A DNA stretch of 64,000 bases from Salisediminibacterium beveridgei (GTDB taxonomy: Bacteria; Bacillota; Bacilli; Bacillales; Salisediminibacteriaceae). Positions within the stretch are counted from its first letter, which is position 1, and every line of letters starts with the position of its first letter. The stretch is taken from the NCBI RefSeq assembly GCF_001721685.1, contig NZ_CP012502.1:310001-374000 (forward strand), given 5' to 3'. The translations under genes and the position numbers were made by a program. The notes under the pieces are model-generated. The model was not told where the DNA came from. It saw only the letters and a program-made list of their open reading frames with translations, and made no database searches. Below are positions 1 through 64,000 of this stretch, one piece after another.

Positions 1-396
1 GAGGCACTGTCGGTTGGCGATGAAACGTTTTCAAACAAATGCCTTCTAAAAATTGAGGAGTTTCAACATGCACAAAAGACCATTTTTTTCGTCAGTCATT
101 CACCAAGTCAAATCCGTAAAATGTGCAATAAAGTCGCCTGGATCCACTTTGGGGAATTAAAAGCGTTTGGCCGGACCAATAAAGTGATTCAGGAATACAG
201 GGAATTTATCGATCACTATAATGAGCTACCGAAGGAACAGCAATTGGCGTATCGAAACGAGATGATACAAGGACAGGTTCAGGAGTTGAAACGGGAAAAA
301 GGTAAAGGTTACACAAGACCGCTGATCCGGTATATCCCGCTGAGTTTGCTGGTGGTTATTTTTGGGATATCGCTTTATTTCCAAATCGTGAACTGA
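1..396 (+). CDS. tagH: Teichoic acid export ABC transporter ATP-binding subunit, 3' part
   Basis: The gene is open from base 1, so its 5' part lies outside the window. The visible product begins with the D-loop region EALSVGD and continues to an H-loop, VSHS. It then has the C-terminal extension seen in TagH-type ATPases (a charged linker with REFIDHYNEL) and ends in a single hydrophobic segment of about 18 residues (IPLSLLVVIFGISLYF). TagH with TagG exports wall teichoic acid across the membrane. The adjoining glycosyltransferase and tagO genes support an envelope glycopolymer locus. The Walker A motif is not visible because of the window edge. A capsule or O-antigen exporter of the same family is the alternative. 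Confidence 0.85.
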   Translation, partial: EALSVGDETFSNKCLLKIEEFQHAQKTIFFVSHSPSQIRKMCNKVAWIHFGELKAFGRTNKVIQEYREFIDHYNELPKEQQLAYRNEMIQGQVQELKREKGKGYTRPLIRYIPLSLLVVIFGISLYFQIVN

Positions 397-418
397 TTGA
401 TAAAGGAGCCATTTATGT

Positions 419-616
419 ATGAAAATGTCGGTGATCGAAACACAGCTTAAAGAAGAGGCGATTCAAGATCTGGAAGAGAAATGCCAGAGGCTTGAAAGTG
501 AACTGAGGTATAGAGAGACAGAAATCGCCTACCTTCGAGAGGAGAAAAAGCAGGTTTCCTCAAACTGGATTGGACGAACGTTATTCAAGATGGCAGAGAA
601 AGCAGTAAGGAGCTGA
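419..616 (+). CDS. Small coiled-coil protein of unknown function
   Basis: A 65-residue product rich in Glu, Lys and Arg, with heptad-like Leu spacing (LEEKCQRLESELRYRE), predicts one long coiled coil followed by a short amphipathic tail. An AAAGGAG ribosome site at 402-408 precedes it. An ATG at 415 in another frame stops after a few codons, so the ATG at 419 is preferred. It lies 22 nt after tagH and 5 nt before the next gene, consistent with one operon. I do not recognise a family. A scaffold or accessory role in the wall-glycan locus is inferred only from context. Confidence 0.6.
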   Translation: MKMSVIETQLKEEAIQDLEEKCQRLESELRYRETEIAYLREEKKQVSSNWIGRTLFKMAEKAVRS

Positions 617-621
617 ACATC

Positions 622-2538
622 ATGTATTACGCAGGAATGTGGCCGATCTCCCCGTCAATACAACATGGTTTTCACATCAATGGAAATGAAATCCTGATTC
701 AATCTGCCGTGAAGGATTGTGAAGTTCTGTTTTATGCTTTTGCGTACGATGAGCAAGCCGGCTGGCTTTACGCGAAAGACCAAAGCCTGGTCATGCACGC
801 GGAAGTGGAAGTGGATGCAGGAACAGCGGTATTCACAGTGGAAACAAAAGATGATCAGGGAAATGTGTCTTCTTCGGAGTATGCAGGTGAAGGAAAACAG
901 GTTGTTCAGCTTTCAGAAACCGACCGTTATTACCGCATCCGGTTGTCATTAAAACAAGTGACTGTATGTAAAGTCAACCATTTGGCAATTAATGGGAGGT
1001 TCATCCTGTCGACGGAAGACGTGCATCATCTGGATACGGGAAATGGGTTCACCTTACACAATGCCCAAAAATGCAAAAACTGTGTGCTCGATGACAAAGG
1101 GTTCAGGATCGAAAGTAAGCCGGACGAACGCGGTGCGAGGATGATGGAGTTCCAAACCGGGATCGATCCGTCTGAGGTGCTCGGGAAGCTGCTGAAAATC
1201 CGGATGGAGACGGATTCCTGTGAGGTCAGTGTGCATGTGTTTGGTTATCACGATGATCAGCTGGTGGAGAAAAAAAAATTCATTGAATCAGCTGTGGTGG
1301 ACTTCGAGCAGGACGTAGACAGACTGAGAGTCCTCCTCGCCGTTCAGGGCAGTGGCCGTGTGATTATTAACGAGTGGATGATTGGTGACTATGCACTATG
1401 GTCTCCGGTTACGATGTTTCCCTATTCCATTGCAGAAAACAGCCTGGTCGAATCAAATCACCCGCTTTTTGCGCTGAGCCAGTACGCGGTGGATCAAATC
1501 TATCCGCACTTCATTCCCGTCAAATCAGTCAAGTTTGATCCGGTCAATGACAGGATTCGCTTATGTTCGAAGCTGCATACATGCGATGATGCAAACGTCA
1601 GCCTTTATGTATCCTGGGTGAATATCCAGGGGATTCGAGAGATTTATCACTACCCGGTCAACCGGCAACTCTGTGTGCAGATTCCTGAATGGGTCAAACT
1701 GATTGAAGCCGGGTACAGAGTGGAAAGTCACGGATGGATCAACTTCCAGACGCTTGAACTTACGCCTTTGAATGAGATTGAAGAACCCTATCCATTAGCG
1801 GTGGCCTCTCTCAAAGAGAAAGAACAGGTACTTTTACCGGATAATGGTTTTGCTGCATCGGATCTGACGGTTTGTCATTTGACGACTGAGGAGCAGAGCA
1901 AATCAGAAAACCGTTTGTGTCGGATTGATCATGCCAATGCATACTATGGTATTCACGATCAAAAACCGGATGTGATTGTTGTCGATGAGCATTTATTTTC
2001 TCAGCAAGGCATGTATGGACAGTTTACGGAAAGGCTCTCCTATTTAATGCATGCATTCCCGACAGTGTGGTGGGTGATGGACGTATCTTCAGCAACTGCC
2101 TACGCCATGAACTGGTTCAAAGACCAATTCATGATGGTTGACCTGTTGGTCTCTACACGAAAGCTTGCAAGTTCACATGTCATCGCTTTTGGTGATAAGC
2201 TGTCGCGGATTGACGGGCACTCGCCGGCGAAGACTCAAATATGCCAGGCGCTGGGCTTTTACCTGGATGAAAAAAAGGAACCGGTCAACCGTTTATATAC
2301 GGAGGTAACTTCACTTGAAGAATTGACGCTGCTGCTTTCATATGTGAAGAATGAGAACCCGGACACCTTGTGGCGGATCGTCGTCGACTTTCCGGTTGAT
2401 GTTGAAGAGCTGTATAACCGGCAGTATCCTTCCGGTACAACTGTCATATGGAAGGATAATCTGGATCTGTACCCTGACATGGCCGGTTTTACGTACCAAC
2501 GGCTTATTGACTTACCAGTGAAGGGGCGCTCATCATGA
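622..2538 (+). CDS. Large unknown protein of the envelope glycan operon
   Basis: 638 residues, no signal peptide and no membrane segment. The first 250 or so residues look beta-rich, with carbohydrate-module-like stretches (for example AYYRIR-type and ISTED strands). The C-terminal 250 residues alternate beta and alpha in the manner of a GT-B Rossmann half (PDVIVVDEHLF, TVWWVMDV, DLLVSTRKL, WRIVVDFPVDVEELY). This is a visual impression, not a detected family. The stop codon overlaps the ATG of the downstream glycosyltransferase by 4 bases (ATGA), a sign of translational coupling, so the two products probably act together in glycopolymer synthesis. It is intact and unbroken. Confidence 0.6.
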   Translation: MYYAGMWPISPSIQHGFHINGNEILIQSAVKDCEVLFYAFAYDEQAGWLYAKDQSLVMHAEVEVDAGTAVFTVETKDDQGNVSSSEYAGEGKQVVQLSETDRYYRIRLSLKQVTVCKVNHLAINGRFILSTEDVHHLDTGNGFTLHNAQKCKNCVLDDKGFRIESKPDERGARMMEFQTGIDPSEVLGKLLKIRMETDSCEVSVHVFGYHDDQLVEKKKFIESAVVDFEQDVDRLRVLLAVQGSGRVIINEWMIGDYALWSPVTMFPYSIAENSLVESNHPLFALSQYAVDQIYPHFIPVKSVKFDPVNDRIRLCSKLHTCDDANVSLYVSWVNIQGIREIYHYPVNRQLCVQIPEWVKLIEAGYRVESHGWINFQTLELTPLNEIEEPYPLAVASLKEKEQVLLPDNGFAASDLTVCHLTTEEQSKSENRLCRIDHANAYYGIHDQKPDVIVVDEHLFSQQGMYGQFTERLSYLMHAFPTVWWVMDVSSATAYAMNWFKDQFMMVDLLVSTRKLASSHVIAFGDKLSRIDGHSPAKTQICQALGFYLDEKKEPVNRLYTEVTSLEELTLLLSYVKNENPDTLWRIVVDFPVDVEELYNRQYPSGTTVIWKDNLDLYPDMAGFTYQRLIDLPVKGRSS

Positions 2539-3497
2539 AGATATTGATTGCGGGGCACGATTTGAAATTTCTTGCCTTTTATACAGCGTATCTGGAAACG
2601 GTTGAACAGGCAGAGGTCCGCTACGATAACTGGGAAGGACACAACAGCCACGACATTGCTGGAAGTTTGGAGAAACTGAAGTGGGCGGACATCGTCTTCT
2701 GTGAATGGGGATTGGGAAATGCCGTTTTCTACAGTGAGCAAAAACGACAGGATCAGCGGCTGATCGTCCGGCTTCACCGGCAGGAGCTAAATACAGGATA
2801 CCTCCATTGGGTCGATCCCCAAAAAGTGGATGCTTTTATTTGCGTGTCACCAAGAATGAGAGATGCATTTGCAGCGCAATTTCGCATTCCGGCTGGCAGG
2901 ATTAGAGTCATTCCCAATGCTGTTGATCTGAATGGTTTCACTCCATCCAAGGCGATCGGGAACAAGACGCTCGGAATGGTCGGGTACATTCCGAAGCTGA
3001 AACGAATGGATAAAGCATTGGATATCCTGCAGACTTTACATCGTGCGGGTCAAGAATACCGCCTGGTGTTTAAAGGTGTCCATCCATTTGACACCAAGTG
3101 GCTCATGAAACGGCCTGATGAGCGGGCGTATTTTGAAGAACAGTTTGACCGGATCGAACAGGAAGGCTTGTCTGAGTATGTGTCTTTTGAATCATTTGGC
3201 AGTATGGAGACGTTCTATTCAGATAAGGATTTCATCCTGTCCATGAGTGATGTGGAAGCTTTCCATCTGGCAGTCGCTGAGGGGATGGCTGCCGGTGTCA
3301 TGCCGGTTATTTGCGGCTGGCGAGGTGCTGAACAGATTTATGGCCGGGATTTTATCTTATCTGATGTGGAGGATATAACCGCATTTTTACAGATATTGGT
3401 GGAGGACGAAGATCAGCATCAGGAAACGATGAAGCGTATTGTCAGGAAGTTTGATGAAAAGCGGATCATCGCCATGATGGATCGTCTCTTATTTTAG
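2535..3497 (+). CDS. GT-B family glycosyltransferase (GT4-like)
   Basis: 320 residues, rather short for a GT4 enzyme (usually 350-400). The N-terminal half has a minimal Rossmann fold (MKILIAGHDLKFLAFY) and the linker FICVSPRMRDAF, then VIPNAVDLNGF, which matches the hinge motif of GT4 enzymes. The C-terminal half has LGMVGYIPKLKRMDKALDIL and the donor-site stretch LSMSDVEAFHLAVAEGMAAG, where the E-F-H-L-A-V-A-E-G block replaces the usual EGFG..LEAMA. It would transfer a sugar from a nucleotide-activated donor to a cytoplasmic lipid-linked or protein acceptor. Its start overlaps the end of the upstream gene, and tagO follows after 25 nt. Confidence 0.8.
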   Translation: MKILIAGHDLKFLAFYTAYLETVEQAEVRYDNWEGHNSHDIAGSLEKLKWADIVFCEWGLGNAVFYSEQKRQDQRLIVRLHRQELNTGYLHWVDPQKVDAFICVSPRMRDAFAAQFRIPAGRIRVIPNAVDLNGFTPSKAIGNKTLGMVGYIPKLKRMDKALDILQTLHRAGQEYRLVFKGVHPFDTKWLMKRPDERAYFEEQFDRIEQEGLSEYVSFESFGSMETFYSDKDFILSMSDVEAFHLAVAEGMAAGVMPVICGWRGAEQIYGRDFILSDVEDITAFLQILVEDEDQHQETMKRIVRKFDEKRIIAMMDRLLF

Positions 3498-3522
3498 AAC
3501 AGATCGAGGGGTGACTGGAGTC

Positions 3523-4569
3523 ATGACAGAGTATATTATCGCTTTTTTGATCTCACTGATCGTATCCGTCTCGACGACTCCTTTCATCATGAGGTTTGCG
3601 AAGTACGTGCAGGCCATCGATGTCCCGGAAGACCGGAAAATCCATGCGTATATCATGCCCAGACTCGGTGGTTTATCCATCTTCACAGGGGTTGCTGCGG
3701 GTCTATGGTATCTGAGACCGCCATACATTGAAGAAGTGATGCCGTTTGCCGTGGGGGCTTGCCTGATCATTCTCGTTGGTGTACTGGATGATTGCTTTAA
3801 CATCAGGCCTTTGGCAAAACTGACCGGTCAGGTGGCTGCAGCTTCTGTTGTTGCTTTTTCAGGGATCCTCATCGATTCGTTAACGATTCCTTTCATCGGT
3901 TTTGTTGAATTCCAGTTTTTAAGCATCCCTCTGACAATCATTTGGATTGTTGCCATTACCAATGCGGTGAATTTGATAGATGGTCTGGATGGCCTGGCTG
4001 CAGGGACCTCCATCATTTCATTATCCTCATTACTGGTCGTCGCACTCATGCAGGATCAGGTGCTGGCTGCGATGCTTGCTGTGATTTATATTGGGGCTTC
4101 ACTCGGTTTTTTAGTGTTTAACTTTTATCCTGCAAAGATTTTTATGGGGGATTCGGGCTCATTATTTTTAGGGTATTCCATCGCAGTGATTTCGATCATC
4201 GGTTTACTGAAGAATCTGACCATCTTTACGATGTTTGTACCGATCATCATTTTGGCAATTCCTATTTTGGATACCTTATTGGCAATATCAAGGCGCATGC
4301 ATACAGGCATCGGATTAATGACGGCGGATAAACTGCATTTTCACTACCGGCTTTTGCAAATGGGCTTCAGTCATCGCGGGGCTGTCTTGATCATTTACAT
4401 GCTCAGCGGGGTTTTCGGTTTTGCAGCGATCGTGTTTTCGACTAACAGCATCTGGTTATCGGTGATTTTGGGTTTGCTGGTATTGGTTTCGTTACAGATT
4501 ATTATTGAAGTAACGGACTACAAAAACAGAAGACATCCGTTGATGAGTCTGTTCAGGCGGCACGAGTAA
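3523..4569 (+). CDS. tagO: Undecaprenyl-phosphate N-acetylglucosaminyl-1-phosphate transferase
   Basis: A polytopic membrane protein of about 348 residues with some ten hydrophobic segments. It carries the hallmarks of the MraY/WecA/TagO family: DVPEDRKIHAYIMPRLGG near the N-terminus, VGVLDDCFNIRP (catalytic DD pair), NAVNLIDGLDGLAAG and FMGDSGSLFLGY. It starts lipid-linked glycan synthesis (teichoic or teichuronic acid) by moving GlcNAc-1-P onto undecaprenyl phosphate. I chose the ATG at 3523, with GAGGGG at 3505-3510 as ribosome site. An in-frame GTG lies at 3511. A short hairpin at 4576-4595 follows the gene but lacks a T-run. Confidence 0.92.
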   Translation: MTEYIIAFLISLIVSVSTTPFIMRFAKYVQAIDVPEDRKIHAYIMPRLGGLSIFTGVAAGLWYLRPPYIEEVMPFAVGACLIILVGVLDDCFNIRPLAKLTGQVAAASVVAFSGILIDSLTIPFIGFVEFQFLSIPLTIIWIVAITNAVNLIDGLDGLAAGTSIISLSSLLVVALMQDQVLAAMLAVIYIGASLGFLVFNFYPAKIFMGDSGSLFLGYSIAVISIIGLLKNLTIFTMFVPIIILAIPILDTLLAISRRMHTGIGLMTADKLHFHYRLLQMGFSHRGAVLIIYMLSGVFGFAAIVFSTNSIWLSVILGLLVLVSLQIIIEVTDYKNRRHPLMSLFRRHE

Positions 4570-4643
4570 CACACCCTTTGGTTCATTTACCAAAGAAGAA
4601 ATCTCTGATATACTGATTTTTACAATAGGGAGGGAGGAGTCAC

Positions 4644-6908
4644 ATGAAAAAAGTAGCGATTTATTTTTTAATTGTGGTGCTGGTTTTTACATCTTTTTCA
4701 TTTATGGACGATAATGGGACACACGCAAGCAGTAATCAGGAAGTAACCGTTGAACTCATCGGGGATTTTTCAAATCAGAGTCGCCTCACGTTGAAACTCG
4801 AAGGATCTGATTATAAATCCGGAGTAAGCAGCTCTGTGGATAACAAGATTAATGATGCAGAGATTGTGGAGGTTGTTCGAAACGGCTCCAAGCTCGATGT
4901 TTTTGCAGACAGTGACAAAGTGATTTCAGAGACACAAAAATTTGTTCTCAAACCGGACAAAACGGATGATGGCCTTGTCAGCGTGAATAATACGAAGAAA
5001 TATCGCGGGACACTGGAATTCACCCAGTCTTCAGGGCATGTCAAGGCAACAAATATTGTGCCACTGGAAGAGTACATAATGGGTGTGGTACCGGCGGAGA
5101 TGCCTACCTACTGGCATGAAGAAGCTTTAAAGGTGCAGGCAGTCGCTGCCCGCACATTCGTGGCTGGAAGAGACTTCAGTGTAGTGGATACAACGTCTGA
5201 TCAGGTTTATAACGGATATGTGAGCACTAACCGTTCGAAAGTGGAGGGCGTCGTGAATGCTACAGCAGGGGAAGTCGTGAAGCAGGATAATGGGCGATTG
5301 GCCTCCACTTTCTATTCTGCGAGTAACGGCGGCCATACGGAACAAAACAGTAACCTTTGGACCGGTGGAAGTCCGATCTCTTATCTTCCAGCACAAAAAG
5401 ATCCATATGATCAGGATTACAGTTGGGATTTAAAGATCCATGGTCAGCAAATTGATTTAAGTGGACGTGATCTGACGCGTCCCGGGGACTGGTGGAGTTC
5501 AGTTTCTGAGGAGGATTCCAAAGTGGCGCCGAATCTTAGAAACTGGCTGGTCGGGGAAGGTCAAGCTTCAAGAGCCAGTGATGTGAAGATCATTGCCGTC
5601 GACCGATTAGGGTTCAGCAGTGAACGGACGTCCGGTCAACGGATTAAAGATGGATTCCTTGAAGTCAGATACATTAAACGGGACGGCAGTGGCTACGAAA
5701 CGAACAGTGACGGTTCCATTCGCATTTTAACGCATTCTTCGGATACGTTAACAGGCGGAGGGCTTCGTTTAGCGATTGGTAACGGCATGATGAGAAGTTT
5801 GCTCGTGAATGATGTGAATACCTCTTCAGCTGGTTCAGTGAACCGGATTGAGGGCAGGACCCGAATCGATACCGCAATTCAAGTTGCCAATCAACTCTAT
5901 CCAGGCGGATTTCCTGCGGACCATGATGAGAAGACCGTTTTCGTCACTACCTCACATGAATTTGCGGATGCTTTGAGCGCCGCCCCGTTGGCTGCTGAGT
6001 TGGATCATGCGCCGATTCTGTTATCAGGGGCAAGTTCCCTTTCAAATTCTGTTAGAGATGAGATCGACAGACTGGGTGCTGAAAAGGTGATTATGCTCGG
6101 AGGCACTGTGGCGCTCTCTGATCAAGTGGAGAGCAGTCTTCAATCGATTTCTTCTGTTAATGAGGTTGAACGGATTCAGGGTGCCAACCGTTACGAGACA
6201 AATCGTAAAATCAACGAGAAATTAACCGATGTAAATGGGACATTCATTGCTTCGGGTCAAAATTTTGCAGATGCCCTTGGAGCGGCTTCTGTAGCAGCTG
6301 TCGAAGGCTATGCCATGGTACTCACCCATCCGGACTCGGCAAGCGCAACAGCTGTGGATTTTCTGGATGATCATTCGGAGAAGGATTCATACATTTTAGG
6401 CGGACCTGTAGCGATCGGTGAAAGTACCGGGAATACACTAGCTAATCATGTGTCGCATGTTGAGCGGATTGCAGGCGACAACAGGTATGATACGGCAGCT
6501 CAAGTCCTGAATAAATTTCAATCGTCCTTTGATACAGACCGGATCTTCTTAACAACCGGTCAGGACTTTCCGGATGCCTTGGCAGCTTCGAGCCTGGCTT
6601 CGAAGTATCAAGCACCTATGGCAATCGGATTCAGAAATGTCAACGACACGATGGCATCCTTTCTTACTCGTTATTCCAATGCCAATCACGTACAAGTCCT
6701 TGGTGGACCGGTGGCCTTCTCTGACGAAGCAGTTGATAACTTTGCCAGAAGCATTGGGCTCAATGAATCCTATCAGATGAGCGGAAAAGGGTTCGGACAC
6801 GGGATCGGTATGAGTCAGCACGGTGCGAATAACCGTGCAAATGCGGATCAAGGCTATGAAGATATATTGGGCTTTTACTACCCGGGAACAAGCATTGAAC
6901 AGCATTAA
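4644..6908 (+). CDS. Exported SpoIID/LytB-type protein with three internal CWB2 wall-binding repeats
   Basis: 754 residues with a signal peptide (about 1-29). Residues 110-385 match the SpoIID/LytB fold (VPLEEYIMGVVPAEMP, LKVQAVAARTF). Three cell-wall-binding type 2 repeats follow (starts near 400, 510 and 606; motifs RIEGRTRIDTA, RIQGANRYET, RIAGDNRYDTA). The chain then returns to the SpoIID signature GKGFGHGIGMSQHGA ... FYYPGT at 709-750. The wall-binding repeats therefore appear to sit inside the SpoIID domain and not before it as in B. subtilis LytB. The likely role is modification of peptidoglycan, either stem-stripped glycan cleavage or amidase activation, at the cell wall. The gene ends at a shared terminator with the convergent LCP gene. 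Confidence 0.88.
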   Translation: MKKVAIYFLIVVLVFTSFSFMDDNGTHASSNQEVTVELIGDFSNQSRLTLKLEGSDYKSGVSSSVDNKINDAEIVEVVRNGSKLDVFADSDKVISETQKFVLKPDKTDDGLVSVNNTKKYRGTLEFTQSSGHVKATNIVPLEEYIMGVVPAEMPTYWHEEALKVQAVAARTFVAGRDFSVVDTTSDQVYNGYVSTNRSKVEGVVNATAGEVVKQDNGRLASTFYSASNGGHTEQNSNLWTGGSPISYLPAQKDPYDQDYSWDLKIHGQQIDLSGRDLTRPGDWWSSVSEEDSKVAPNLRNWLVGEGQASRASDVKIIAVDRLGFSSERTSGQRIKDGFLEVRYIKRDGSGYETNSDGSIRILTHSSDTLTGGGLRLAIGNGMMRSLLVNDVNTSSAGSVNRIEGRTRIDTAIQVANQLYPGGFPADHDEKTVFVTTSHEFADALSAAPLAAELDHAPILLSGASSLSNSVRDEIDRLGAEKVIMLGGTVALSDQVESSLQSISSVNEVERIQGANRYETNRKINEKLTDVNGTFIASGQNFADALGAASVAAVEGYAMVLTHPDSASATAVDFLDDHSEKDSYILGGPVAIGESTGNTLANHVSHVERIAGDNRYDTAAQVLNKFQSSFDTDRIFLTTGQDFPDALAASSLASKYQAPMAIGFRNVNDTMASFLTRYSNANHVQVLGGPVAFSDEAVDNFARSIGLNESYQMSGKGFGHGIGMSQHGANNRANADQGYEDILGFYYPGTSIEQH

Positions 6909-6926
6909 TTGATCCGACATAAAGAA

Positions 6927-6959
6927 AGAACGAGCCGCTTATTGCAAGCGGCTCGTTCT
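6927..6959. terminator. Bidirectional terminator between SpoIID/CWB2 and LCP genes
   Basis: A perfect 14-bp inverted repeat (arms 6927-6940 and 6946-6959, loop ATTGC) is centred on the convergent gene ends. The stop codon of the minus-strand LCP gene (6939-6941) lies inside it, so the hairpin also encodes the last residues of that protein. Confidence 0.85.
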
Positions 6960-7925
6960 TATATTATTCAGCTCAAGATGATTCATCAAGGCATTCTTCA
7001 AGTCCTTCAGTTCTTCTTCTTTAGGAATTTCGTAATAAATGCCATCGATGACTTTGGTTGTTGTTTCAACTGGTTTATGATGGATTTCAATGTCATCCAT
7101 TTTTGCATAATTCCTGGCAAGCGGCAGTGTATCACGAATCCGCAGGTTCGTTGTGACGTTATGGCCAACTTCCCTGACCACGTCATCGATATTGAGAAGA
7201 ATACCTGCAGAAGTCAATTCATCAACTAATGCCTGTATGACTTCCTGTTGCCGTTCGTTGCGACCGATATCTCCGCGGGGATCGGCCATCCTCATTCGGG
7301 CATAGGCAAGTGCATGGCGGCCGTCGATTTCCATTGGACCTTCATAAAACTGCAGCTTTTCAGCGACCCGGTCATCGCTGTTTTGTTCAAAATCAAAGGG
7401 TACATCGACCTCAATACCGCCGACAATATCAACGATGTTCTTAAAACCGTCAAAATCGACGGCTGCAAAATAGTCAACAGGCACTTCAAGAAACTGTTCG
7501 ACGGCGTTAATCGTGTAATCATATCCGCCAAATGCATAAGCGTGATTGATTTTATCTTCGACGCCTCTGTCTGGAATGGAAACCATGGTATCTCTTGGAA
7601 TAGTAACCAGATTCATGGAAGATTCTTCTGGATTAAAGGTGGCAAGTATAACTGTATCGGATCTGCCTTGTCCGATTCCATCAGCATAATCCTCGATACC
7701 GAGAAGCAAAATGGAAATCGGATCACGACTGATCGAGACCTTGGTGGGTCTGTAATCAGATTTCTCACGTGCAAGCTCAACATAAGAGTCATTGGCTGCC
7801 TGATATGTCTGATGAATAATGTATGCACCGGCTAAAATCAATAAGAGGAAAATGAGCAATGTAGACTTCATAAACAACTTGAATGATGCTTTTTTCCGGC
7901 GATCTTTCCGATTTTGGTTTTTCAT
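6939..7925 (-). CDS. LytR-CpsA-Psr (LCP) family glycopolymer ligase
   Basis: 328 residues: a short basic cytoplasmic N-terminus, one membrane anchor (about 20-43), then an extracytoplasmic LCP domain. Recognisable blocks are ILLLGIED, GRSDTVILATFNP, LVTIPRDTMVSIP, KINHAYAFGG, VDFDGFKNIVDIVGGIEVDVP and ALAYARMRMADPRGDIGRNERQQ. The conserved Arg and Asp residues that bind the polyprenyl pyrophosphate are present. LCP enzymes move teichoic acid or capsule from undecaprenyl carriers to peptidoglycan, which fits the nearby tagH and tagO. It is convergent with the CWB2 gene and shares its terminator. Close to B. subtilis TagU/TagT/TagV, but I cannot say which. Confidence 0.92.
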   Translation of the reverse strand: MKNQNRKDRRKKASFKLFMKSTLLIFLLLILAGAYIIHQTYQAANDSYVELAREKSDYRPTKVSISRDPISILLLGIEDYADGIGQGRSDTVILATFNPEESSMNLVTIPRDTMVSIPDRGVEDKINHAYAFGGYDYTINAVEQFLEVPVDYFAAVDFDGFKNIVDIVGGIEVDVPFDFEQNSDDRVAEKLQFYEGPMEIDGRHALAYARMRMADPRGDIGRNERQQEVIQALVDELTSAGILLNIDDVVREVGHNVTTNLRIRDTLPLARNYAKMDDIEIHHKPVETTTKVIDGIYYEIPKEEELKDLKNALMNHLELNNIRTSRLQ

Positions 7926-8029
7926 TTTCTCACCTGCGACTTTTTAATTTGACCTTTTTTATTATATCATCCAAATTAGTTTCAGTATAGTAGGTATATT
8001 TTATGTAAATTGAATAAATTAGAGAATAA

Positions 8030-8060
8030 TTAACAATTATCAAGTACAGTATATTATAAT
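8030..8060 (+). promoter_or_regulatory. Candidate sigma-A promoter of the CWB2-amidase gene
   Basis: A consensus TATAAT lies at 8055-8060, with a TTAACA hexamer at 8030-8035 giving a long spacer of 19. It is about 33 nt upstream of the GTG start in an AT-rich stretch. Confidence 0.5.
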
Positions 8061-8092
8061 GATGTCATGCCAAACTAGATAGGGAGGATTAT

Positions 8093-9877
8093 GTGGAAAT
8101 TATAAAAAGAATGACGTTATGGATGTCTGTGGTGGCAATTGTTTTCGGGTTGACGGTTTATTTTTCTGAATCTACATATGCTGAGTTTAATTATGAGCGG
8201 GTTGCAGGTCAAAACCGAGTGGATACTTCTGTTGAGATCTCCAAAGCAGCTTTCCCGGATGGGATCGATTCATCAGAGAAGGCTGTCATTATTGCGAGAG
8301 CAGATAATCCTGCCGATGCGCTGGCGAGCGCCAGCTTAGCGAGCGCCAAAGATGCACCGATCTTACTGACCAGCTCATCCATTTTGAGTGCCAGTGTAAA
8401 AGACGAACTTCAACGACTCGGAGCCGAGAAAGCTTATGTATTAGGCGGCCCTGTAGCTATTGAGAACAGTGTCATCAGTGATCTTGAAGATCACGTCTCG
8501 GTCGAAAGAATCGCGGGGGACAACCGATTTGCAACGGCTGAAAAGATCAACCGGATTTCTTCAGGAAATGATCCTGAAAAAGCCATTATTGTGAACGGCA
8601 TTACTGTTGCGGATGCGCTATCCGCTTCCGGTGTTTCCTCCAATTTTGATTATCCGGTTTATTTGGCGCAACAGGACCGTTTTCAATCAGACTTACCTGA
8701 TTCAGTTAACGAAGTTTATCTTTTTGGCGGTGAGGTTGCGATTGCAGACAACGTTGCAAGCGATCTGGAGTCAAAAGGATTACGTGTAACCCGAATTGCC
8801 GGTGATGACCGATTTGAAACTAATGTTGCAGTCAATCAAGCATTCGATTTTTCCGGGGACAAATCGATCCTGGTCAGAGGAACATCGACCAGCAGTGATC
8901 ATGAGGATTACCCTGATGCAGTAGCATCAGCAGGCTTATCTCACAAAATGAATGCGCCGGTTGTCTTGACACTACCTGATCGGACGACCTCCTCGACTTC
9001 TTCATATTTAGAAACGAGAAGGGGTACCACCTTCATTTTAGGAGGAGAGGTAGCCGTAAGCAGTTCAGTCCTTCATCAATTGTCCGGCGTGGATAATGCT
9101 AATGCGAAAGTTATTACATCAGGCTCCACCTTAAACGTCAGAAGCAGTTCCAATTCGAGCAGTTCTATCCAGGATAAACTGGAACATGGAACACTGATTG
9201 AGATTCTCGATACGATATCAAGTTCGGGTAGTGACAGCTGGCACCATATTCGCTATTCGGGTGGGAAAACCGGCTACATTCATGGCAGCTATGCGCACTT
9301 CCTGCCTAAATCCAGTGCCAGTTCAGGTCCTTTAGCAGGGAGAACAATCGTGATTGATGCGGGTCATGGTGCACATGATGCCGGGGGAATTGGCGGCGGC
9401 ATGAGAGAAAAGGATGTCGTTATCGATATTTCCCTTCGAGCAGAAGACGTTCTTCGCGAAGCAGGGGCTTCTGTCATCATGATTCGACGGGATGACATCT
9501 TTCTTTCCTTGCGTCAACGGGCCAGTGTTGCTAACTTATCCGGCGCCGATGCGTTTCTGAGTGTTCACACAAACATGTCTGGACCAACACAGGGAAAAGG
9601 AACTGAAACGTTTTGGCATGACAAATACTCAGCGAGAGAGAGTGAGCGACTGGCGCATGCCATTCAAAACGCCACAGTCCAAAAAATGGGAACGAGAAAT
9701 CGCGGTGTGAAATCTGGCAACTTTCATGTCATCCGTGAAACGAAGATACCAAGTGCATTGCTTGAAGTAGGATTCAAAGACTATGAACCCGATGCAGAGA
9801 AACTGAGACAGGCATCGTATCGTCAGAAGTCAGCCGAAGCAATCAGAGATGGTTTTATTGAATACTACAGAAGATAA
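8093..9877 (+). CDS. N-acetylmuramoyl-L-alanine amidase with CWB2 repeats and SH3 domain
   Basis: 594 residues. A signal peptide (about 1-30) is followed by three CWB2 wall-binding repeats (near 35, 136 and 233), an SH3b domain (about 340-405; TLNVRSSSNSSSSI, HHIRYSGGKTGYIHG) and a C-terminal Amidase_3 domain (about 416-594). The amidase domain shows the zinc and catalytic motifs VIDAGHGAHDAGG, SVHTN and ALLEVGF. It would cut the MurNAc-L-Ala bond of peptidoglycan outside the cell. An ATG at 8091 is followed by a stop, so the start is the GTG at 8093 with AGGGAGGA at 8081-8088. The next in-frame ATG is at 8111. It is similar in plan to B. subtilis LytC but ordered repeats-SH3-enzyme. Confidence 0.93.
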   Translation: MEIIKRMTLWMSVVAIVFGLTVYFSESTYAEFNYERVAGQNRVDTSVEISKAAFPDGIDSSEKAVIIARADNPADALASASLASAKDAPILLTSSSILSASVKDELQRLGAEKAYVLGGPVAIENSVISDLEDHVSVERIAGDNRFATAEKINRISSGNDPEKAIIVNGITVADALSASGVSSNFDYPVYLAQQDRFQSDLPDSVNEVYLFGGEVAIADNVASDLESKGLRVTRIAGDDRFETNVAVNQAFDFSGDKSILVRGTSTSSDHEDYPDAVASAGLSHKMNAPVVLTLPDRTTSSTSSYLETRRGTTFILGGEVAVSSSVLHQLSGVDNANAKVITSGSTLNVRSSSNSSSSIQDKLEHGTLIEILDTISSSGSDSWHHIRYSGGKTGYIHGSYAHFLPKSSASSGPLAGRTIVIDAGHGAHDAGGIGGGMREKDVVIDISLRAEDVLREAGASVIMIRRDDIFLSLRQRASVANLSGADAFLSVHTNMSGPTQGKGTETFWHDKYSARESERLAHAIQNATVQKMGTRNRGVKSGNFHVIRETKIPSALLEVGFKDYEPDAEKLRQASYRQKSAEAIRDGFIEYYRR

Positions 9878-9884
9878 GAAGATG

Positions 9885-9920
9885 AGATTGTCATCCCGGA
9901 TCCGGGGTGGCAATCTTTTT
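9885..9920 (+). terminator. Rho-independent terminator after amidase gene
   Basis: A long hairpin (AGATTG ... CAATCT outer arms, with CCGGATCCGG at the core) is followed by TTTTT at 9916-9920, just after the amidase stop. Confidence 0.8.
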
Positions 9921-10068
9921 CGCTTCGGGATGAAGACGATGTTTTGCGGATCCAAGGATTGTCTGATGGAATCTGCGTAGATCTCTTTGCGATAAGGGGA
10001 ATACGTACTAATGACAGATTTCAAAAACCTGTGGTAAGGTTACAGGGACAAGCTAGGAAGGATGATTC

Positions 10069-10986
10069 ATGATGGGGAAAGTCGATGTTGTGGTGTTATC
10101 GGGGTTTCTCGGAGCGGGGAAAACAACGCTTCTTGAACAGTTGCTTGAGCGAGAGCGGCAGGACAACCGGAAGGTGGCCGTCGTGATGAATGAGGTGGGG
10201 GAAGTCTCCATTGATTCGGATGCGGTCCCGAATGGCACACCGCTTCGTGAGCTGTTAAACGGGTGTGTCTGCTGCACATTGTCGGATAAACTTGAAATCA
10301 AATTGAATGAACTTATTTATGAGCATGAGCTTGATGTGATTTATATTGAAACGTCCGGGGTGGCGCACCCTGTGGATGTGCTTGAAACGTGCCTCACACC
10401 TTTACTCGCAGAGAAAGTACGGATCCGTTCGCTCGTCGCAATGCTGGATGCCCTCACATGGAGTGAGCGCCATACGTTCAGCATACCGGTGCGGCAGCTG
10501 ATCAGTGAGCAGGTGAAGCATGCGGACGTGGTGGTGCTCAATAAGCTCGACGCTGTTTCGGACGAGACGAAACAGGCGATTGAAGCGGAAGTGCGTTCAT
10601 TGAATACACAAGGCAAGGTCATACCGACAACCTTTGCCAGAGTCGATGCAAACGCACTGCTTCACAGTGAGCGGCAGGGAGGCCGTGATCACGTCAATCT
10701 CCATCAGCATGAGCACCTGCATATCAAAACCTTTGTCCACACCTTTTCAAAGCCTGTGAACAAAGAGGTGTTTGAGGGATTCCTGAGGGAGATGCCGGAT
10801 ACGATTTACCGGATTAAGGGCTATATCCGATTCGAAGAAGGAGAGACACTGCTCTTTCAGTATTCCTACGGCATGGCCAACTACGAGAAAGCGGACCTGA
10901 AGTATAAAAACACGCTGGTCTTAATCGGTGACAACCTGGATCACGAGGCACTCGGCCAGAGGCTGAGTGAAATGGAGGAGCGTTGA
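10069..10986 (+). CDS. G3E-family GTPase (CobW/CobW_C), putative metallochaperone
   Basis: 305 residues. Walker A is GFLGAGKTT (about 11-19), the metal-binding CxCC motif appears as GCVCC (about 65-69), a Walker B-like ETSGVAHP follows, and the guanine-specificity motif is NKLD. The C-terminal CobW_C domain starts near 220, preceded by a His-rich linker (HQHEHLH). G3E GTPases deliver or insert zinc, cobalt or nickel, and the YciC/ZagA-type members respond to zinc shortage. Here the gene stands alone with its own terminator, so the metal is unknown. Ribosome site AGGAAGGA at 10055-10062. A decayed second copy is found at about 18103-18784. Confidence 0.9.
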   Translation: MMGKVDVVVLSGFLGAGKTTLLEQLLERERQDNRKVAVVMNEVGEVSIDSDAVPNGTPLRELLNGCVCCTLSDKLEIKLNELIYEHELDVIYIETSGVAHPVDVLETCLTPLLAEKVRIRSLVAMLDALTWSERHTFSIPVRQLISEQVKHADVVVLNKLDAVSDETKQAIEAEVRSLNTQGKVIPTTFARVDANALLHSERQGGRDHVNLHQHEHLHIKTFVHTFSKPVNKEVFEGFLREMPDTIYRIKGYIRFEEGETLLFQYSYGMANYEKADLKYKNTLVLIGDNLDHEALGQRLSEMEER

Positions 10987-11011
10987 AATTGTATCGCACC
11001 AGACGGAACAA

Positions 11012-11060
11012 TAAAACGCATCCGGTGAACAGACTAAAACTGATCACCGGATGCGTTTTA
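11012..11060. terminator. Bidirectional terminator between G3E GTPase and peptide/HD-GYP operon
   Basis: A perfect 17-bp inverted repeat (11012-11028 and 11044-11060) is flanked by a T-run on the plus side (11063-11069) and an A-rich stretch that reads as T-run on the minus strand. It serves both convergent units. Confidence 0.88.
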
Positions 11061-11096
11061 CATTTTTTTCTCGTTCTTGTGCTTGTTTCATCATGA

Positions 11097-11252
11097 TTAA
11101 TCCATGACGATTGGCTTACTCAACGTACCGAAAGAATCATCAGCCGCAGAAATGGTGACTTCTTTGACAGGTTCAACATCTGTTGCACCTGCAACGCCTG
11201 TTCCAGCAGAAAGAAATGCAACAAAGGCAAGAGCTGTTAGTAACTTTTTCAT
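11097..11252 (-). CDS. 51-residue exported peptide of unknown function
   Basis: A short gene downstream of the HD-GYP gene. The start ATG (complement of 11250-11252) has a near-perfect AAAGGAGGTG ribosome site 7 nt upstream, and the stop is TAA at 11097-11099. The product starts MKKLLTALAFVAFLSAGTG, a clear signal peptide with a likely cut after AGA. A short acidic mature part ends SKPIVMD. It lies 24 nt after the HD-GYP stop and before a strong terminator, so the two genes form an operon. The size, export signal and short C-terminal tail resemble secreted signalling prepeptides, but no TPR-type receptor gene is nearby, so this is only a possibility. Confidence 0.7.
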   Translation of the reverse strand: MKKLLTALAFVAFLSAGTGVAGATDVEPVKEVTISAADDSFGTLSKPIVMD

Positions 11253-11276
11253 ATGGATTTCACCTCCTTTGCAAGT

Positions 11277-12197
11277 TTATTCAATGACTGATAAAAAATA
11301 ATCAACAACCTCCGGATGGTATTTGATCCCACGGAGCTGTTTGATTTCAGTCAAGGCACTTTCTTTAGAACGGGCTTTTGAATAAATGCGTTCGCTGGTC
11401 ATCGCATCATACGAATCCACCAGACCAACAATCGCGGCTTCGAGACAGATTTCATCACGTCTGAGTCCTTTAGGATACCCGCTGCCATCGTATCGTTCAT
11501 GATGCTGTTCAACGACTTCGGCTGCCAGGATAAAATGGGTAATATTCGTTTTTCTTAAGATAGTTGCTCCATAACGAGTATGTTCCTTCATGATGGTCCA
11601 TTCTTCCTCATCGAGTTTGGCAGGTTTCAGTAAAATCGATTCCGGGACTTCTGTTTTCCCGATATCGTGAAGGAGTGCGCCGAAATGAAGTTTTTGCAGT
11701 GATTCAGAGTTCAGTTCCATTTTCTCGCCGACGAGCATGGAAAGCTCTTTGATTCTAAAGCAGTGGTCTGCTGTATATCCGTCTTTTTTTTCAATTTCAA
11801 TAGCCAGCATTTCTAAATTTCTTGTGTCGCTGCTGTAATAATGAAATACGGGGTTAGAAGTAATATATAGAAATTCAGAGTCCTCGAGTGCTGTTAATAC
11901 AATGAATTCACTGACAGGCTGACCTGCGAGAAAATCACCTGCTTCAAGGAAAGACCCCTCATTTGGCCTGTGTAACTTCAATTTACCCGATAAGATATAA
12001 ACAGCTTCTAATGTATTGGGTTCCTCAGAGTCAGGGCTCATTCCCCAGCGGGCCCCTTCTTTCAGGCAATGATGAATGACTTCCGTGCCGTCGTGTGAGC
12101 TCAAAAGAGAGGTGATTGATTTTTTGGTAGCTGCGGTATCCAGTGCTTCGCCATATTTTAATTGAAGAAAAGTTTTGGATGATCTTTGAGAACTCAC
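11277..12197 (-). CDS. HD-GYP domain phosphodiesterase with N-terminal cupin-like sensor
   Basis: About 306 residues. The N-terminal third resembles a cupin/cNMP-like beta barrel (WGMSPDSEEPN, VYILSGKLKLHRPNEG, LEAGDFLAG). The C-terminal part is an HD-GYP domain with the metal motif LLHDIGKTEVP (about 170) and HHERYDGSGYPKGL (about 230). HD-GYP enzymes split cyclic di-GMP or related signals. No membrane segment is present, so it is cytoplasmic. A GTG at 12195-12197 is preferred because GGAGG sits 7 nt upstream; an in-frame TTG at 12201-12203 is too close to it. It is co-transcribed with the small exported peptide. Confidence 0.85.
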   Translation of the reverse strand: MSSQRSSKTFLQLKYGEALDTAATKKSITSLLSSHDGTEVIHHCLKEGARWGMSPDSEEPNTLEAVYILSGKLKLHRPNEGSFLEAGDFLAGQPVSEFIVLTALEDSEFLYITSNPVFHYYSSDTRNLEMLAIEIEKKDGYTADHCFRIKELSMLVGEKMELNSESLQKLHFGALLHDIGKTEVPESILLKPAKLDEEEWTIMKEHTRYGATILRKTNITHFILAAEVVEQHHERYDGSGYPKGLRRDEICLEAAIVGLVDSYDAMTSERIYSKARSKESALTEIKQLRGIKYHPEVVDYFLSVIE

Positions 12198-12349
12198 GAG
12201 CAAGCCTCCAAACTGGAAAGTGTGTTCCGTTATTCTGTTGTATTCATTATAGTCGAATCTGTTAGGTTCTGTCGAACATAAATGATAATATTCGGCAATT
12301 AAGGATAAAGGTGCAGGACGATTCTTTTTTTAGGAGGTGCCTCCTGCGG

Positions 12350-12500
12350 TTTCGAGCAACCCAAGGTAAATGTGAGCACGTCGATTGGGATGTGCACAAT
12401 TTTCAACGAATCCGGGCAAATCCAGAGAAATCCCTGCATCGTCGCGCTTAGGTGAGCATGTCCGGAGGGATGTGCACATCTTCATGCGGACCGCGCATGT
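12350..12500 (+). repeat. 20-nt periodic box array A (8 units)
   Basis: The GCA/ACA core of a degenerate 10-nt box (ATGTGAGCAC, ATCCGGGCAA and similar) recurs at 12356, 12376, 12396, 12416, 12436, 12456 and 12476, exactly 20 nt apart, with a last one at 12495. The 10 nt between boxes vary. It fills much of the 580-nt gap between the HD-GYP gene and the gamma-GT gene. The rest of that gap (12501-12778) shows nothing I can assign. See arrays B, C and D. Confidence 0.85.
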
Positions 12501-12778
12501 TGGGCGCTGTCAATTATTGTGGGTATATTTTGTAAGGAGATCCGTCATTGCGGATGAGCATAGCGGCATGACGGGGGTGAACCGCATTGTATTGCCTCAG
12601 GGGGCGAGGGATAACAGGTTTGCTTGTCATCAAGCGGGCAAGGTAGTCTCACAATTCTTTCACTCACTCGGTCTAAATGAGCAATCGCTTCGAATGAGCA
12701 GACTGTCATGTAAGGCAACGACTTTGTATGGTAAAGTTAAATCAGTCAAATGACACCAGTAGGAGGGATTGTATTCTG

Positions 12779-15379
12779 ATGAAACAGTTGAAACAGTTAT
12801 CCAGCCTTCTGTTCCTGCCCATGACCGTGGCGCTTCTCGCGACGGGGTGTTCAGATGAAGAGGTGGAAGATAAAGAACCGGATCAGGACGCGCCGGATGA
12901 TTCGGTCGTCGGCTCGGGCGGTGCGGTAGCCACAGAAGACGTCCACGCGTCGGATGCGGGGATGACCATCCTCGAGGAGGGCGGCAATGCCGTTGACGCA
13001 GCGATTGCATCTGCTGCGGCGCAAGGGGTGACACGCCCGTTTTCCGGCGGGATTGGCGGTGGGGGGATGATGATGATCTACCTGGCTGAAGAAGATCAGC
13101 ATGTCGTGATTGATCACCGCTCACAGGCGACGGAGGTGTTTGGCCCTGACTCGCTCAGACGTGAGGCGGGGGACCTGATCTATCCTGAGGAGACGAGAAT
13201 CTCGGGCAGTGCGGTCACCGCTGTGCCTGGTGCCGTCAAGGCCTGGGCGGAAGCACTTGATACATACGGAACGATGAACTTGAGCGAAGTCTTGCAGCCG
13301 GCGATTGCCATCGCCGAGGAAGGATTTCAGGTGGATGAGACGTTCGTCAGGGAACTGCGTGAGAACGCTGAACGTTTCCGGCTGTTTGAACCGACAACGG
13401 ATCTGTACCTCGGGGATGACGGTGAACTGCCGGAAGCGGAGAAGGTTTTTACCAATCCGGATTTAGGGGAGACCTACAGATTGATCGGCGAACATGGCAG
13501 CGACGTCTTTTACGAAGGCGAAATCGGGCAGGCCATCACGGAGACTGTCAACGAACCGCCGGTTGTGGCAGATCCGGACTTCGACGCGGTGAGTGAATCG
13601 TGGGAAGAGGAATACGGCATCTTGAAAGGCGCAATGACGATGGCAGATTTAGCTGCCTATAAGCCGATCACCCGTGAACCCGTGCATTCGACCTATCAGG
13701 GGTATGACATCTACGGCGCGCCGCCGTCTTCAAGCGGTGGGTTAACGATCAGCCATGCGTTGAACATCCTCGAAGGGGTTGATCTCACCAGCATGCCAAG
13801 AGAAGAAGCCTTCCATTATTATCTGGAAGCGTCGCGCCTCGCATTTGCCGACCGGCGCGCCTACATCGGTGATCCGGCAATGACGGCGATCTCTACCGAA
13901 GGCTTTCTGTCCAAGGCGTATGCCGACAAGCGCCGGACATTGATTCAAGAGGATGTGGCGATGACCGGACAGATTGGACCAGGTGACCCTGCCGGGTTCG
14001 ACGATGAGGCGGCAGAAAGCAGTCCGGCATTGGCGTATGATTTCACTGAAGATGACGGCGATAAATGGGCATTGACGGCGTTTCACCGCCTTGACCGGGG
14101 ACCGATGAACAGTCCGTTTGATGCGGAGCTTGATATCAAGGATGATACCGGACGCCTGGCGATTGCAAAGCGGAACCCGGAGCGTGGCAGTGCCTACGGC
14201 CGCGCAGCCGGCAATATGGCAGCGACAGCAAACAGTGAGCTGACGATCCGGTTCAAAACCGACAGCGTCGGGGATAATCAGCGGCTCCGTTTCTGGCTTC
14301 AGGGTGACGTGTGGAACTCAGGGTCCACCGCACCTGAGAATGGATACGGCGTCGAGGTGAACCTCGAAACAGAAGAGCTCGTGTTGCTTTTGGCTCAGGA
14401 TTCGGCGTTAAAAACGCTCGACACCATGGGCATCAAGATGGATACCGCGTGGAAAGACCTGCGGTTTCGAGTCGACGGGAATGATCTTCAAGCGAGCCTG
14501 TGGGACGTAGATGAAGCTGAACCAGGTGACTGGGCCATCGATCATACACTTGAAAGCGATGAACTGCTGGATGACCGCCGGGGCCGCTTTTTACTGAGCG
14601 GGATCAATTTCACCCAGCAAAACGATGTCACCTTTCAGATTGATCGCGTCACTGTGGAAGACCTGGGTACGTCCGGGGGCGAAGAAGTAAAAGAGAGCAG
14701 CCCATCAGAAGGGTCCCCTGTCGTCACAGACGATGCGCACAGGTTGTCAGAAGACAAAGGGGAAGGCGAATCCACGATCCATCTGTCCGTCAGTGATGAA
14801 GCTGGAAATATTGTCAGCTATACGTCGACGATCGTCTCTATCGGCGGCAACGGCATGGTCGTGCCGGAGCGGGGTTTCCTGTTAAACAATGCGCTCTATG
14901 ACCGGACGCCGTGGCAACATCCGACCCATCCGAACTATCCGCGGCCCGGGATGCGCCCGATGAGCAGCATGGCACCCACCTTGATTCTGCAAAACGGGGC
15001 ACCTGTGATGACGCTGGGGGCACCCGGGAGTGATTCGATACTGACGACGGTCCTGCAAATCGTACTCAACCGGCTGGCGTTTGATATGCCGCTTGATGAG
15101 GCGATTGCCGATCCGAGAATCAATCAGCGCAACCCATTCAGCGGTGCGGGCAGGTATGAGGCGATTTTCCATCAGGTAGATACCGGCCTCCCGGATCTGG
15201 TTGGAGCACTGGAAGCCAAGGGGCATCAGTTCAGACCGGCCACGGCCACGCAGGGTATCGGTGCCGTGACGGGGATTGAGTTCCTCCCAAACGGGAAAGT
15301 CATGCCGGCTACGGAGAAAGTGCGCCGGGGCGGCGGGCATGCGCAGGTGCAGTCGGAGGACGAGGCCGGAGATCCTTAA
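12779..15379 (+). CDS. ggt: Gamma-glutamyltranspeptidase lipoprotein with inserted domain
   Basis: 866 residues against the usual 550-600. A lipoprotein signal ends LLATGC, so it should be anchored outside the membrane. The large-subunit part (about 40-400) has GGNAVDAAIA, GGGGMMMIY and APPSSSGG-type blocks. The autoprocessing/catalytic Thr is at about residue 666 in GESTIHLSV, followed by SIGGNGM and PTLILQNGAP. Between about 415 and 632 a separate beta-rich domain (YDFTEDDGDKWAL ... FQIDRVTVEDL) is inserted in the linker just before the processing site. The enzyme splits gamma-glutamyl bonds of glutathione or polyglutamate. Start ATG 12779 with AGGAGGG at 12761-12767. Confidence 0.9.
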   Translation: MKQLKQLSSLLFLPMTVALLATGCSDEEVEDKEPDQDAPDDSVVGSGGAVATEDVHASDAGMTILEEGGNAVDAAIASAAAQGVTRPFSGGIGGGGMMMIYLAEEDQHVVIDHRSQATEVFGPDSLRREAGDLIYPEETRISGSAVTAVPGAVKAWAEALDTYGTMNLSEVLQPAIAIAEEGFQVDETFVRELRENAERFRLFEPTTDLYLGDDGELPEAEKVFTNPDLGETYRLIGEHGSDVFYEGEIGQAITETVNEPPVVADPDFDAVSESWEEEYGILKGAMTMADLAAYKPITREPVHSTYQGYDIYGAPPSSSGGLTISHALNILEGVDLTSMPREEAFHYYLEASRLAFADRRAYIGDPAMTAISTEGFLSKAYADKRRTLIQEDVAMTGQIGPGDPAGFDDEAAESSPALAYDFTEDDGDKWALTAFHRLDRGPMNSPFDAELDIKDDTGRLAIAKRNPERGSAYGRAAGNMAATANSELTIRFKTDSVGDNQRLRFWLQGDVWNSGSTAPENGYGVEVNLETEELVLLLAQDSALKTLDTMGIKMDTAWKDLRFRVDGNDLQASLWDVDEAEPGDWAIDHTLESDELLDDRRGRFLLSGINFTQQNDVTFQIDRVTVEDLGTSGGEEVKESSPSEGSPVVTDDAHRLSEDKGEGESTIHLSVSDEAGNIVSYTSTIVSIGGNGMVVPERGFLLNNALYDRTPWQHPTHPNYPRPGMRPMSSMAPTLILQNGAPVMTLGAPGSDSILTTVLQIVLNRLAFDMPLDEAIADPRINQRNPFSGAGRYEAIFHQVDTGLPDLVGALEAKGHQFRPATATQGIGAVTGIEFLPNGKVMPATEKVRRGGGHAQVQSEDEAGDP

Positions 15380-15450
15380 ATAACTCTTTTTCAATTTTAA
15401 GATGAAAAATGAGAGTAAGTGAATATCATTTAGTTATTTGCTGATTAAAA

Positions 15451-15497
15451 TACCCGAGACACCGATGAAGAAGGAGGTGTCTCGGGTATTATTATTT
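15451..15497 (+). terminator. Terminator after gamma-GT gene
   Basis: A 13-bp inverted repeat (15451-15463 and 15476-15488; core CCCGAGACACC) is followed by an A/T-rich tail with TTATTATTT. Confidence 0.75.
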
Positions 15498-15551
15498 CTG
15501 GGTAATGTAGATTCCGAGTTCAAAAATTCATGATTTTTAAACATTTTGAGA

Positions 15552-16103
15552 TCAAAGGGCTTTTGAAGAGATTTTTCTGTTTCGAAGAAATAACTCCATC
15601 AGGTGAATTAACTTCGCTGATTTTGATCCATTACAGTTCTGACATAATCCTTGAGTATTATTGATTAATTCGTCACCCACATACTTAAAAGGGATGATGT
15701 GATCTATGTTACAAGATTCCAAAGTGATATTGTTATCACAAAATACGCATCTGCTATTTTGTTGCTGAAGTAATTCTCTCTTTCTTTCGGTTGATATGTT
15801 CCGTCTGGAGTTGGACTTAGTAAGGTAGGCTTTGAATAACATCAGGAGTCGATGAAGTTCGTCACTTTCCAATGCCACAAGTCCAACTTTGTCTTTAATG
15901 AAGCGGTCTAATTCCATGATTTCTTCTTTATGATTTCGAGTATTTCGCAGTTTTGATTTGAATAAAGCTTTCTCGATGTTACTTTTTTCAAGCTTTTGAA
16001 CTATTTCTTGAAAGATTGTCAGTAAAAATGACTGGTAAATAACATCTTCCAGGTCCAGTCTGTTGATATTATTGTTTTTCATAAATCGGTCAAATTTATT
16101 CAT
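15552..16103 (-). CDS. HNH endonuclease of the XRE-DGQHR-HNH module
   Basis: 183 residues. The C-terminal half holds a classic HNH nuclease with a zinc pair: CVFCD (about 120), CNIDHIIPFKYVGDE (about 134, catalytic His after Asp) and LCQNCNGSKSAK (about 153). The N-terminal half is helical and charged with no known fold. It follows the DGQHR gene by 4 nt (stop 16108-16110, ATG at 16101-16103), so it is surely co-transcribed. The module is clearly AT-richer than its flanks. A DNA-cutting effector role is inferred from the HNH motif and its DndB-like neighbour. The paired gene could also be a restriction-type partner. Confidence 0.85.
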   Translation of the reverse strand: MNKFDRFMKNNNINRLDLEDVIYQSFLLTIFQEIVQKLEKSNIEKALFKSKLRNTRNHKEEIMELDRFIKDKVGLVALESDELHRLLMLFKAYLTKSNSRRNISTERKRELLQQQNSRCVFCDNNITLESCNIDHIIPFKYVGDELINNTQGLCQNCNGSKSAKLIHLMELFLRNRKISSKAL

Positions 16104-16107
16104 CGTA

Positions 16108-17214
16108 TTAGTCTCCGACTCCTTCGAATGGATTGTAGTTGACATTATCCAGCAGATATCGTTCTTTTAACTTTGAAGATTGACTTTCTGCTAATTTAAT
16201 CGTGTTAGACTCTGCTCGAAATGCGGTTTTTAAATCACTATCCGTAAATACTTTGTCTCCTTCGAGATTTATTTTTGAATATTCAATAATTTCCTTGATG
16301 TTAGACTCTTCAAAACGTTTCTCCTTCTTTACTAAGATGTCAATTATCGATGGGAATAAAAAGAAAATGTATCGCATTCCGCTTACTTTACTAAGGGGAT
16401 GCTCCTTTTTGTTGATTGCCCCGTCGTAAATGTCGTTCCAAGATTTTAGGTACGTCGATATGATGTGGATCTGCTGACTTTTTTTTTCTGTATTAATCAG
16501 TTTATAGACTCCGGATTTTTTAAGGATTTTAGACAGTTGTACGAGGTTCATACCATATTTAACTTTTTTACCGCCGACAATAATTTTTCCTTTTAGCGGT
16601 GATACAGGTTCAGAATTCAAAGATTCTAATAATTGGAAAATATTAGATTCCTGTTCTGAAAGTAATCCAAGCCATTCTTTAATCTGACAGAGAATGTTCG
16701 GCTGAACTTTTTCTTGTTTGTCATTTGTCATCATAAATAGTTCTTGTTTTTCTTCAAGTGTGAGATTTTGGAATACGGTAAATCCCATTGTGTAATTTTC
16801 GTTCCATTTAAAATCAACATTTAAATATTTATTCGCAAAAGAAATAAGTCTGTGTTGACCATCGAGAATCTCGATGTTTCCAAAACAATGATTAAATTCT
16901 TCCTTAGTTTCCGGAAATAAAAGGTGAAATCCATTTTCCTCCTCAATTTTTAAGGAATTAAAAACATTCAAAATGGGTGAGTTTGGTATGATTCCCTTTC
17001 CAAAATGAGTGGAATCACCGTCTGAAATTGTTAATTTGCCCGCAACATATTTTGCGATTTCCTTTACTTTTGATTCTTTCCAAGGACGTTGAGCTTTTTG
17101 ACCTGTTTCTGGATCTGGAAGGTTAACAAGCTTAATCACCTCCCGGGGATCGAGAACAACAACACCAAATTTTTTCCCTTTTTGATGACCCATCAGAATA
17201 GGTATTTTTTTCAT
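16108..17214 (-). CDS. DGQHR-domain protein (DndB-like)
   Basis: 368 residues. The defining motif EILDGQHRLISF lies near residue 117, as in DndB and related DGQHR proteins, which control DNA phosphorothioation or act in defence islands. Other family-like parts are QRPWKESKVKEIAKYV near the N-terminus and MTNDKQEKVQPNILCQI near 170. DndB proper sits with dndCDE, none of which is here, so this is a stand-alone or orphan member paired with an HNH nuclease. Start ATG at 17212-17214 has AAAGGGAG upstream; a longer frame to 17247 would use a TTG and swallow that ribosome site. It lies 61 nt after the XRE gene. Confidence 0.82.
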   Translation of the reverse strand: MKKIPILMGHQKGKKFGVVVLDPREVIKLVNLPDPETGQKAQRPWKESKVKEIAKYVAGKLTISDGDSTHFGKGIIPNSPILNVFNSLKIEEENGFHLLFPETKEEFNHCFGNIEILDGQHRLISFANKYLNVDFKWNENYTMGFTVFQNLTLEEKQELFMMTNDKQEKVQPNILCQIKEWLGLLSEQESNIFQLLESLNSEPVSPLKGKIIVGGKKVKYGMNLVQLSKILKKSGVYKLINTEKKSQQIHIISTYLKSWNDIYDGAINKKEHPLSKVSGMRYIFFLFPSIIDILVKKEKRFEESNIKEIIEYSKINLEGDKVFTDSDLKTAFRAESNTIKLAESQSSKLKERYLLDNVNYNPFEGVGD

Positions 17215-17275
17215 TGTAAAAACTCCCTTTTTGATATTTGTCGACAAGGTTTGAAGTTCACAGGATGAGTTTTAG

Positions 17276-17902
17276 CTATTGCCGTATATGATTGAAGGTA
17301 CCTTGCGAAAATAGATGATTTTTTGTAAAAAATTTCTTCATATCGTTTTTAATAACAGAGATAATCTCTGCAGAAAATGATTTTCGAACTTCCCAAATAT
17401 ATTCTTTGGGAAAACTAGAAAGCGCCAACCGGTTCTTCTTCAATTCTGTCTCAACATAGTCGATGATGACAGTTTCTTTCAATTCATCAGTTGAATTGGA
17501 TGGATTAGCAGCTGTATCGACCATAAATTCAAGAGACAGATTTTTGATATCTGTCATGCTAGGTGCTGATACCCCCCAACCAATTGATTTCCCTGAAACT
17601 GGATGCGATGAATGGCCAGCGATCAAATAAATGATCTCCGAATTTGCATCATGATTCGGACGAAAAGAGTAGATTGTAAATATTTTATGTTGAAAACGAT
17701 TTTCGTTTGCAACCAAATTTGAAATTGGAATATCCAAGGATTCGCTAATTTTAAGAACGATACTCAGTGTTGGATCTCGTTTCCCATTTTCGATTTGAGA
17801 TAATGCGCTCAAGTGTAATCCGGTCATTGAAGCAAGTTGCTCCAATCTCAAGTCTTTTGATTTTCTATAAAGCCGAACATTTTGACCAAAACTATTATCC
17901 AT
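17276..17902 (-). CDS. XRE-family regulator of the DGQHR-HNH module
   Basis: 208 residues. A helix-turn-helix of the Cro/CI type covers about residues 5-60 (FGQNVRLYRKSKDLRLEQLA, SALSQIENGKRDPTLSIVL). A 145-residue C-terminal region of unknown fold follows, which may sense a ligand or the partner protein. Start ATG at 17900-17902 has AAAGGAGTG upstream. The longer frame to 17959 is excluded because a good promoter occupies that stretch. It is the first gene of the three-gene unit. The inverted ATTTCAT ... ATGAAAT around 17946-17984 may be its own operator, a pattern common in toxin-antitoxin and defence regulators. Confidence 0.82.
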   Translation of the reverse strand: MDNSFGQNVRLYRKSKDLRLEQLASMTGLHLSALSQIENGKRDPTLSIVLKISESLDIPISNLVANENRFQHKIFTIYSFRPNHDANSEIIYLIAGHSSHPVSGKSIGWGVSAPSMTDIKNLSLEFMVDTAANPSNSTDELKETVIIDYVETELKKNRLALSSFPKEYIWEVRKSFSAEIISVIKNDMKKFFTKNHLFSQGTFNHIRQ

Positions 17903-17930
17903 AATGATCACTCCTTTTTGTAATAATAAA

Positions 17931-17959
17931 ATAATACCACGCATAATTTCATTAATCAA
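17931..17959 (-). promoter_or_regulatory. Sigma-A promoter of the XRE-DGQHR-HNH operon
   Basis: On the minus strand, TTGATT (17954-17959) and TATTAT (17931-17936) are separated by exactly 17 nt. Transcription would start about 20 nt before the XRE ATG, and the 5' leader carries the ribosome site. Confidence 0.7.
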
Positions 17960-18102
17960 GAAATAATTTATTTATTCATGAAATTATTTTTTGTATTAGG
18001 AATAAAACATAGTTTCTAGGAGGATATGTATATGCAGATTTAACCTCATCAAAATGATGACTTCTTGGAATAAACTTGAGGTAAGGTAAAATGGACTTGG
18101 TA

Positions 18103-18784
18103 GAAAGAATGATACTTGGTGGGGAAAATACATGTTTGGTTTTATCGGAGGTTTCTCCCAGCAGGAGAGAAGACGCTTTTTCAAAACAAGCTGGTACAGA
18201 AGCGGTAGGACAAGCGGAAGGTCGCTGGATGAATTGCTAAACGGGGGGGGGGGGGGGGGGGATGTTTCTGCACTCGTACCGATAAACTTGAGATCAAGCT
18301 GAATGAACTCAACCACAAGAATGATCTGGATGTGATTTATATCAAAACGTTCAGGGTTTCGAATACTGTGAATGTACTGGAATAAAAAGTGCGGATCTGT
18401 TCAATCATTACACTGTAGGATGCCATCACTTGAAAAGAACACACATGTTCAGTGTTTTAGTACGACAGCTGTCAGTGAAAGCGTGAAGTGAATGTGTCTT
18501 CCTTGAATACAAATGACAAGGTTCCCTCGATAACCTATGCAAAAGTGGACGTAAGGGCATTGCTTCAAAGCGAGCGGCAGGAAGATCTCTGTCACGTTAA
18601 CCTGCATGCTATGAAACAGCTTCATATCAAGACCTTCGTCTTTATCTTTACAAAGCTGATAAGTAAAGAAATATTTGAAGGATTCATTTGGGGAGACGGC
18701 GGGTACGAACTATCATATAAATAAGTAAAAAACGTTTTAAAAATCGATGACCATCTTGATCAAGAAGGACTGCTGGTAAACTGA
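18103..18784 (+). pseudogene. Decayed second copy of the G3E/CobW GTPase gene
   Basis: The stretch aligns by eye with the intact G3E gene at 10069-10986. The start region, TTATCGG-GGTTTCTC P-loop region, GATAAACTTGAGATCAAGCTGAATGA-like core, the GATGTGATTTATAT stretch and the AGCGAGCGGCAGG ... CATATCAAGAC parts all recur in order. It has frameshifts and a deletion of roughly 70-100 nt before the CxCC site. A run of 19 Gs stands at 18243-18261 exactly where the GCVCC codons should be. Only short open frames survive (for example 18488-18724), so no functional product is expected. Confidence 0.85.
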
Positions 18785-18806
18785 ATTCCGTTATAATAAA
18801 AACAAA

Positions 18807-18848
18807 CCTGCCCCCATCACAGCTCAGTTTCACCGTGATGGGGGCAGG
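18807..18848. terminator. Terminator for the GH16 gene
   Basis: A 14-bp inverted repeat (18807-18820 and 18835-18848; CCTGCCCCCATCAC) is followed on the minus strand by a T-rich tail (complement of 18791-18806). It sits 35 nt beyond the GH16 stop and also closes off the upstream pseudogene. Confidence 0.85.
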
Positions 18849-18882
18849 TATTTTCAGGTGGGATCGGGTGAATTGTCAGTCG

Positions 18883-21066
18883 TCAATCATGATTCGGTCG
18901 ATTCTTCCCACCCCGGTTTGATGATTGGTCATTTGCGTGAGAGGGAGGACCTGGCTTTCTGGCTTCCTCTTCTTCGTCTGAATCAAATGACACGTTCCCC
19001 GGGTTGTTTAATGCCGGTGCTGCCGGGGATGCGGGAACGTTGGGTGTGACAGGTGGCTTTGGACCGGTTTCTTCTTGCTCTTCTTCTTCTTCACCCGCCT
19101 CTACTTCAACAAGCCTGACGTTGTCGAGATACAGGTCATACGGAACAAGGTTTTCGTTGTCGTCGTTCGTGTGACCCAGCTGGAACATCAGTTTGAAGTC
19201 CCCAGGATTGTCGACCTGGATATAGGTGGAATGTGTCGTCATCTCTTCACCGATGTCGAATTGATGTACACCTGAGCCGGAGTCCACCAATTCAACGGCG
19301 ATCTCCTGATCTTCTTCGGCGCGCATGTCAAATTCGATCTTGTACGTGCCGGCTTCACCGGAGATGTCCTGCATGAACTGGATATGCCAGCTTTCCCAGC
19401 CGATTTGCTGGATGGTTGCACGGAGCTCTTCGTCCACGATCTCAAAGTCGGCAAGGCCGGCGTTTGGATCGTGATCGCCCATGTTGAAGACATTCCAGAC
19501 GAGGGATTCATTTTCGTCACCGAATTCCGTCGTCTCCTCAAACGTTCCGTCTTCTACGAGGTTGTCACCCACTTCGACCCAGTGATCGAATTCATTCGGA
19601 TCTGCCGGGTAGGTCGGTTCGCCGTCTTCGCCCACTTCAACGAGCCGGACGTTGTCCAGGTGAATGTCATACGGGTTATCCGGATCCGGATCATCTTCTT
19701 CCCGGCCCAGACCGAACAGGAGACTGTAATCGCCAGGTGACGATACATCGATGTACGTTTCGTAGGTCGTTCTCTCTTCATCGACATCAATTTCCATCAA
19801 GCGGTACCCGGCACCGGTGAGCTCGGTATAGATCGGTCGCTCAACGTCAGAGCGCATGTCGAATTGAAGTTTATACGTTCCTGCGGTGACAGATACGTCC
19901 TGCATGAGCTGGATGTGGTAAAATGCCCACCCATTCTGCTCGATGGTGGCTTGCAGCTCGTTATCAACGACTTCAAAGTCGGCAAGCCCGCCGTTTGGAT
20001 CGTGATCGCCCATATTGAAGACGTTCCAGACAAGGCTGTCCTCTTCATCACCGAATTCGGTGGTTTCGTCGAACGTCCCGTCTTCAATGAGGTTGTCGCC
20101 GATTTCTTCCCAGTTTTTCGTAGGGTCAACGGGTTCAGGTCCTTCCTCTTCGCCGTTCTCACCTTCGTCCGGATCAATATAGTCTCCTGGTGGCGGATGT
20201 TCTGCGTCGGCATCTTCATAGACGCGGACATAATCCACTTCCACCTGCCCCGGGAATTCGGTGGTTTCATCCGGTTCACCGCCGTACCAGCCACCAACGG
20301 CCAGGTTTAAAATCATGTGGAATTCCTGGTCAAATGGTGCCGGGTATTCGCCGTACTCGGTATGCCATTCGGTTTTTGTGGAATAGAGTTCGTCATTGAC
20401 GTACCAGCGGATTTCGCCTGGCTCCCATTCGATGGCGTATTCATTGAAGTCAGTTGTGCGTTTATCTTCAGGGAAGTGGTACTCTTCCGCTGTGTAGGTG
20501 TTGTCAGGCCAGAGATCACCGTAATGGATCGCTGCGCCGACAATGTCGGTTTCAGATCCGCGGTTCTCCATGATGTCGATCTCACCGGATGCGGCCCATC
20601 CGCCGTATACATCGTCTTGCGGCATCATCCAGAACGCCGGCCAGTAGCCCTGCCCTTCAGGGAGTTTCATGCTCGCTTCAAAACGGCCATAGGCCTGGCT
20701 GAACGACTCGTCGGTCAGCACCTTGCCGGATGTATAGTCGTATTCGCCTTTGTCGTCGCTGACTGTTTCTTCACGGGCTTCCAAAATGAGTGAGCCGTCT
20801 TCCACGGTCACATTATCTTCCTGGTAGGACTGGAGTTCGTTATTGCCCCAGCCTTCAATCCATTCGTCACCGTCGTAAAAGCCGTTGCCGATGTCGATGC
20901 GCCACTTATCCTCGTCGAGTGTTTCACCATCGAACTCATCGTTCCACGTCATTTGCCAGTTCGGTTCCGTATCCTCTTCTTCTGCAGTGACCGTTGTTGA
21001 AAATGCCGGTGCGAGTAATGCGAGTACCAGCACACTGTTTACGGATAATTTCATTTTTGATTTCAT
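18883..21066 (-). CDS. Secreted GH16 beta-glucanase with two C-terminal carbohydrate-binding-like modules
   Basis: 727 residues. A signal peptide (1-28) precedes a GH16 domain (about 35-275) that starts WQMTWNDEFDGETLDEDKW. It carries the catalytic signature EIDIMENRG (two Glu and an Asp, about 160-168), typical of laminarinases. Two near-duplicate modules follow (about 320-480 and 500-655), both opening with a DNL-EDGTF type motif and sharing VWNVFNMGDHDPN and DNVRLVEV; they look like CBM4/9-type jelly rolls. The tail (656-727) is Pro-, Glu- and Asn-rich and unstructured. It would degrade beta-1,3- or mixed-linkage glucans outside the cell. GAAAGGGG precedes the ATG. A palindromic cre-type box lies upstream. 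Confidence 0.93.
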   Translation of the reverse strand: MKSKMKLSVNSVLVLALLAPAFSTTVTAEEEDTEPNWQMTWNDEFDGETLDEDKWRIDIGNGFYDGDEWIEGWGNNELQSYQEDNVTVEDGSLILEAREETVSDDKGEYDYTSGKVLTDESFSQAYGRFEASMKLPEGQGYWPAFWMMPQDDVYGGWAASGEIDIMENRGSETDIVGAAIHYGDLWPDNTYTAEEYHFPEDKRTTDFNEYAIEWEPGEIRWYVNDELYSTKTEWHTEYGEYPAPFDQEFHMILNLAVGGWYGGEPDETTEFPGQVEVDYVRVYEDADAEHPPPGDYIDPDEGENGEEEGPEPVDPTKNWEEIGDNLIEDGTFDETTEFGDEEDSLVWNVFNMGDHDPNGGLADFEVVDNELQATIEQNGWAFYHIQLMQDVSVTAGTYKLQFDMRSDVERPIYTELTGAGYRLMEIDVDEERTTYETYIDVSSPGDYSLLFGLGREEDDPDPDNPYDIHLDNVRLVEVGEDGEPTYPADPNEFDHWVEVGDNLVEDGTFEETTEFGDENESLVWNVFNMGDHDPNAGLADFEIVDEELRATIQQIGWESWHIQFMQDISGEAGTYKIEFDMRAEEDQEIAVELVDSGSGVHQFDIGEEMTTHSTYIQVDNPGDFKLMFQLGHTNDDNENLVPYDLYLDNVRLVEVEAGEEEEEQEETGPKPPVTPNVPASPAAPALNNPGNVSFDSDEEEEARKPGPPSHANDQSSNRGGKNRPNHD

Positions 21067-21323
21067 AACGTGCCCCTTTCGATTGTGTTTGTTGCGATTC
21101 GTTCGGATGATTTCCGGATCTGTCTGAGCTCAGCCATGCACCACCTCCAGGTGAGAATCCTTCATTTACCAACTCCCGAAACCGATTTCGTAACCATGTA
21201 AAAAAAGCGGTGTGTAAACTGCACACACAGAAATATTTCGGTAAAACAGCTGTGTCGCGTCTGGATCAAAGGGGGATCATTTCACACGGCTTGACCTGTT
21301 TGAGCCGTAAAAAGAACCATTAC

Positions 21324-21337
21324 CGAAAGCGCTTTCG
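21324..21337. promoter_or_regulatory. cre-like (CcpA-type) palindrome upstream of GH16 gene
   Basis: CGAAAGCGCTTTCG is a perfect 14-nt palindrome matching the core of catabolite-responsive elements (GNAARCGNNTTNC form). It lies about 260 nt upstream of the GH16 start, with promoter-like TTACAG/GTATAC sequence beside it on the minus strand. Repression by CcpA or another LacI-family protein is inferred. Confidence 0.6.
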
Positions 21338-22178
21338 TATACTGTAACCCGGGTGGGACATGGCGTCAATCCATTATCAGAAAGTTTACATAATTGGTTC
21401 AGGCTTCCTAGGAAGGGAGTGATCATCGCCCTTATGTAGCAATGAACTAGCGCGAAAGTTTGACCTCTGTGATGACCGATCAGTTACCTGTAGATAGAAG
21501 AAGTGAGCCAGTGGTGAACGTTAAGGCAGTGTTATCAGAAGGGCGATCATAGAAGAAGTGTTGGAAAGAGGACCGGAGATGTGTTTATTAAAAAAAGAGA
21601 ATTATGAAGCGGATGATGCATGATAAATGATTCAAAAAAGTTCAGAAAGAGCAGAAGATTGAAACGATGAATCGCCTGAAATACAAACATTCACGATATC
21701 CTCGACGGATCAGTCAAAGAATTTATGATAAGTATGATAGTCGTTAACGCTCAGTTGGTAATTATGCATTGCACTCGGCTTGTTGACGCATGTACTTTTG
21801 GAGTTTGTCCTCCAGATAAACTAAGGCGTTTTTTATCAACTTATCTAAATTTGATAAAATCCGATCCACCAAAAGTCCTCTTTCTGTAAATGTATTTGCC
21901 CCTCGTAAGCAAACATTTATGGTAGAGTACCTTCTCTTTTCTGCCAGAAAATTGCATGAATCCTCTCGAGTACTGTTTTACAAAGGAACTACCGTTACAG
22001 TGTTGACGGCTCTTAATGTTTTAAAAATGTATGATAATAAATGAGTAAAAAGATTGGTATGAAAGGAGTAATGCAGCCTGGGCAGAATTATGCCTATAAG
22101 AAATGATGCATTTTTTTCTCTGTTGTTTTCATCATGGGAAGAAAAGTGTATGGAGCATTTTATAAGAAGAAAATAAAA
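21338..22178. other. Long intergenic stretch without a recognisable gene
   Basis: About 840 nt with only short open frames and scattered stops on both strands. I see no RNA gene and no intact transposase. The base composition and lack of coding signal suggest eroded sequence. One stretch near 21770-21900 is more even in composition and could be a relic, but I cannot name it. Confidence 0.4.
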
Positions 22179-22213
22179 CGCTCCCGAATATCTTGATTGA
22201 TTAATCGGGAGCG
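22179..22213 (-). terminator. Terminator for the 22268-22747 gene
   Basis: Arms CGCTCCCGA (22179-22187) and TCGGGAGCG (22205-22213) form a stem. On the minus strand a T-rich tail follows (complement of 22165-22178). Confidence 0.75.
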
Positions 22214-22267
22214 TGTGGAATACTTTAAAATTTCTGCATCCGTTTCAAGACAAAATAGAATGTTCCA

Positions 22268-22747
22268 TTAAGATTCTTTTTTGTCGAAAAACATGTTTAA
22301 ATCCGTTTTATCTGTTTCATGTTCCAGAGCTTCTTCTATGTAGTTTTGAGCTTCAACGAGCTTTGATCTGTCATAGAAAGGAACAGGAATAAAGTAGTCG
22401 CTACCAGCTCTTTCAATCACTAAAACAGAGAGGATACCGCTTAAAATGACGATAACACCCACGGATAAATAAAACAGCCCTGCAATAAAGCCTGCTGTAT
22501 CAGTCATCATCACTACAGAAAATAAAATAATTATAAGTCCAATGATCATACGTTTCAATCTGTAACTCGTGGATAGTGTGGTTGAACTTACATTTTTTAA
22601 GGGGATAGATTGGTTATCTTTCCCGACCGGGATGAAGCCTAACAGCGTATTCATACCAGAAACTTTAATCAACCTTGAATCTACCGACACGAATCCTTTT
22701 ACCCAGAAAAACAGCAGCGATAATGAAAAATTAACTTTTTTCTCCAA
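22268..22747 (-). CDS. Membrane protein of unknown function (bPH-like)
   Basis: 159 residues. A soluble beta-rich N-terminus (VDSRLIKVSGMNTLLGFIPVGKDNQSIPLKNVSST) looks like half of a bacterial PH domain. It is followed by two membrane segments (about 68-85 and 90-110) and a short C-terminal domain with LVEAQNYIEEALEHE. This plan recalls small bPH2/DUF304-type membrane proteins, but the call is tentative. The start must be a TTG (22745-22747): AAAGGAGGA sits 7 nt upstream, while the ATG inside that stretch runs into a stop after seven codons. Three stacked inverted repeats lie just upstream. Confidence 0.6.
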   Translation of the reverse strand: MEKKVNFSLSLLFFWVKGFVSVDSRLIKVSGMNTLLGFIPVGKDNQSIPLKNVSSTTLSTSYRLKRMIIGLIIILFSVVMMTDTAGFIAGLFYLSVGVIVILSGILSVLVIERAGSDYFIPVPFYDRSKLVEAQNYIEEALEHETDKTDLNMFFDKKES

Positions 22748-22767
22748 GAAACATTCCTCCTTTAGTA

Positions 22768-22846
22768 ATATGGTAGGACTTTACCATATCTTTTTTTCTG
22801 AATCAATAGATTCAGAAAAAAGATTAAATGGAATATTTAATCTTTT
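22768..22846. promoter_or_regulatory. Three stacked inverted repeats upstream of the 22268-22747 gene
   Basis: In order: ATATGGTA/TACCATAT (22768-22775 and 22782-22789), TCTGAATC/GATTCAGA (22797-22804 and 22809-22816) and AAAAGATTAAA/TTTAATCTTTT (22818-22828 and 22836-22846). All arms pair perfectly. They lie between the TTG start and any upstream sequence, so they look like operators or a structured leader. Confidence 0.6.
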
Positions 22847-22869
22847 ATACATCCATTGATTCAGATAAG

Positions 22870-23330
22870 TTGATACAAAAACGTTATGAAAAGGTCTTGA
22901 AACAAAAAAAGGAACGCCAAGATCACTCAATTGGCAGAAAAGAATGAAAGCAACAGACCTGATCTATGTGCAGGTCTATGTTTTGTGCACTCGCTTCATA
23001 CCTGTTTGCCGTTGGTACTTAATTTCAACTTTTTTGAAGTGAACAGGTAGGCTTTTAAATTACTTGGATTAGTTTAAGTGCTGATAAAAAGAACTATGAA
23101 GTTGATGGCAGTCTGTATCTGTCTTGTTTTTCATTGTTGAAATCATTCATTTTCGGCAGAACCTTGCTCGGGGAGGTTTATCCTCCATCAATCTTAACAA
23201 AGACGCTCATGCAAAATGATTCAGCACTAATCCGAATAAAACGTAAATTTACTATCCAGGGTGGTCTTAGAGAAAAAATATAATGTTAATGCATAAAATA
23301 GGTTAATGGCAATTAAAATCCATTTATCTA
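22870..23330. other. Intergenic stretch without a recognisable gene
   Basis: About 460 nt upstream of the membrane-protein/AAA operon, with only stop-riddled short frames. A segment around 23199-23265 shows loose similarity to 44967-45035 (both contain a shared CTCATGC ... CAGCAC ... AATCCG pattern), perhaps two copies of an eroded element. Confidence 0.35.
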
Positions 23331-23339
23331 TGCTATAAT
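23331..23339 (+). promoter_or_regulatory. Extended -10 promoter of the AAA+ operon
   Basis: TGCTATAAT is a perfect extended -10 element (TGn-TATAAT). The -35 region is A/T-rich without a good hexamer, as usual for such promoters. It is about 120 nt upstream of the first gene. Confidence 0.6.
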
Positions 23340-23456
23340 AACCTATTGTGGAGTACAGTAATATATCATTGACCGCATGTTTGTCTGATTAACGTTCAAG
23401 CATGAAATAAAATCATCTGCTCAGTAATACTGTTTTCCTGTTAAGGGGTTTTAACT

Positions 23457-24065
23457 ATGTTCACTAACATACAATCATGGATTCGAAGTTCATCATTCAA
23501 ATCGAATTTTTACCTGTATACACAATCTTTGTCGCTGGGGCTTACGCTATTAGTGATGTTACCGGTAATGAGAGGGTTTGGTTCAGAAGCTCCGCTTTTA
23601 CAAGTGCCCGTGTACTTGTTTTGGGTGCTTCCTATTTTGTTCCTGGTCTTATCAACATACGGTAAAAATCTTGATTTCAGAGTGCCGATTGGCTATGCGA
23701 CATTAACATTTTACCTGGTTTTCATGTGGAACTATGAAACGGATTTTGTTTATGCTGCAGCAGGCGGTTCCATTCTCGGTTTACTTGTTTTTTTATTTGC
23801 TTATAAAGTGGCTATTCCTTATCATGGGATCCCGCTGGCAGTAACGATTATGGCAGCGATGCCTTTTATTTATCACATCCGGACAACGGATGATAGATTA
23901 CTCAGTACAGAAGGATTCAGTGAACAGGTTCTGACACTGGAGAAGGTAACTGAAGTCATGCAGCAACCCGTTATCTTGGCTGTTCCTCTCAGTGCAGTAG
24001 TGATGAATCTCGTCATTTATTGGGGATATGGTTATTTTAGCCGGAAAAAAACGAGGTTGGAGTAA
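23457..24065 (+). CDS. Multi-pass membrane protein, first gene of the CbxX-type AAA+ operon
   Basis: 202 residues with about five or six membrane segments (LSLGLTLLVMLPVM, VYLFWVLPILFLVL, ATLTFYLVFMW, GGSILGLLVFLFAY, IPLAVTIMAAMPFIY, ILAVPLSAVVMNLVIYWGYG) and short loops. No family is recognised. AAGGGG is upstream of the ATG. A similar membrane protein follows after 92 nt and the tandem AAA+ gene after that, so the three probably form one functional unit at the membrane. Confidence 0.65.
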   Translation: MFTNIQSWIRSSSFKSNFYLYTQSLSLGLTLLVMLPVMRGFGSEAPLLQVPVYLFWVLPILFLVLSTYGKNLDFRVPIGYATLTFYLVFMWNYETDFVYAAAGGSILGLLVFLFAYKVAIPYHGIPLAVTIMAAMPFIYHIRTTDDRLLSTEGFSEQVLTLEKVTEVMQQPVILAVPLSAVVMNLVIYWGYGYFSRKKTRLE

Positions 24066-24157
24066 AAGACATTATGAGTTATAGCAGAAATGTCAGCGGG
24101 TTATTCATAAAACGATACTCCAGAATTCTTCCTGTTAGCTTGAAGAGGTGATGAGCT

Positions 24158-24937
24158 ATGATCTATGATTTTCTCATGAAAGTAAGAGAATTAATAACAT
24201 TGATGCCACTTTATTTATCAGGTGCTGTCCTGTTGGCCAGTTTTTTTCCTGTAATGTTAACTTATGCTGGTGAGGAATCAATTTATACGCCATTTGTATC
24301 GGTGCTGTTAGTGATCATCGCAATGGCACTTTGGGATCAAACGGAAAACACACCGTTGTCTTTTGCGTGCATCGGTTTTTTGTTGGTTTTTCTCCCCTTA
24401 TCAAGGATGGTAAATGCGGATACGGCAGTCTTGGCAGGGGCGATAGTCTCGCTGTTTGTGTATATCATGGCTGAAAAGAATAATTGGGAAGTGGAGTCAG
24501 CTGTCACGGCTCTCGTGACACTCATGATGATGGGGTTATTCACGGAACGGTTACCTGGCGACGAATACCATGACACCTTTTTTGATTTTTTTGCGTTTTC
24601 TACATATGAAACACTGTCTCTTGCGATGGTGTCCAGCTACTTTTATTTACCGGTACTGTCTGGCATGATCATGCAATTGATGATTACCCGAATGGATCGA
24701 TTGCTGCCGGTCTCAAGGGATGATGAAAATCAGGGGAAGACTCCAAAATCAGAATTTAATTCTCATGAGTCAAAGCAGTTTGATCACTCTCCGGCTGCTG
24801 TTTATAAATTTAAAGAATATGATAATAAAAGAAATAAGCATCAAAAGCAGACGGATGCCGATGAAAAAAATCAATTCAGGACTCCTGAATCGAAGCCGGA
24901 AGAATCCCCGGATGATCATGATGATTCATTCTTTTAG
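24158..24937 (+). CDS. Membrane protein with charged C-terminal tail, second gene of AAA+ operon
   Basis: 259 residues. About six membrane segments cover residues 1-185, ending with MVSSYFYLPVLSGMIMQLMI. A hydrophilic tail of roughly 70 residues follows, rich in Asp, Glu, Lys, Asn and Gln (ending DDHDDSFF), which should face the cytoplasm and could dock the AAA+ ATPase encoded next. GAAGAGGTGATG serves as ribosome site. The overall shape parallels the preceding 202-residue protein, but no sequence family is recognised. Confidence 0.65.
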   Translation: MIYDFLMKVRELITLMPLYLSGAVLLASFFPVMLTYAGEESIYTPFVSVLLVIIAMALWDQTENTPLSFACIGFLLVFLPLSRMVNADTAVLAGAIVSLFVYIMAEKNNWEVESAVTALVTLMMMGLFTERLPGDEYHDTFFDFFAFSTYETLSLAMVSSYFYLPVLSGMIMQLMITRMDRLLPVSRDDENQGKTPKSEFNSHESKQFDHSPAAVYKFKEYDNKRNKHQKQTDADEKNQFRTPESKPEESPDDHDDSFF

Positions 24938-24999
24938 ATTCAAGCTCACATATAACGTTACAGGGAACGCGGCTAGCAGTTTATGAAAAGGTGGTGTGG

Positions 25000-27063
25000 A
25001 TGATTTTTACTTCAAAAAAGACATACTCTGTGAAAGATAAACGATCAGAAACATATATGGAAGTGAAAGGGTATGAGGTCACGACTCATTTTGCTGTGCA
25101 TAAAGAAAGCAGCAAGAACTGGTGGGTGGATCACCTTCCCTCGGGTTATAAATTGAAAAAAATGTCTTCCCGTGACAATGCAGAAACCCTTTCAAATGAG
25201 ATTGAAGGAATGATGGACTGGAGTCATAAAGAGGCGCCGGAAGTGTTTCGAAAAAGTGAATATTTCAGGGATTTTTTCAGGCATGTGAGTGAAGCTATTG
25301 AAAATAATGAGGACATCCCTGTTGCTCCAGAAGTGCTGAAATACAATCTGTTTTTCATAGAGATGGATGAAGTGGATGAAAGGTGGGATATATTTCTCCA
25401 AGCATGGAATGAGTTGGAGTCTCTGATTGGATTGTCGGATGTGAAAGAAACCATCATGAAAATTATGCAATCCATTCGAGGAAGGAAAATAAATGAGAAG
25501 ATGGTTAAAGGATCAACACCGTCTTATCATATGTTGTTCAAAGGCGCTGCGGGTACAGGAAAGACAGAAGTGGCCAGGATCGTGGGTATGTTGTTTTATG
25601 CCATCGGTGTCGTACCGGAGGACCGTTTTTTAGAGGTAGGGCGAAAAGATCTCGTTGGAGAGCATGTGGGAGAGACAGCGCCAAAAACAGAAAAAATAAT
25701 TAATCAGGCAATCGGTGGTGTTTTATTTATCGATGAAGCCTATGCGCTGGTTTCCAATACAAAGAATGATTTCGGTAATGAAGCCATAGAGGTGTTGATT
25801 AAGGCGATGGAAGACCATCGGGAGGACTTTGTCGTCATCCTCGCTGGTTATCAGGGAGAAATGGAAGAATTAATGGATATGAATGAGGGCTTCCGTTCAA
25901 GGGTTCGCTTGCATATTCCGTTTTCGAATTACACACTTGATGAGCTGGCACAAATTTCAAAAGAGATGCTCAACAGCAAGGGGTGTGAGCTGGACGCTGA
26001 TGCACATCTAGAACTGGCCAGTTATTTGAAGTTGTATGAGCACCAGGGCGTGGTCGATGGGAATGCGAGAACGGTTCGGAACCTGATTGAATTTGTTATC
26101 GAAGAAATGCATACACGTACGGCTTTGACAGGGGAAGCTACGAATGTCGTTATTGCTGAAGATTTGAAAAAAGCAGGGAATGTTTCTAATGATGATCCGG
26201 AGAGATTAGTAAAAATGAAGGACGAAGCTGTACAGGAACTTGACAATCTGGTAGGAATGACGGAATTGAAAAATGAAGTCAGGCGGATTATGAATACGAT
26301 CTTATTAAATGAAAAAAGAAAAGAATTTAATATGGAAGTGGAAAAGTCACGAATGCATATGTGCTTCACCGGTCCTCCTGGGACAGGGAAGACCACTGTA
26401 GCAAGAATCATGGGGAAATTTTTCAATGGTTCGGGGATCTTGAGCAGTGGTCATTTTGTGGAGGCTTCACGGGGAGATCTTGTTGCTGAATATTTGGGTC
26501 AAACCGCTCCTAAAGTAAACAGAAAAATAAAACAATCGATGGGCGGCGTGATGTTCATCGATGAGGCTTATAATCTGATTACAGACGAGCATGATTATTT
26601 TGGAAAGGAAGCTGTATCGACACTCATTCAAGGAATGGAAGATTATCATGAAGATCTGGTGGTTATCCTGGCAGGCTACAGTGAGGATATCAAGAATATG
26701 ATCGATGTGAACCCTGGTTTTAAGTCGAGGATCGGGTATTATTTCGATTTTCCAGATTATACGGCTGAAGACATTGTTGAGATTTCGAAAAGATTACTGG
26801 ACTCGAAGGGCTATGATTTAAGTGTTGATGCATCACAAGCACTGGAACATCATATGATCGACTTTCATCAGGATGAAGGTCATTTCGGTGGAAACGGTCG
26901 TTGGGCTGATGAATTTGTGAAATTGGCAATCAATTGCGCGAATCAACGACTGGTGAACGATGGCGACTTGAATGAACTGACACCTGAAAAACTGCAATCA
27001 ATTCAGAAAATGGATATTGATGAAGCAATGAAGATTACGAGAAGAAAAAGCGGAGCGATCTGA
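25000..27063 (+). CDS. Tandem CbxX/CfxQ-type AAA+ ATPase
   Basis: 687 residues. An N-terminal domain of about 130 residues of unknown fold is followed by two complete AAA+ modules of the CbxX/SpoVK/EccA type. Module 1 has Walker A GAAGTGKTEVAR (about 181) and Walker B VLFIDEAYAL (about 240). Module 2 has GPPGTGKTTVAR (about 457) and VMFIDEAYNL (about 517). Each has GFRSR or GFKSR arginine-finger regions and a VILAGY sensor strand. Such ATPases form rings that remodel proteins. I prefer the ATG at 25000 (AAAGGTGG at 24987-24994) over the GTG at 24991. Two membrane proteins upstream are its likely partners; the substrate is unknown. Confidence 0.9.
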   Translation: MIFTSKKTYSVKDKRSETYMEVKGYEVTTHFAVHKESSKNWWVDHLPSGYKLKKMSSRDNAETLSNEIEGMMDWSHKEAPEVFRKSEYFRDFFRHVSEAIENNEDIPVAPEVLKYNLFFIEMDEVDERWDIFLQAWNELESLIGLSDVKETIMKIMQSIRGRKINEKMVKGSTPSYHMLFKGAAGTGKTEVARIVGMLFYAIGVVPEDRFLEVGRKDLVGEHVGETAPKTEKIINQAIGGVLFIDEAYALVSNTKNDFGNEAIEVLIKAMEDHREDFVVILAGYQGEMEELMDMNEGFRSRVRLHIPFSNYTLDELAQISKEMLNSKGCELDADAHLELASYLKLYEHQGVVDGNARTVRNLIEFVIEEMHTRTALTGEATNVVIAEDLKKAGNVSNDDPERLVKMKDEAVQELDNLVGMTELKNEVRRIMNTILLNEKRKEFNMEVEKSRMHMCFTGPPGTGKTTVARIMGKFFNGSGILSSGHFVEASRGDLVAEYLGQTAPKVNRKIKQSMGGVMFIDEAYNLITDEHDYFGKEAVSTLIQGMEDYHEDLVVILAGYSEDIKNMIDVNPGFKSRIGYYFDFPDYTAEDIVEISKRLLDSKGYDLSVDASQALEHHMIDFHQDEGHFGGNGRWADEFVKLAINCANQRLVNDGDLNELTPEKLQSIQKMDIDEAMKITRRKSGAI

Positions 27064-27559
27064 TATCGAAAAAAGCGATGATATTTATTTGTCGAAACCA
27101 TTCAGGGTTTATGCGAACTCTCCATTTAATGATAAATATTCCAATCAAATAGAAATCGACTCATCTGACAAACTATCAAGGGAATCCATTAGTTTGTGGA
27201 GAGATTACCTGATTTTGATCCTGATTTCAAGATTCCCGGTTCTTTTCAACTCGCGGATAATCTCGAAAAGAATTTTAATTAAACTGATAGGCTATTATCC
27301 ACCGAAGGATTGGTGAAAAAAGTTGTATTTTCTCTGCAATCAGGACCTTATGTGGAATGATTCTTAAAGACTGGCAAAAGAACTGAAACGGATGGGGAGA
27401 ACGCTCAGTGCCAATACCCAATGATAATCAACTGAATTATGAAGAATACCAAATGAACCATATCTATTCTATATAGGTTCGATTAGGTTGTGCACTCGTT
27501 TCCACAAAACCTAGGAAGTGCACTTGCACCCGATAGAAATCTGAGTTATTCTATTCTTA
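27064..27559. other. Intergenic stretch with a possible broken reading frame
   Basis: A frame from 27089 (TTG) runs to 27316. A second frame covering about 27204-27280 reads like a protein (LPDFDPDFKIPGSFQLADNL) but is out of register with the first, so this may be a frameshifted remnant. I do not recognise the family. From 27317 to 27559 nothing assignable is seen apart from a GTGCAC inverted pair near 27492 and 27517. Confidence 0.3.
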
Positions 27560-27573
27560 AGAAAGCGCTTGCT
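27560..27573. promoter_or_regulatory. cre-like box 1 upstream of amylase-pullulanase gene
   Basis: AGAAAGCGCTTGCT fits the catabolite-responsive element pattern and resembles the palindrome upstream of the GH16 gene. It is about 200 nt before the start codon. Confidence 0.6.
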
Positions 27574-27623
27574 TCATTAGCGATCCTGCTAAGTCAGCTG
27601 GTGCTTTAATTTTTACACATAAA

Positions 27624-27671
27624 TGAAAACGTTTGCACAAACAATGCAAAAAATGCACGATTTGTGCAAAC
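27624..27671. promoter_or_regulatory. cre-like box 2 overlapping an 11-bp inverted repeat
   Basis: TGAAAACGTTTGCA (27624-27637) matches the cre pattern. Its right half also starts a perfect inverted repeat, GTTTGCACAAA (27631-27641) and TTTGTGCAAAC (27661-27671), with centres 30 nt apart. An overlap of a CcpA-type and a second (perhaps maltose-type LacI family) operator is inferred. Confidence 0.6.
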
Positions 27672-27775
27672 AGGTCATGAATCGAAGGGGATTCGAATGG
27701 AGAGGAGTTGATTGTGCGCACTTGTTCGACATGCAGGTTGTTTGATCGGAATACGACATCGAAGGGAGATTGACA

Positions 27776-30700
27776 ATGCAAAGTAGAAAGTGGAAAAGAC
27801 GATCGGCGAAGTTTATGACAGCAGTGATGGGCATGAGTGTCTTTACGGCGTTCACACCCGCCGTAACAGCAGAAGAGGAAGCAACGGACGAAAGCGGCGA
27901 GGTGCCGGAAGATCACCTGCGGATTCATTATGATTACGGTGATCAGGATCTGTCGAGCCTGGGGATCTGGTATTGGGGTGATTTCAGTACAATTTCAGCG
28001 GATCGTGAAGGTGAAGAAGAAGATACAGCATGGCCTGGTGACGTCCGTTTCTCAGAAGAACAGACGACGGATTTTGGTGCATACATTGACGTCGAACTGG
28101 CCGAAGACCCGGAACTTGTTGAGTTTTTAATCAACAATGCAGACGGCGAAAACGTAACAGGTGATCTTGAAGTCGACATGTTATCGGACGAGATGAACGA
28201 AGTCTGGGTTACAAATGACGAAGCGATCTATTACTATGAGCCGGTGGCGTTTGACGATAACATCCTCCGGGTCCACTTTCAAACCGACGATGACGTCTAT
28301 GACCCATGGGGACTCTGGACATGGGGCGATGTGGCAGAAGCGCCGGATGAATGGCCAACAGATGCTCATCCGTTCAGTCAGGATCAGACCGGTCCATACG
28401 GTGCTTACGTTGATATCGAGCTGACCGATGATCCTTCTTCTGTCGGTTTCCTCTTAGTCGACCGTGACACAGAAGAGCAGACGGATGATTTCACGTTTGG
28501 TGATCTGGATCAGCACAGACAGGTGTTTGTGAATCTGGATGCGGATGAGGTGTACACGAACCCTTACTTCGCCGGAACAGAGGAAGAAGCGCCGGAGCTT
28601 GGTGAAGGAGAATATGATTTTGCCGTCAGTGGTGAAACGACAGGTGCCGTGGATGCCGAGAATCATGCGGTACTGGATCTGGACGTGACCTATCCGGAAG
28701 AAGACGTGGCGATTGATCGCATGCACGCGGACGTCAGCTTGTTGGGTGGGCCGGATGAGCTTGCGATCTCACCTGAAGTGATGGGTGTGACGCTGTCTGC
28801 GCATTATTCGGTGGACCCTGGCACGTATGAGATTCCACTCACACTGATTGATGAAGAAGGCGGTGTGTATGAAGGCAGCGCAGAGGTTGATGTGGTGGAA
28901 CATACGAAAGAAGATGGTGACTTCAATTGGGATGAATCGGTCATTTACTTTATGCTGACGGACCGTTTCTATGACGGGGACCCGTCAAACAACGACCCAT
29001 ATGATCTGGACTACGATTTCTACGATAACCCGCGCGGTACACCGCAGGGCGGTGACTTTGCCGGGGTGAAAGAGAATCTGGATTATCTGGATGAGCTGGG
29101 TGTCAATACCGTCTGGATCACACCGATCGTCGAGAACATTGCATATGATGTGAGCTATGCAAGCGATGACGGCTCGTATTTCGGCTATCATGGGTACTGG
29201 GCGCAGGATTTCGAAGAATTAAATCCGCATCTCGGAACACTGGAGGAATTTCATGACCTGATCGATGCTGCGGCAGAGCGGGACATGGACATCATGGTGG
29301 ATGTGGTCTTGAACCATCCGGGTTATGGCTTGAAACCGGAAGACGGTGATGTGGAAGATCCGCCGCCAGGCTATCCGACGGATGAGGACAGAGAGCGGTT
29401 TGACGGGATGATTCGAGAAGAGCCAGGCTCTGATGATGAAACGATGGAACTGGCTGAATTACCGGATTTCAAAACCGAAGTACCGGAAGTCCGCGAACAG
29501 ATCGTTGATTGGCAGACATCCTGGATTGAAAAGTCCACAACCGATGCGGGCAACGCCATTTCGTCCTTCCGTGTGGATACCGTGAAACACGTGGATGAGC
29601 CGACGTGGCAACTGTTCAAAAATGAACTGACCCGGGAAAGCACCGATTTCAAGATGATTGGTGAGGCGTGGGAGAACAATATCGACGGTGATCACCGTTA
29701 CTTGAACTCCGGACAGATGGATTCCCTGTTGAGCTTTGATTTCAAAGGCATTGCCGGAAATCTCGTCAACGGGAATATTTCAAATGCGGTGGATGCACTG
29801 GATGACGTGCAGCACACGATTGATAACAAGGCGACGCTTGGGAATTTCCTTGGCAGCCACGATGAAGAAGGGTTCCTCTATGCGCAGGACGGCGATGAAG
29901 GGAAGCTGAAAGTTGCCGCATCCCTGCAGGCTTTTGTCAAAGGGCAGCCGGTCATTTATTACGGCGAAGAACTCGGTCAGACCGGTGACGATAATTGGCC
30001 GGTGTATGACAATCGCTACGATATGGGCTGGAACCTTGTGGAAGACAATGCGATCCTCAGCCACTATCAAAACGTGTTTAATCTCCGTGGTGAGCACAGT
30101 GAAGTGATGGCCCGCGGCGCGTTTGATCACGTGACGGGTACGGATGATGACGGGTTTGTCGTCTTCAGCCGAACCTACGATGATGATGCCGTTTACGCGG
30201 CCATGAACGTCGAAGAAGAAGCGCGCCAGATCACACTGGACGTGGACTCCGACGATGCCGTGGTCACCGATCACTACTCGGGTGACACGTATACGGCAAG
30301 TGATGAGTCGGTGACGGTTACTTTACCGGCGATGGCAGACGGGGGTACAGCCCTTCTGACCGTGGAAAATGGCACGATCACTGGCGGTGAAGAAGGTGAC
30401 GCGCCGGAAACCGATGAGATTCCGGACAATCATTTACGGGTTCACTTTGATAACGGCGACACCGATCCTGGTGACCTTGGCATCTGGTACTGGGACGGTG
30501 CTGCGTCTCCATCAGAGGACGATGCGGAATGGCCAGGGGATGAACAATTCTCTGAAGAGCAGATGACAGATTTCGGGGTGTACTTCGACATTGAACTGGA
30601 AGAAGGCGCCGACTACTTGAATATGCTCGTCAATTACGACGGCGAGAATCTGACCGGGGATTTCACCATCGATCGTCTCGCAGAAGAAATGAATGAAGTG

Positions 30701-33691
30701 TGGTTGTATGAAGACGGGACGTACCTGACGTATGAGCCGGTGGCGCTTGACGATCAGGTCAGGATTCATTACGACCGGGAAGACAACGATTTTAACGACT
30801 GGGGCGTTTGGTTCTGGGAACAGGGGTTAAATCCGCCATCAGACTGGCCGGATGACGCCGTTGACTTCGAACAGGAAGGCCGCTACGGGGCCTATGTGGA
30901 TATCGATCTGGAAGACGGTGCTGAAGAACTTGGTTTCTTGTTACTCAATACCGAAACAGGTGATCAAACCGAAGATATGCTGTTCACAGAACTTGACGAG
31001 CACAATCAAATTTTTGTGACTGAGGGTGATGACACCGCCTATAACAACCCATACCATGTCAGCTCAGAAGGGTTGACGGGAGCCGAGGTGCTCTCAGACG
31101 AGCTGATTGAACTGCGATTTACGTCTACGGAAGGGTTCGATGAAGACTCCCTGATGGCAGGCATCACGTTGACGAATCGGCACGGAGAGGAAGTCTCTTT
31201 TGATTCGGTCACAATTGACGAAGACGGCGAAACCGTCAGCGTTCACGGATCATTGAACCTGGACGATGCACCATTTGACGTGACGTACAATCAGCGCACC
31301 GCAACCGCTGGCGTGGGCTGGAGACTCAAAGATGAGATGTATGCCTATGATGGTGACCTTGGAGCTGAACTTCATGAAGACGGCTCAGCAACCTTGAAAG
31401 TCTGGTCACCGAGTGCGGACAATGTGTCGATTATCTTGTATGATGCGGACGATCAGTACGAGGTTGTTGCCGATGGTGTGGACATGCAGCGCGGAGACCG
31501 GGGTGTCTGGGAAGTGACCCTGGACGAGGATAACACCGGGGTTACTGACCTGAGCGGTTTCTATTACCACTATGACATTGAGCGTGACGGGGAATCGGTG
31601 TTGGCGCTCGACCCTTACGCATCATCCATGGCAACGTGGGACAGCGGAAACGTTGATGAAGTACCGATCGGAAAAGCGGCGATTGTGGATCCGTCGGCCA
31701 TCGGTCCTGAACTGGATTTTGCAGACATCGATGGGTTTGAAAAACGCGAAGATGCGATCATTTATGAGATACACGTCCGTGACTTCACGTCGGACCCGGA
31801 TATCGATGAAGAATTGGAATCACAGTTTGGCACATTCGCTTCCTTTGTTGAAAAACTGGATTATATTGAAGATCTGGGCGTCACACACGTACAGCTTCTG
31901 CCAGTGATGAGTTATTTTTTCGCAGATGAATACAACAATGACGAGCGCATGTTGGATTATTCATCCACCCAGAACAACTATAACTGGGGTTACGATCCGC
32001 ACAGCTATTTCTCCCTCACCGGCATGTATTCTGAAGATCCGGATGATGCCGAGAAGCGGATTGAAGAATTCAAACTCTTAATCGAAGAAATTCATGACCG
32101 GGATATGGGTGTGATTTTGGATGTGGTTTACAACCATACGGCCCGGGTTGAGATTTTTGAAGACCTTGAACCCGAGTACTATCATTTTATGGATGATGAC
32201 GGCACGTCCCGCACGAGCTTTGGCGGTGGACGACTCGGAACGACCCATGACATGTCACGCCGCATTTTGGTGGATTCGATCATGCACTGGGTCGAAGAAT
32301 ACAAAGTGGACGGCTTCCGTTTCGATATGATGGGTGATCACGATGCGGAAAGTATCCAGATGGCGTACGACAAGGCGAAAGAAGTCAATCCGAACATCGT
32401 GATGATCGGTGAAGGCTGGAGAACCTTTGTCGGGGATGAATCCGGCGGGGATGTCATGCCTGCCGATCAGGATTGGATGCAGTATACCGAAGCCGTCGGA
32501 TCCTTCTCGGATGAATTCAGAAACGAACTGAAGTCCGGATTCGGCAGCGAAGGTGAGCCGCGTTTCTTAACAGGAGGCGCCCGTGACATTCAGCAAATCT
32601 ATGACAATGTCACAGCGAACCCGCATAATTTCACAGCAACGAATCCAGGGGATGTGGTGCCATACATTGCCGCGCACGATAACCTGACGCTTCATGATGT
32701 GATCGCACAATCGATTCAGAAAGATCCGGAATATCACCAGGAAGAAATCCATCAGCGGATTCGTCTCGGGAACCTGATGGTGCTGACGTCGCAAGGCACA
32801 TCGTTCATCCATGCGGGTCAGGAATTCGGACGCACCAAGCAGTTCCGTGCGGAAACCGACGAAGCGCCTTACAAGTCCACCTATATGGAAAATGAAGATG
32901 GCAGCCCATTTGAATTCCCGTATTTCATCCACGATTCCTATGATTCGACGGATGCGATCAACATGATCGAATGGGACAAAGCGACGGATGAAGAAGCGTA
33001 TCCGATCAACAACATGACGCGGGAATATACGACAGGATTGATTGAACTGCGTCGCTCAACGGATGCCTTCCGGTTAGGAACTTTGGAAGAAATCGATGAA
33101 CGCGTCTCGATGATCGATGCGCCTGAAATCAACGACCAGGATCTGATTATCGGTTACCACGCCAAATCAACCGACGATACGGGTGAGTATGCGGTGTTTG
33201 TAAATACCGATGAACAGGAACGGACGCTGACCCTTGAAGATCTCGATTTAACAGAAGGCGTTGTGATTGTTGATGGCAACGAATCAGGCATAGCGGAAGT
33301 TTCGGATCCGACAGGCTTTGAGCTCTCCGCGGACCACATCTCACTTGACCCATTAACAGCGGTTGTTGTGAGAATTGGTGGCGAAGACATTCCTGAAGAA
33401 CCGCAATCAGCAGCTGAACAATTAGCTGAACTGGATGACATGATCAGTGAACATGTTCAGGCCGGTGAGATTCGCGGACCGCTTGTCAACCAGCTTGGGA
33501 ACATGGTCAGACAAGCGAAACATCATGAAAGCAGTGAGCGTCACAGTCAGGCAGTTAGGTTCATGGAGAACGTCCAGAAACATCTGGATAGAAGACCGAA
33601 CGCCAGACATATTGAAGGCGATGCGAAAGCAACGTTGCTGGATCAAGCAGACGCAGTGATCAAACAGCTGGAGTCTGAAACAGAGGAATAA
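27776..33691 (+). CDS. Secreted amylopullulanase (fused GH13 alpha-amylase and GH13 pullulanase)
   Basis: 1971 residues. After a signal peptide (1-32) come two CBM41-like modules (about 45-145 and 150-250; LRIHYDYGDQDLSSLGIWYW). An alpha-amylase domain spans about 380-790, with DVVLNH, FRVDTVKHV (nucleophile Asp near 600), GEAWEN and SHDEEG. Two more CBM41-like modules follow (880-1090). A pullulanase domain (about 1170-1850) has YNWGYDP, DVVYNH, GFRFDMMGDHD, GEGWR and AHDNLTLHD. A helical tail closes the chain. Both active sites look intact. It would cut alpha-1,4 and alpha-1,6 bonds of starch and pullulan. The architecture recalls the alkaline amylopullulanases of alkaliphilic Bacillus. I prefer the ATG at 27776 over a TTG six bases upstream. 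Confidence 0.95.
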   Translation: MQSRKWKRRSAKFMTAVMGMSVFTAFTPAVTAEEEATDESGEVPEDHLRIHYDYGDQDLSSLGIWYWGDFSTISADREGEEEDTAWPGDVRFSEEQTTDFGAYIDVELAEDPELVEFLINNADGENVTGDLEVDMLSDEMNEVWVTNDEAIYYYEPVAFDDNILRVHFQTDDDVYDPWGLWTWGDVAEAPDEWPTDAHPFSQDQTGPYGAYVDIELTDDPSSVGFLLVDRDTEEQTDDFTFGDLDQHRQVFVNLDADEVYTNPYFAGTEEEAPELGEGEYDFAVSGETTGAVDAENHAVLDLDVTYPEEDVAIDRMHADVSLLGGPDELAISPEVMGVTLSAHYSVDPGTYEIPLTLIDEEGGVYEGSAEVDVVEHTKEDGDFNWDESVIYFMLTDRFYDGDPSNNDPYDLDYDFYDNPRGTPQGGDFAGVKENLDYLDELGVNTVWITPIVENIAYDVSYASDDGSYFGYHGYWAQDFEELNPHLGTLEEFHDLIDAAAERDMDIMVDVVLNHPGYGLKPEDGDVEDPPPGYPTDEDRERFDGMIREEPGSDDETMELAELPDFKTEVPEVREQIVDWQTSWIEKSTTDAGNAISSFRVDTVKHVDEPTWQLFKNELTRESTDFKMIGEAWENNIDGDHRYLNSGQMDSLLSFDFKGIAGNLVNGNISNAVDALDDVQHTIDNKATLGNFLGSHDEEGFLYAQDGDEGKLKVAASLQAFVKGQPVIYYGEELGQTGDDNWPVYDNRYDMGWNLVEDNAILSHYQNVFNLRGEHSEVMARGAFDHVTGTDDDGFVVFSRTYDDDAVYAAMNVEEEARQITLDVDSDDAVVTDHYSGDTYTASDESVTVTLPAMADGGTALLTVENGTITGGEEGDAPETDEIPDNHLRVHFDNGDTDPGDLGIWYWDGAASPSEDDAEWPGDEQFSEEQMTDFGVYFDIELEEGADYLNMLVNYDGENLTGDFTIDRLAEEMNEVWLYEDGTYLTYEPVALDDQVRIHYDREDNDFNDWGVWFWEQGLNPPSDWPDDAVDFEQEGRYGAYVDIDLEDGAEELGFLLLNTETGDQTEDMLFTELDEHNQIFVTEGDDTAYNNPYHVSSEGLTGAEVLSDELIELRFTSTEGFDEDSLMAGITLTNRHGEEVSFDSVTIDEDGETVSVHGSLNLDDAPFDVTYNQRTATAGVGWRLKDEMYAYDGDLGAELHEDGSATLKVWSPSADNVSIILYDADDQYEVVADGVDMQRGDRGVWEVTLDEDNTGVTDLSGFYYHYDIERDGESVLALDPYASSMATWDSGNVDEVPIGKAAIVDPSAIGPELDFADIDGFEKREDAIIYEIHVRDFTSDPDIDEELESQFGTFASFVEKLDYIEDLGVTHVQLLPVMSYFFADEYNNDERMLDYSSTQNNYNWGYDPHSYFSLTGMYSEDPDDAEKRIEEFKLLIEEIHDRDMGVILDVVYNHTARVEIFEDLEPEYYHFMDDDGTSRTSFGGGRLGTTHDMSRRILVDSIMHWVEEYKVDGFRFDMMGDHDAESIQMAYDKAKEVNPNIVMIGEGWRTFVGDESGGDVMPADQDWMQYTEAVGSFSDEFRNELKSGFGSEGEPRFLTGGARDIQQIYDNVTANPHNFTATNPGDVVPYIAAHDNLTLHDVIAQSIQKDPEYHQEEIHQRIRLGNLMVLTSQGTSFIHAGQEFGRTKQFRAETDEAPYKSTYMENEDGSPFEFPYFIHDSYDSTDAINMIEWDKATDEEAYPINNMTREYTTGLIELRRSTDAFRLGTLEEIDERVSMIDAPEINDQDLIIGYHAKSTDDTGEYAVFVNTDEQERTLTLEDLDLTEGVVIVDGNESGIAEVSDPTGFELSADHISLDPLTAVVVRIGGEDIPEEPQSAAEQLAELDDMISEHVQAGEIRGPLVNQLGNMVRQAKHHESSERHSQAVRFMENVQKHLDRRPNARHIEGDAKATLLDQADAVIKQLESETEE

Positions 33692-33702
33692 TCGCAACAT
33701 GT

Positions 33703-33750
33703 AAAGCCACAGATGGTCCCTATGAAAGGGGCATCTGTGGCTTTTCTTTT
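33703..33750 (+). terminator. Terminator after amylopullulanase
   Basis: AAAGCCACAGATG (33703-33715) pairs with CATCTGTGGCTTT (33732-33744), followed by TTTCTTTT. Confidence 0.9.
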
Positions 33751-34258
33751 ATCGTAGGTCTAATGAATACATTTTTCTTGCTCCGTTGAAAAATCAAAGC
33801 AAATAGCATAGTCGAACTAGAGGTTGTTCATGTGATTTGTAAAATTATTGTTGATTCAGGGTGATAATAACCATGATTAACCATAAAAAAGAGACGTTTT
33901 TATTTGCGAATGACAAAAAAATCTAATCTTAAAGAGGAACAATCGTAAACGACAGTGGAAATGAAATCAAGTCAATTGGAGTAGTTCAGACGGGTGATTC
34001 AGAAGAGAACAGTCTGTCAGTGCAGCCTTATCGGTGTTTCTGATGTAACTTCTACTTTCATTCAAGGTAAGTGAAACCGGCATAAAGAAACATGGCTCTC
34101 TTGTACCGTGAATAAGTGTGTAAGGAGCTCAGACGTCTGTTTCCTTAAGGTTTACATTAACCGTGAGCGATGCGTACACTGAAAAGGCAATTACCGGAGT
34201 TGATAAGGTGGTTGCGTGTCAGATTATCCAATACTTAAATTTTTAAGGAGGAAATCGA
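33751..34258. other. Intergenic region upstream of the 5'-nucleotidase gene
   Basis: About 500 nt with no coding frame of note. A weak promoter may be TTGATA (34200-34205) with ATTATC (34223-34228), 17 nt apart. TTTACATTAACC stands at 34151-34162. The remaining sequence shows nothing I can name. Confidence 0.35.
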
Positions 34259-36076
34259 ATGAAGAAACATCGTTCAACATTACATCGGAAAGTGTTTGGT
34301 GTCGCCATGACAACAGTACTGGCAGTGGGAACATTTACGTTTTCGGCAAGTGCCAATCAAGGTAACGGCGTTGGAAATGGAAACAGTGGTGAGACCCCAC
34401 AGGGACCGAAACGGGATGTGGAAGGCGTCAACGTGATTGATACGACCAGCTTTGAAATTGATTTTGACAAAACGTTTCCACAAGGGTTGGCAGTGGACAG
34501 GGTTGTTGATGTCGAAGTCGAGTTGTCAGACGGGGAGACTGTCGTACCTGAAATTACTGATTATCACGTGTCCTCAGACGATCGATCACTTGTCACGGTA
34601 GAACACGCGAACGATGATCTTGAAGGATTGAGCGGTAAATTGTCAATCAATGACTTTGAAACCGATTTTGATTATGCTGAGAGCTTTTCATTGGATATTT
34701 TCCATACGAACGACATTCACTCAAAGATCGATAACTTCGGAAAAATGTCCGCATTCATTGACGAACAGGGTGCAGAAGCGGATAACTATCTGTTCCTCGA
34801 TGCAGGGGACATTTTCAGCGGCAACGCGGTTGTTGATTTGAATGATGGTGAGCCAATTGTTAGATTGTTAAATGAAATGGGTCTGGATGCGATGGCCATC
34901 GGGAACCACGAATTCGATTATGGTCAGGAAGCTTTTGCGGCACGTGAAGAGCAGGCGGAATTTGACTGGCTGAGTGCGAACATGGAAGTCGTGGATGAAG
35001 ACATCGCGATCCAGCAGCCGGAACCCTATACTATCAAAGAAATAGACGGTGTGGACGTGGGGATTTTCTCTTTAACACAAAATCCTCCGGCAACCAGCCC
35101 TTCCGGGATTGTCGGTCTGGAGTTTCATGATTATGTGGAAACGGCAGAAGAATATGCTTATCTGGAAGGTGAAACCGACATCCTGATTGCGCTAACTCAT
35201 ATCGGAAATAGTGCAGATCAGCATCTTGCTGAGAACGTTGATTTCTTTGATGTCATTATCGGCGGCCACAGCCACAGCAGGATTTTTGAAGAGCAGATGG
35301 TGAACGGCACACCGGTTGTGCAGGCAGGCAGTGATTCTTTATTCGTTGGACACTTCAACCTCGAATTTGATGGCAGCGATGTGACATTTAATGATTATTA
35401 TTTACAGGACGTTGACGAGCTGACGGAAGTGAATGAAGACGTTCAGGCGATGGTCGATGGCTACAACGAGGAAGCAGAAGAGCTTCTTCAGGAAGTAATT
35501 GGTTATACGAATACAGGATTGAGCCGTGACGCCCGTAATTCAAGAGATACCTCTTTAGGTAATTTCATTACGGATGCAATGAGAGATGCGGTGGATGCAG
35601 ACATGGCCATTACGAATAATGGTGGCATTCGCGCCAATATTGATGAAGGTGAAATTAGGGCTGCAGATATCTATACGGTTGAGCCATTTGGTAACGAACT
35701 TACAGAGATGGAGATTACCGGTGAGGATATGCGTGACGTGGTAGAATACTCTTTTTCCAGGTTCGACCGCATTGATATTCAAGCTTCAGGATTGTCCTAT
35801 ACGATTTACACCGATGAAGATGGGGCATATGCCGATGCAGATCTATATGTTGATGGCGAACCAATTGAAGACGACGCGACGTATACACTTGTAACCAATG
35901 ACTTTATGGCAGAAGGTGGCGATGGCTATGACTTTTCTTCAGCCACTATTCTTCAGGAAGCTGCAGGTTATATTACCAATGCCATGTTCCAGCTGAATGA
36001 TACTTTAATGGATTCAGAGGGTGCAGTGGACTATGAAGACGGTGAAGGCCGGATTCAAGTCGAAGAGCAGGAGTAA
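34259..36076 (+). CDS. Secreted 5'-nucleotidase / cyclic-nucleotide phosphodiesterase family protein
   Basis: 605 residues. A signal peptide (1-33, cut after ASA) is followed by a 110-residue N-terminal domain of unknown fold. A calcineurin-like metallophosphatase domain spans about 140-390: FHTNDIHSKID, LDAGDIFSG, AIGNHEFDYG, ALTHIG, IIGGHSHSR. A C-terminal 5'-nucleotidase domain (about 415-590) carries TNNGGIRANID and VTNDFMAEGGDGYDF, the substrate-stacking region. All metal ligands are visible. It should hydrolyse extracellular nucleotides to nucleosides and phosphate. It lacks an LPXTG signal. The strong AAGGAGG site precedes the ATG, and a terminator follows at once, so it is a single-gene unit. 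Confidence 0.93.
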   Translation: MKKHRSTLHRKVFGVAMTTVLAVGTFTFSASANQGNGVGNGNSGETPQGPKRDVEGVNVIDTTSFEIDFDKTFPQGLAVDRVVDVEVELSDGETVVPEITDYHVSSDDRSLVTVEHANDDLEGLSGKLSINDFETDFDYAESFSLDIFHTNDIHSKIDNFGKMSAFIDEQGAEADNYLFLDAGDIFSGNAVVDLNDGEPIVRLLNEMGLDAMAIGNHEFDYGQEAFAAREEQAEFDWLSANMEVVDEDIAIQQPEPYTIKEIDGVDVGIFSLTQNPPATSPSGIVGLEFHDYVETAEEYAYLEGETDILIALTHIGNSADQHLAENVDFFDVIIGGHSHSRIFEEQMVNGTPVVQAGSDSLFVGHFNLEFDGSDVTFNDYYLQDVDELTEVNEDVQAMVDGYNEEAEELLQEVIGYTNTGLSRDARNSRDTSLGNFITDAMRDAVDADMAITNNGGIRANIDEGEIRAADIYTVEPFGNELTEMEITGEDMRDVVEYSFSRFDRIDIQASGLSYTIYTDEDGAYADADLYVDGEPIEDDATYTLVTNDFMAEGGDGYDFSSATILQEAAGYITNAMFQLNDTLMDSEGAVDYEDGEGRIQVEEQE

Positions 36077-36107
36077 AAAGCCGTTATCCGATATGATTTA
36101 GTAACAG

Positions 36108-36143
36108 GAGGCAGGAGAGCGTAAAGTTCTCCTGCCTCTTTTA
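36108..36143 (+). terminator. Terminator after 5'-nucleotidase gene
   Basis: GAGGCAGGAGA (36108-36118) pairs with TCTCCTGCCTC (36128-36138), then TTTTA. Confidence 0.88.
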
Positions 36144-36357
36144 TATTCATCATGGATAGAGCGAATGGATGGTTGTTTTAAAAGGCTTTGTTAAAATTCA
36201 ATGTTGATATTTATAAAAAGCGCAAAATCCATAAAATAGAATTTGTGGGTGGTTTCATTGTCTTATTCAACTAACGCGTCCCGTATGTTGAAGTATAATG
36301 GATCCCAATACCAGAAATCATTCGAATGAAAAGATTGAATAAAAATTCGTCTTGCGA

Positions 36358-36640
36358 TCATTCTCTCCAAGCAGGTTTGTTTGCAGATAAAAAATCTTCA
36401 ACTTCATCAATGTCTGTGGTTTGTAAAATTACCCCTTCCGTATCAAAAATAATAAAGTTGGGGTAACTTTCAATGTCAAAATTCCCTGTATAATTCTTCA
36501 TAACGTTTTCAACCTTTGTATCCCAAGCCCATATTATACCTCCATGATAAAGAGATTCTCTACTTTCTTCACTTAAAGATTGATTGATGTTCTCTATATC
36601 ATAGTGTTCTCTAATATTCTCATTATCAGAAATCGCGTCA
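36358..36640 (-). pseudogene. 3' part of a thioredoxin-like lipoprotein gene split by the tnpB element
   Basis: Reading the minus strand from about 36640 to the TGA at 36358-36360 gives a continuous frame: VDAISDNENIREHYDIEN, then a middle with WAWDTKVENVMKNYTG, then SYPNFIIFDTEGVILQTTD and a stop after PAWRE. This looks like the C-terminal part of small Bacillus lipoproteins with a thioredoxin-like fold. It lacks its own start and lipobox, which are found on the far side of the element at 38480-38610. The two pieces together are a normal gene cut by insertion. Confidence 0.8.
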
Positions 36641-36950
36641 ACGAACCCCCACTGAGGTACAACGTTTCAGTGGGGGCTTGAGATAGCCAAGCAGGTCTTT
36701 TCTTACAAAGGTTGACGCTCTGCGTGGTTCTTCTCAAATCACTGTTTTTGGTTGGTACTGGCGACGTACGATCGTTTTCCCACTTGCACCACCCTTCCGA
36801 AGAAGAGCAGTTCTTCCTTACGGAAGAAACCACCACTCAGCATATAACTGGCGTGTGCTACAAGCCCCAACAAAAGTTGAGTACACATGGATGGTTGACG
36901 CACCCACTAGGCTATGCGCTAAGCAACAGCTTTACGTTTTTGAACGTCCA
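36641..36950 (-). ncRNA. Candidate omega-RNA (reRNA) of the tnpB element
   Basis: In IS605-family elements the guide RNA of TnpB comes from the 3' end of tnpB and the right end, with the guide taken from the flanking DNA. Here the non-coding part 36641-36918 downstream of the tnpB stop is about 280 nt, contains several inverted repeats (for example GAAGAGCAGTTCTTCC-type pairs near 36801) and ends at the right-end hairpin. The predicted guide would be the first 15-20 nt of the split lipoprotein gene. Position is by analogy, not by detected motif. Confidence 0.5.
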
Positions 36951-38259
36951 TGATCATGGGCGTTTTTATTTGTGTTTTTTCATCCCATTCTACTATTTGG
37001 GATTTCCGAAGGATATTTAATGCTGCATTAATGTCGGCGTGGATGCATTGTCCGTTCTCACAGCGATAGAAGCCGCGATATAGGCGCTTCCCACTAAAGG
37101 AGTACATCGTGTTATCGCCTTTTGACCAAACCGGAATATCGTCATGATCCAGAAAACTAGCTTTAGACGTGTAGCTCTCTTCCTGCTTAACGAAACGGAT
37201 GCCTTCCTTGAGACACTTGTTCTCAATAGCCGAAATCAATCTGTGGAAAGGAATTTGTACGAACTCTTGATTGTTTTTCTTCCCTAAATGCGATTCTTGT
37301 TTCCAATCGGCATTATAACCCATTACCACGGTATCGACGTTCAGTCGTTTTATCTGTTTGAACAACAAACCTACGGTTTGTGAAAGGTAGCCGCCTATTT
37401 GGAGATTTCGTTTACGCCAAAGAGAAGCTATTTGGTTTGTCACTATGCGTTTCGACAAGCCGTTTTCGATGTTTTTCTGTTTTAATTCGCTTATCTTTTT
37501 GTTGAAGTACTGATTGATGGATTTTAACTTCTTTCCATTAATCAAAAAGGCGTCTCCTTGATTCGTTGCACAACTAAGAAGATAATCTACACCTAAATCG
37601 CAACTCAAAGCTTTTGTCGTCGTTTGTTGTTTCTTCATTTGAGACATAGGTACTTCGTATACATAATGAGCCTCAAAGAACCGACCGTTTTGCTTTGGCA
37701 CAATTTCAATGTAAGAAATGTTTTTATCCATTAAATTCTTTGGCATTCGCAGTCTTAAGGGACCAAAACGTTTTCTGAAAGCAGTATTCATTGGAATGCT
37801 CCAATATCCATCCTTATCCACTTTGGGAACTTGATAGATTTCGATGACACGTTTGGCAGTGGAACGAGAATACTTTGGGAACTTTGGGCGACCTGTGAAA
37901 CCTTCAGGGGTTTCTTTCCACTTCTTTAACGCTTCGAAGAAGCTCTTTACGTCACTGAGTAAGGTTCTTCGAACCGCTTGTACGGAGTTGGATTGAATGC
38001 CCCAATAGTTCATATCGGCCTTCATTGCGCTGTCTATTTCTTTTGTTGTCGCCATTTTGTTTTCATTCAAATACTTTTGTTTAATCGTATATAAGCCTAC
38101 GTTGCGCAAAGCCTTAGAACTATGAGACATGCGTTGCAGAAGTCGAAACTCTCTAGCGCTAAGGGTGCTGCGACCAATGTTCTGTTTTTGGGTGAACCGT
38201 TGCATATTGACTGTTTTCTTTTTCTTGCGCAATACTTCAATCGGTTTTTTCCTAGCCAT
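36919..38259 (-). CDS. tnpB: TnpB RNA-guided nuclease of an IS605-family element
   Basis: 446 residues from the ATG at 38257-38259 (AGGAGGTGACAC upstream). An N-terminal helical and beta domain is followed by a RuvC fold: CDLGVDYLLSCAT (first catalytic Asp near 220) and HADINAALNILR (last Asp near 408). The zinc ribbon is odd: the second pair CENGQC is present, but where most TnpB have CxxC after YTSK this protein has SYTSKASFLDHDDIP, so the first Cys pair is missing. This is a recognised subtype of TnpB, so the nuclease may still be active. No tnpA is present. Confidence 0.9.
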   Translation of the reverse strand: MARKKPIEVLRKKKKTVNMQRFTQKQNIGRSTLSAREFRLLQRMSHSSKALRNVGLYTIKQKYLNENKMATTKEIDSAMKADMNYWGIQSNSVQAVRRTLLSDVKSFFEALKKWKETPEGFTGRPKFPKYSRSTAKRVIEIYQVPKVDKDGYWSIPMNTAFRKRFGPLRLRMPKNLMDKNISYIEIVPKQNGRFFEAHYVYEVPMSQMKKQQTTTKALSCDLGVDYLLSCATNQGDAFLINGKKLKSINQYFNKKISELKQKNIENGLSKRIVTNQIASLWRKRNLQIGGYLSQTVGLLFKQIKRLNVDTVVMGYNADWKQESHLGKKNNQEFVQIPFHRLISAIENKCLKEGIRFVKQEESYTSKASFLDHDDIPVWSKGDNTMYSFSGKRLYRGFYRCENGQCIHADINAALNILRKSQIVEWDEKTQIKTPMIMDVQKRKAVA

Positions 38260-38479
38260 TTGTGTCACCTCCTTTTCCGACCTCAAATTGAATGATATCA
38301 ATTCTTTACATCTATGCCATTCATTATACCATTTAACAAAATAGAAGCTAGATATATTTCCGAACACTTGTTCTTTTATTTGAAACACCTATCAGTCGTA
38401 AGACTGATGGCAATTCATCTCCACCTGAATCGCTGGGCTGACGCCCGTATCGCGAATCAGATGGAGTCTTCTTGCCTAA

Positions 38480-38610
38480 TGATGATAAAGCGTAAAATAA
38501 TTAGGAGGTTCTGGTGGTGTCATGTTATGAGTCATTTCATCTTTTGAAATTTCATGGTTACACGCTGTTAGAATGAGTATTGAAAAAATACTTAAAAAGA
38601 AAAACCTCAA
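38480..38610 (-). pseudogene. 5' part of the split thioredoxin-like lipoprotein gene
   Basis: The minus strand from a TTG at 38608-38610 (AAGGAGTG upstream) reads MRFFFLSIFSILILTACNHE, a lipoprotein signal with lipobox LTAC. It continues with EMTHNMTPPEPPNYF and hits a stop (TAG) soon after entering the element. It pairs with the 3' fragment at 36358-36640. Confidence 0.78.
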
Positions 38611-38769
38611 AGTATCACTCCTTACTATTCTTTGTTCAACTTGACCGCCCGGTTAGTTAAATAAAGTAATGACCTATTTACTGTAAACTCAGATAATCTA
38701 ATTGTATCATAGGTTTCTCTGTTTGGAATTAAATTCCCTTTAATGATCATATCGCTCATTGTATTTCAT

Positions 38770-39188
38770 TTCGTTGATGATGGATGCTTTCTAACACTTG
38801 GAATCATGCAAGATACTTGGTCGCTACGCCGTTAAACCGCTGGATCCAACCTTTCAGTCTTCGATGATAATTATTCACGTTCTGGATCAGCCCCTTGGTG
38901 CGGATTTTTACGGTCATACCGAAACTGGCAAATCGATAGTTGCTCCTCACGGTTTCTTGTGACCAGTACACATACCTTTTCGTTCCTTACGCCACGTTTC
39001 TTGGAGAAACCGCCCCGTTTGCGAGGTTTTCTATGATGAATCTTTCCTTGTCCTTTTTCAGAGTATAGAAAATAGGTCTCGTCCATTTCAACGATACCTT
39101 GGAAATTTGAGATTTCCATTTGTTTTAAAGCCGTTAGGAGCTTGTGTCTCCAATAAAACAATGTGATATGCGTAACGTCACCATTCAA
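38770..39188 (-). pseudogene. Relic of an IS1595/ISXO2-type transposase
   Basis: The frame at 38871-39188 has GIVEMDETYFLYSEKGQG and a basic KPRKRGGFSKKRG stretch, the start of the DDE domain of IS1595-family transposases. In another frame at about 38800-38870 the C-terminal signature NNYHRRLKGWIQRFNGVATKYL appears. The section between, with the other catalytic residues, is missing, and the N-terminal zinc ribbon is absent. It is therefore a decayed, inactive copy beside the tnpB insertion. Confidence 0.82.
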
Positions 39189-39383
39189 CTCCGCTAAAGG
39201 GCTTTAAAAAACTAAAGGGAGCCCTTTAATATAGTTCGGACTAAAACCGGAATTTATTTTTCAGGATAGCCTTTTAAAAAGGTATTTGCTTTCCGGCTGA
39301 TTGAAGATTAACATAATTGAATAATGGTTAAAGAAAAGAAATTTGATCGTCATAGGGAATAATGGCCTTATGCGAAGGAAGGG

Positions 39384-40091
39384 ATGAGGACGATGATAGA
39401 ACAGGATCAGCAAAAGGCAAATGCTGCAAGGGAAGCGCTGACACATGTGCGCTCCGGCATGGTGTTAGGTTTAGGGACCGGCAGCACATTCAACCATTTT
39501 TTAACACTTCTTGCCGAGCGGATCAAAGCGGAGGGGCTGAACGTAAAGGGCGTACCGACGTCTTTGAAAACGGCCCGCCTCGCCCGGGAAGCAGGGATTC
39601 CCCTCATCGAACTGGATGAGGCATCCACCATCGATCTGGCGGTGGATGGCACGGATGTGGCCGATGAGCAGTTTCATTTAATCAAAGGCGGCGGGGGTTC
39701 ACTCTACCGGGAGAAAAAGGTGCTGCAAGAGGCAGGGCAACGGGTGATTCTCCTCGAAGAAGACAAATTCACCACAACGATCAGTGGACCGGCGACGGTT
39801 CCGGTGGAAGTGGTGCCCTTCGGTTCGACAAAGACCCGGAGGGAACTGACCGCGTCAGGGGCTGACTGCAAATACCGCTTGGATGGTGAGGTACAGTTTG
39901 TGACGGATAATGGGAACTACATTTTTGACTGCACGTATCACGATATTACGGACATCGAAGCACTGCATCAAAAGGTCAAGCTGATGCATGGCGTGGTTGA
40001 AACCGGGATCTTTGTCGATATGGCAGATGCCCTCATCATCGGAAAAAAAGACGGAAGCGTCGAGACGCATAAACGCACGCTGGGGCTGTGA
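39384..40091 (+). CDS. rpiA: Ribose-5-phosphate isomerase A
   Basis: 235 residues, the usual length. Family motifs are visible: GLGTGSTFNHFL near 30, VPTSLKTARLA, IDLAVDGTDVADEQFHLIKGGGGSLYREK (catalytic Asp and Glu region, about 85-112) and VVETGIFVDMADALIIG near the end. It interconverts ribose-5-phosphate and ribulose-5-phosphate in the pentose phosphate pathway. It is a stand-alone gene with a terminator. GAAGGAAGGG lies upstream; an ATG at 39393 is an alternative start. Confidence 0.95.
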   Translation: MRTMIEQDQQKANAAREALTHVRSGMVLGLGTGSTFNHFLTLLAERIKAEGLNVKGVPTSLKTARLAREAGIPLIELDEASTIDLAVDGTDVADEQFHLIKGGGGSLYREKKVLQEAGQRVILLEEDKFTTTISGPATVPVEVVPFGSTKTRRELTASGADCKYRLDGEVQFVTDNGNYIFDCTYHDITDIEALHQKVKLMHGVVETGIFVDMADALIIGKKDGSVETHKRTLGL

Positions 40092-40125
40092 ATGCGCCCT
40101 GAGGATGGATGATCAGACCGAAAAG

Positions 40126-40160
40126 AGCTCACCTACCGTTGTGGAGGTGAGCTTCTTTCG
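40126..40160 (+). terminator. Terminator after rpiA
   Basis: AGCTCACCT (40126-40134) pairs with AGGTGAGCT (40145-40153), followed by TCTTTC. Confidence 0.75.
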
Positions 40161-40227
40161 TGTTCATCCGGATCAGCGCTGGTTTCGGTATTTGTGGGGG
40201 GCGTGGCGCATGTCATGGCAAAACGTG

Positions 40228-40249
40228 CAATCATATACTTCCGTATACT
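40228..40249 (+). promoter_or_regulatory. Shared palindromic site upstream of the DUF4870 gene
   Basis: A 22-nt site opening CAATC and containing TATACTTCCGTATAC is the same, at 21 of 22 positions, as the site at 43825-43846 read on the minus strand. Each is in the same orientation relative to the gene it precedes. A second 15-nt palindrome, AATATTCTGAATATT, stands at 40290-40304. The STAND/LuxR regulator between the two sites is the obvious candidate to bind them. Confidence 0.7.
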
Positions 40250-40323
40250 ATTAGAATTGGAAGGGTCTGTGCTAAGGTGGGGTTGTACTAATATTCTGAA
40301 TATTCAAGAAAGAAGGTGGTTTC

Positions 40324-40746
40324 ATGTCAGACGATATGGGTTCAACAGTGAAATCAGGATCGAGTGATGCGGAAGACAATAAGGTGATGGCGGTACTGGC
40401 TTACCTTGGGATTCTCGTCTTGGTCCCGCTCCTTGCTGCGAAAGAATCGCGCTTTGCCCAGTATCATGCCAATCAAGGGCTGGTGCTGTTTATCGCGGGG
40501 ATTGGCGGCTTTATCGTCCTGTCGATCTTTTCCACGATCACCAGCATGATCCTGGGTAACATCCCTGTATTGGGCGCACTGGTCGGGTTATTCCTCGGCG
40601 GGTTATTGTATTTCATTGCCTGGATCGCCGTCATGATCCTCGTGATCATGGGGATTTTGAACGCGGTTAAAGGGGAAGAAAAGCCGCTGCCGGTGATTGG
40701 GAAATACAATTTGCTGAAACTGGATCAGGGCGGACAGTCTGCATAA
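40324..40746 (+). CDS. DUF4870/Tic20-like small membrane protein
   Basis: 140 residues with four hydrophobic segments after a polar 18-residue N-terminus. The pattern AVLAYLGILVLVPLLAAKESRFAQYHANQG matches the DUF4870 signature (charged YHANQG loop after helix 1), and ILNAVKGEEKPLPVIGKY is typical of its C-terminus. The function of the family is not known. A second member is encoded at 62361-62735. GAAAGAAGGTGG precedes the ATG. The palindromic site at 40228-40249 links it to the regulator and lipoprotein to its right. Confidence 0.85.
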   Translation: MSDDMGSTVKSGSSDAEDNKVMAVLAYLGILVLVPLLAAKESRFAQYHANQGLVLFIAGIGGFIVLSIFSTITSMILGNIPVLGALVGLFLGGLLYFIAWIAVMILVIMGILNAVKGEEKPLPVIGKYNLLKLDQGGQSA

Positions 40747-40755
40747 TTGCAGCAA

Positions 40756-40795
40756 AAAGAACTCTTTTCGTATGGTGAAAAGAGTTCTTTCTCTC
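40756..40795. terminator. Terminator between DUF4870 and STAND/LuxR genes
   Basis: AAAGAACTCTTTT (40756-40768) pairs with AAAAGAGTTCTTT (40778-40790), with a T-run on the plus strand and an A-rich flank that reads as T-run on the minus strand. Confidence 0.85.
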
Positions 40796-40885
40796 GCACG
40801 TTATGGGGAAAGTATCCGTGCAACGAAGGTTTGTGCTATATAGACTAGAGAAAATAAAAGATAAGAGCAATGAAGGTGTCTGTCC

Positions 40886-42892
40886 TTATTGAGACTGTTC
40901 CATGACTTTCTTCACCAGTTGGGCGCGGTTTTTCACGCCGGCTTTGGCGAAAATTCTGGAGTTGTGTTTTTTGACGGTGATCTCAGCGACGAACAGTTTT
41001 TTTGCTATCGCGCTGTTCGAGAATCCTTCCATAATCAAAGTCAAGATCTCGCCTTCACGCCCCGTCAACTGCAGGCAGTCTGCGGCGTGCCGGTAGTGGT
41101 TCGTTTCTGTAACGTCTTCTGTCAGACTGCTCATGTATTCTGCCAACTGATCAGCGGCGAGATCGAGTTCGTACGTCCGGGATATGCTGTCCGGACCGAA
41201 ATCGTCGTGCTGCGCGGCGGGGATTTCCGAGAAGCCGAAGCTCTTTACGAGCGCCTGGAAAAACGGCAGCGGCGAGGAAACGATGATCTTGGCCCCGGTT
41301 AACAACAGGGGCAGTAAATCGTACATGAGTGCGATGCGTGCGTCGTGATCACCAGGATCGACATAGTCCAGAAAGCGGATGAAGTAGGCTTTTGTGTCAT
41401 CTTTCGGACGGTTCAGGTTGTCCCAGTCCGCCTTGGATAACTGTCTGAAATAGGCCCTTGAGACCGGTTCATCAGTTAACGCGTGGATCGTGCCGTGGTG
41501 AACGGGGACGACGATCGACATGGCGTGGATCTGACCGGTATAATCCCGTAACAGTTTGGTGGAATCGAGCCCCATTTTCCGGATGTAGTCAGGGCCGATT
41601 AACTCGAGCTCTGTTTTGTTATGCTCATAGGACGCAAAAAAACGAAAGGTCTGGTTGGAGACGCGGTTATAAAACTGTGCTTTACTGACGCTGACATCGT
41701 CTTTCTTTTTTTCGTAAAAATGAAGGACATCGTCAAAGTTGTACTCATCGACCTGCTCGAGATAAAATTTACGCCCGGATGTGGGTTTGGAATGAAAAAA
41801 AACGGACTGAATGAGTTCATCCCCGATATGATAAAAAAACATCGCGATATCGTCGGGGTGTTTCGTTTTGATCAGGCGTTTTTTGTAATACCCGATCACT
41901 TTCTGTTTCAGTCGATTGTACCGTTCCGGTGAGCGCTGTACCAGATCCACTTTGATGGCGTCCTGGATCAGCTCGTGAATGCTCCAGTGCTCTTTAAGCC
42001 GTTGGACGAACGACAGGTTTGTGAGTGCGATGAACTGCTGGTAGGGCACGTTGCGTTCAAGAATCTCAGACAGCGTGTGCTGGTTAAAGTACCTTACCAT
42101 CGCCGCCGCTTCGATCAGTTCGAGGAGCGCATCACTTTCCACTTCTTCAAGCCAGCGCCTCGTCAGTGTCAGAAGCACCTGTTGGATCGAGTCGCCATTT
42201 ACATAGCTGCCCAGTGCACCGTTTTCTTTGGCCGACATGCCCGCGAGCGTCAGGGCAAGGGGGTGACCTTCCGTAAAATCATGCAAGGAGTGGATCGTGC
42301 TCTGTTCGGTGATGTTTTGCTGTTTGAGAAACGCCGTGATTTCTTCTCTGTTGAAAAACCGGAGTGGCATCGTCCGGATTTTTGCGGCCCAAACCGGAAA
42401 CTCCACCCATTCGCCCTGAAGCGGGAGCCGTCCGGAGATGATCACTTTCACCGCAGGGTCCGAATGTGTCAGGAAGAACTGCCGAAACCACCGGTCGATC
42501 TCAGCCATTTTCTCGTAATTGTCGATGGCAATGATCACCTGTGTCGACTGCGAAAGTTCCGTGAGTTTCTGTTTCACTTCAAACATCGACGGGTCCGCTT
42601 CCTTGACCGGTGCGATATAGGAGCCGAGTAACAGGTTCAGATGCCGGACGAAATCCTGCGGCGTATGGGTAAAGTCCAGGCTGTCCATGCGAATGAACGT
42701 GTCGCCGTAATGGAATGATCGCCGTTCAAACGCGTGAAGCAAGTACGTCTTCCCAATGCCCCCCTGTCCGTGCATGTTCAAAATCCTCGTCTCGTCACAG
42801 CGGCGAAACGCCTCAAACACCTCGAATTCTTGAACTCTGCCAATCGGGGCGGGTTCCGTCAGCGGCCTCTGGTTTACCTCGTGCTTCTGCAT
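40886..42892 (-). CDS. MalT-type STAND ATPase / LuxR-family transcription activator
   Basis: 668 residues. The N-terminal P-loop GQGGIGKTYLLHAF (about 43-56) and Walker B-like VIIAIDNYEKMAEID belong to a STAND-type NTPase. A long helical middle follows. Residues about 490-600 (AYFIRFLDYVDPGDHDARIALMYD, SPLPFFQALVKSFGF) look like a GNAT-like acyl-sensing fold. The C-terminal LuxR helix-turn-helix is TGREGEILTLIMEGFSNSAIAKKLFV and on (about 605-668). It should switch on its targets when a ligand is bound. Its two flanking genes carry the same 22-nt site, making a small local regulon likely. Confidence 0.88.
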   Translation of the reverse strand: MQKHEVNQRPLTEPAPIGRVQEFEVFEAFRRCDETRILNMHGQGGIGKTYLLHAFERRSFHYGDTFIRMDSLDFTHTPQDFVRHLNLLLGSYIAPVKEADPSMFEVKQKLTELSQSTQVIIAIDNYEKMAEIDRWFRQFFLTHSDPAVKVIISGRLPLQGEWVEFPVWAAKIRTMPLRFFNREEITAFLKQQNITEQSTIHSLHDFTEGHPLALTLAGMSAKENGALGSYVNGDSIQQVLLTLTRRWLEEVESDALLELIEAAAMVRYFNQHTLSEILERNVPYQQFIALTNLSFVQRLKEHWSIHELIQDAIKVDLVQRSPERYNRLKQKVIGYYKKRLIKTKHPDDIAMFFYHIGDELIQSVFFHSKPTSGRKFYLEQVDEYNFDDVLHFYEKKKDDVSVSKAQFYNRVSNQTFRFFASYEHNKTELELIGPDYIRKMGLDSTKLLRDYTGQIHAMSIVVPVHHGTIHALTDEPVSRAYFRQLSKADWDNLNRPKDDTKAYFIRFLDYVDPGDHDARIALMYDLLPLLLTGAKIIVSSPLPFFQALVKSFGFSEIPAAQHDDFGPDSISRTYELDLAADQLAEYMSSLTEDVTETNHYRHAADCLQLTGREGEILTLIMEGFSNSAIAKKLFVAEITVKKHNSRIFAKAGVKNRAQLVKKVMEQSQ

Positions 42893-43058
42893 CGTCTTTT
42901 CTTACCTCATTTCTGAAAATGACATTTGACCCAGTTCACCCGGAGTGCGATTAAAGTCCTGATTTGTGACATCAGACTACAATTACCTGAATATTTCGAT
43001 TATTACAATTGTTACTATGAATATACAACTAAACAAAACGAGTGTCAAACGCATACAA

Positions 43059-43082
43059 AAACCCGCGCGGTTTGCGCGGGTT
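43059..43082 (-). terminator. Terminator after the lipoprotein gene
   Basis: AACCCGCGC (43060-43068) pairs with GCGCGGGTT (43074-43082). On the minus strand it is followed by TTTTTG. Confidence 0.85.
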
Positions 43083-43096
43083 CAGGTGCGGTATCG

Positions 43097-43684
43097 TTAT
43101 CTGCCGGAGATGAGAATCAGTACAGCCATGTTTTCATCTTCATCATCGTAGCTCGAAATGGTTAAGGACATGGCCTCGTCGCTGTCCTCCATGCCGCCTT
43201 GCACACTGAGATTGTGATCGGCCTGCATTTCCTGAACGTTATCGTACCCTTGACTCTGTATATAATCTTTGTAAAGCTCAAACACATCGTTCGCATCTTC
43301 TTCGAACACGAACTGCACGGTGTGCATCACTTCGTCATTATCGGCCACCCGCTGCGTTCCGAAGATTTCAGCCGTATCCGGAAACGGGATGTCATCCGGG
43401 AACTCCTCATGCAGTTCGGATGAGCCACCTGCGCCGAAGGAGAAGGTTTCTTCGCCGTCGTCACCGGTTCCGGATACCGAGATGGACCCATCATCGTCCT
43501 GTTCGAACCCGATGGACTGCTCTGAGCCATCCTTATCCGTGACGGTAATGGCATCTTCCGAATCGCCACTGAACAAGCCGAAGAAATCGATGCTTACTTC
43601 ACCATCCTCGTCATCAGAAAATGTAAATGAGCCACACCCGGTTAACAGCAGAGTACTTAAGAATAAAAACATCAGCCATTTCAT
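43097..43684 (-). CDS. Acidic lipoprotein of unknown function
   Basis: 195 residues with a lipobox LLTGCG and a mature part rich in Asp, Glu, Gly and Ser (DDEDGEVSID, GTGDDGEETFSFGAGGSS). The C-terminal 90 residues look folded (DDIPFPDTAEIFGTQRV, MHTVQFVFEEDANDVFELYKDYIQSQGYDNV) and recall small substrate-free lipoproteins with an alternating alpha/beta pattern. No family is recognised. GAGGGAGTGAG precedes the ATG. The 22-nt site at 43825-43846 about 140 nt upstream ties it to the STAND/LuxR gene. Confidence 0.75.
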   Translation of the reverse strand: MKWLMFLFLSTLLLTGCGSFTFSDDEDGEVSIDFFGLFSGDSEDAITVTDKDGSEQSIGFEQDDDGSISVSGTGDDGEETFSFGAGGSSELHEEFPDDIPFPDTAEIFGTQRVADNDEVMHTVQFVFEEDANDVFELYKDYIQSQGYDNVQEMQADHNLSVQGGMEDSDEAMSLTISSYDDEDENMAVLILISGR

Positions 43685-43824
43685 CGTTTCTCACTCCCTC
43701 GTTTTAGTCACCTTCATTGTTGCTCCGTGCCTCTCCGACCATGAACGATCTACCCGTCTGGTTAACACCACCTTCGCAGGTTTTATAGTTGTTTACAGCA
43801 TATAAAAAAGCGCATCAAAGTGTA

Positions 43825-43846
43825 AGTATACGGAAGTATACGATTG
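43825..43846 (-). promoter_or_regulatory. Shared palindromic site upstream of the lipoprotein gene
   Basis: Minus-strand copy of the site at 40228-40249 (GTATAC-TTCC-GTATAC core preceded by CAATC). The core is two GTATAC hexamers 10 nt apart, one helical turn, suggesting binding of a dimer. A possible -10, TATAAA, lies downstream near 43800 on the minus strand. Confidence 0.7.
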
Positions 43847-43876
43847 GAGGAGAAAGGCCAAAGTGGATGGCGTGAG

Positions 43877-43950
43877 ATCCGCGCAAGTCGCTCCGGATGT
43901 TAGCAAGTCATGGATTATCCGAGCACCCCCAAATTGGGATTCGGCAACGG
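43877..43950 (+). repeat. 20-nt periodic box array D (4 units)
   Basis: Boxes ATCCGCGCAA, ATGTTAGCAA, ATCCGAGCAC and ATTCGGCAA have their GCA core at 43883, 43903, 43923 and 43944. The first three steps are exactly 20 nt, the last 21. It is the shortest of the four arrays and lies in the intergenic gap between the lipoprotein and XRE genes. Confidence 0.8.
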
Positions 43951-44003
43951 TCGGTTTTTTCTGCGGATTGTGTCATTTATTTTTAACTAATTGACCAAAA
44001 TAC

Positions 44004-44019
44004 TTTACATTATGTTAAA
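44004..44019. promoter_or_regulatory. Imperfect palindrome upstream of the small XRE gene
   Basis: TTTACATTATGTTAAA is a near-palindrome with one extra base, next to TTGACC at 43991-43996. It resembles autoregulatory operators of small XRE repressors. Position relative to the promoter supports this. Confidence 0.45.
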
Positions 44020-44060
44020 AATAGATTACACTCAGTTTAAGAAAGAAGGGGGCATGATGT

Positions 44061-44285
44061 ATGAACGAGCATGGCGAAATGACAAATCAACTGCCTGTAC
44101 TGAGAGCAAAGCACGGGTACTCGCAAAAAGATGTGGCCGAGAAAGTGGGCGTCAGCCGTCAGACAATCGCTTCATTGGAAAAAAACAAGTACAACCCATC
44201 GCTGAAGCTGGCATTTGAACTGGCCCTGTTGTTTGAAGTGGATCTGCAGGAAGTTTTTCAATATCAAATGAAGGAGGAATCGTAA
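44061..44285 (+). CDS. Small XRE-family transcription regulator
   Basis: 74 residues, essentially only a helix-turn-helix domain: LRAKHGYSQKDVAEKVGVSRQTIASLEKNKYNPSLKLAFELA and LFEVDLQEVFQY, as in small YgzD/MutR-type repressors. AAGAAGGGGG precedes the ATG. Its stop is directly followed by the ATG of a two-to-three-helix membrane protein, so the two are translated together. This gene pair (XRE plus small membrane protein) is common in Firmicutes; the signal is unknown. Confidence 0.88.
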   Translation: MNEHGEMTNQLPVLRAKHGYSQKDVAEKVGVSRQTIASLEKNKYNPSLKLAFELALLFEVDLQEVFQYQMKEES

Positions 44286-44570
44286 ATGTTATTCTATGTG
44301 TTTCTTGTTTTTCTGGTGATCGCCCTTGTGTTCTGGTCCCGGTTTCAATTTGGAGAAGAAGGGAAAGATGAGCGCGGGCAAAAAATACTGAACCGTTCGT
44401 ATACCATCGTTTTTCCGATGTTCATCGCAGGCTGGGTCCTGATTCGGCTGGTCGAGGATTTCATCACGCCGCTGGATGGTGACGGCTGGCGCATGGCTGT
44501 GTGGTATCTGATTTCCGGTATTATGATCCTGCACGCGATATTGATCTATTATTTCAGACGGATCTATTGA
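44286..44570 (+). CDS. Small membrane protein paired with XRE regulator (DUF2178-like)
   Basis: 94 residues with three hydrophobic segments (MLFYVFLVFLVIALVFWS, SYTIVFPMFIAGWVLIRL, WRMAVWYLISGIMILHAILIYYF) and the loop GEEGKDERGQKIL, which is typical of DUF2178/YqhR-like partners of XRE repressors. The ATG follows the XRE stop with no gap. Function unknown. Confidence 0.75.
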   Translation: MLFYVFLVFLVIALVFWSRFQFGEEGKDERGQKILNRSYTIVFPMFIAGWVLIRLVEDFITPLDGDGWRMAVWYLISGIMILHAILIYYFRRIY

Positions 44571-44620
44571 ACCTATGGGGCACATTAGTCAAGAACCTGA
44601 GAGCAATTGTTAAACTAAAC

Positions 44621-44671
44621 CAAACCAAACAGTCAGAGCGGATGTGTAACCTGCTCTGACTGTTTGGTTTG
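44621..44671 (+). terminator. Long perfect hairpin after the XRE pair
   Basis: Nineteen-base arms (44621-44639 and 44653-44671; CAAACCAAACAGTCAGAGC and its complement) pair without mismatch. It is much longer than the other terminators here and has only a short T-tract, so it could also be processed as an RNA structure. Confidence 0.7.
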
Positions 44672-45273
44672 ATCAGGATAAATCGAATAATGCATGAATC
44701 AAACAAAAAATTCCACTGAAATGAGGTCTGAAACATATCATACATCCACTCGACTTCAACTAAGTGCATAAGACGATTTCATAGGTTTGAATTTGGCTGT
44801 TTTGTCGTTCGTTGTTGATTTCACTAGCTATCGGCGGACGCTTGCCTCTATTCCTGCGGTTATTTGTCGCATGAAGCCCTTGGCCAACGTGCACTTTTCA
44901 TAATGTGCTCCTCCCTCGGACTCGTCGCCTATCACTTGTTCTATCTCCATATCAAAAACAGACTTTAACGGAGACACTCATGCTGAATGAACCAGCACGA
45001 ATCCGGATGAAAGAAAAGTAAACGGATGTTCAGGGGAACCTTTAATATATACTTCATAGGAATGTTTACGTTCGCTAAAGGGTTGAAGTGTATGTGCAAC
45101 GAAGGCTTTCGCCATGTAAGCTTGGCAAGAAGCCAACTTTTCTTTATGAATTAAATGAAAAACGAATAGTCTGGATGAAGTTCATAGGAACCTCTTGAGG
45201 CTAACTATTTATGGATTCAACTAGATAATTTACAATTATATTCTATAAATACTATTTATTTTACATGAGATTA
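44672..45273. other. Intergenic stretch with eroded sequence
   Basis: No coding frame of note. The stretch 44967-45035 loosely resembles 23199-23265 (same CTCATGC, CAGCAC, AATCCG order). It may be a decayed dispersed element. Confidence 0.35.
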
Positions 45274-45341
45274 TGCTATAATGCTCACATTACTGAAGTC
45301 AGGGGGTGAAAAGTATGACCATCTGGATTCTGTATGGTTAA
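45274..45341 (+). promoter_or_regulatory. Extended -10 promoter and eight-codon leader frame
   Basis: TGCTATAAT (45274-45282) is an extended -10. Downstream AGGGGGTGA (45301-45309) is followed by an ATG at 45315 and the eight-codon frame MTIWILYG with stop at 45339-45341. The next gene starts at 45411. A translated leader is possible but unproven. Confidence 0.5.
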
Positions 45342-45410
45342 TATGAATCCCAATGATTATGAGATATCTAGTAAATGGGATTTATGTTGACGTATAGAAG
45401 GGGGAGTTAC

Positions 45411-47228
45411 ATGAAATTTTGCAGTCAATGTGGGAAACAGAAAGACCCCAAGCATCGCGTTTGTATCCATTGTGGAGCAAAAGTTCCTGATGTTAATCAG
45501 GGAAACGAAGGTCCGCCAAAAGAAAGAGAAGCGAAAGCAGATTCAGAAAATCCAGGGAACAGCGCTCCTAAACTGCCGATGTCCAAGAAACAGAAGTACA
45601 TACTTACAGCAGTGCTGGTCATTACTGCAGCCTCAGGGAGTTTTTACTATATCGGCAGCAGTCAGTCAGATCCGATGGGGGTAGTGGAATCGTTCATTAC
45701 GGGTCTGGATGAAGGTGATACAGAGAAAGTCAGAAACACGTTGGTCACGGCTTCTGATTATGAGGAAGTAAGTCTCAAGCAGGCCGAACTTTTCATGGAA
45801 TATATTGATCAAGGACCTTATTTACTTGAGGAAATTGCATATCAACTGGCTGAATCGGTTGAAGATATTCAGGAACCCGATGAAGTGGAGGCGTTTGTCG
45901 GAAGTGAGGAAGGGCCCGTGGATTTAGAAATTACCGGAAGCAAATGGCTCTTCTTTAACGCATATGCGATCACAATGAAGCCAGAAGATTTCGTGATCCA
46001 TTTTGCCGGTGATGCGGAGATCCGTGTTGATGATGAAGAAGTTGAATGGGAAAGGTTGGACAGGCAGCGGGTGTCACTCGGGGAGTATGATTTTGATGAA
46101 TATGACGTGACGATTCATAAGTCCACGGTGTTTGATGAGCTGAAACAAACGGCTGCTGTCGATCACAATAGTCGGAATATTCAATCCTTTGATTTTGATA
46201 CAGGCGAGCTCATGGTTACTTCAGCATTACATGAGATCGAACTGATTCATAACGGTGATGAAACCGGGGTAATGATCGAAGGGGAAGGAAGTATTGGCCC
46301 CGTTCGTATGGATGATTCAGTGATGATTGGAGCAAAAGCCGAAACCGTTTTCGGAGATCATTTAGCTGATGAGCAGTCGATTGACAGTGGTCTGGTTGAA
46401 TTTCAGTTTACTCCTGATGATGAGACAGCAGAATCCGCAATGTCTGACATCGCAGATTTGTATAAGGACGAAGGGTATTTGGAATTCGCCAGAGAAACCT
46501 CAGAAATCGAAGTCATTGATACGGTCGGTTTTTCGACTGAGGATATGAAATTAATGGAGCACACCAATGGGGATTGGGAAATAGCTGTTCCATTTTATGA
46601 ACAATGGGTCACAGGAGAGGCTGGTTCAGAAGACGATCTTGAAAGTAATGAACCAGATGTTTTCGAATTGAAATTGTCGTACAGTTCGTCGACAGATGAA
46701 TGGGGGATTGCAGAGCGAAATGCCATTGCTGATGCTGTCTCCTCACCGGAAGAATGGGAAACGGTTGAGTATGATAGTGAATCGAAAGTCAAAGAATTGA
46801 TCGATGCGTTGGACTTGTCTGTTACAGGAGAGGATCCTGAAGATCTCGAAGAGCAGCTTGAATTCATGATCAATGACTATCACGAGCATCACGTTGCCGC
46901 GATCAATGGTGAAAGCATCGATGATGTGACGGCGTTTATTGATGAGGATGCCGATGACTATGAACAATCTGTGCAAGATTATATTGACTACGCGCGTCAG
47001 GAAGGAATCACCCAGGAGTTTAATGGGAGCGATTTAATTTCTTATGAGGAGCAAGAAGGTGATCTGTTGGAAATCATAACTGTGGATCGGTATTATATCC
47101 ACACTGACAATGGTGATACGACTCATTTGACAGAATTTGAATCAACCTACCTCGTCAGTGACGGTGAGGAAGGATTGTCGTTGATCAATTTAGAAAGCAC
47201 CGATGAACAATGGAGTGAAGAACAATAA
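45411..47228 (+). CDS. Zinc-ribbon membrane protein, TcaA/YvbJ-like
   Basis: 605 residues. The N-terminus has a zinc ribbon, MKFCSQCGKQKDPKHRVCIHCGAK (two CxxC pairs), then a polar linker, one membrane span (about 62-80) and a large extracellular part rich in Asp and Glu. The extracellular region has repeated MESFITGLDEGDTEKVRNTL-type modules, as in TcaA/YvbJ proteins, which affect glycopeptide and wall-stress tolerance. The ATG at 45411 has AAGGGGGAG upstream; an in-frame ATG at 45375 is less likely. The gene for another zinc-ribbon protein follows after 30 nt. Confidence 0.8.
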   Translation: MKFCSQCGKQKDPKHRVCIHCGAKVPDVNQGNEGPPKEREAKADSENPGNSAPKLPMSKKQKYILTAVLVITAASGSFYYIGSSQSDPMGVVESFITGLDEGDTEKVRNTLVTASDYEEVSLKQAELFMEYIDQGPYLLEEIAYQLAESVEDIQEPDEVEAFVGSEEGPVDLEITGSKWLFFNAYAITMKPEDFVIHFAGDAEIRVDDEEVEWERLDRQRVSLGEYDFDEYDVTIHKSTVFDELKQTAAVDHNSRNIQSFDFDTGELMVTSALHEIELIHNGDETGVMIEGEGSIGPVRMDDSVMIGAKAETVFGDHLADEQSIDSGLVEFQFTPDDETAESAMSDIADLYKDEGYLEFARETSEIEVIDTVGFSTEDMKLMEHTNGDWEIAVPFYEQWVTGEAGSEDDLESNEPDVFELKLSYSSSTDEWGIAERNAIADAVSSPEEWETVEYDSESKVKELIDALDLSVTGEDPEDLEEQLEFMINDYHEHHVAAINGESIDDVTAFIDEDADDYEQSVQDYIDYARQEGITQEFNGSDLISYEEQEGDLLEIITVDRYYIHTDNGDTTHLTEFESTYLVSDGEEGLSLINLESTDEQWSEEQ

Positions 47229-47258
47229 ATTTAATGATATTCGGAAAGGTGGATGGTT

Positions 47259-48041
47259 ATGTTTTGTTCAAACTGTGGAGCTCAAATGCCTGAGGAGGCA
47301 AAATTTTGCGGAGAATGCGGGCAGCCGACTTCTGTAGAAAGTAAAGGAAAAGCTGCCTCGGCAACGTCTTACGGACAGTCATCCGGAGCAGCATCAACAG
47401 CCCAGTCGATCGCGGAAAACGAATATGTACAAAAAAGCAAGGACGTATCCAAGCATTATTTTTCTGTTTATAAAAAACAGCTGAAAGCACCTTTTTTTGA
47501 GGCCAGGCAAATGGCAGACGGGTCAATGATTAACGGTATGATTTCGATTGTTCTGTTCTCACTGGCCATCGGGTTGACGATTTATTTCAATGTGCAAGGG
47601 GCCGCAGGGGAGTTCATGGATATTCCGTTTTTCTCAACGGTGGCCAATGTGTTTATTGCCTGGATCATTTTATTTTTACTGGTGGCAGGCGTGTTTTTCA
47701 TCACGTTTAAGATCATGAGGAGTGAAGTGTCCTTTGGAAATCTGATCAATCGAATGGGATCGCTTTTGGCATTACCTATGACCGCTTCACTGGCTGCCAT
47801 GCTGACCGGTTTGATGCAAATCGGGTTTTTATCATCTCTGTTTTTGATGATCGCGATATCAACGTCAACCCTTGCAATTTTTTCAGTGATTTTTTCTGTT
47901 GAACGAAAAACGGAGAAAGCGATTGATCCTTTTTATGGTGTAATCATTGCAGGGATCGGTACGAGCATCGTGATTGTCATCGTATTTGTAACAATATTGG
48001 GATCACTGATCAACGAAATGCAGAATTTGATGATGTTTTAA
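47259..48041 (+). CDS. Zinc-ribbon polytopic membrane protein
   Basis: About 260 residues. Two CxxC pairs (FCSNCGAQMPEEAKFCGECG) form an N-terminal zinc ribbon, followed by a Ser/Ala/Gln-rich linker and five membrane segments (ISIVLFSLAIGLTIYF, VFIAWIILFLLVAGVFFI, MTASLAAMLTGLMQ, SSLFLMIAISTSTLAIFSV, IIAGIGTSIVIVIVFVTIL). It resembles YvbJ-neighbour or DUF6574-type proteins. It is likely co-transcribed with the gene before it. AAAGGTGG at 47245-47252 favours the ATG at 47259 over that at 47253. Confidence 0.75.
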   Translation: MFCSNCGAQMPEEAKFCGECGQPTSVESKGKAASATSYGQSSGAASTAQSIAENEYVQKSKDVSKHYFSVYKKQLKAPFFEARQMADGSMINGMISIVLFSLAIGLTIYFNVQGAAGEFMDIPFFSTVANVFIAWIILFLLVAGVFFITFKIMRSEVSFGNLINRMGSLLALPMTASLAAMLTGLMQIGFLSSLFLMIAISTSTLAIFSVIFSVERKTEKAIDPFYGVIIAGIGTSIVIVIVFVTILGSLINEMQNLMMF

Positions 48042-48149
48042 AGGCACGCTGATCTAGAATGTAGAAGAGGAATATAACATGAAGATTTTTCAATCTCGTT
48101 AAAAACAGGCTTCCAGTTTGGCCTTATCGACTCTGCTATTTGATCTGTT

Positions 48150-48455
48150 TGCCGGAGCGGCTGCAAGATACGACGTCGCCAAAAACAGGGGCGGCATTGA
48201 CTTAGGACTGGCTGCTTTTGCAGTGACCACAAATGATGACTGTGAAATCCGTAAATACCTGAATCCGAGTTATTTGTGAAAAGCGGAGCGGACATTGATA
48301 AAAAAGCAGAGAGCGTAGTCGAAAAACTGAAATCGGCGGATCAACAACCATTCGGTTAGGTTTCACCCCACTTTGCACTTGTTACACTTCGTTGGGTTCA
48401 AAAGCGACGACATCCAAAAAAGCCCGTCACTTTAGTGATGGAAAGTTAACTCTGC
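48150..48455 (+). pseudogene. Fragment of an IS605-type tnpB with right-end hairpin
   Basis: The plus strand at about 48190-48280 reads RGGIDLGLAAFAVTTNDDCEI and NPSYL before a stop, matching the first RuvC block (GIDLGL..FAV) of a different TnpB subtype from the intact copy at 36919. Several stops follow. Near 48420-48455 the hairpin GCCCGTCACTTTAGTGATGG with trailing GTTAAC resembles the right end of IS200/IS605 elements. So this is the 3' remnant of a second element. The region 48042-48149 shows nothing else. Confidence 0.7.
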
Positions 48456-48474
48456 ATCAATCCTTGAATCATTC

Positions 48475-48501
48475 GAGCACCCGGTCATTGATCGGGTGCT
48501 C
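48475..48501. terminator. Short hairpin before the transporter-like gene
   Basis: GAGCACCCG (48475-48483) pairs with CGGGTGCTC (48493-48501). Only a short ATT tail follows; it may end upstream transcripts or structure the leader of the next gene. Confidence 0.5.
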
Positions 48502-48552
48502 ATTAGTGGTAGAATGGACGAATGTATGAAAACCGGACGTGAGGGAGTTCTG

Positions 48553-49923
48553 ATGATGGAGAAGCTGCAATCGAAATTATATATCTTGTTTCCACCTGTG
48601 TTTATCTTATTTATCATCAATCTGTTTGTCGGGAGTACGGCAGGGGATTATGTGATCGGACTCTTGGCGATGCCGATGCTGGTGATCGCTTTCGTCGGGG
48701 CGACGCGTCTGTTTCGGCTCTTGGGAGGGATTTTTATCGTCACCGGCTTCGGGTTGTTCCTCTATTCCGGACTGCCGTTGACGTCGCTGCCACTGCTGAT
48801 GACGTCGACGATGCCGCTGTTATCATTTCTCACGGTGCTGCCGTGGATGAACAGCGTCGTTCGTTCGGGGCGGTTTGACCGGCGGATCAATGATCTGATG
48901 AAAGTCAATGTGGACAACCTCGGGAAAATGTACGCGAGAAGTTCCTTTACGACGTATTTCCTTGGGGTATTTATCAATCTGTCGGCCCTGTCACTGTCTC
49001 AGGACGTACTGAAAGACAGCCTGAAGGGATTCAAAAAGCAGCTGACGGATTCGTTTATCAGCCGGGTGACGCTACGGGCGTTCACGCTGGCGCTGCTTTG
49101 GAGTCCGATGGAGATCATGGTGGCGATTACGGTGGATACAACGGGGGTGAGCTATCTCGCATACTTGCCTTGGCTGTTTCTCGCATCCGTGACGCTGTTG
49201 GTGATCGACTGGTCGTGGAACTACCAGACCTTTAAGGGTGTCGCGAACATTCAGGATGGTGAGGAGAAGACCATCACCATCAACCGGGCGCAGATGGCCT
49301 GGAAAATTGCCCAGCTGATGCTGGCATTGACGGTATTTCTCGCGAGTGTCGTCACGGTCGGGAATGTGTTTGACCTGGACTTTATCTTGTCCGTGACGCT
49401 TGTGATCCTGCCATTTTCATTTTTATGGGCCTGGGTGATGGGGCGGATTCGCTCGTTTCTCGCCATTGGCTGGGGCACGTGGAAAGGCCGGACGAACCGC
49501 CTGCAAAACTTTGTCGTACTGTTTCTGTCTTTGGCCCTGTTTTCTGAAAGCCTGAATGCTACGCCGTTCCTTGCTGTCATTCAGGAACCCTTTTATGCGG
49601 TGAGCGGGACGCCCGTATTGATCCTTCTCCTGGTGCAGTATACGTATCTTGCACTGAGCATGATCGGGGTGCACCCGATTGCGACGATTGCGATCCTGGG
49701 TGAAATCCTGCAGCCGCTGTTCTCGATCATTAACCCGATGAGTATCGGGATGGTGCTGATCATGGGTGCCCTTGCGACGGCGACGGTCGGCACCTACGGG
49801 GTTACGGTGACGATGACATCGATGAACACCCGGCAGAACCCTTACCGGATCACGCTGAGGAACATGCCATTTGCGATTCTTTGCGGGAGCGTCGGTGTCT
49901 TGATCGGGTTGATGCTGTTGTAG
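48553..49923 (+). CDS. Polytopic membrane protein, transporter-like
   Basis: 456 residues with about twelve membrane segments. Two internal stretches, NLSALSLSQDVLKDS ... WSPMEIMVAITVDTTG near 155-200 and GVHPIATIAILGEIL ... NPMSIGMVLIMGALATATVGTYG near 380-430, look like the paired re-entrant loops of ion-coupled anion transporters, but I cannot assign a family with confidence. ATG at 48553 with GTGAGGGAG just upstream; frames extending to 48496 lack a ribosome site. Single-gene unit between an IS relic and array B. Confidence 0.65.
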   Translation: MMEKLQSKLYILFPPVFILFIINLFVGSTAGDYVIGLLAMPMLVIAFVGATRLFRLLGGIFIVTGFGLFLYSGLPLTSLPLLMTSTMPLLSFLTVLPWMNSVVRSGRFDRRINDLMKVNVDNLGKMYARSSFTTYFLGVFINLSALSLSQDVLKDSLKGFKKQLTDSFISRVTLRAFTLALLWSPMEIMVAITVDTTGVSYLAYLPWLFLASVTLLVIDWSWNYQTFKGVANIQDGEEKTITINRAQMAWKIAQLMLALTVFLASVVTVGNVFDLDFILSVTLVILPFSFLWAWVMGRIRSFLAIGWGTWKGRTNRLQNFVVLFLSLALFSESLNATPFLAVIQEPFYAVSGTPVLILLLVQYTYLALSMIGVHPIATIAILGEILQPLFSIINPMSIGMVLIMGALATATVGTYGVTVTMTSMNTRQNPYRITLRNMPFAILCGSVGVLIGLMLL

Positions 49924-49931
49924 GGTGACGG

Positions 49932-50123
49932 ATCCGTCCATGTCGGGTCCGATCCGAGCAACTGCCGGGTGATGTCAGCAAGCCCCGCTGGATGTGAGCA
50001 ACATCGCAGGAATCCGCGCACGTCGGTAAATGTGTGAGCACGTCAACGGGGATGTGAGCAATTTCTCGTCGATCCGCACATGTCGTGCAGCAGCCGCGCA
50101 ACTTCCGGATCGATCCGCGCACA
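49932..50123 (+). repeat. 20-nt periodic box array B (9-10 units), upstream of NERD gene
   Basis: Boxes such as ATCCGAGCAA, ATGTCAGCAA, ATGTGAGCAA and ATCCGCGCAC have their GCA core at 49958, 49978, 49998, 50018, 50038, 50058, 50078 (as ACA), 50098 and 50119; a weaker one stands at 49938. All steps are 20 nt but the last (21). The nine or ten bases between are different each time. The array ends about 105 nt before the -10 element of the NERD gene. Confidence 0.88.
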
Positions 50124-50275
50124 ACGGAAAACGAACATATGTACTCATGTAACCCCCCGGACAAGAACAGAACTTGTCCATTTTCAGAACGAACAGTCAA
50201 ACCGCTCACCTGCAGCTCATGATGGCTTATAATCAGAACAAACGATCTGATAAATCAGCCGAAAGCAGGTGCCCC

Positions 50276-51250
50276 ATGATTGTAAAACCCCGAAATCAGC
50301 CGCTTGATATCCATATCATCAAAGCCTTACAGCGGCGACTGCCGCATGCTTTGTCCCAGGAGCCTTTTCTGAAAGAGCAGCTTGCTCAATTTCTGGCCGG
50401 GTTCACTGGTGAAAAAGAGCTCGATTATGTTTTGGAAGGCTTGTCCTTCGACTTCCCTGACAGCCGGATCATCCAGGATTTGCGGTTGGCCGTCGGGGCA
50501 AATCATGTACAGATCGATACGTTGGCATTGACCCGAAAAGGGGTATTTCTCCTGGAAGTGAAGCATCTGTCAGGCGTTGTCCGTCTCGACACGGTCAATT
50601 GCCAGATGATCCAGCTGAAAGACGGTCAATCCCGGACGATGAAAGATCCTTTCGGTCAGATGTCGACAGCCGGGCGTAAATTCCGTAACTGGTTCACAGC
50701 GAACCGGATAGCATCGCCGCCTGTGTTTCAGCTGCTCGTCTTCACCAATGACCACATGGAGCTGGATGCAGCATCGGCAACGGGTTTTGTCAGGAGATGG
50801 GACGTGATCGACGCCATGCTCCATCAGTCGCATGGGCAACCGGACGTCATGGATGCGGCAGAAATAAAAGAGCTGGGCCGTCTGCTTGTGAAACATCATC
50901 GTCCGCAGCATCCTCATTATCAATTCGGGAAATATCAATCCTATCATGCAAAAGTGAATCCGGGCGTATATTGTCCGCGGTGCGGCGAATATATCCTGCA
51001 TAAGCGGGCGACGGGCTGGTACTGCGGCGATTGCGCTAAAACCCGGCAGCTGGCTGCGACATCCGCATTGACCGATTTTGCGTTGACGACTGCACCGTTT
51101 ATCAGCTGCCGGGAAGCAAAGGCGTTTCTTCAGGAACGAGACCGGCACATCATCTACCGCACGCTTGAAAAAACCGGGCTGCCCCGGACTAAAAACAATG
51201 CCCGGGTTATTCACTATGACCTCCGGCCGCTGTATCTGAATCTGACCTGA
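50276..51250 (+). CDS. NERD-domain (nuclease-related) protein with zinc ribbon
   Basis: 324 residues. The NERD domain (about 40-160) carries the PD-(D/E)xK-type residues: Glu in GEKELDYVLEGL (about 45), Asp in VQIDTLALTRKG (about 81) and ExK in FLLEVKHLSG (about 95). Near 231-252 is a zinc ribbon, CPRCGEYIL ... WYCGDCAK. A C-terminal 70-residue helical part ends the chain (ISCREAKAFLQERD, RTKNNARVIHYDLRP). Nuclease activity is plausible but untested in this family. A TATAAT at 50228-50233 makes the ATG at 50276 the natural start. It is flanked on both sides by the 20-nt box arrays. Confidence 0.88.
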   Translation: MIVKPRNQPLDIHIIKALQRRLPHALSQEPFLKEQLAQFLAGFTGEKELDYVLEGLSFDFPDSRIIQDLRLAVGANHVQIDTLALTRKGVFLLEVKHLSGVVRLDTVNCQMIQLKDGQSRTMKDPFGQMSTAGRKFRNWFTANRIASPPVFQLLVFTNDHMELDAASATGFVRRWDVIDAMLHQSHGQPDVMDAAEIKELGRLLVKHHRPQHPHYQFGKYQSYHAKVNPGVYCPRCGEYILHKRATGWYCGDCAKTRQLAATSALTDFALTTAPFISCREAKAFLQERDRHIIYRTLEKTGLPRTKNNARVIHYDLRPLYLNLT

Positions 51251-51254
51251 TCGG

Positions 51255-51474
51255 ATCCGCGCAACCAGGCTGATGTGTGAGCAACTCCCGCCGGATCCGC
51301 GCAACCAGGCTGATGTGTGAGCAACTCCCGCCGGATCCGCGCATGTCCGCCAGGATCCGAGCAACCGACCGACGATGTCAGCAAGTGCCGTTCAATGTGA
51401 GCACCATTCGGAAAATCTCAGCACATCCGGAGAAATCCGCGCAACTTCCTAAAAATCCGAGCGCGTCTTACATC
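51255..51474 (+). repeat. 20-nt periodic box array C (11 units), downstream of NERD gene
   Basis: GCA cores at 51261, 51281, 51301, 51321, 51341, 51361, 51381, 51401, 51421, 51441 and 51461 (as GCG) fall at exactly 20-nt steps. Units 1-2 and 3-4 are identical 40-nt copies; the rest share only the 10-nt box (ATCCGCGCAA / ATGTGAGCAA / ATCTCAGCAC) with variable spacers. It starts directly after the NERD stop codon and ends before the terminator of the convergent Mo-enzyme gene. Confidence 0.9.
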
Positions 51475-51494
51475 CTGTATAATACTCATACAAC

Positions 51495-51532
51495 AACCAT
51501 GCGCCTGCAGCTGCTCAGCGGGGCGCATGGTT
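51495..51532. terminator. Terminator hairpin overlapping the end of the Mo-enzyme gene
   Basis: AACCATGCGCC (51495-51505) pairs with GGCGCATGGTT (51522-51532). The stop codon (51515-51517) of the minus-strand gene lies in the loop region, so the last codons are part of the stem. Confidence 0.7.
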
Positions 51533-53569
51533 TTGCTTGGGCTTAATGTTGACGAAACTGTCATAATAAGCGATGCTTTTGGATCCGGAAACGTGTTCCC
51601 CCATATCTGAATCCTTGACGCTGACTAGCTGATTCACTGCCTCATCAGTCGACGTGGCGCTGCCTTGATAAATGAGGGCAACGCTAGGGTGCACAAGACT
51701 TGTCACCTTGGCTTTCATGGTCAGTGAGGCGTTCTCATTGAAAACACGGACCAGTTCACCGTCAGAAATTTCCCTTGCCGCTGCAGCTTCAGCATGAATA
51801 TGAACAGCCGTCGCACGTTCCGGAATCGTACGGCTACCTTTAAACTGAGAATTCAATCCCCGCGAATCATGGGTCGTGAAAAGTTGCAACGAGTCAGGGT
51901 CTGTCCGAACAACCTGCTGTTTATGAATCGGAAGGGCGGGGAGGCCATTGTTTTGTGCCCGATCCGAATAAAATTCAAATTTTCCGGACGGCGTTAAGTA
52001 ATCATGGTTCTTCCAGCTGATCAGGGCGCTCTCCGGGTAACGGATTTGCCCGACAGCTTCGTGGACATCGGAAAACCCGAATTGCCGACGGACGTTGTCG
52101 TTCCATTGCCGATTCAAGTATTCACGCTTCGTCAGATCAGTCGGAAAGGCGGAAGGGGAATGAAAGCGATGGTCGATCCGGCGAGCGAGTTCTTTCATGA
52201 TCGTATAATCGGATTTGCTCTCGTGATAGGGTTCAATCGCCTGTTCATTATATGCAAATCCCCGGTGCCAGTAACTTGTGGCAATGTCCTCTTCTTCAAA
52301 AAAACTGGTGACGGGGAGCACCAGATTTGACCATTTCGCTGTTTCGGTCATGAACAAATCTGCCGTGACAACGAAGGGGATGTGTTTCAAATGCTCTCGG
52401 ATTTGACCGGGTTGCGGATCCTGGATTAACGGATTCCGGCAGCTGATCCACAGGCTTTCGAGCGGCGGATCGAGAACGGTTCCTCCGAGGTCGATCCAGT
52501 GTGTGAGCGGCAGGATGCGATTGTTTTTTTCCAAATGTTCTTTGAAGAAGGCGGTCTGATTTTCGAAGATCCACGTATCTGCATGCGCGTAATGAACGCC
52601 GGAGCCGGGTTTTCCGATCAAGCCTTGAACCGCACCTAATGCGTTGACGGTCCGAACCATTTGTCCGCCGTTAGTATGTCGCTGAAAACCGAGGCCGATC
52701 CAGTGAAAGATCTTTGAAGAAGAAGTCAGGAGTGTTTTCATGAAAGAGACCGCTTCTTCTTGCAGGCCGGTTTGCTGAAGTAGAATTCCGTGATCGATGC
52801 CTTTGAGTTCGTTTTTAAACGCATCGAATCCATGACTGTGGCGGTTCAAATAGACTTCGTCATGCAGATCTTGATCGATCAGATAAGATGTCAACGCATT
52901 AGCGAATATGCCATCTGTTCCAGGATTGATCTGCAGATAGAAGTCTGCCAGTTCGGCGGTCTTTGTCAGAACCGGATCGATCACGACAACCAGTGCACCA
53001 TTTTTCCTTGCGTTCTCTAAAAAGCGGATGCTGTGAATCGAAGTGACTGCAGGATTGGCACCCCAAATTACAATCAGTTCTGCTTCTTCCATCTGTTCAG
53101 GATCGGAAGAGCATCCGATACCGAAATCGTAATATGCAGCATCAAATCCCGCTGCGGCACAAGGAGAGCCAACGATCCGCGTCGTGGGCCCCATGCTTGA
53201 GAAAAACTCTTCAGGAGCATAGTGGCCAGCGGATAAGTCGCCGGTGTATTTGTAGAGGCCGACAGGAAGTAATGAACCGTATTGTTGATCGATGGCGAGC
53301 CAGTTGTCAACAATCATGTCATACGCCGATTCCCAGGAAATGCGTTCAAACCGGCCACTCCCTTTGTTTTTTTGATACATCGGGTATTTCAGTCGGTCTT
53401 TATGGTAGACATGATCCACATAGGACAGTCCTTTGGCACAAATGCGCCCATTGGTATACGGGTTTTCGGGATCACCGGTCACTTTCTGCAACTGGCCATT
53501 TTCCACATAGGAAATCATACTGCAGGTACTGAAGCAGTTTCTTGGACAGACGTGCCGTTTCAGCTGCAT
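51515..53569 (-). CDS. Cytoplasmic DMSO-reductase-family molybdopterin oxidoreductase
   Basis: 684 residues without signal or Tat motif. It starts MQLKRHVCPRNCFSTCSM, with the 4Fe-4S ligands CPRNCFSTC plus GRICAKG near 45, followed by DRLKYPM. The Mo-pterin fold has GSPCAAAGFDAAYYDFG, LIVIWGANPAVTS and the C-terminal molydopterin-dinucleotide domain (LFTTHDSRGLNSQF, ELVRVFNENASL). The absent export signal and the neighbouring soluble ferredoxin subunit point to a cytoplasmic reductase or hydroxylase. The substrate cannot be told from sequence. AAGGTGGGA precedes the ATG. It is divergent from the ferredoxin gene, sharing a 136-nt promoter region. Confidence 0.9.
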   Translation of the reverse strand: MQLKRHVCPRNCFSTCSMISYVENGQLQKVTGDPENPYTNGRICAKGLSYVDHVYHKDRLKYPMYQKNKGSGRFERISWESAYDMIVDNWLAIDQQYGSLLPVGLYKYTGDLSAGHYAPEEFFSSMGPTTRIVGSPCAAAGFDAAYYDFGIGCSSDPEQMEEAELIVIWGANPAVTSIHSIRFLENARKNGALVVVIDPVLTKTAELADFYLQINPGTDGIFANALTSYLIDQDLHDEVYLNRHSHGFDAFKNELKGIDHGILLQQTGLQEEAVSFMKTLLTSSSKIFHWIGLGFQRHTNGGQMVRTVNALGAVQGLIGKPGSGVHYAHADTWIFENQTAFFKEHLEKNNRILPLTHWIDLGGTVLDPPLESLWISCRNPLIQDPQPGQIREHLKHIPFVVTADLFMTETAKWSNLVLPVTSFFEEEDIATSYWHRGFAYNEQAIEPYHESKSDYTIMKELARRIDHRFHSPSAFPTDLTKREYLNRQWNDNVRRQFGFSDVHEAVGQIRYPESALISWKNHDYLTPSGKFEFYSDRAQNNGLPALPIHKQQVVRTDPDSLQLFTTHDSRGLNSQFKGSRTIPERATAVHIHAEAAAAREISDGELVRVFNENASLTMKAKVTSLVHPSVALIYQGSATSTDEAVNQLVSVKDSDMGEHVSGSKSIAYYDSFVNIKPKQNHAPR

Positions 53570-53705
53570 GACAATCCCACCTTTCGAATGTTGTCACTGT
53601 ATTGTAATGAAAATCAACGGTCACAGCTTTTCTTCTAGTATATAATAACAATATCAGGAAAAGATCGCGTTCACACAATTGTCAGTGATAAAGGAGGCGT
53701 TTGCA

Positions 53706-54269
53706 GTGGAAAGGTATCATTTTATCATTCACGCAGAGCGCTGTATTGAATGTTACTCCTGCAGTGCGGCCTGTTATCAGGAGCACTGCTTAACTCATGG
53801 AGATCAACCGAGAAGGACAATTCAACAGCGAAGCGGCAACAAGGATCAACCAGTCTATTTGTCGATGTCTTGTAACCATTGTCAGAATCCGGTTTGTGTC
53901 ACGATTTGTCCAAACAACAATTATACGAAGCGTCGGGATGGCATCGTGACTCATGATGATACCTTCTGTGAAGGTTGTAAATTATGTGTGGAGGCCTGCC
54001 CGTTCGGTGCGCCGCAGTTGAATCTCCACACGGAAAAGGTAGACAAATGTGATTTTTGCCACGAGCGTCTGAGTGAGGGTCTGGCGCCAGTCTGTGTGGG
54101 GAATTGCCCTACGGATGCATTGAATTTCGCGAAATTACCTGAACACCAGGAGGTGACAGAGAGTTATACTGGCAATCATATCCCGATCTCACGATTCACT
54201 TCTCCGGCGATCGTCATCCGGAAACAAAGGGCGATCAAACAACACTTTCTGTCAGGTGGTTTATCATGA
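53706..54269 (+). CDS. Ferredoxin-type electron-transfer subunit (4Fe-4S)
   Basis: 187 residues with four cysteine groups for four 4Fe-4S clusters: AERCIECYSCSAACYQEHC, CNHCQNPVCVTICP, CEGCKLCVEACPFGAP and CDFCHERLSEGLAPVCVGNCP. This is the DmsB/PhsB-type subunit plan. It is most likely the partner of the divergent Mo enzyme. The GTG at 53706 is the start because AAAGGAGG lies at 53690-53697; an in-frame TTG at 53679 precedes that site. A -10 TATAAT is at 53641-53646. The stop overlaps the regulator's ATG by 4 bases. Confidence 0.9.
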   Translation: MERYHFIIHAERCIECYSCSAACYQEHCLTHGDQPRRTIQQRSGNKDQPVYLSMSCNHCQNPVCVTICPNNNYTKRRDGIVTHDDTFCEGCKLCVEACPFGAPQLNLHTEKVDKCDFCHERLSEGLAPVCVGNCPTDALNFAKLPEHQEVTESYTGNHIPISRFTSPAIVIRKQRAIKQHFLSGGLS

Positions 54270-55861
54270 AAACAATACAGGATCTGCTTTTATCATTCCC
54301 GTTTAAACATGTTCATCCGGTCACACCAGTGGGCACGGATATCATCGGATTCGAAGAAATCTCATCAAAGCCGTTTGAATCAGAATCTTCGGCGTCCATA
54401 CTTGTTTATCTGCCGTACATCAACGAAGCGCGGGAGCGTCTGACAGAGGACGACGTTTTGCAAATCATGCAGTTGCCTCAAGTAGTCGGAATCCTGCTTT
54501 TTCATCCGCGTGAATTACCAATAAAAGAGCAGCTATCCGGGATTTATGCCCTTTTTGAAGTGCCGGTTATTCATCTGAGCTATCCCTTGAAAGAGATGAC
54601 TGCAAATAACAAAGCATTATCAACCTATCAGCTGATTCAGGATACCCATAACACCACAATGAAAGAACTCTTCGGCCGATCATTGGCTGTGCAAAAAGCG
54701 ATTGCGCAACCGGTAACGGTTGTCGACCAAAATTTCAAAACCGTATCAGAGAAGGTGGAATCTGAAGCGACATCGGATTGGGTGCAATTTCTGATTCACT
54801 CGAGGAGCAAGTGGCTGCAGCAGTTTTATTTTCGACCTGAACGGTTCGTGGATGAAGCGATGAATCAATCGATTCCGCTTACCTGTTATCCGGTCTACGC
54901 GCATGAAGAGATCCGCTATTATGTGATCACACCGGTGACCGAGGTGACCTGGTTTCACGATCTGCTTGCGTACTTTGCCATGTTATTGTCGTTGGTGAGT
55001 CAGCAGGAAGAGAAGATGAATGAGTTGCACCTGACATTCAAGAACCATTTTCTTCACGACCTTTTATACAATAACTTCAAATCTGAACAGGCGCTGTTGG
55101 ACCAGGCTGCAACTTGGGGCTGGGATCTTTCTGATCCACACCACTTGGCGGTGATCAGGGTTTCAACAGACGACAGCCAGCGGCACCAGCTGGATGAAGG
55201 CTGGCGAAAAGAACTGTTTGAGCGGCTGTTGAAACGCTTCAGACAGGATCATTCAGCTGGTCTGATTGAGGTTTTTCAAGATGACATTGTATTCATTTTA
55301 AGATCGGACTGTTCAATAGAAGAGGCATACCCAAGCGACCGGCTTAGGGCCTATCTCCAGGAAATGATCACCCGCTATTCGGGGAAAATGCCTCAGGTGA
55401 CGATGAAAGCAGGTATCGGCAAGTGTTATCCGAATACGAAGGAGCTGAACAAGAGCTATCAGGAAGCCTTGATGGCTTTGAAACTTGGGAACGAATGGTC
55501 CCGTGAAAAGCAGGTGTTTCATATTGAGGATCTCGGTGTGCTGCGGCTTTTGTTTTATCTGAATCAGGATCATCTTGTAGAATTCAGTTCGTCGTACCTG
55601 AAACCACTGATAGATACTGATCGGCAGCATCAAACCGATTATCTGGAAACGTTGAAGCAGTGGATTATTCATGACACAAATGTTCAGGAAACAGCTGGAG
55701 CGATGCATTTCCATCCGAACACGCTCCGTAAACGGCTGCAAAAAATTAACAAGCTCCTTGGTGTAGACATCTATAACCATGAGGACTTCGTTAACATCAG
55801 CATTGCGGTTAAGATACACGCGATTGATTTTTTTCAGACGAACGTCAAAGATTTGTCATAA
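54266..55861 (+). CDS. PucR/CdaR-type transcription regulator
   Basis: 531 residues. The N-terminal region (about 1-150) is a sensor of the PucR type with no clear motif. A middle GGDEF-like degenerate domain follows (HHLAVIRVSTDD, VTMKAGIGKCYPNTKELNKSYQEALMALKLG near 360-400). The C-terminal HTH_30 is VQETAGAMHFHPNTLRKRLQKINKLLGVDI and on (about 470-505). It overlaps the ferredoxin gene by ATGA and should control this locus in response to its substrate. PucR relatives often sense purines or organic acids, so the adjoining Mo enzyme may act on such a compound; this is inference. A terminator follows. Confidence 0.85.
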   Translation: MKTIQDLLLSFPFKHVHPVTPVGTDIIGFEEISSKPFESESSASILVYLPYINEARERLTEDDVLQIMQLPQVVGILLFHPRELPIKEQLSGIYALFEVPVIHLSYPLKEMTANNKALSTYQLIQDTHNTTMKELFGRSLAVQKAIAQPVTVVDQNFKTVSEKVESEATSDWVQFLIHSRSKWLQQFYFRPERFVDEAMNQSIPLTCYPVYAHEEIRYYVITPVTEVTWFHDLLAYFAMLLSLVSQQEEKMNELHLTFKNHFLHDLLYNNFKSEQALLDQAATWGWDLSDPHHLAVIRVSTDDSQRHQLDEGWRKELFERLLKRFRQDHSAGLIEVFQDDIVFILRSDCSIEEAYPSDRLRAYLQEMITRYSGKMPQVTMKAGIGKCYPNTKELNKSYQEALMALKLGNEWSREKQVFHIEDLGVLRLLFYLNQDHLVEFSSSYLKPLIDTDRQHQTDYLETLKQWIIHDTNVQETAGAMHFHPNTLRKRLQKINKLLGVDIYNHEDFVNISIAVKIHAIDFFQTNVKDLS

Positions 55862-55872
55862 TGCCATCTTGT

Positions 55873-55907
55873 AACAGCCTACTCACGAATGAGGAGGCTG
55901 TTTTTTT
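55873..55907 (+). terminator. Terminator after the PucR-type gene
   Basis: AACAGCCTACT-type arm (from 55873) pairs with AGGCTGTT (to 55902), followed by seven Ts. Confidence 0.85.
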
Positions 55908-56104
55908 ATGTACACTTCACATTTCAGACAAGAATTCTCCTGAAATTGGATGGAACGGTGGAATCCATCACACTTTATTTCTGGTAATTCTGTTCAAACG
56001 AACATCTTATAACAATCCCTGAACGAGTACACTATACGTAAGTTCACTTTTTCACATGAGAGGTTGTACCTGCGTATACAAAAATCAGGGGAAGGAGGGA
56101 TACG

Positions 56105-56785
56105 ATGACACAGGCAACAGATACAGACGTCAAGCCATTGATGGAAGTCCGGATGAATTATTATGACATATTAAGACGCTTGTTCAGGCAAGAACCGGAT
56201 CAACAGCTGCTGAATGATTTAGCTGAACTTCTTCTAAATGAACTGCCGTTTGAAGAAGAGGATCCAAAGCTTGAAGAAGGCAGACTGCTGATGCAAGAGG
56301 CATTGTCAGTCGAAGGCATTTTCGATCGGCTTCATTGGGATTATACACGCATGTTTATCGGCCCATACCGTTTACCGGCACCGATTTGGGAATCAGCCTA
56401 CACAAACAAGGATGGGCTTTTGTTTCAAAACGAAACAAGGGAAGTCCGCCTGCACTATTTGAAATACAGTTTTCTGCCTGAGCAGTACCAGAAAGAGGCA
56501 GATGATCACCTTGGGCTCGAACTGGATTTTATGTACCGGTTGAGTTGCATGACCCGGGATGCATGTGAAAAAGAGGACTTGCTCCAGCTTATGGAGTTAC
56601 TGACAGATCAGCAGTCGTTTTTGAGCAGTCATCTGAGAAACTGGCTGCCGGCATTTATTCAGAATGTGTCAGCATCTGCGGATACAACATTTTACCGCGG
56701 GGCTGTGAAAATCCTCGATGCAGTGACTTCACTGGATCAGGCAGCGTTAGAGGAGTTAAAAAACTATGTTTGGAATGATGAATGA
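56105..56785 (+). CDS. TorD/DmsD-family chaperone for the molybdoenzyme
   Basis: 226 residues, all helical. The family motif is visible as WDYTRMFIGPYRLPAPIWESAY and GLELDFMYRLSCM (ExxxxFGL/ELDFM type). TorD-like chaperones hold the catalytic subunit of Tat-exported DMSO-reductase-family enzymes until the Mo cofactor is inserted. It is the first gene of a cluster with catalytic, iron-sulfur and membrane subunits, 18 nt before the catalytic gene. GAAGGAGGGA precedes the ATG. Confidence 0.9.
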   Translation: MTQATDTDVKPLMEVRMNYYDILRRLFRQEPDQQLLNDLAELLLNELPFEEEDPKLEEGRLLMQEALSVEGIFDRLHWDYTRMFIGPYRLPAPIWESAYTNKDGLLFQNETREVRLHYLKYSFLPEQYQKEADDHLGLELDFMYRLSCMTRDACEKEDLLQLMELLTDQQSFLSSHLRNWLPAFIQNVSASADTTFYRGAVKILDAVTSLDQAALEELKNYVWNDE

Positions 56786-56803
56786 TCTTCGGAGGTGATT
56801 GAA

Positions 56804-59407
56804 ATGGCAAGTCTGGTAAAAAAAGCACTGGATAAAAAATTCAGTCGAAAAGCATTTATTGGCTGGTCTGCAGCAGTAACCGCAACCGCAGCAGTCCCTG
56901 CTTATGGTCTCAAGAAAATCGATTCGCGAGTGGCTGCGGAGAAGCTTGAGGAAGAAGGGCGCTGGGTGTCGGCCTCCTGTTGGCATAACTGCGGCGGACG
57001 CTGTCTGAATAAAGGGTTTGTTGTGGATGGAATTGTGACGAAGCAAAAGACGGATGATACACATGAAGATACGCCTGACTATCCACAGCAGCGCGGCTGT
57101 GCGCGCGGGCGCTCTCAGCGTCACCAGGTGTTCGGCGTGGATCGTCTCAAGTATCCGATGAGGCGAAAGCACTGGGAGCCAGGCGGTGGCAATAAGGATT
57201 TGCGCGGACGCGATGAGTGGGTGAGGCTCGACTGGGATGAGGCCCTCGATCTCGTGGCAGATGAGCTCAAACGTGTAAAAGAAAACTACGGAAACAAATC
57301 GATTATCGGCGCGAGCCGGTTAATAAATCATTACGGCGGTGCACTTGTTCGATGGGGATCTTCTTCCTCTGGTGCTTGGGGGAAACCGCAACAGCACATG
57401 GCAGCGAATCTCTCCTGGGGAGGCAGTGACCGGCTTGATTGGCGAAATGCCAAACTGATTGTCATGTGGGGTTCGAACCCGGCGTGGAGTAACGGCGGTA
57501 ACCCGCAGTATAACCTGCTTCAGGCAAAGAAAGCGGGCGCGAAATTCATCTTCGTGGATCCGTTTATCAACCCGTCGATCAAATCGTTGGATGCAGAATT
57601 TATTCCTTGCCGTCCTGGAACCGATGCCGCATTGCTCCTTGCGCTCGCTCACTACATGATTGAAAACGATCTGCAAGATCAGGACTTCCTGGACCGTTGT
57701 ACAGTTGGTTTCGATCGCGATCATATGCCGGAAGGGGCTGATCCGGACGAAAATTTCAAGGATTATGTTCTGGGGACCCATGACGGTGTTCCAAAGACGC
57801 CGGAATGGGCGTCGGAAATTTGCGGTACGCCACCGGAAAAAATTCGGATGTTCGCTCAGGAAATCGGTACGACAAAACCGATGATCTTCCAATCGTCTTT
57901 TGCCCCGGCAAGGACATATCGTGGCCAGCAGTTTTGTCAGGCGTTCCTTACAGTCGGCTGGATGACCGGAAACGTGGGTAAGCCGGGTGCCGGTGTGTTT
58001 ACGCTGAACTATGCGCGAAACCAGAGTTACGGTGGGAAAACCCTCGTGATGCCGGGCGGACGTGGCCTCGAAAATCCGGAAAACCCGCTGTTCCCAGGTG
58101 TGACGTTTGGTGCCTATGACGGCTACCGTTTTGCTGCGCCAACGCGAACCGATTTCCACGGCATGGCATATACGGAAACCTACGATGCCATATTGAATGG
58201 AGAATACACGGCGACGGTGCGGGGGAAAGTCCCTTGTGATATCCGGATGATCTGGAAAGTGCGTAACGGAAGCGGCGATAACTTCCTGAACCAGTCATCG
58301 GATATCCCGAAAGGTATCAAAGCGTTCAGAAAACTCGATTCGATCATCACCAATGACATCGTCCTTTCCACGATTTCAAAGTATGCGGATATCGTTTTAC
58401 CCGCAACCACGGAATGGGAAAAAGAAGGACGGATCAATACTGGAAATCCTGAAGCGATCTTTATCGCCAATAAGGTCACTGAACCTTTGTTTGAAGCTCG
58501 ATCAGAAGAGTGGATGGAAATTGAACTGGGCAAGCGCCTTGGAATTGATGAAGAGACGTTATATCCGATCAGTGAGAAACAGCAATTTTTCAACAGCCTC
58601 GCCGGAGCCCAAGTGATTCAGGACAACGGTGAAGACTATGAGCCGCTTGTGTCCATTACGCAAGAGGACATCGATCAGTGGGGTGTTGAAGGAGAGGCAC
58701 AAAGTGGCCGGATCGCTCTTGATGAACTGTTGGAAAAAGGGTCGTATCAGGTACAACGTTCACCGGATGATCAACTGGGTGACATAAAAGGCAAGACCTA
58801 CGTGGATAACCCGGAAGAAAATCCATTGGATACAGAATCCGGAAAACTCGAAATTCATTGCCAGATCCTCGCGGATGAGATTGAAGCCTACGGATTTACC
58901 ACATTGGCGCCGATCGCTAAATATGAAGCACCGGTTGAAGGCTATGAAGATACATTCGAAGATTGGGAGAGTAAGAAAAAAGGTGAATTTCCATTCCAGC
59001 TCGTCACAATTCACTACCCTAGACGGAGTCACTCGGTCTTTGATAATGTGCCACAGCTCCGTGAAGCGTTCCCGCAGGAATTCGTGATGAATAAACGTGA
59101 CGCGGATGAGCGGGGATTAAAAGACGGCGAAACGGTTCTCATCCGAAGTCGCCACGGTAAAGTGCTCCGACATTTATTTACAACGGAAACCATGATGCCA
59201 GGGGTTGTCAGTCTTGGTGAAGGGGCCTGGGTTGATATTGATGAAGAAACCGGGATTGACCACGCAGGTGCGACGAACATGCTGAACGGGTCCCATTTGA
59301 GTGGTCAGGGTGAAGAGCCTTGGAACACGTGTAATGTAACTGTGGAAAAATACGATGGTAAACCGTTAAAGTCCGATGAGCACTGGGATCAACGGGTGAT
59401 ATTCTAA
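56804..59407 (+). CDS. Exported DmsA-like molybdopterin oxidoreductase, catalytic subunit
   Basis: 867 residues. The N-terminus has KFSRKAFIGWSAAVTATAAVP, a Tat-like signal in which the second Arg is Lys (RK). A 4Fe-4S motif CWHNCGGRC ... GCARGRSQRHQVF (about 58-105) matches DmsA-type enzymes. Cofactor motifs are LIVMWGSNPAWSNGG, FVDPFINPS, CRPGTDAALLLAL, DIVLPATTEWEKEG and a C-terminal dinucleotide-binding part (VTIHYPRRSHSVFDN). I cannot fix the Mo ligand: the residue aligned with DmsA Ser176 is ambiguous. It would be a terminal reductase facing outside. The substrate (DMSO, TMAO, selenium or sulfur compounds) is unknown. ATG at 56804 has GGAGGTGA upstream. Confidence 0.92.
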   Translation: MASLVKKALDKKFSRKAFIGWSAAVTATAAVPAYGLKKIDSRVAAEKLEEEGRWVSASCWHNCGGRCLNKGFVVDGIVTKQKTDDTHEDTPDYPQQRGCARGRSQRHQVFGVDRLKYPMRRKHWEPGGGNKDLRGRDEWVRLDWDEALDLVADELKRVKENYGNKSIIGASRLINHYGGALVRWGSSSSGAWGKPQQHMAANLSWGGSDRLDWRNAKLIVMWGSNPAWSNGGNPQYNLLQAKKAGAKFIFVDPFINPSIKSLDAEFIPCRPGTDAALLLALAHYMIENDLQDQDFLDRCTVGFDRDHMPEGADPDENFKDYVLGTHDGVPKTPEWASEICGTPPEKIRMFAQEIGTTKPMIFQSSFAPARTYRGQQFCQAFLTVGWMTGNVGKPGAGVFTLNYARNQSYGGKTLVMPGGRGLENPENPLFPGVTFGAYDGYRFAAPTRTDFHGMAYTETYDAILNGEYTATVRGKVPCDIRMIWKVRNGSGDNFLNQSSDIPKGIKAFRKLDSIITNDIVLSTISKYADIVLPATTEWEKEGRINTGNPEAIFIANKVTEPLFEARSEEWMEIELGKRLGIDEETLYPISEKQQFFNSLAGAQVIQDNGEDYEPLVSITQEDIDQWGVEGEAQSGRIALDELLEKGSYQVQRSPDDQLGDIKGKTYVDNPEENPLDTESGKLEIHCQILADEIEAYGFTTLAPIAKYEAPVEGYEDTFEDWESKKKGEFPFQLVTIHYPRRSHSVFDNVPQLREAFPQEFVMNKRDADERGLKDGETVLIRSRHGKVLRHLFTTETMMPGVVSLGEGAWVDIDEETGIDHAGATNMLNGSHLSGQGEEPWNTCNVTVEKYDGKPLKSDEHWDQRVIF

Positions 59408-59421
59408 GGAGGTGACCGATC

Positions 59422-59973
59422 ATGGGACAAAAAGGATTCTATATTGATTCGACCGTCTGTTCAGGGTGTAAAGTGTGTTCTGTTTCCTGTAAAGATGTGA
59501 ATGACTTAAAAGTCGGCGTCAATTACAGGCGGGTCTATGAATTTGAAGGAGGACGATTCCCGGACACGTGGGGTTTCTTCCTGTCCGTCAGCTGCAATCA
59601 CTGTGATGAACCGAAGTGTGCGGAGAATTGTCCGACGGGAGCGATTTTTAAACGAACAGAGGATGGTTTGGTCGTAAATGATGAGGCGAAGTGCGTTGGC
59701 TGCAAAATGTGCTTGTGGTCCTGCCCTTATGAAGGCCCTCAATACAATGAGGAAACAGGAAAAGCCGGGAAATGCGACGGATGTGCAGCTCTCGTTGATG
59801 AGGGCGAAAATCCCGCCTGCGTTGATGCCTGTGTGATGCGGGCACTTGACTTCGGGGAGCTGGACGACCTTCGGGCGAAATACGGGGACGGTGTGGATTT
59901 GAAGGTGTTTGCGGATAAGGGCATCACACACCCTAATGTGATTGTCAAAGCCATTCCGCAGGCTGAAAAATAA
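59422..59973 (+). CDS. DmsB-like iron-sulfur subunit
   Basis: 183 residues with four 4Fe-4S groups: CSGCKVCSVSCKDVND, CNHCDEPKCAENCPTG, CVGCKMCLWSCPYEGP and CDGCAALVDEGENPACVDAC. The layout is the same as DmsB/NrfC. It moves electrons from the membrane subunit to the catalytic subunit. It follows the catalytic gene by 14 nt with AAGGAGGTGA, a tight operon. It differs from the ferredoxin at 53706 in sequence, so each enzyme has its own subunit. Confidence 0.93.
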   Translation: MGQKGFYIDSTVCSGCKVCSVSCKDVNDLKVGVNYRRVYEFEGGRFPDTWGFFLSVSCNHCDEPKCAENCPTGAIFKRTEDGLVVNDEAKCVGCKMCLWSCPYEGPQYNEETGKAGKCDGCAALVDEGENPACVDACVMRALDFGELDDLRAKYGDGVDLKVFADKGITHPNVIVKAIPQAEK

Positions 59974-59994
59974 CAAGTAGAGGAGGGAAATCTC

Positions 59995-60867
59995 ATGTTT
60001 CATGTTCTTGCTGAAGAATGGCAGCTTCTCCTGTTCACACTGATGATGCAGGCAGCCGTAGGAACATTTCTGTTCGTTGTCATTCTGCGAAGTAGAAAAA
60101 AACTGGACCTGGATCTCCGGAAAAGCGTAACTCGTAAAGGATTATTGGTCACGGGCCCTCTGGTGATCATCGGAATTTTGCTTTCGGCGCTTCATTTGGG
60201 GGATCCACTGGGTGCTTATCGATCCATTCTGAATGTTTCATCCTCCTGGCTGAGTCGGGAAATTGTCTTTACAGGTTTATTTTTTGCGATGTGGGCTGTG
60301 GCCTTTATACTCGACCGAAAAGACAAATGGAACAGCCTTTTCGGCTGGCTTACGGTTCTGGCAGGTGCCGGAGCGGTTGTGAGTATGGCCAGCATTTATG
60401 CAACATCGATTATTCCAGCATGGACCGACTTCAATACGTACCTGACCTTCTTTGGTACAGCGATCTTTTTCGGAGTGGCGATCATGGTGATGATCCTGCT
60501 GACGTCCAGTAAGAGGAATCCAGATCAAGTTCAAAGTGTTTTAAAATCGCTGGCGATTACGGGTGGTGTGGTACTGATTGTCCAGTTGGCGTATTTACCG
60601 GTATTCTTGAGTGGTTTATCAACGGCTGGGGCAGCAGGTGTTCAATCGCTTGAAGTGCTGTCTTCTCAACATATCTGGTCAATCATGATTCGCTGGACGT
60701 TATCGTTGGGAGGCATCGGTTTGATCCTGTACGCGTTGTTCCGGAGTAAACCATTGCAGGCAGGTCAGTATGGTTTGATATATGCAGCGTTCTCAATGAT
60801 TTTAGTCGGTGAGTTTCTTGGGCGGTATATTTTTTATGCAACAGGAGTACCCATGTTTATAGGGTAA
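59995..60867 (+). CDS. DmsC-like membrane anchor subunit
   Basis: 290 residues with eight membrane segments, the plan of DmsC/anaerobic DMSO reductase anchors (start MFHVLAEEWQLLLFTLMMQAAVGTFLF, SALHLGDPLGAYRSILNVSSSWLSREI, a conserved Leu-Ser-Arg-Glu stretch). It takes electrons from menaquinol. It directly follows the DmsB-like gene, and together the three make a complete respiratory enzyme. GAGGAGGGAA precedes the ATG. The ribosome site and spacing confirm translation in the same operon. Confidence 0.9.
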   Translation: MFHVLAEEWQLLLFTLMMQAAVGTFLFVVILRSRKKLDLDLRKSVTRKGLLVTGPLVIIGILLSALHLGDPLGAYRSILNVSSSWLSREIVFTGLFFAMWAVAFILDRKDKWNSLFGWLTVLAGAGAVVSMASIYATSIIPAWTDFNTYLTFFGTAIFFGVAIMVMILLTSSKRNPDQVQSVLKSLAITGGVVLIVQLAYLPVFLSGLSTAGAAGVQSLEVLSSQHIWSIMIRWTLSLGGIGLILYALFRSKPLQAGQYGLIYAAFSMILVGEFLGRYIFYATGVPMFIG

Positions 60868-60897
60868 ACTTGATCCACATGAGAGGGGATTTCCAAC

Positions 60898-62175
60898 ATG
60901 ATGAACATGACAAATGATTGCCAAGATGTAAAAAACCCGGTTTTTCAAGCCTATCTGAAGAGGTATGAAGAGATTCAAAAACAGACCGACGAGGCCATTG
61001 CCTCTCTTGGCATTGCCTTTGGTGGTCGGAGTGATGAAGTGAATCTGACCTTTGATGAAAGTGAGGGTGTTGTATCACGTAATCAAAACAAGAGTCATTA
61101 TGTGAATTGGATCTCCCCTGCATGTATTGCCTGTCAAACGGGTGAAAAGAGTCATACATCGTTTGTATCGTTTAAATGCCACAAATCCTGTTATTTTTGC
61201 TTCAATGAGAATCAGGAGAATTTTGCTGAATTCCAGGTGCGGAATAATCATCCGGTGCTTGAACTTGAACGATTGCTTAAGCAGGGTAAGACGTTTGAGC
61301 ATATTGCATTAACAGGCGGGGAACCGTTGCTGCATCCAAAAGAAAGTGTGGCATTCTTTGAGTTTATCCGGGATAATACACCAAAAACATATACCCGCCT
61401 TTACACGGCAGGGGATTTGTTGAACAACATGCTATTAAAGGCGCTCGGTGATGCGGGACTCGATGAGGTCCGTTTCAGCGTCAAGCAGGATGAGACGTCC
61501 AAACAGCATGAACAGCTGTTTGAACGGATGAGGCTGTCGAAGTCATATATTCCGAGAGTCGTCGTGGAGATGCCGGTGATTCCGGGTACGCTGTCTGAGA
61601 TGAAGGCACTGCTTTTGAAGTTGGATGCGATTGGTATCGACGGCATCAATCTCCTTGAGTTCTGTTTTCCGATTCAAAACCCTGCACCGTTTATCGAGCG
61701 TGGCTTTAAACTGAAGTATCCGCCATTTGAGACGTATTATAACTACTGGTACGCGGGTGGACTGGCAATTGATGAAAGCCAGGATCTATGCAGGGAACTG
61801 CTGAGCTTCGCGGTGAAAGAGGATCTGTCCCTGGGTGTTCATTACTGTTCGCTGGAAAACAAGCATACAGGTCAGCTGTATCAGCAAAACAGCACAATCA
61901 ATGACGATCAAGTCAGAACGTTTTCGCAAAGAGATTATTTTTTGAAGTCCGCGAAAGCGTTTGGTGAGGATGTAAACAAAGTAAAACATTATCTGGATGA
62001 GAGGGAATTGACTGGCTATGAATTACATCCTGATCATCAGTATATCGAATTTTCAGTTTCGTATCTTGAACAGATTCAAAAGGAGCTGAACGTGGAAATC
62101 GGTATAGCCTCTTTGGTTACAGAGCAGGATGCGACGGGAAACGTGTTCCGGGAAGTCGGAATCTTGCCGATTTAA
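60898..62175 (+). CDS. Radical SAM protein of the DmsABC-like operon
   Basis: 425 residues. The radical SAM motif is CHKSCYFC (Cys at about 94, 98 and 101). It is preceded by another Cys pair, ACIACQTG (about 75-78), and followed by the GGEP motif in ALTGGEPLLHP (about 140). It reads as a full AdoMet barrel with VVVEMPVIPGTLSEMKALL. The function is not recognised; activation, modification of a subunit or cofactor work are options. The 30-nt gap to dmsC and AGAGGGGA ribosome site put it in the same operon, and the terminator after it closes the unit. Confidence 0.85.
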   Translation: MMNMTNDCQDVKNPVFQAYLKRYEEIQKQTDEAIASLGIAFGGRSDEVNLTFDESEGVVSRNQNKSHYVNWISPACIACQTGEKSHTSFVSFKCHKSCYFCFNENQENFAEFQVRNNHPVLELERLLKQGKTFEHIALTGGEPLLHPKESVAFFEFIRDNTPKTYTRLYTAGDLLNNMLLKALGDAGLDEVRFSVKQDETSKQHEQLFERMRLSKSYIPRVVVEMPVIPGTLSEMKALLLKLDAIGIDGINLLEFCFPIQNPAPFIERGFKLKYPPFETYYNYWYAGGLAIDESQDLCRELLSFAVKEDLSLGVHYCSLENKHTGQLYQQNSTINDDQVRTFSQRDYFLKSAKAFGEDVNKVKHYLDERELTGYELHPDHQYIEFSVSYLEQIQKELNVEIGIASLVTEQDATGNVFREVGILPI

Positions 62176-62225
62176 AGGATAGTGTTCGAAGTAGATGGCA
62201 TATAGTTCAAATAAGCGTATTCGCA

Positions 62226-62265
62226 GGAAAGCCCAAAGGTTTCTCAAAGGGCTTTCCTTTTTTTC
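62226..62265 (+). terminator. Terminator after the radical SAM gene
   Basis: GGAAAGCCC (62226-62234) pairs with GGGCTTTCC (62249-62257), followed by a T-run. Confidence 0.85.
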
Positions 62266-62276
62266 TTTACCAGTTC

Positions 62277-62304
62277 TTAACCTCGATTTAACCTTCACTT
62301 GTTA
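62277..62304 (+). promoter_or_regulatory. Triple TTAACC repeat, copy 1
   Basis: TTAACC at 62277, TTAACC at 62288 and TTGTTA at 62299 stand exactly 11 nt apart, followed by AAGATATGAC. The same layout recurs at 63713-63740. Tandem hexamers with 11-bp steps are the classic site of OmpR/PhoB-family response regulators such as PhoP. The copy lies 84 nt before the DUF4870 start. Confidence 0.7.
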
Positions 62305-62360
62305 AGATATGACAAAGTCTTATCACAAAGGCTTTTGATTCAGAGGGAGGAGGTATAGTC

Positions 62361-62735
62361 ATGACAGAGAACAATGGACAAGGTTCATCAGGGCACATTG
62401 AAAAAAGTTCAACGGGTTTGGATTATAATGTTGCCGGCTTATTGACGTATTCACTCGGGGTGATTACCGGGATTCTGTTTCTGGTACTGGAAAAGGACAG
62501 CCGGTATGTCCGCTATCATGCGCTGCAGTCGATTTTCCTGTGGCTCGTCATTATTGTCATTAATATGTTTATTCAAATCATTCCACTCATTGGCTTTTTA
62601 TTCTCGCTGTTGTTTGCACCAGTTGCCTTTGTCATCTGGATTGTTTGCATGTACAAAGCCTATAAAGGCCAATGGTTCAAAGTGCCGGTTATCGGCAAGA
62701 TCGCTGAGCAGCAACTCGGGGATTTTAAAAACTGA
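62361..62735 (+). CDS. DUF4870-type small membrane protein (second copy)
   Basis: 124 residues with three to four membrane segments after a polar 22-residue N-terminus. It carries AGLLTYSLGVITGILFLVLEKDSRYVRYHALQS (the YHAxQ loop of the family) and KVPVIGKIAEQQL near the C-terminus. It is related to the protein at 40324 but not a close copy. GAGGGAGGAGG precedes the ATG. It is followed after 52 nt by a sortase gene, so the two may be co-transcribed. Confidence 0.85.
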   Translation: MTENNGQGSSGHIEKSSTGLDYNVAGLLTYSLGVITGILFLVLEKDSRYVRYHALQSIFLWLVIIVINMFIQIIPLIGFLFSLLFAPVAFVIWIVCMYKAYKGQWFKVPVIGKIAEQQLGDFKN

Positions 62736-62787
62736 GGGAATGCTCACAGGCAGCGCTTGAAGTGCCAGGTCTTGAGGGGGCGATTGT

Positions 62788-63513
62788 ATGTCCGGGAAAA
62801 TGAAAGTCTTCATCAGTGTGATTCTGGCGATGGGTATCGGGCTCATCGCGTACCAGCCGGTGATGAATTACCTGGTGATTCCATCTGCCCTCGACGATCA
62901 GTATCGATACTTTGATGAGTTGACCCGCGAAGAGATCACCGTCAATGCCGAACGTTTCAGTTCACCAGATCAGAATCAAGATGAGCTGCCGGACGACGAA
63001 CGGTTTGATTTCAGCGCCGTGGAGAGTGTGGAGACCGAGGATCTGCAGGATGCCAAACTGGACCATGATGCGGTTGTCGGCTCGATTGTCATTCCGAGTG
63101 TGGACGTGGCGTTGCCCATTTTATACGGCGCGACCCACGACAACATGATGGTCGGAGCCGGTACGATGAAGCCGGGACAAGCGATGGGGGAAGGGAACTA
63201 TGCCCTGTCGAGTCATGCGGTGCAAAATCCTGGTCTCTTGTTTACACCGATCCGTCATATTGAAGCAGGTGAGCTGATGTATGTGACCGATAAAGAACAG
63301 GTTTATGTGTACGAAGCCTCTTACCGGGAAGTGATTGAACCGACGCGGATTGAAGTGATTCATGATCAGGCCGACAGGCGGATGCTGACATTAATCAGCT
63401 GTCATGCCAGTGATGGATCGGACCGGATTGTCGTGCAGGGTGACCTGGTGGATGTGGTTTCTCTTGAGAACATGGATTCCGAAATGAAAGAGCGGCTGTT
63501 GCAATTGAAATGA
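62788..63513 (+). CDS. Sortase (class A-like transpeptidase)
   Basis: 241 residues. A short cytoplasmic start and one membrane anchor (about 5-27) are followed by the sortase barrel. Catalytic residues: His in YALSSHAVQN (about 142), Cys in TLISCHASDGSDR (about 204) and Arg in DRIVVQG (about 212), in the order of the family. The motif TLISC differs slightly from the usual TLxTC. It would fix LPXTG-type proteins to peptidoglycan. GAGGGGG precedes the ATG. The next gene encodes an acidic exported protein that may be its substrate, though the end of that gene is outside the window. Confidence 0.9.
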   Translation: MSGKMKVFISVILAMGIGLIAYQPVMNYLVIPSALDDQYRYFDELTREEITVNAERFSSPDQNQDELPDDERFDFSAVESVETEDLQDAKLDHDAVVGSIVIPSVDVALPILYGATHDNMMVGAGTMKPGQAMGEGNYALSSHAVQNPGLLFTPIRHIEAGELMYVTDKEQVYVYEASYREVIEPTRIEVIHDQADRRMLTLISCHASDGSDRIVVQGDLVDVVSLENMDSEMKERLLQLK

Positions 63514-63539
63514 TGCCCTGCAATCATATGGCAGGAATT

Positions 63540-63574
63540 AAACTCCCTTCTTATCGTGAGAGGGGAGTTTTTTG
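63540..63574 (+). terminator. Terminator after sortase gene
   Basis: AAACTCCC (63540-63547) pairs with GGGAGTTT (63563-63570), followed by TTT. Confidence 0.75.
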
Positions 63575-63712
63575 ACGTGATTTTAACTATTTTCGTGTGA
63601 TTATCCTTTGCATCATCTGGATTGATCAACTGAAAAGGCGGTGTTGACAAAGAATACGTGATATTGATAACAATCTGAAAAATTAGAATATCTATTAATA
63701 AAATCATAGAAT

Positions 63713-63740
63713 TTAACCTTGATTTAACCTCTAATTGATA
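63713..63740 (+). promoter_or_regulatory. Triple TTAACC repeat, copy 2
   Basis: TTAACC at 63713, TTAACC at 63724 and TTGATA at 63735 repeat with 11-nt steps and are followed by AGATTTGA, nearly the same as the copy at 62277-62304. It is 80 nt before the start of the last gene. Confidence 0.7.
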
Positions 63741-63792
63741 AGATTTGAAATTGAAAGAGTAAATACCATTTTAAGAAAGGGGTTGTGTACCA

Positions 63793-64000
63793 TTGGAGAC
63801 TCGCAGGGATCAACGGAAGTCCAGGCACTTCAGAAGGGGTTTAAAGCAGAAATCCGCTATCATTCTATTCTGTCTGGCACTCACATTCAGTCCGTACAGC
63901 ATTGTTGCTGAAGGGGACGATGACAGAGAACCGGACGATCAGACCACTGAAGAAGTCGCCGAAGGTTCAGATGATCAAGACGAAGCCAATGACTTAGAGG
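63793..64000 (+). CDS. Acidic exported protein, 5' part only
   Basis: The gene runs off the window. Translation from a TTG at 63793-63795 (AAGAAAGGGG ahead) gives a signal peptide, with a basic start METRRDQRKSRHFRRG and hydrophobic IILFCLALTFSPYSIVA. A mature start very rich in Asp and Glu follows (EGDDDREPDDQTTEEVAEG). It is downstream of a sortase and shares the TTAACC triple repeat with the DUF4870-sortase unit, so it is a candidate sortase substrate or pilin-like surface protein. No LPXTG can be seen because the end is missing. Confidence 0.6.
   Translation, partial: METRRDQRKSRHFRRGLKQKSAIILFCLALTFSPYSIVAEGDDDREPDDQTTEEVAEGSDDQDEANDLE

Follow-up and report, generated by a model that had tools for sequence, protein, structure and literature searches.

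Arrays of a 20-nt periodic box beside a NERD-domain gene in Salisediminibacterium beveridgei and other Bacillales: a candidate nuclease-and-repeat partnership

The 20-bp repeats of pSK41 parC are an example of iteron arrays and partition sites, and type III toxin-antitoxin loci (ToxIN type) have a repeat array next to a nuclease gene, with a structured repeat RNA upstream of the toxin gene. In the RAYT/REPIN system, as set out in the available text of PMC3116915, distinct single-copy nuclease genes have their own repeat type both adjacent and dispersed, with several such pairs per genome and tandem clusters. RAYTs are relatives of the IS200 (HUH, Y1) transposases, and REPs are palindromic and mostly found in inverted pairs (same source, available part). 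NERD domains were named in 2004 (reference in PMC9040797); the available part of that paper describes SmdA as a membrane protein with a NERD domain that is missing several of the most conserved NERD residues, and states that, to its authors' knowledge, the role of NERD in bacteria had never been studied. A CRISPR survey, in the part available, places NERD among putative CRISPR auxiliary genes (PMC10910872). In aimed literature searches, mostly outside subscription journals, NERD-linked arrays were not found to be described. What is reported here looks like an undescribed nuclease-and-repeat partnership in many Bacillus relatives.

The window is the whole stretch of S. beveridgei DNA that was analysed, 64,000 nt in length. 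It contains the following features.

49931..50130, plus strand: array B, 9-10 units of 20 nt with a final step of 21, located 5' of the NERD gene
50276..51250, plus strand: NERD (predicted nuclease) gene, 324 aa, PF08378 E 2.2e-14
51254..51473, plus strand: array C, 11 units of 20 nt, in direct orientation with respect to array B
12349..12508, plus strand: array A, about 8 units, box as in B and C, about 38 kb from the NERD gene
43876..43935, plus strand: array D, 3 clear units, box as in B and C

The preliminary description had the NERD gene immediately flanked by arrays of 9-10 and 11 units, in agreement with the coordinates. Array B, which ends before the NERD gene, starts 8 nt past the preceding ORF's stop codon; array C starts 4 nt past the NERD stop codon. 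At lags 20 and 40, self-identity was 0.48 and 0.41 for array B and 0.47 and 0.63 for array C; the remaining lags between 8 and 45 gave 0.13-0.34 in B and 0.17-0.33 in C. Array C contains a perfect 40-nt duplication. Lag scans and shuffles upheld the 20-nt period, with the small correction that the last step of array B is 21 nt and not 20 (box at 50113). The cores are mostly GCA as described, but the core at 50078 is ACA and the last core of array C (51461) is GCG. The box recurs, and its conservation extends past the 10 nt originally reported: 50 units gave the consensus [G/A]AT(CCG/GTG)(A/C)GCAA(C/G)TC, the remainder of the 20-nt unit being unlike sequence. On the plus strand of the window, 17 strict boxes were counted against a mean of 1.97 in 100 dinucleotide shuffles, and 5 of them form one run with a step of exactly 20 nt; no shuffle had a run longer than 1. 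The array observation around the window NERD gene is thus confirmed.

The direct neighbours of the unit formed by array B, the NERD gene and array C are an ORF without Pfam match and a molybdopterin oxidoreductase gene. By eye, a ferredoxin-like gene lies between two molybdopterin-oxidoreductase-like genes at 51515-59407, with a Pfam match for 51515-53569 only. Elsewhere in the window, an AT-rich repeat with a 20-nt period, ATAATTTAATTAATCAAGAA, which differs from the array box, is found at 17915-18033, and positions 18243-18261 consist of 19 consecutive G.

A three-box pattern with up to 3 mismatches matched 35 places in the 3.58-Mb genome, all inside six arrays, and the reversed pattern gave 0 matches in the same genome. 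In addition to arrays B and C, these are array A, between the divergent ORFs 11277-12203 (minus) and 12728-15379 (plus), array D, between ORFs 43097-43684 (minus) and 44061-44285 (plus), and two further arrays of the same box beyond the window, at 2.42 and 3.33 Mb. With 4 of the 6 lying elsewhere, confinement of the arrays to the surroundings of NERD is ruled out. In the 3.3-kb loci around this genome's two remaining NERD genes, no segment was periodic at any lag from 13 to 30 (threshold 0.55). By eye, a molybdopterin-oxidoreductase-like ORF and a regulator-like ORF lie 1-4 kb from the 2.42-Mb array (L033 6280-9541).

The order was represented by 397 genomes from 135 genera; by the tool's tally, 49 of these genomes, spread over 25 genera, contained five GMGCA cores at 20-nt steps (2 mismatches or fewer). 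The reversed pattern, used as the control, gave mostly zero rows, with a few genomes (e.g. G222 and G290) scoring above the real pattern, and some matches of the scan itself (L041, L042) resemble other repeats. The parts of the unit outside the core vary by species: G136 has GAGCACAAATCC and G110 has GCGCAAAAAA, for instance. These order-wide matches, together with the scans of NERD loci described below, rule out that the arrays are a curiosity of the window alone.

Forty loci with NERD genes of about 330 aa, including about 6 kb on each side where the contig allowed, were scanned at lags 13-30 with no box assumed; they were hand-picked from about 150 matches listed, in 30 genomes selected on the presence or absence of GMGCA arrays. 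Within 500 nt of the NERD gene, lag 20 was detected in 10 loci and lag 21 in 20, making 29 distinct loci, and no locus passed at lags 13-19 or 22-30. At 0.5-1 kb the numbers were 2 for lag 20 and 6 for lag 21, and at 3.5-6 kb they were 0 and 3, with one locus each at lags 18 and 22. Arrays were present in 11 of the 15 loci that had been inspected previously and in 18 of the 25 fresh ones. With a lower threshold, a 20/21 array was found within 1.5 kb in 33 of the 40, a 34th showing lag 19 alone. Two individual loci can be mentioned here: L105 is a shorter or divergent member of the NERD family with no 20/21 array, and L124 has a weak lag-19 segment only.

A named sample, consisting of the best 80 of 146 loci, covered Bacillus, Cytobacillus, Peribacillus, Neobacillus, Fictibacillus, Metabacillus, and others. 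Within 500 nt, it showed lag 20 in 12 loci and lag 21 in 32, a total of 42 of these best 80 of 146, and nothing at other lags; without the four loci overlapping other sets, 38 of 76 had an array. One locus, L200, was positive at every lag 2-4 kb out, for which a run of 115 N is the likely cause. The window's own taxonomic family contributed 29 further loci, 17 with a 20/21 array, and single loci passed at lags 15, 22, 25, and 30. At the strict threshold, 11 of the 40 loci and 38 of the 80 in the named sample (best 80 of 146) were without an array, and the branch of the NERD family with proteins of about 305 aa had no 20/21 array in 5 of 5 loci, all in G015 (L391-L395).

The preliminary description regarded the NERD gene and the arrays as one system and expected the arrays to be enriched near NERD genes, to keep their step in relatives, and to be absent where NERD is absent. 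Clustering within 500 nt at lags 20 and 21 alone, in two samples of relatives, supports one system. Enrichment was observed in 29 of 40 loci and in 42 of 80 (best 80 of 146), but is incomplete within the window genome, where 4 of 6 arrays lie away from NERD; the step is kept at 20 or 21 nt.

As to the third expectation, distant NERD genes, in which the profile match stops before the winged-helix tail, had no 20/21 array in any of 24 loci. One locus of this control set passed at lag 25, and among the order/class loci of the same scan one passed at lag 24 and two at lag 30. The 13 best-scoring NERD genes of other types from the same 30-genome set gave 0 of 13, the highest lag-20/21 score being 0.50. 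NERD in general as the array partner is therefore unsupported. Genome G002, which belongs to the same genus as the window, has no member of the NERD family at E 1e-15, and 400 kb of it contained no 20/21 array at threshold 0.60; one lag-21 segment reached 0.55, and lags 18 and 24 passed in one locus. These results agree with absence of the arrays where the family is absent. In an equal length of G015, where the family has eleven matches, eight lag-21 segments were counted, and a NERD gene lies between two of these. G015 also holds a separate kind of array with a period of 26/52 nt, not a multiple of three (L361 3055-3420 and L367 15437-16558). The 700 nt following the orthologue of the ORF that precedes array B contained 1 GMGCA core in G002 and 0 in G001, which is not a clean empty site because the following genes differ too.

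Paralogues within one genome carry different boxes. G000, G015, G102, G110, G136, and G167 each have one or more boxes that dispersed arrays share with a NERD-linked array, so that 6 of the 9 genomes in which most of the NERD loci were seen yielded an owner NERD for one or more boxes. No owner was found in G060, G373, and G191 (8 of 9, 9 of 11, and 2 of 3 NERD loci covered), nor in G108, G158, G237, G256, G282, and G319 (0 of 6; one or two NERD loci compared in each), and other boxes of G015 stayed without a matching NERD-linked array; the lack of a matching-box NERD in several genomes is partly due to only some NERD loci having been fetched. In 16 pairs of orthologues (at least 70% identity) the mean box similarity was 0.84, compared with 0.43-0.52 in the other identity bins, and the period was shared in 16 of 16. 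Box similarity correlated with protein similarity (Mantel r 0.19, 0 of 300 permutations). It also correlated with similarity in the domain that lies C-terminal to NERD (partial r 0.15, 0 of 300; reverse 0.08, 11 of 300). Such agreement is due in part to the joint descent of a gene and its adjacent array. Linked inheritance alone would give orthologues common boxes.

The window protein scored 54.3 bits against Pfam PF08378 (gathering cut-off 22.1). Its parts, in order, are N-terminal helices, a PD-(D/E)xK core, a CxxC...CxxC zinc ribbon (233-253), and a predicted winged helix (260-315). The core residues E46, D81, E94, and K96 were invariant in an alignment of 50 family sequences; in a separate set of 41, E46, D81, and K96 were invariant and E94 was replaced by D in some (e.g. 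L111, L113, and L125). In the predicted model, the C-terminal tail resembles MarR/ArsR regulators, the Can2 and MarR rows coming from the VIA second look; the predicted make-up of the protein is a PD-(D/E)xK nuclease combined with a MarR-like winged helix. Foldseek with this model gave no match at E of 0.001 or less, and a sequence search of solved structures gave weak zinc-ribbon matches only (best E 0.27). A protein search with the window protein returned itself and one partial relative. Pfam searches of five family proteins found NERD and no Y1 transposase.

For the spacing, 83 arrays were used (of 142 loci, 87 reached the required score, and 4 of these were removed because their protein was a repeat). 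Among successive box distances of up to 70 nt, 770 of 847 were 20 or 21 and 47 of 847 were 40-42; these arrays were found through lag 20/21, and the box-free lag scans are therefore the unbiased evidence of spacing. Steps of 20 and 21 nt were mixed in 23 of 83 loci, which fits helical phasing; the window was counted as 20-only in this tally, though the last step of array B is 21 by eye. Since about 21 bp make two turns of B-DNA, such spacing would place the boxes on one side and favours a protein on DNA over an RNA. When the same box was present on both flanks, the orientation was direct in 16 of 83 loci and inverted in 1 of 83.

Comparison of related genomes showed that the arrays called in G167 had a counterpart at the matching place in G108 in 3 of 6 cases, and that 2 of 4 arrays had one between G136 C5 and G282 C67. 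Because of these matching places, movement of the arrays, if any, is slow. At one place, G167 has the order array-NERD-array and G108 has a single array and no family gene, the sole NERD-family match of G108 in its 200 kb being near 100 kb. Units 1 and 2 of this G108 array are closer to the first array of G167 (18 and 20 of 20 versus 16 and 15), and units 3-6 and the flank are closer to the second, the difference for units 3 and 4 being a single base. This chimera-like array looks like the expected trace of recombination between direct-repeat arrays, through gene loss or integration. Clean insertion of lone arrays was rejected, no clean empty site being found in the G167/G108 and G136/G282 comparisons, which gave shared placements, differences in gene content whose edge coincides with an array or lies close to one, and the one chimera-like array. 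In G167:C1, near 204120-204420 and 213300-213600, GAGCA arrays are flanked by hairpin-like GGGACGAGGGACCTGTCCC-type repeats, and a block of about 300 nt with the array and these repeats is duplicated about 9 kb apart; the 300-nt copy ran into the flanking hairpin-like repeats, and the borders of the duplication are therefore not array borders.

We consider it probable, on balance, that the NERD gene and the arrays are a two-part system, in which a sequence-specific DNA nuclease is paired with iteron arrays as its cognate sites. In the proposed mechanism, the C-terminal winged helix, together with the zinc ribbon, would recognise the box; the 20/21-bp spacing, two helical turns, would line several copies of the protein along one face of the DNA; the PD-(D/E)xK domain would nick or cut at or near the arrays; and repair or recombination between direct-repeat arrays would maintain, amplify, and occasionally disperse them. 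If each paralogue owns one box, several independent nuclease-box pairs are possible per genome. Recognition is suggested by association, specificity, and fold; we infer physical binding, and likewise the half that leads from cutting to nuclease-driven amplification and dispersal. Four other explanations were ranked below by falling likelihood: a regulator, a defence nuclease with self-marking, passive repeats, and an RNA role.

A NERD-winged-helix protein could be a transcription factor for its own gene and for the genes beside the dispersed arrays, its nuclease fold being secondary. The nearest upstream arrays mostly stop about 10-140 nt before the start codon, and the MarR/ArsR-like tail of the predicted model is compatible with such a role. 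The placement of the arrays speaks against it: with simple ORF calls, an array edge was within 30 nt of a stop codon in 13 of 36 cases and of a start codon in 2 of 36, in a neighbour set whose regions were partly chosen around NERD genes. Moreover, in the 40 loci at the lower threshold, arrays were upstream of the NERD gene in 26 and downstream in 19, with both in 12 and downstream only in 7, and the catalytic residues are conserved. We regard a regulator as rather unlikely.

Defence, in which the nuclease would attack incoming DNA and the chromosomal arrays would hold or tame it, draws on the presence of NERD domains in defence systems (PMC10952713, available part) and on a weak similarity to PglW and MAD6, which is far under the NCBIfam cut-offs. 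The PADLOC matches were marginal, the neighbours in the window are the Pfam-less ORF and the molybdopterin oxidoreductase gene, and one family protein had no relative in plasmid and phage records at 1e-5, a result that bears on the idea indirectly. The idea appears improbable to us.

Still less probable is that slippage-born arrays gather beside NERD genes for unrelated reasons and are not read by the protein. Tandem duplications do occur, in array C and beside other NERD genes, several of which have array and linker amplified in tandem at about 197-300 nt per copy. Passive repeats would nevertheless have to keep a period of 20/21 despite unlike spacers, to be missing beside other NERD types and, at 0.60, from 400 kb of the family-less congener, and to have a box that tracks the C-terminal domain. 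Finally, a repeat RNA transcribed from the array that would guide or inhibit the nuclease, as the layout of type III toxin-antitoxin loci might suggest, is very improbable, since folding of 166 array strands gave no consistent structure (mean z -0.41, 12.7% below -2 and 4.8% above 2), and the unlike spacers, the mixing of 20 and 21, and the two-sided and distant arrays suit DNA better. RNA structure as the function of the arrays thus has no consistent signal in these 166 strands.

Returning to the nuclease with cognate arrays, a wider form of it is conceivable, which we put forward tentatively as something short of an even chance. The Bacillales would harbour an unrecognised nuclease-iteron class, with up to about 11 family genes per genome forming several orthogonal pairs of a winged-helix NERD protein and a private 20-21-bp box; the proteins would assemble on one face of the DNA, targeted cutting would copy and amplify their own arrays, and the pairs would diversify with the recognition domain. 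NERD is still without a clear molecular role in bacteria, and one Bacillales family of it now gains a concrete, bench-testable candidate DNA partner. Paralogues with different boxes are natural specificity variants and provide built-in controls. If true, the partnership would also account for a class of dispersed intergenic repeats for which no description was found in the literature searched, and, should binding and cutting occur as proposed, these sequence-specific PD-(D/E)xK nucleases, which in nature would recognise many different boxes, may serve as tools.

Compared with known systems, the array-linked family has the NERD domain in common with SmdA, and differs from it in having a zinc ribbon, a predicted winged helix, and arrays. 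As a guess, NERD-linked arrays could have fed the NERD signal of the CRISPR survey. Type III toxin-antitoxin loci are similar in having a repeat array adjoining a nuclease gene; unlike them, the NERD-linked arrays have no consistent RNA fold, are two-sided and distant, and show DNA-phase spacing. Iteron arrays and partition sites resemble the NERD-linked arrays in their tandem boxes with a spacing near two helical turns, which could plausibly support ordered protein assembly as a scaffold. The NERD-linked arrays are different from such sites in that they are chromosomal, occur at many loci, and lie beside a predicted nuclease gene with a paralogue-specific box. With RAYT/REPIN the partnership shares a predicted nuclease gene with a private repeat type clustered nearby, dispersed copies, independent pairs, and tandem clusters; in 6 of 9 genomes an owner gene was indeed found whose own repeat type also occurs in dispersed copies. 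The NERD family combines PD-(D/E)xK with a predicted winged helix and has no Y1 (HUH) match in five proteins, and its repeats, unlike REPs, are direct 20-21-nt iterons without consistent folding. Because both the type of nuclease and the form of repeat differ, the NERD-array system is not a member of RAYT/REPIN; if true, it would be a second, differently built case of the plan of a nuclease with its private repeat.
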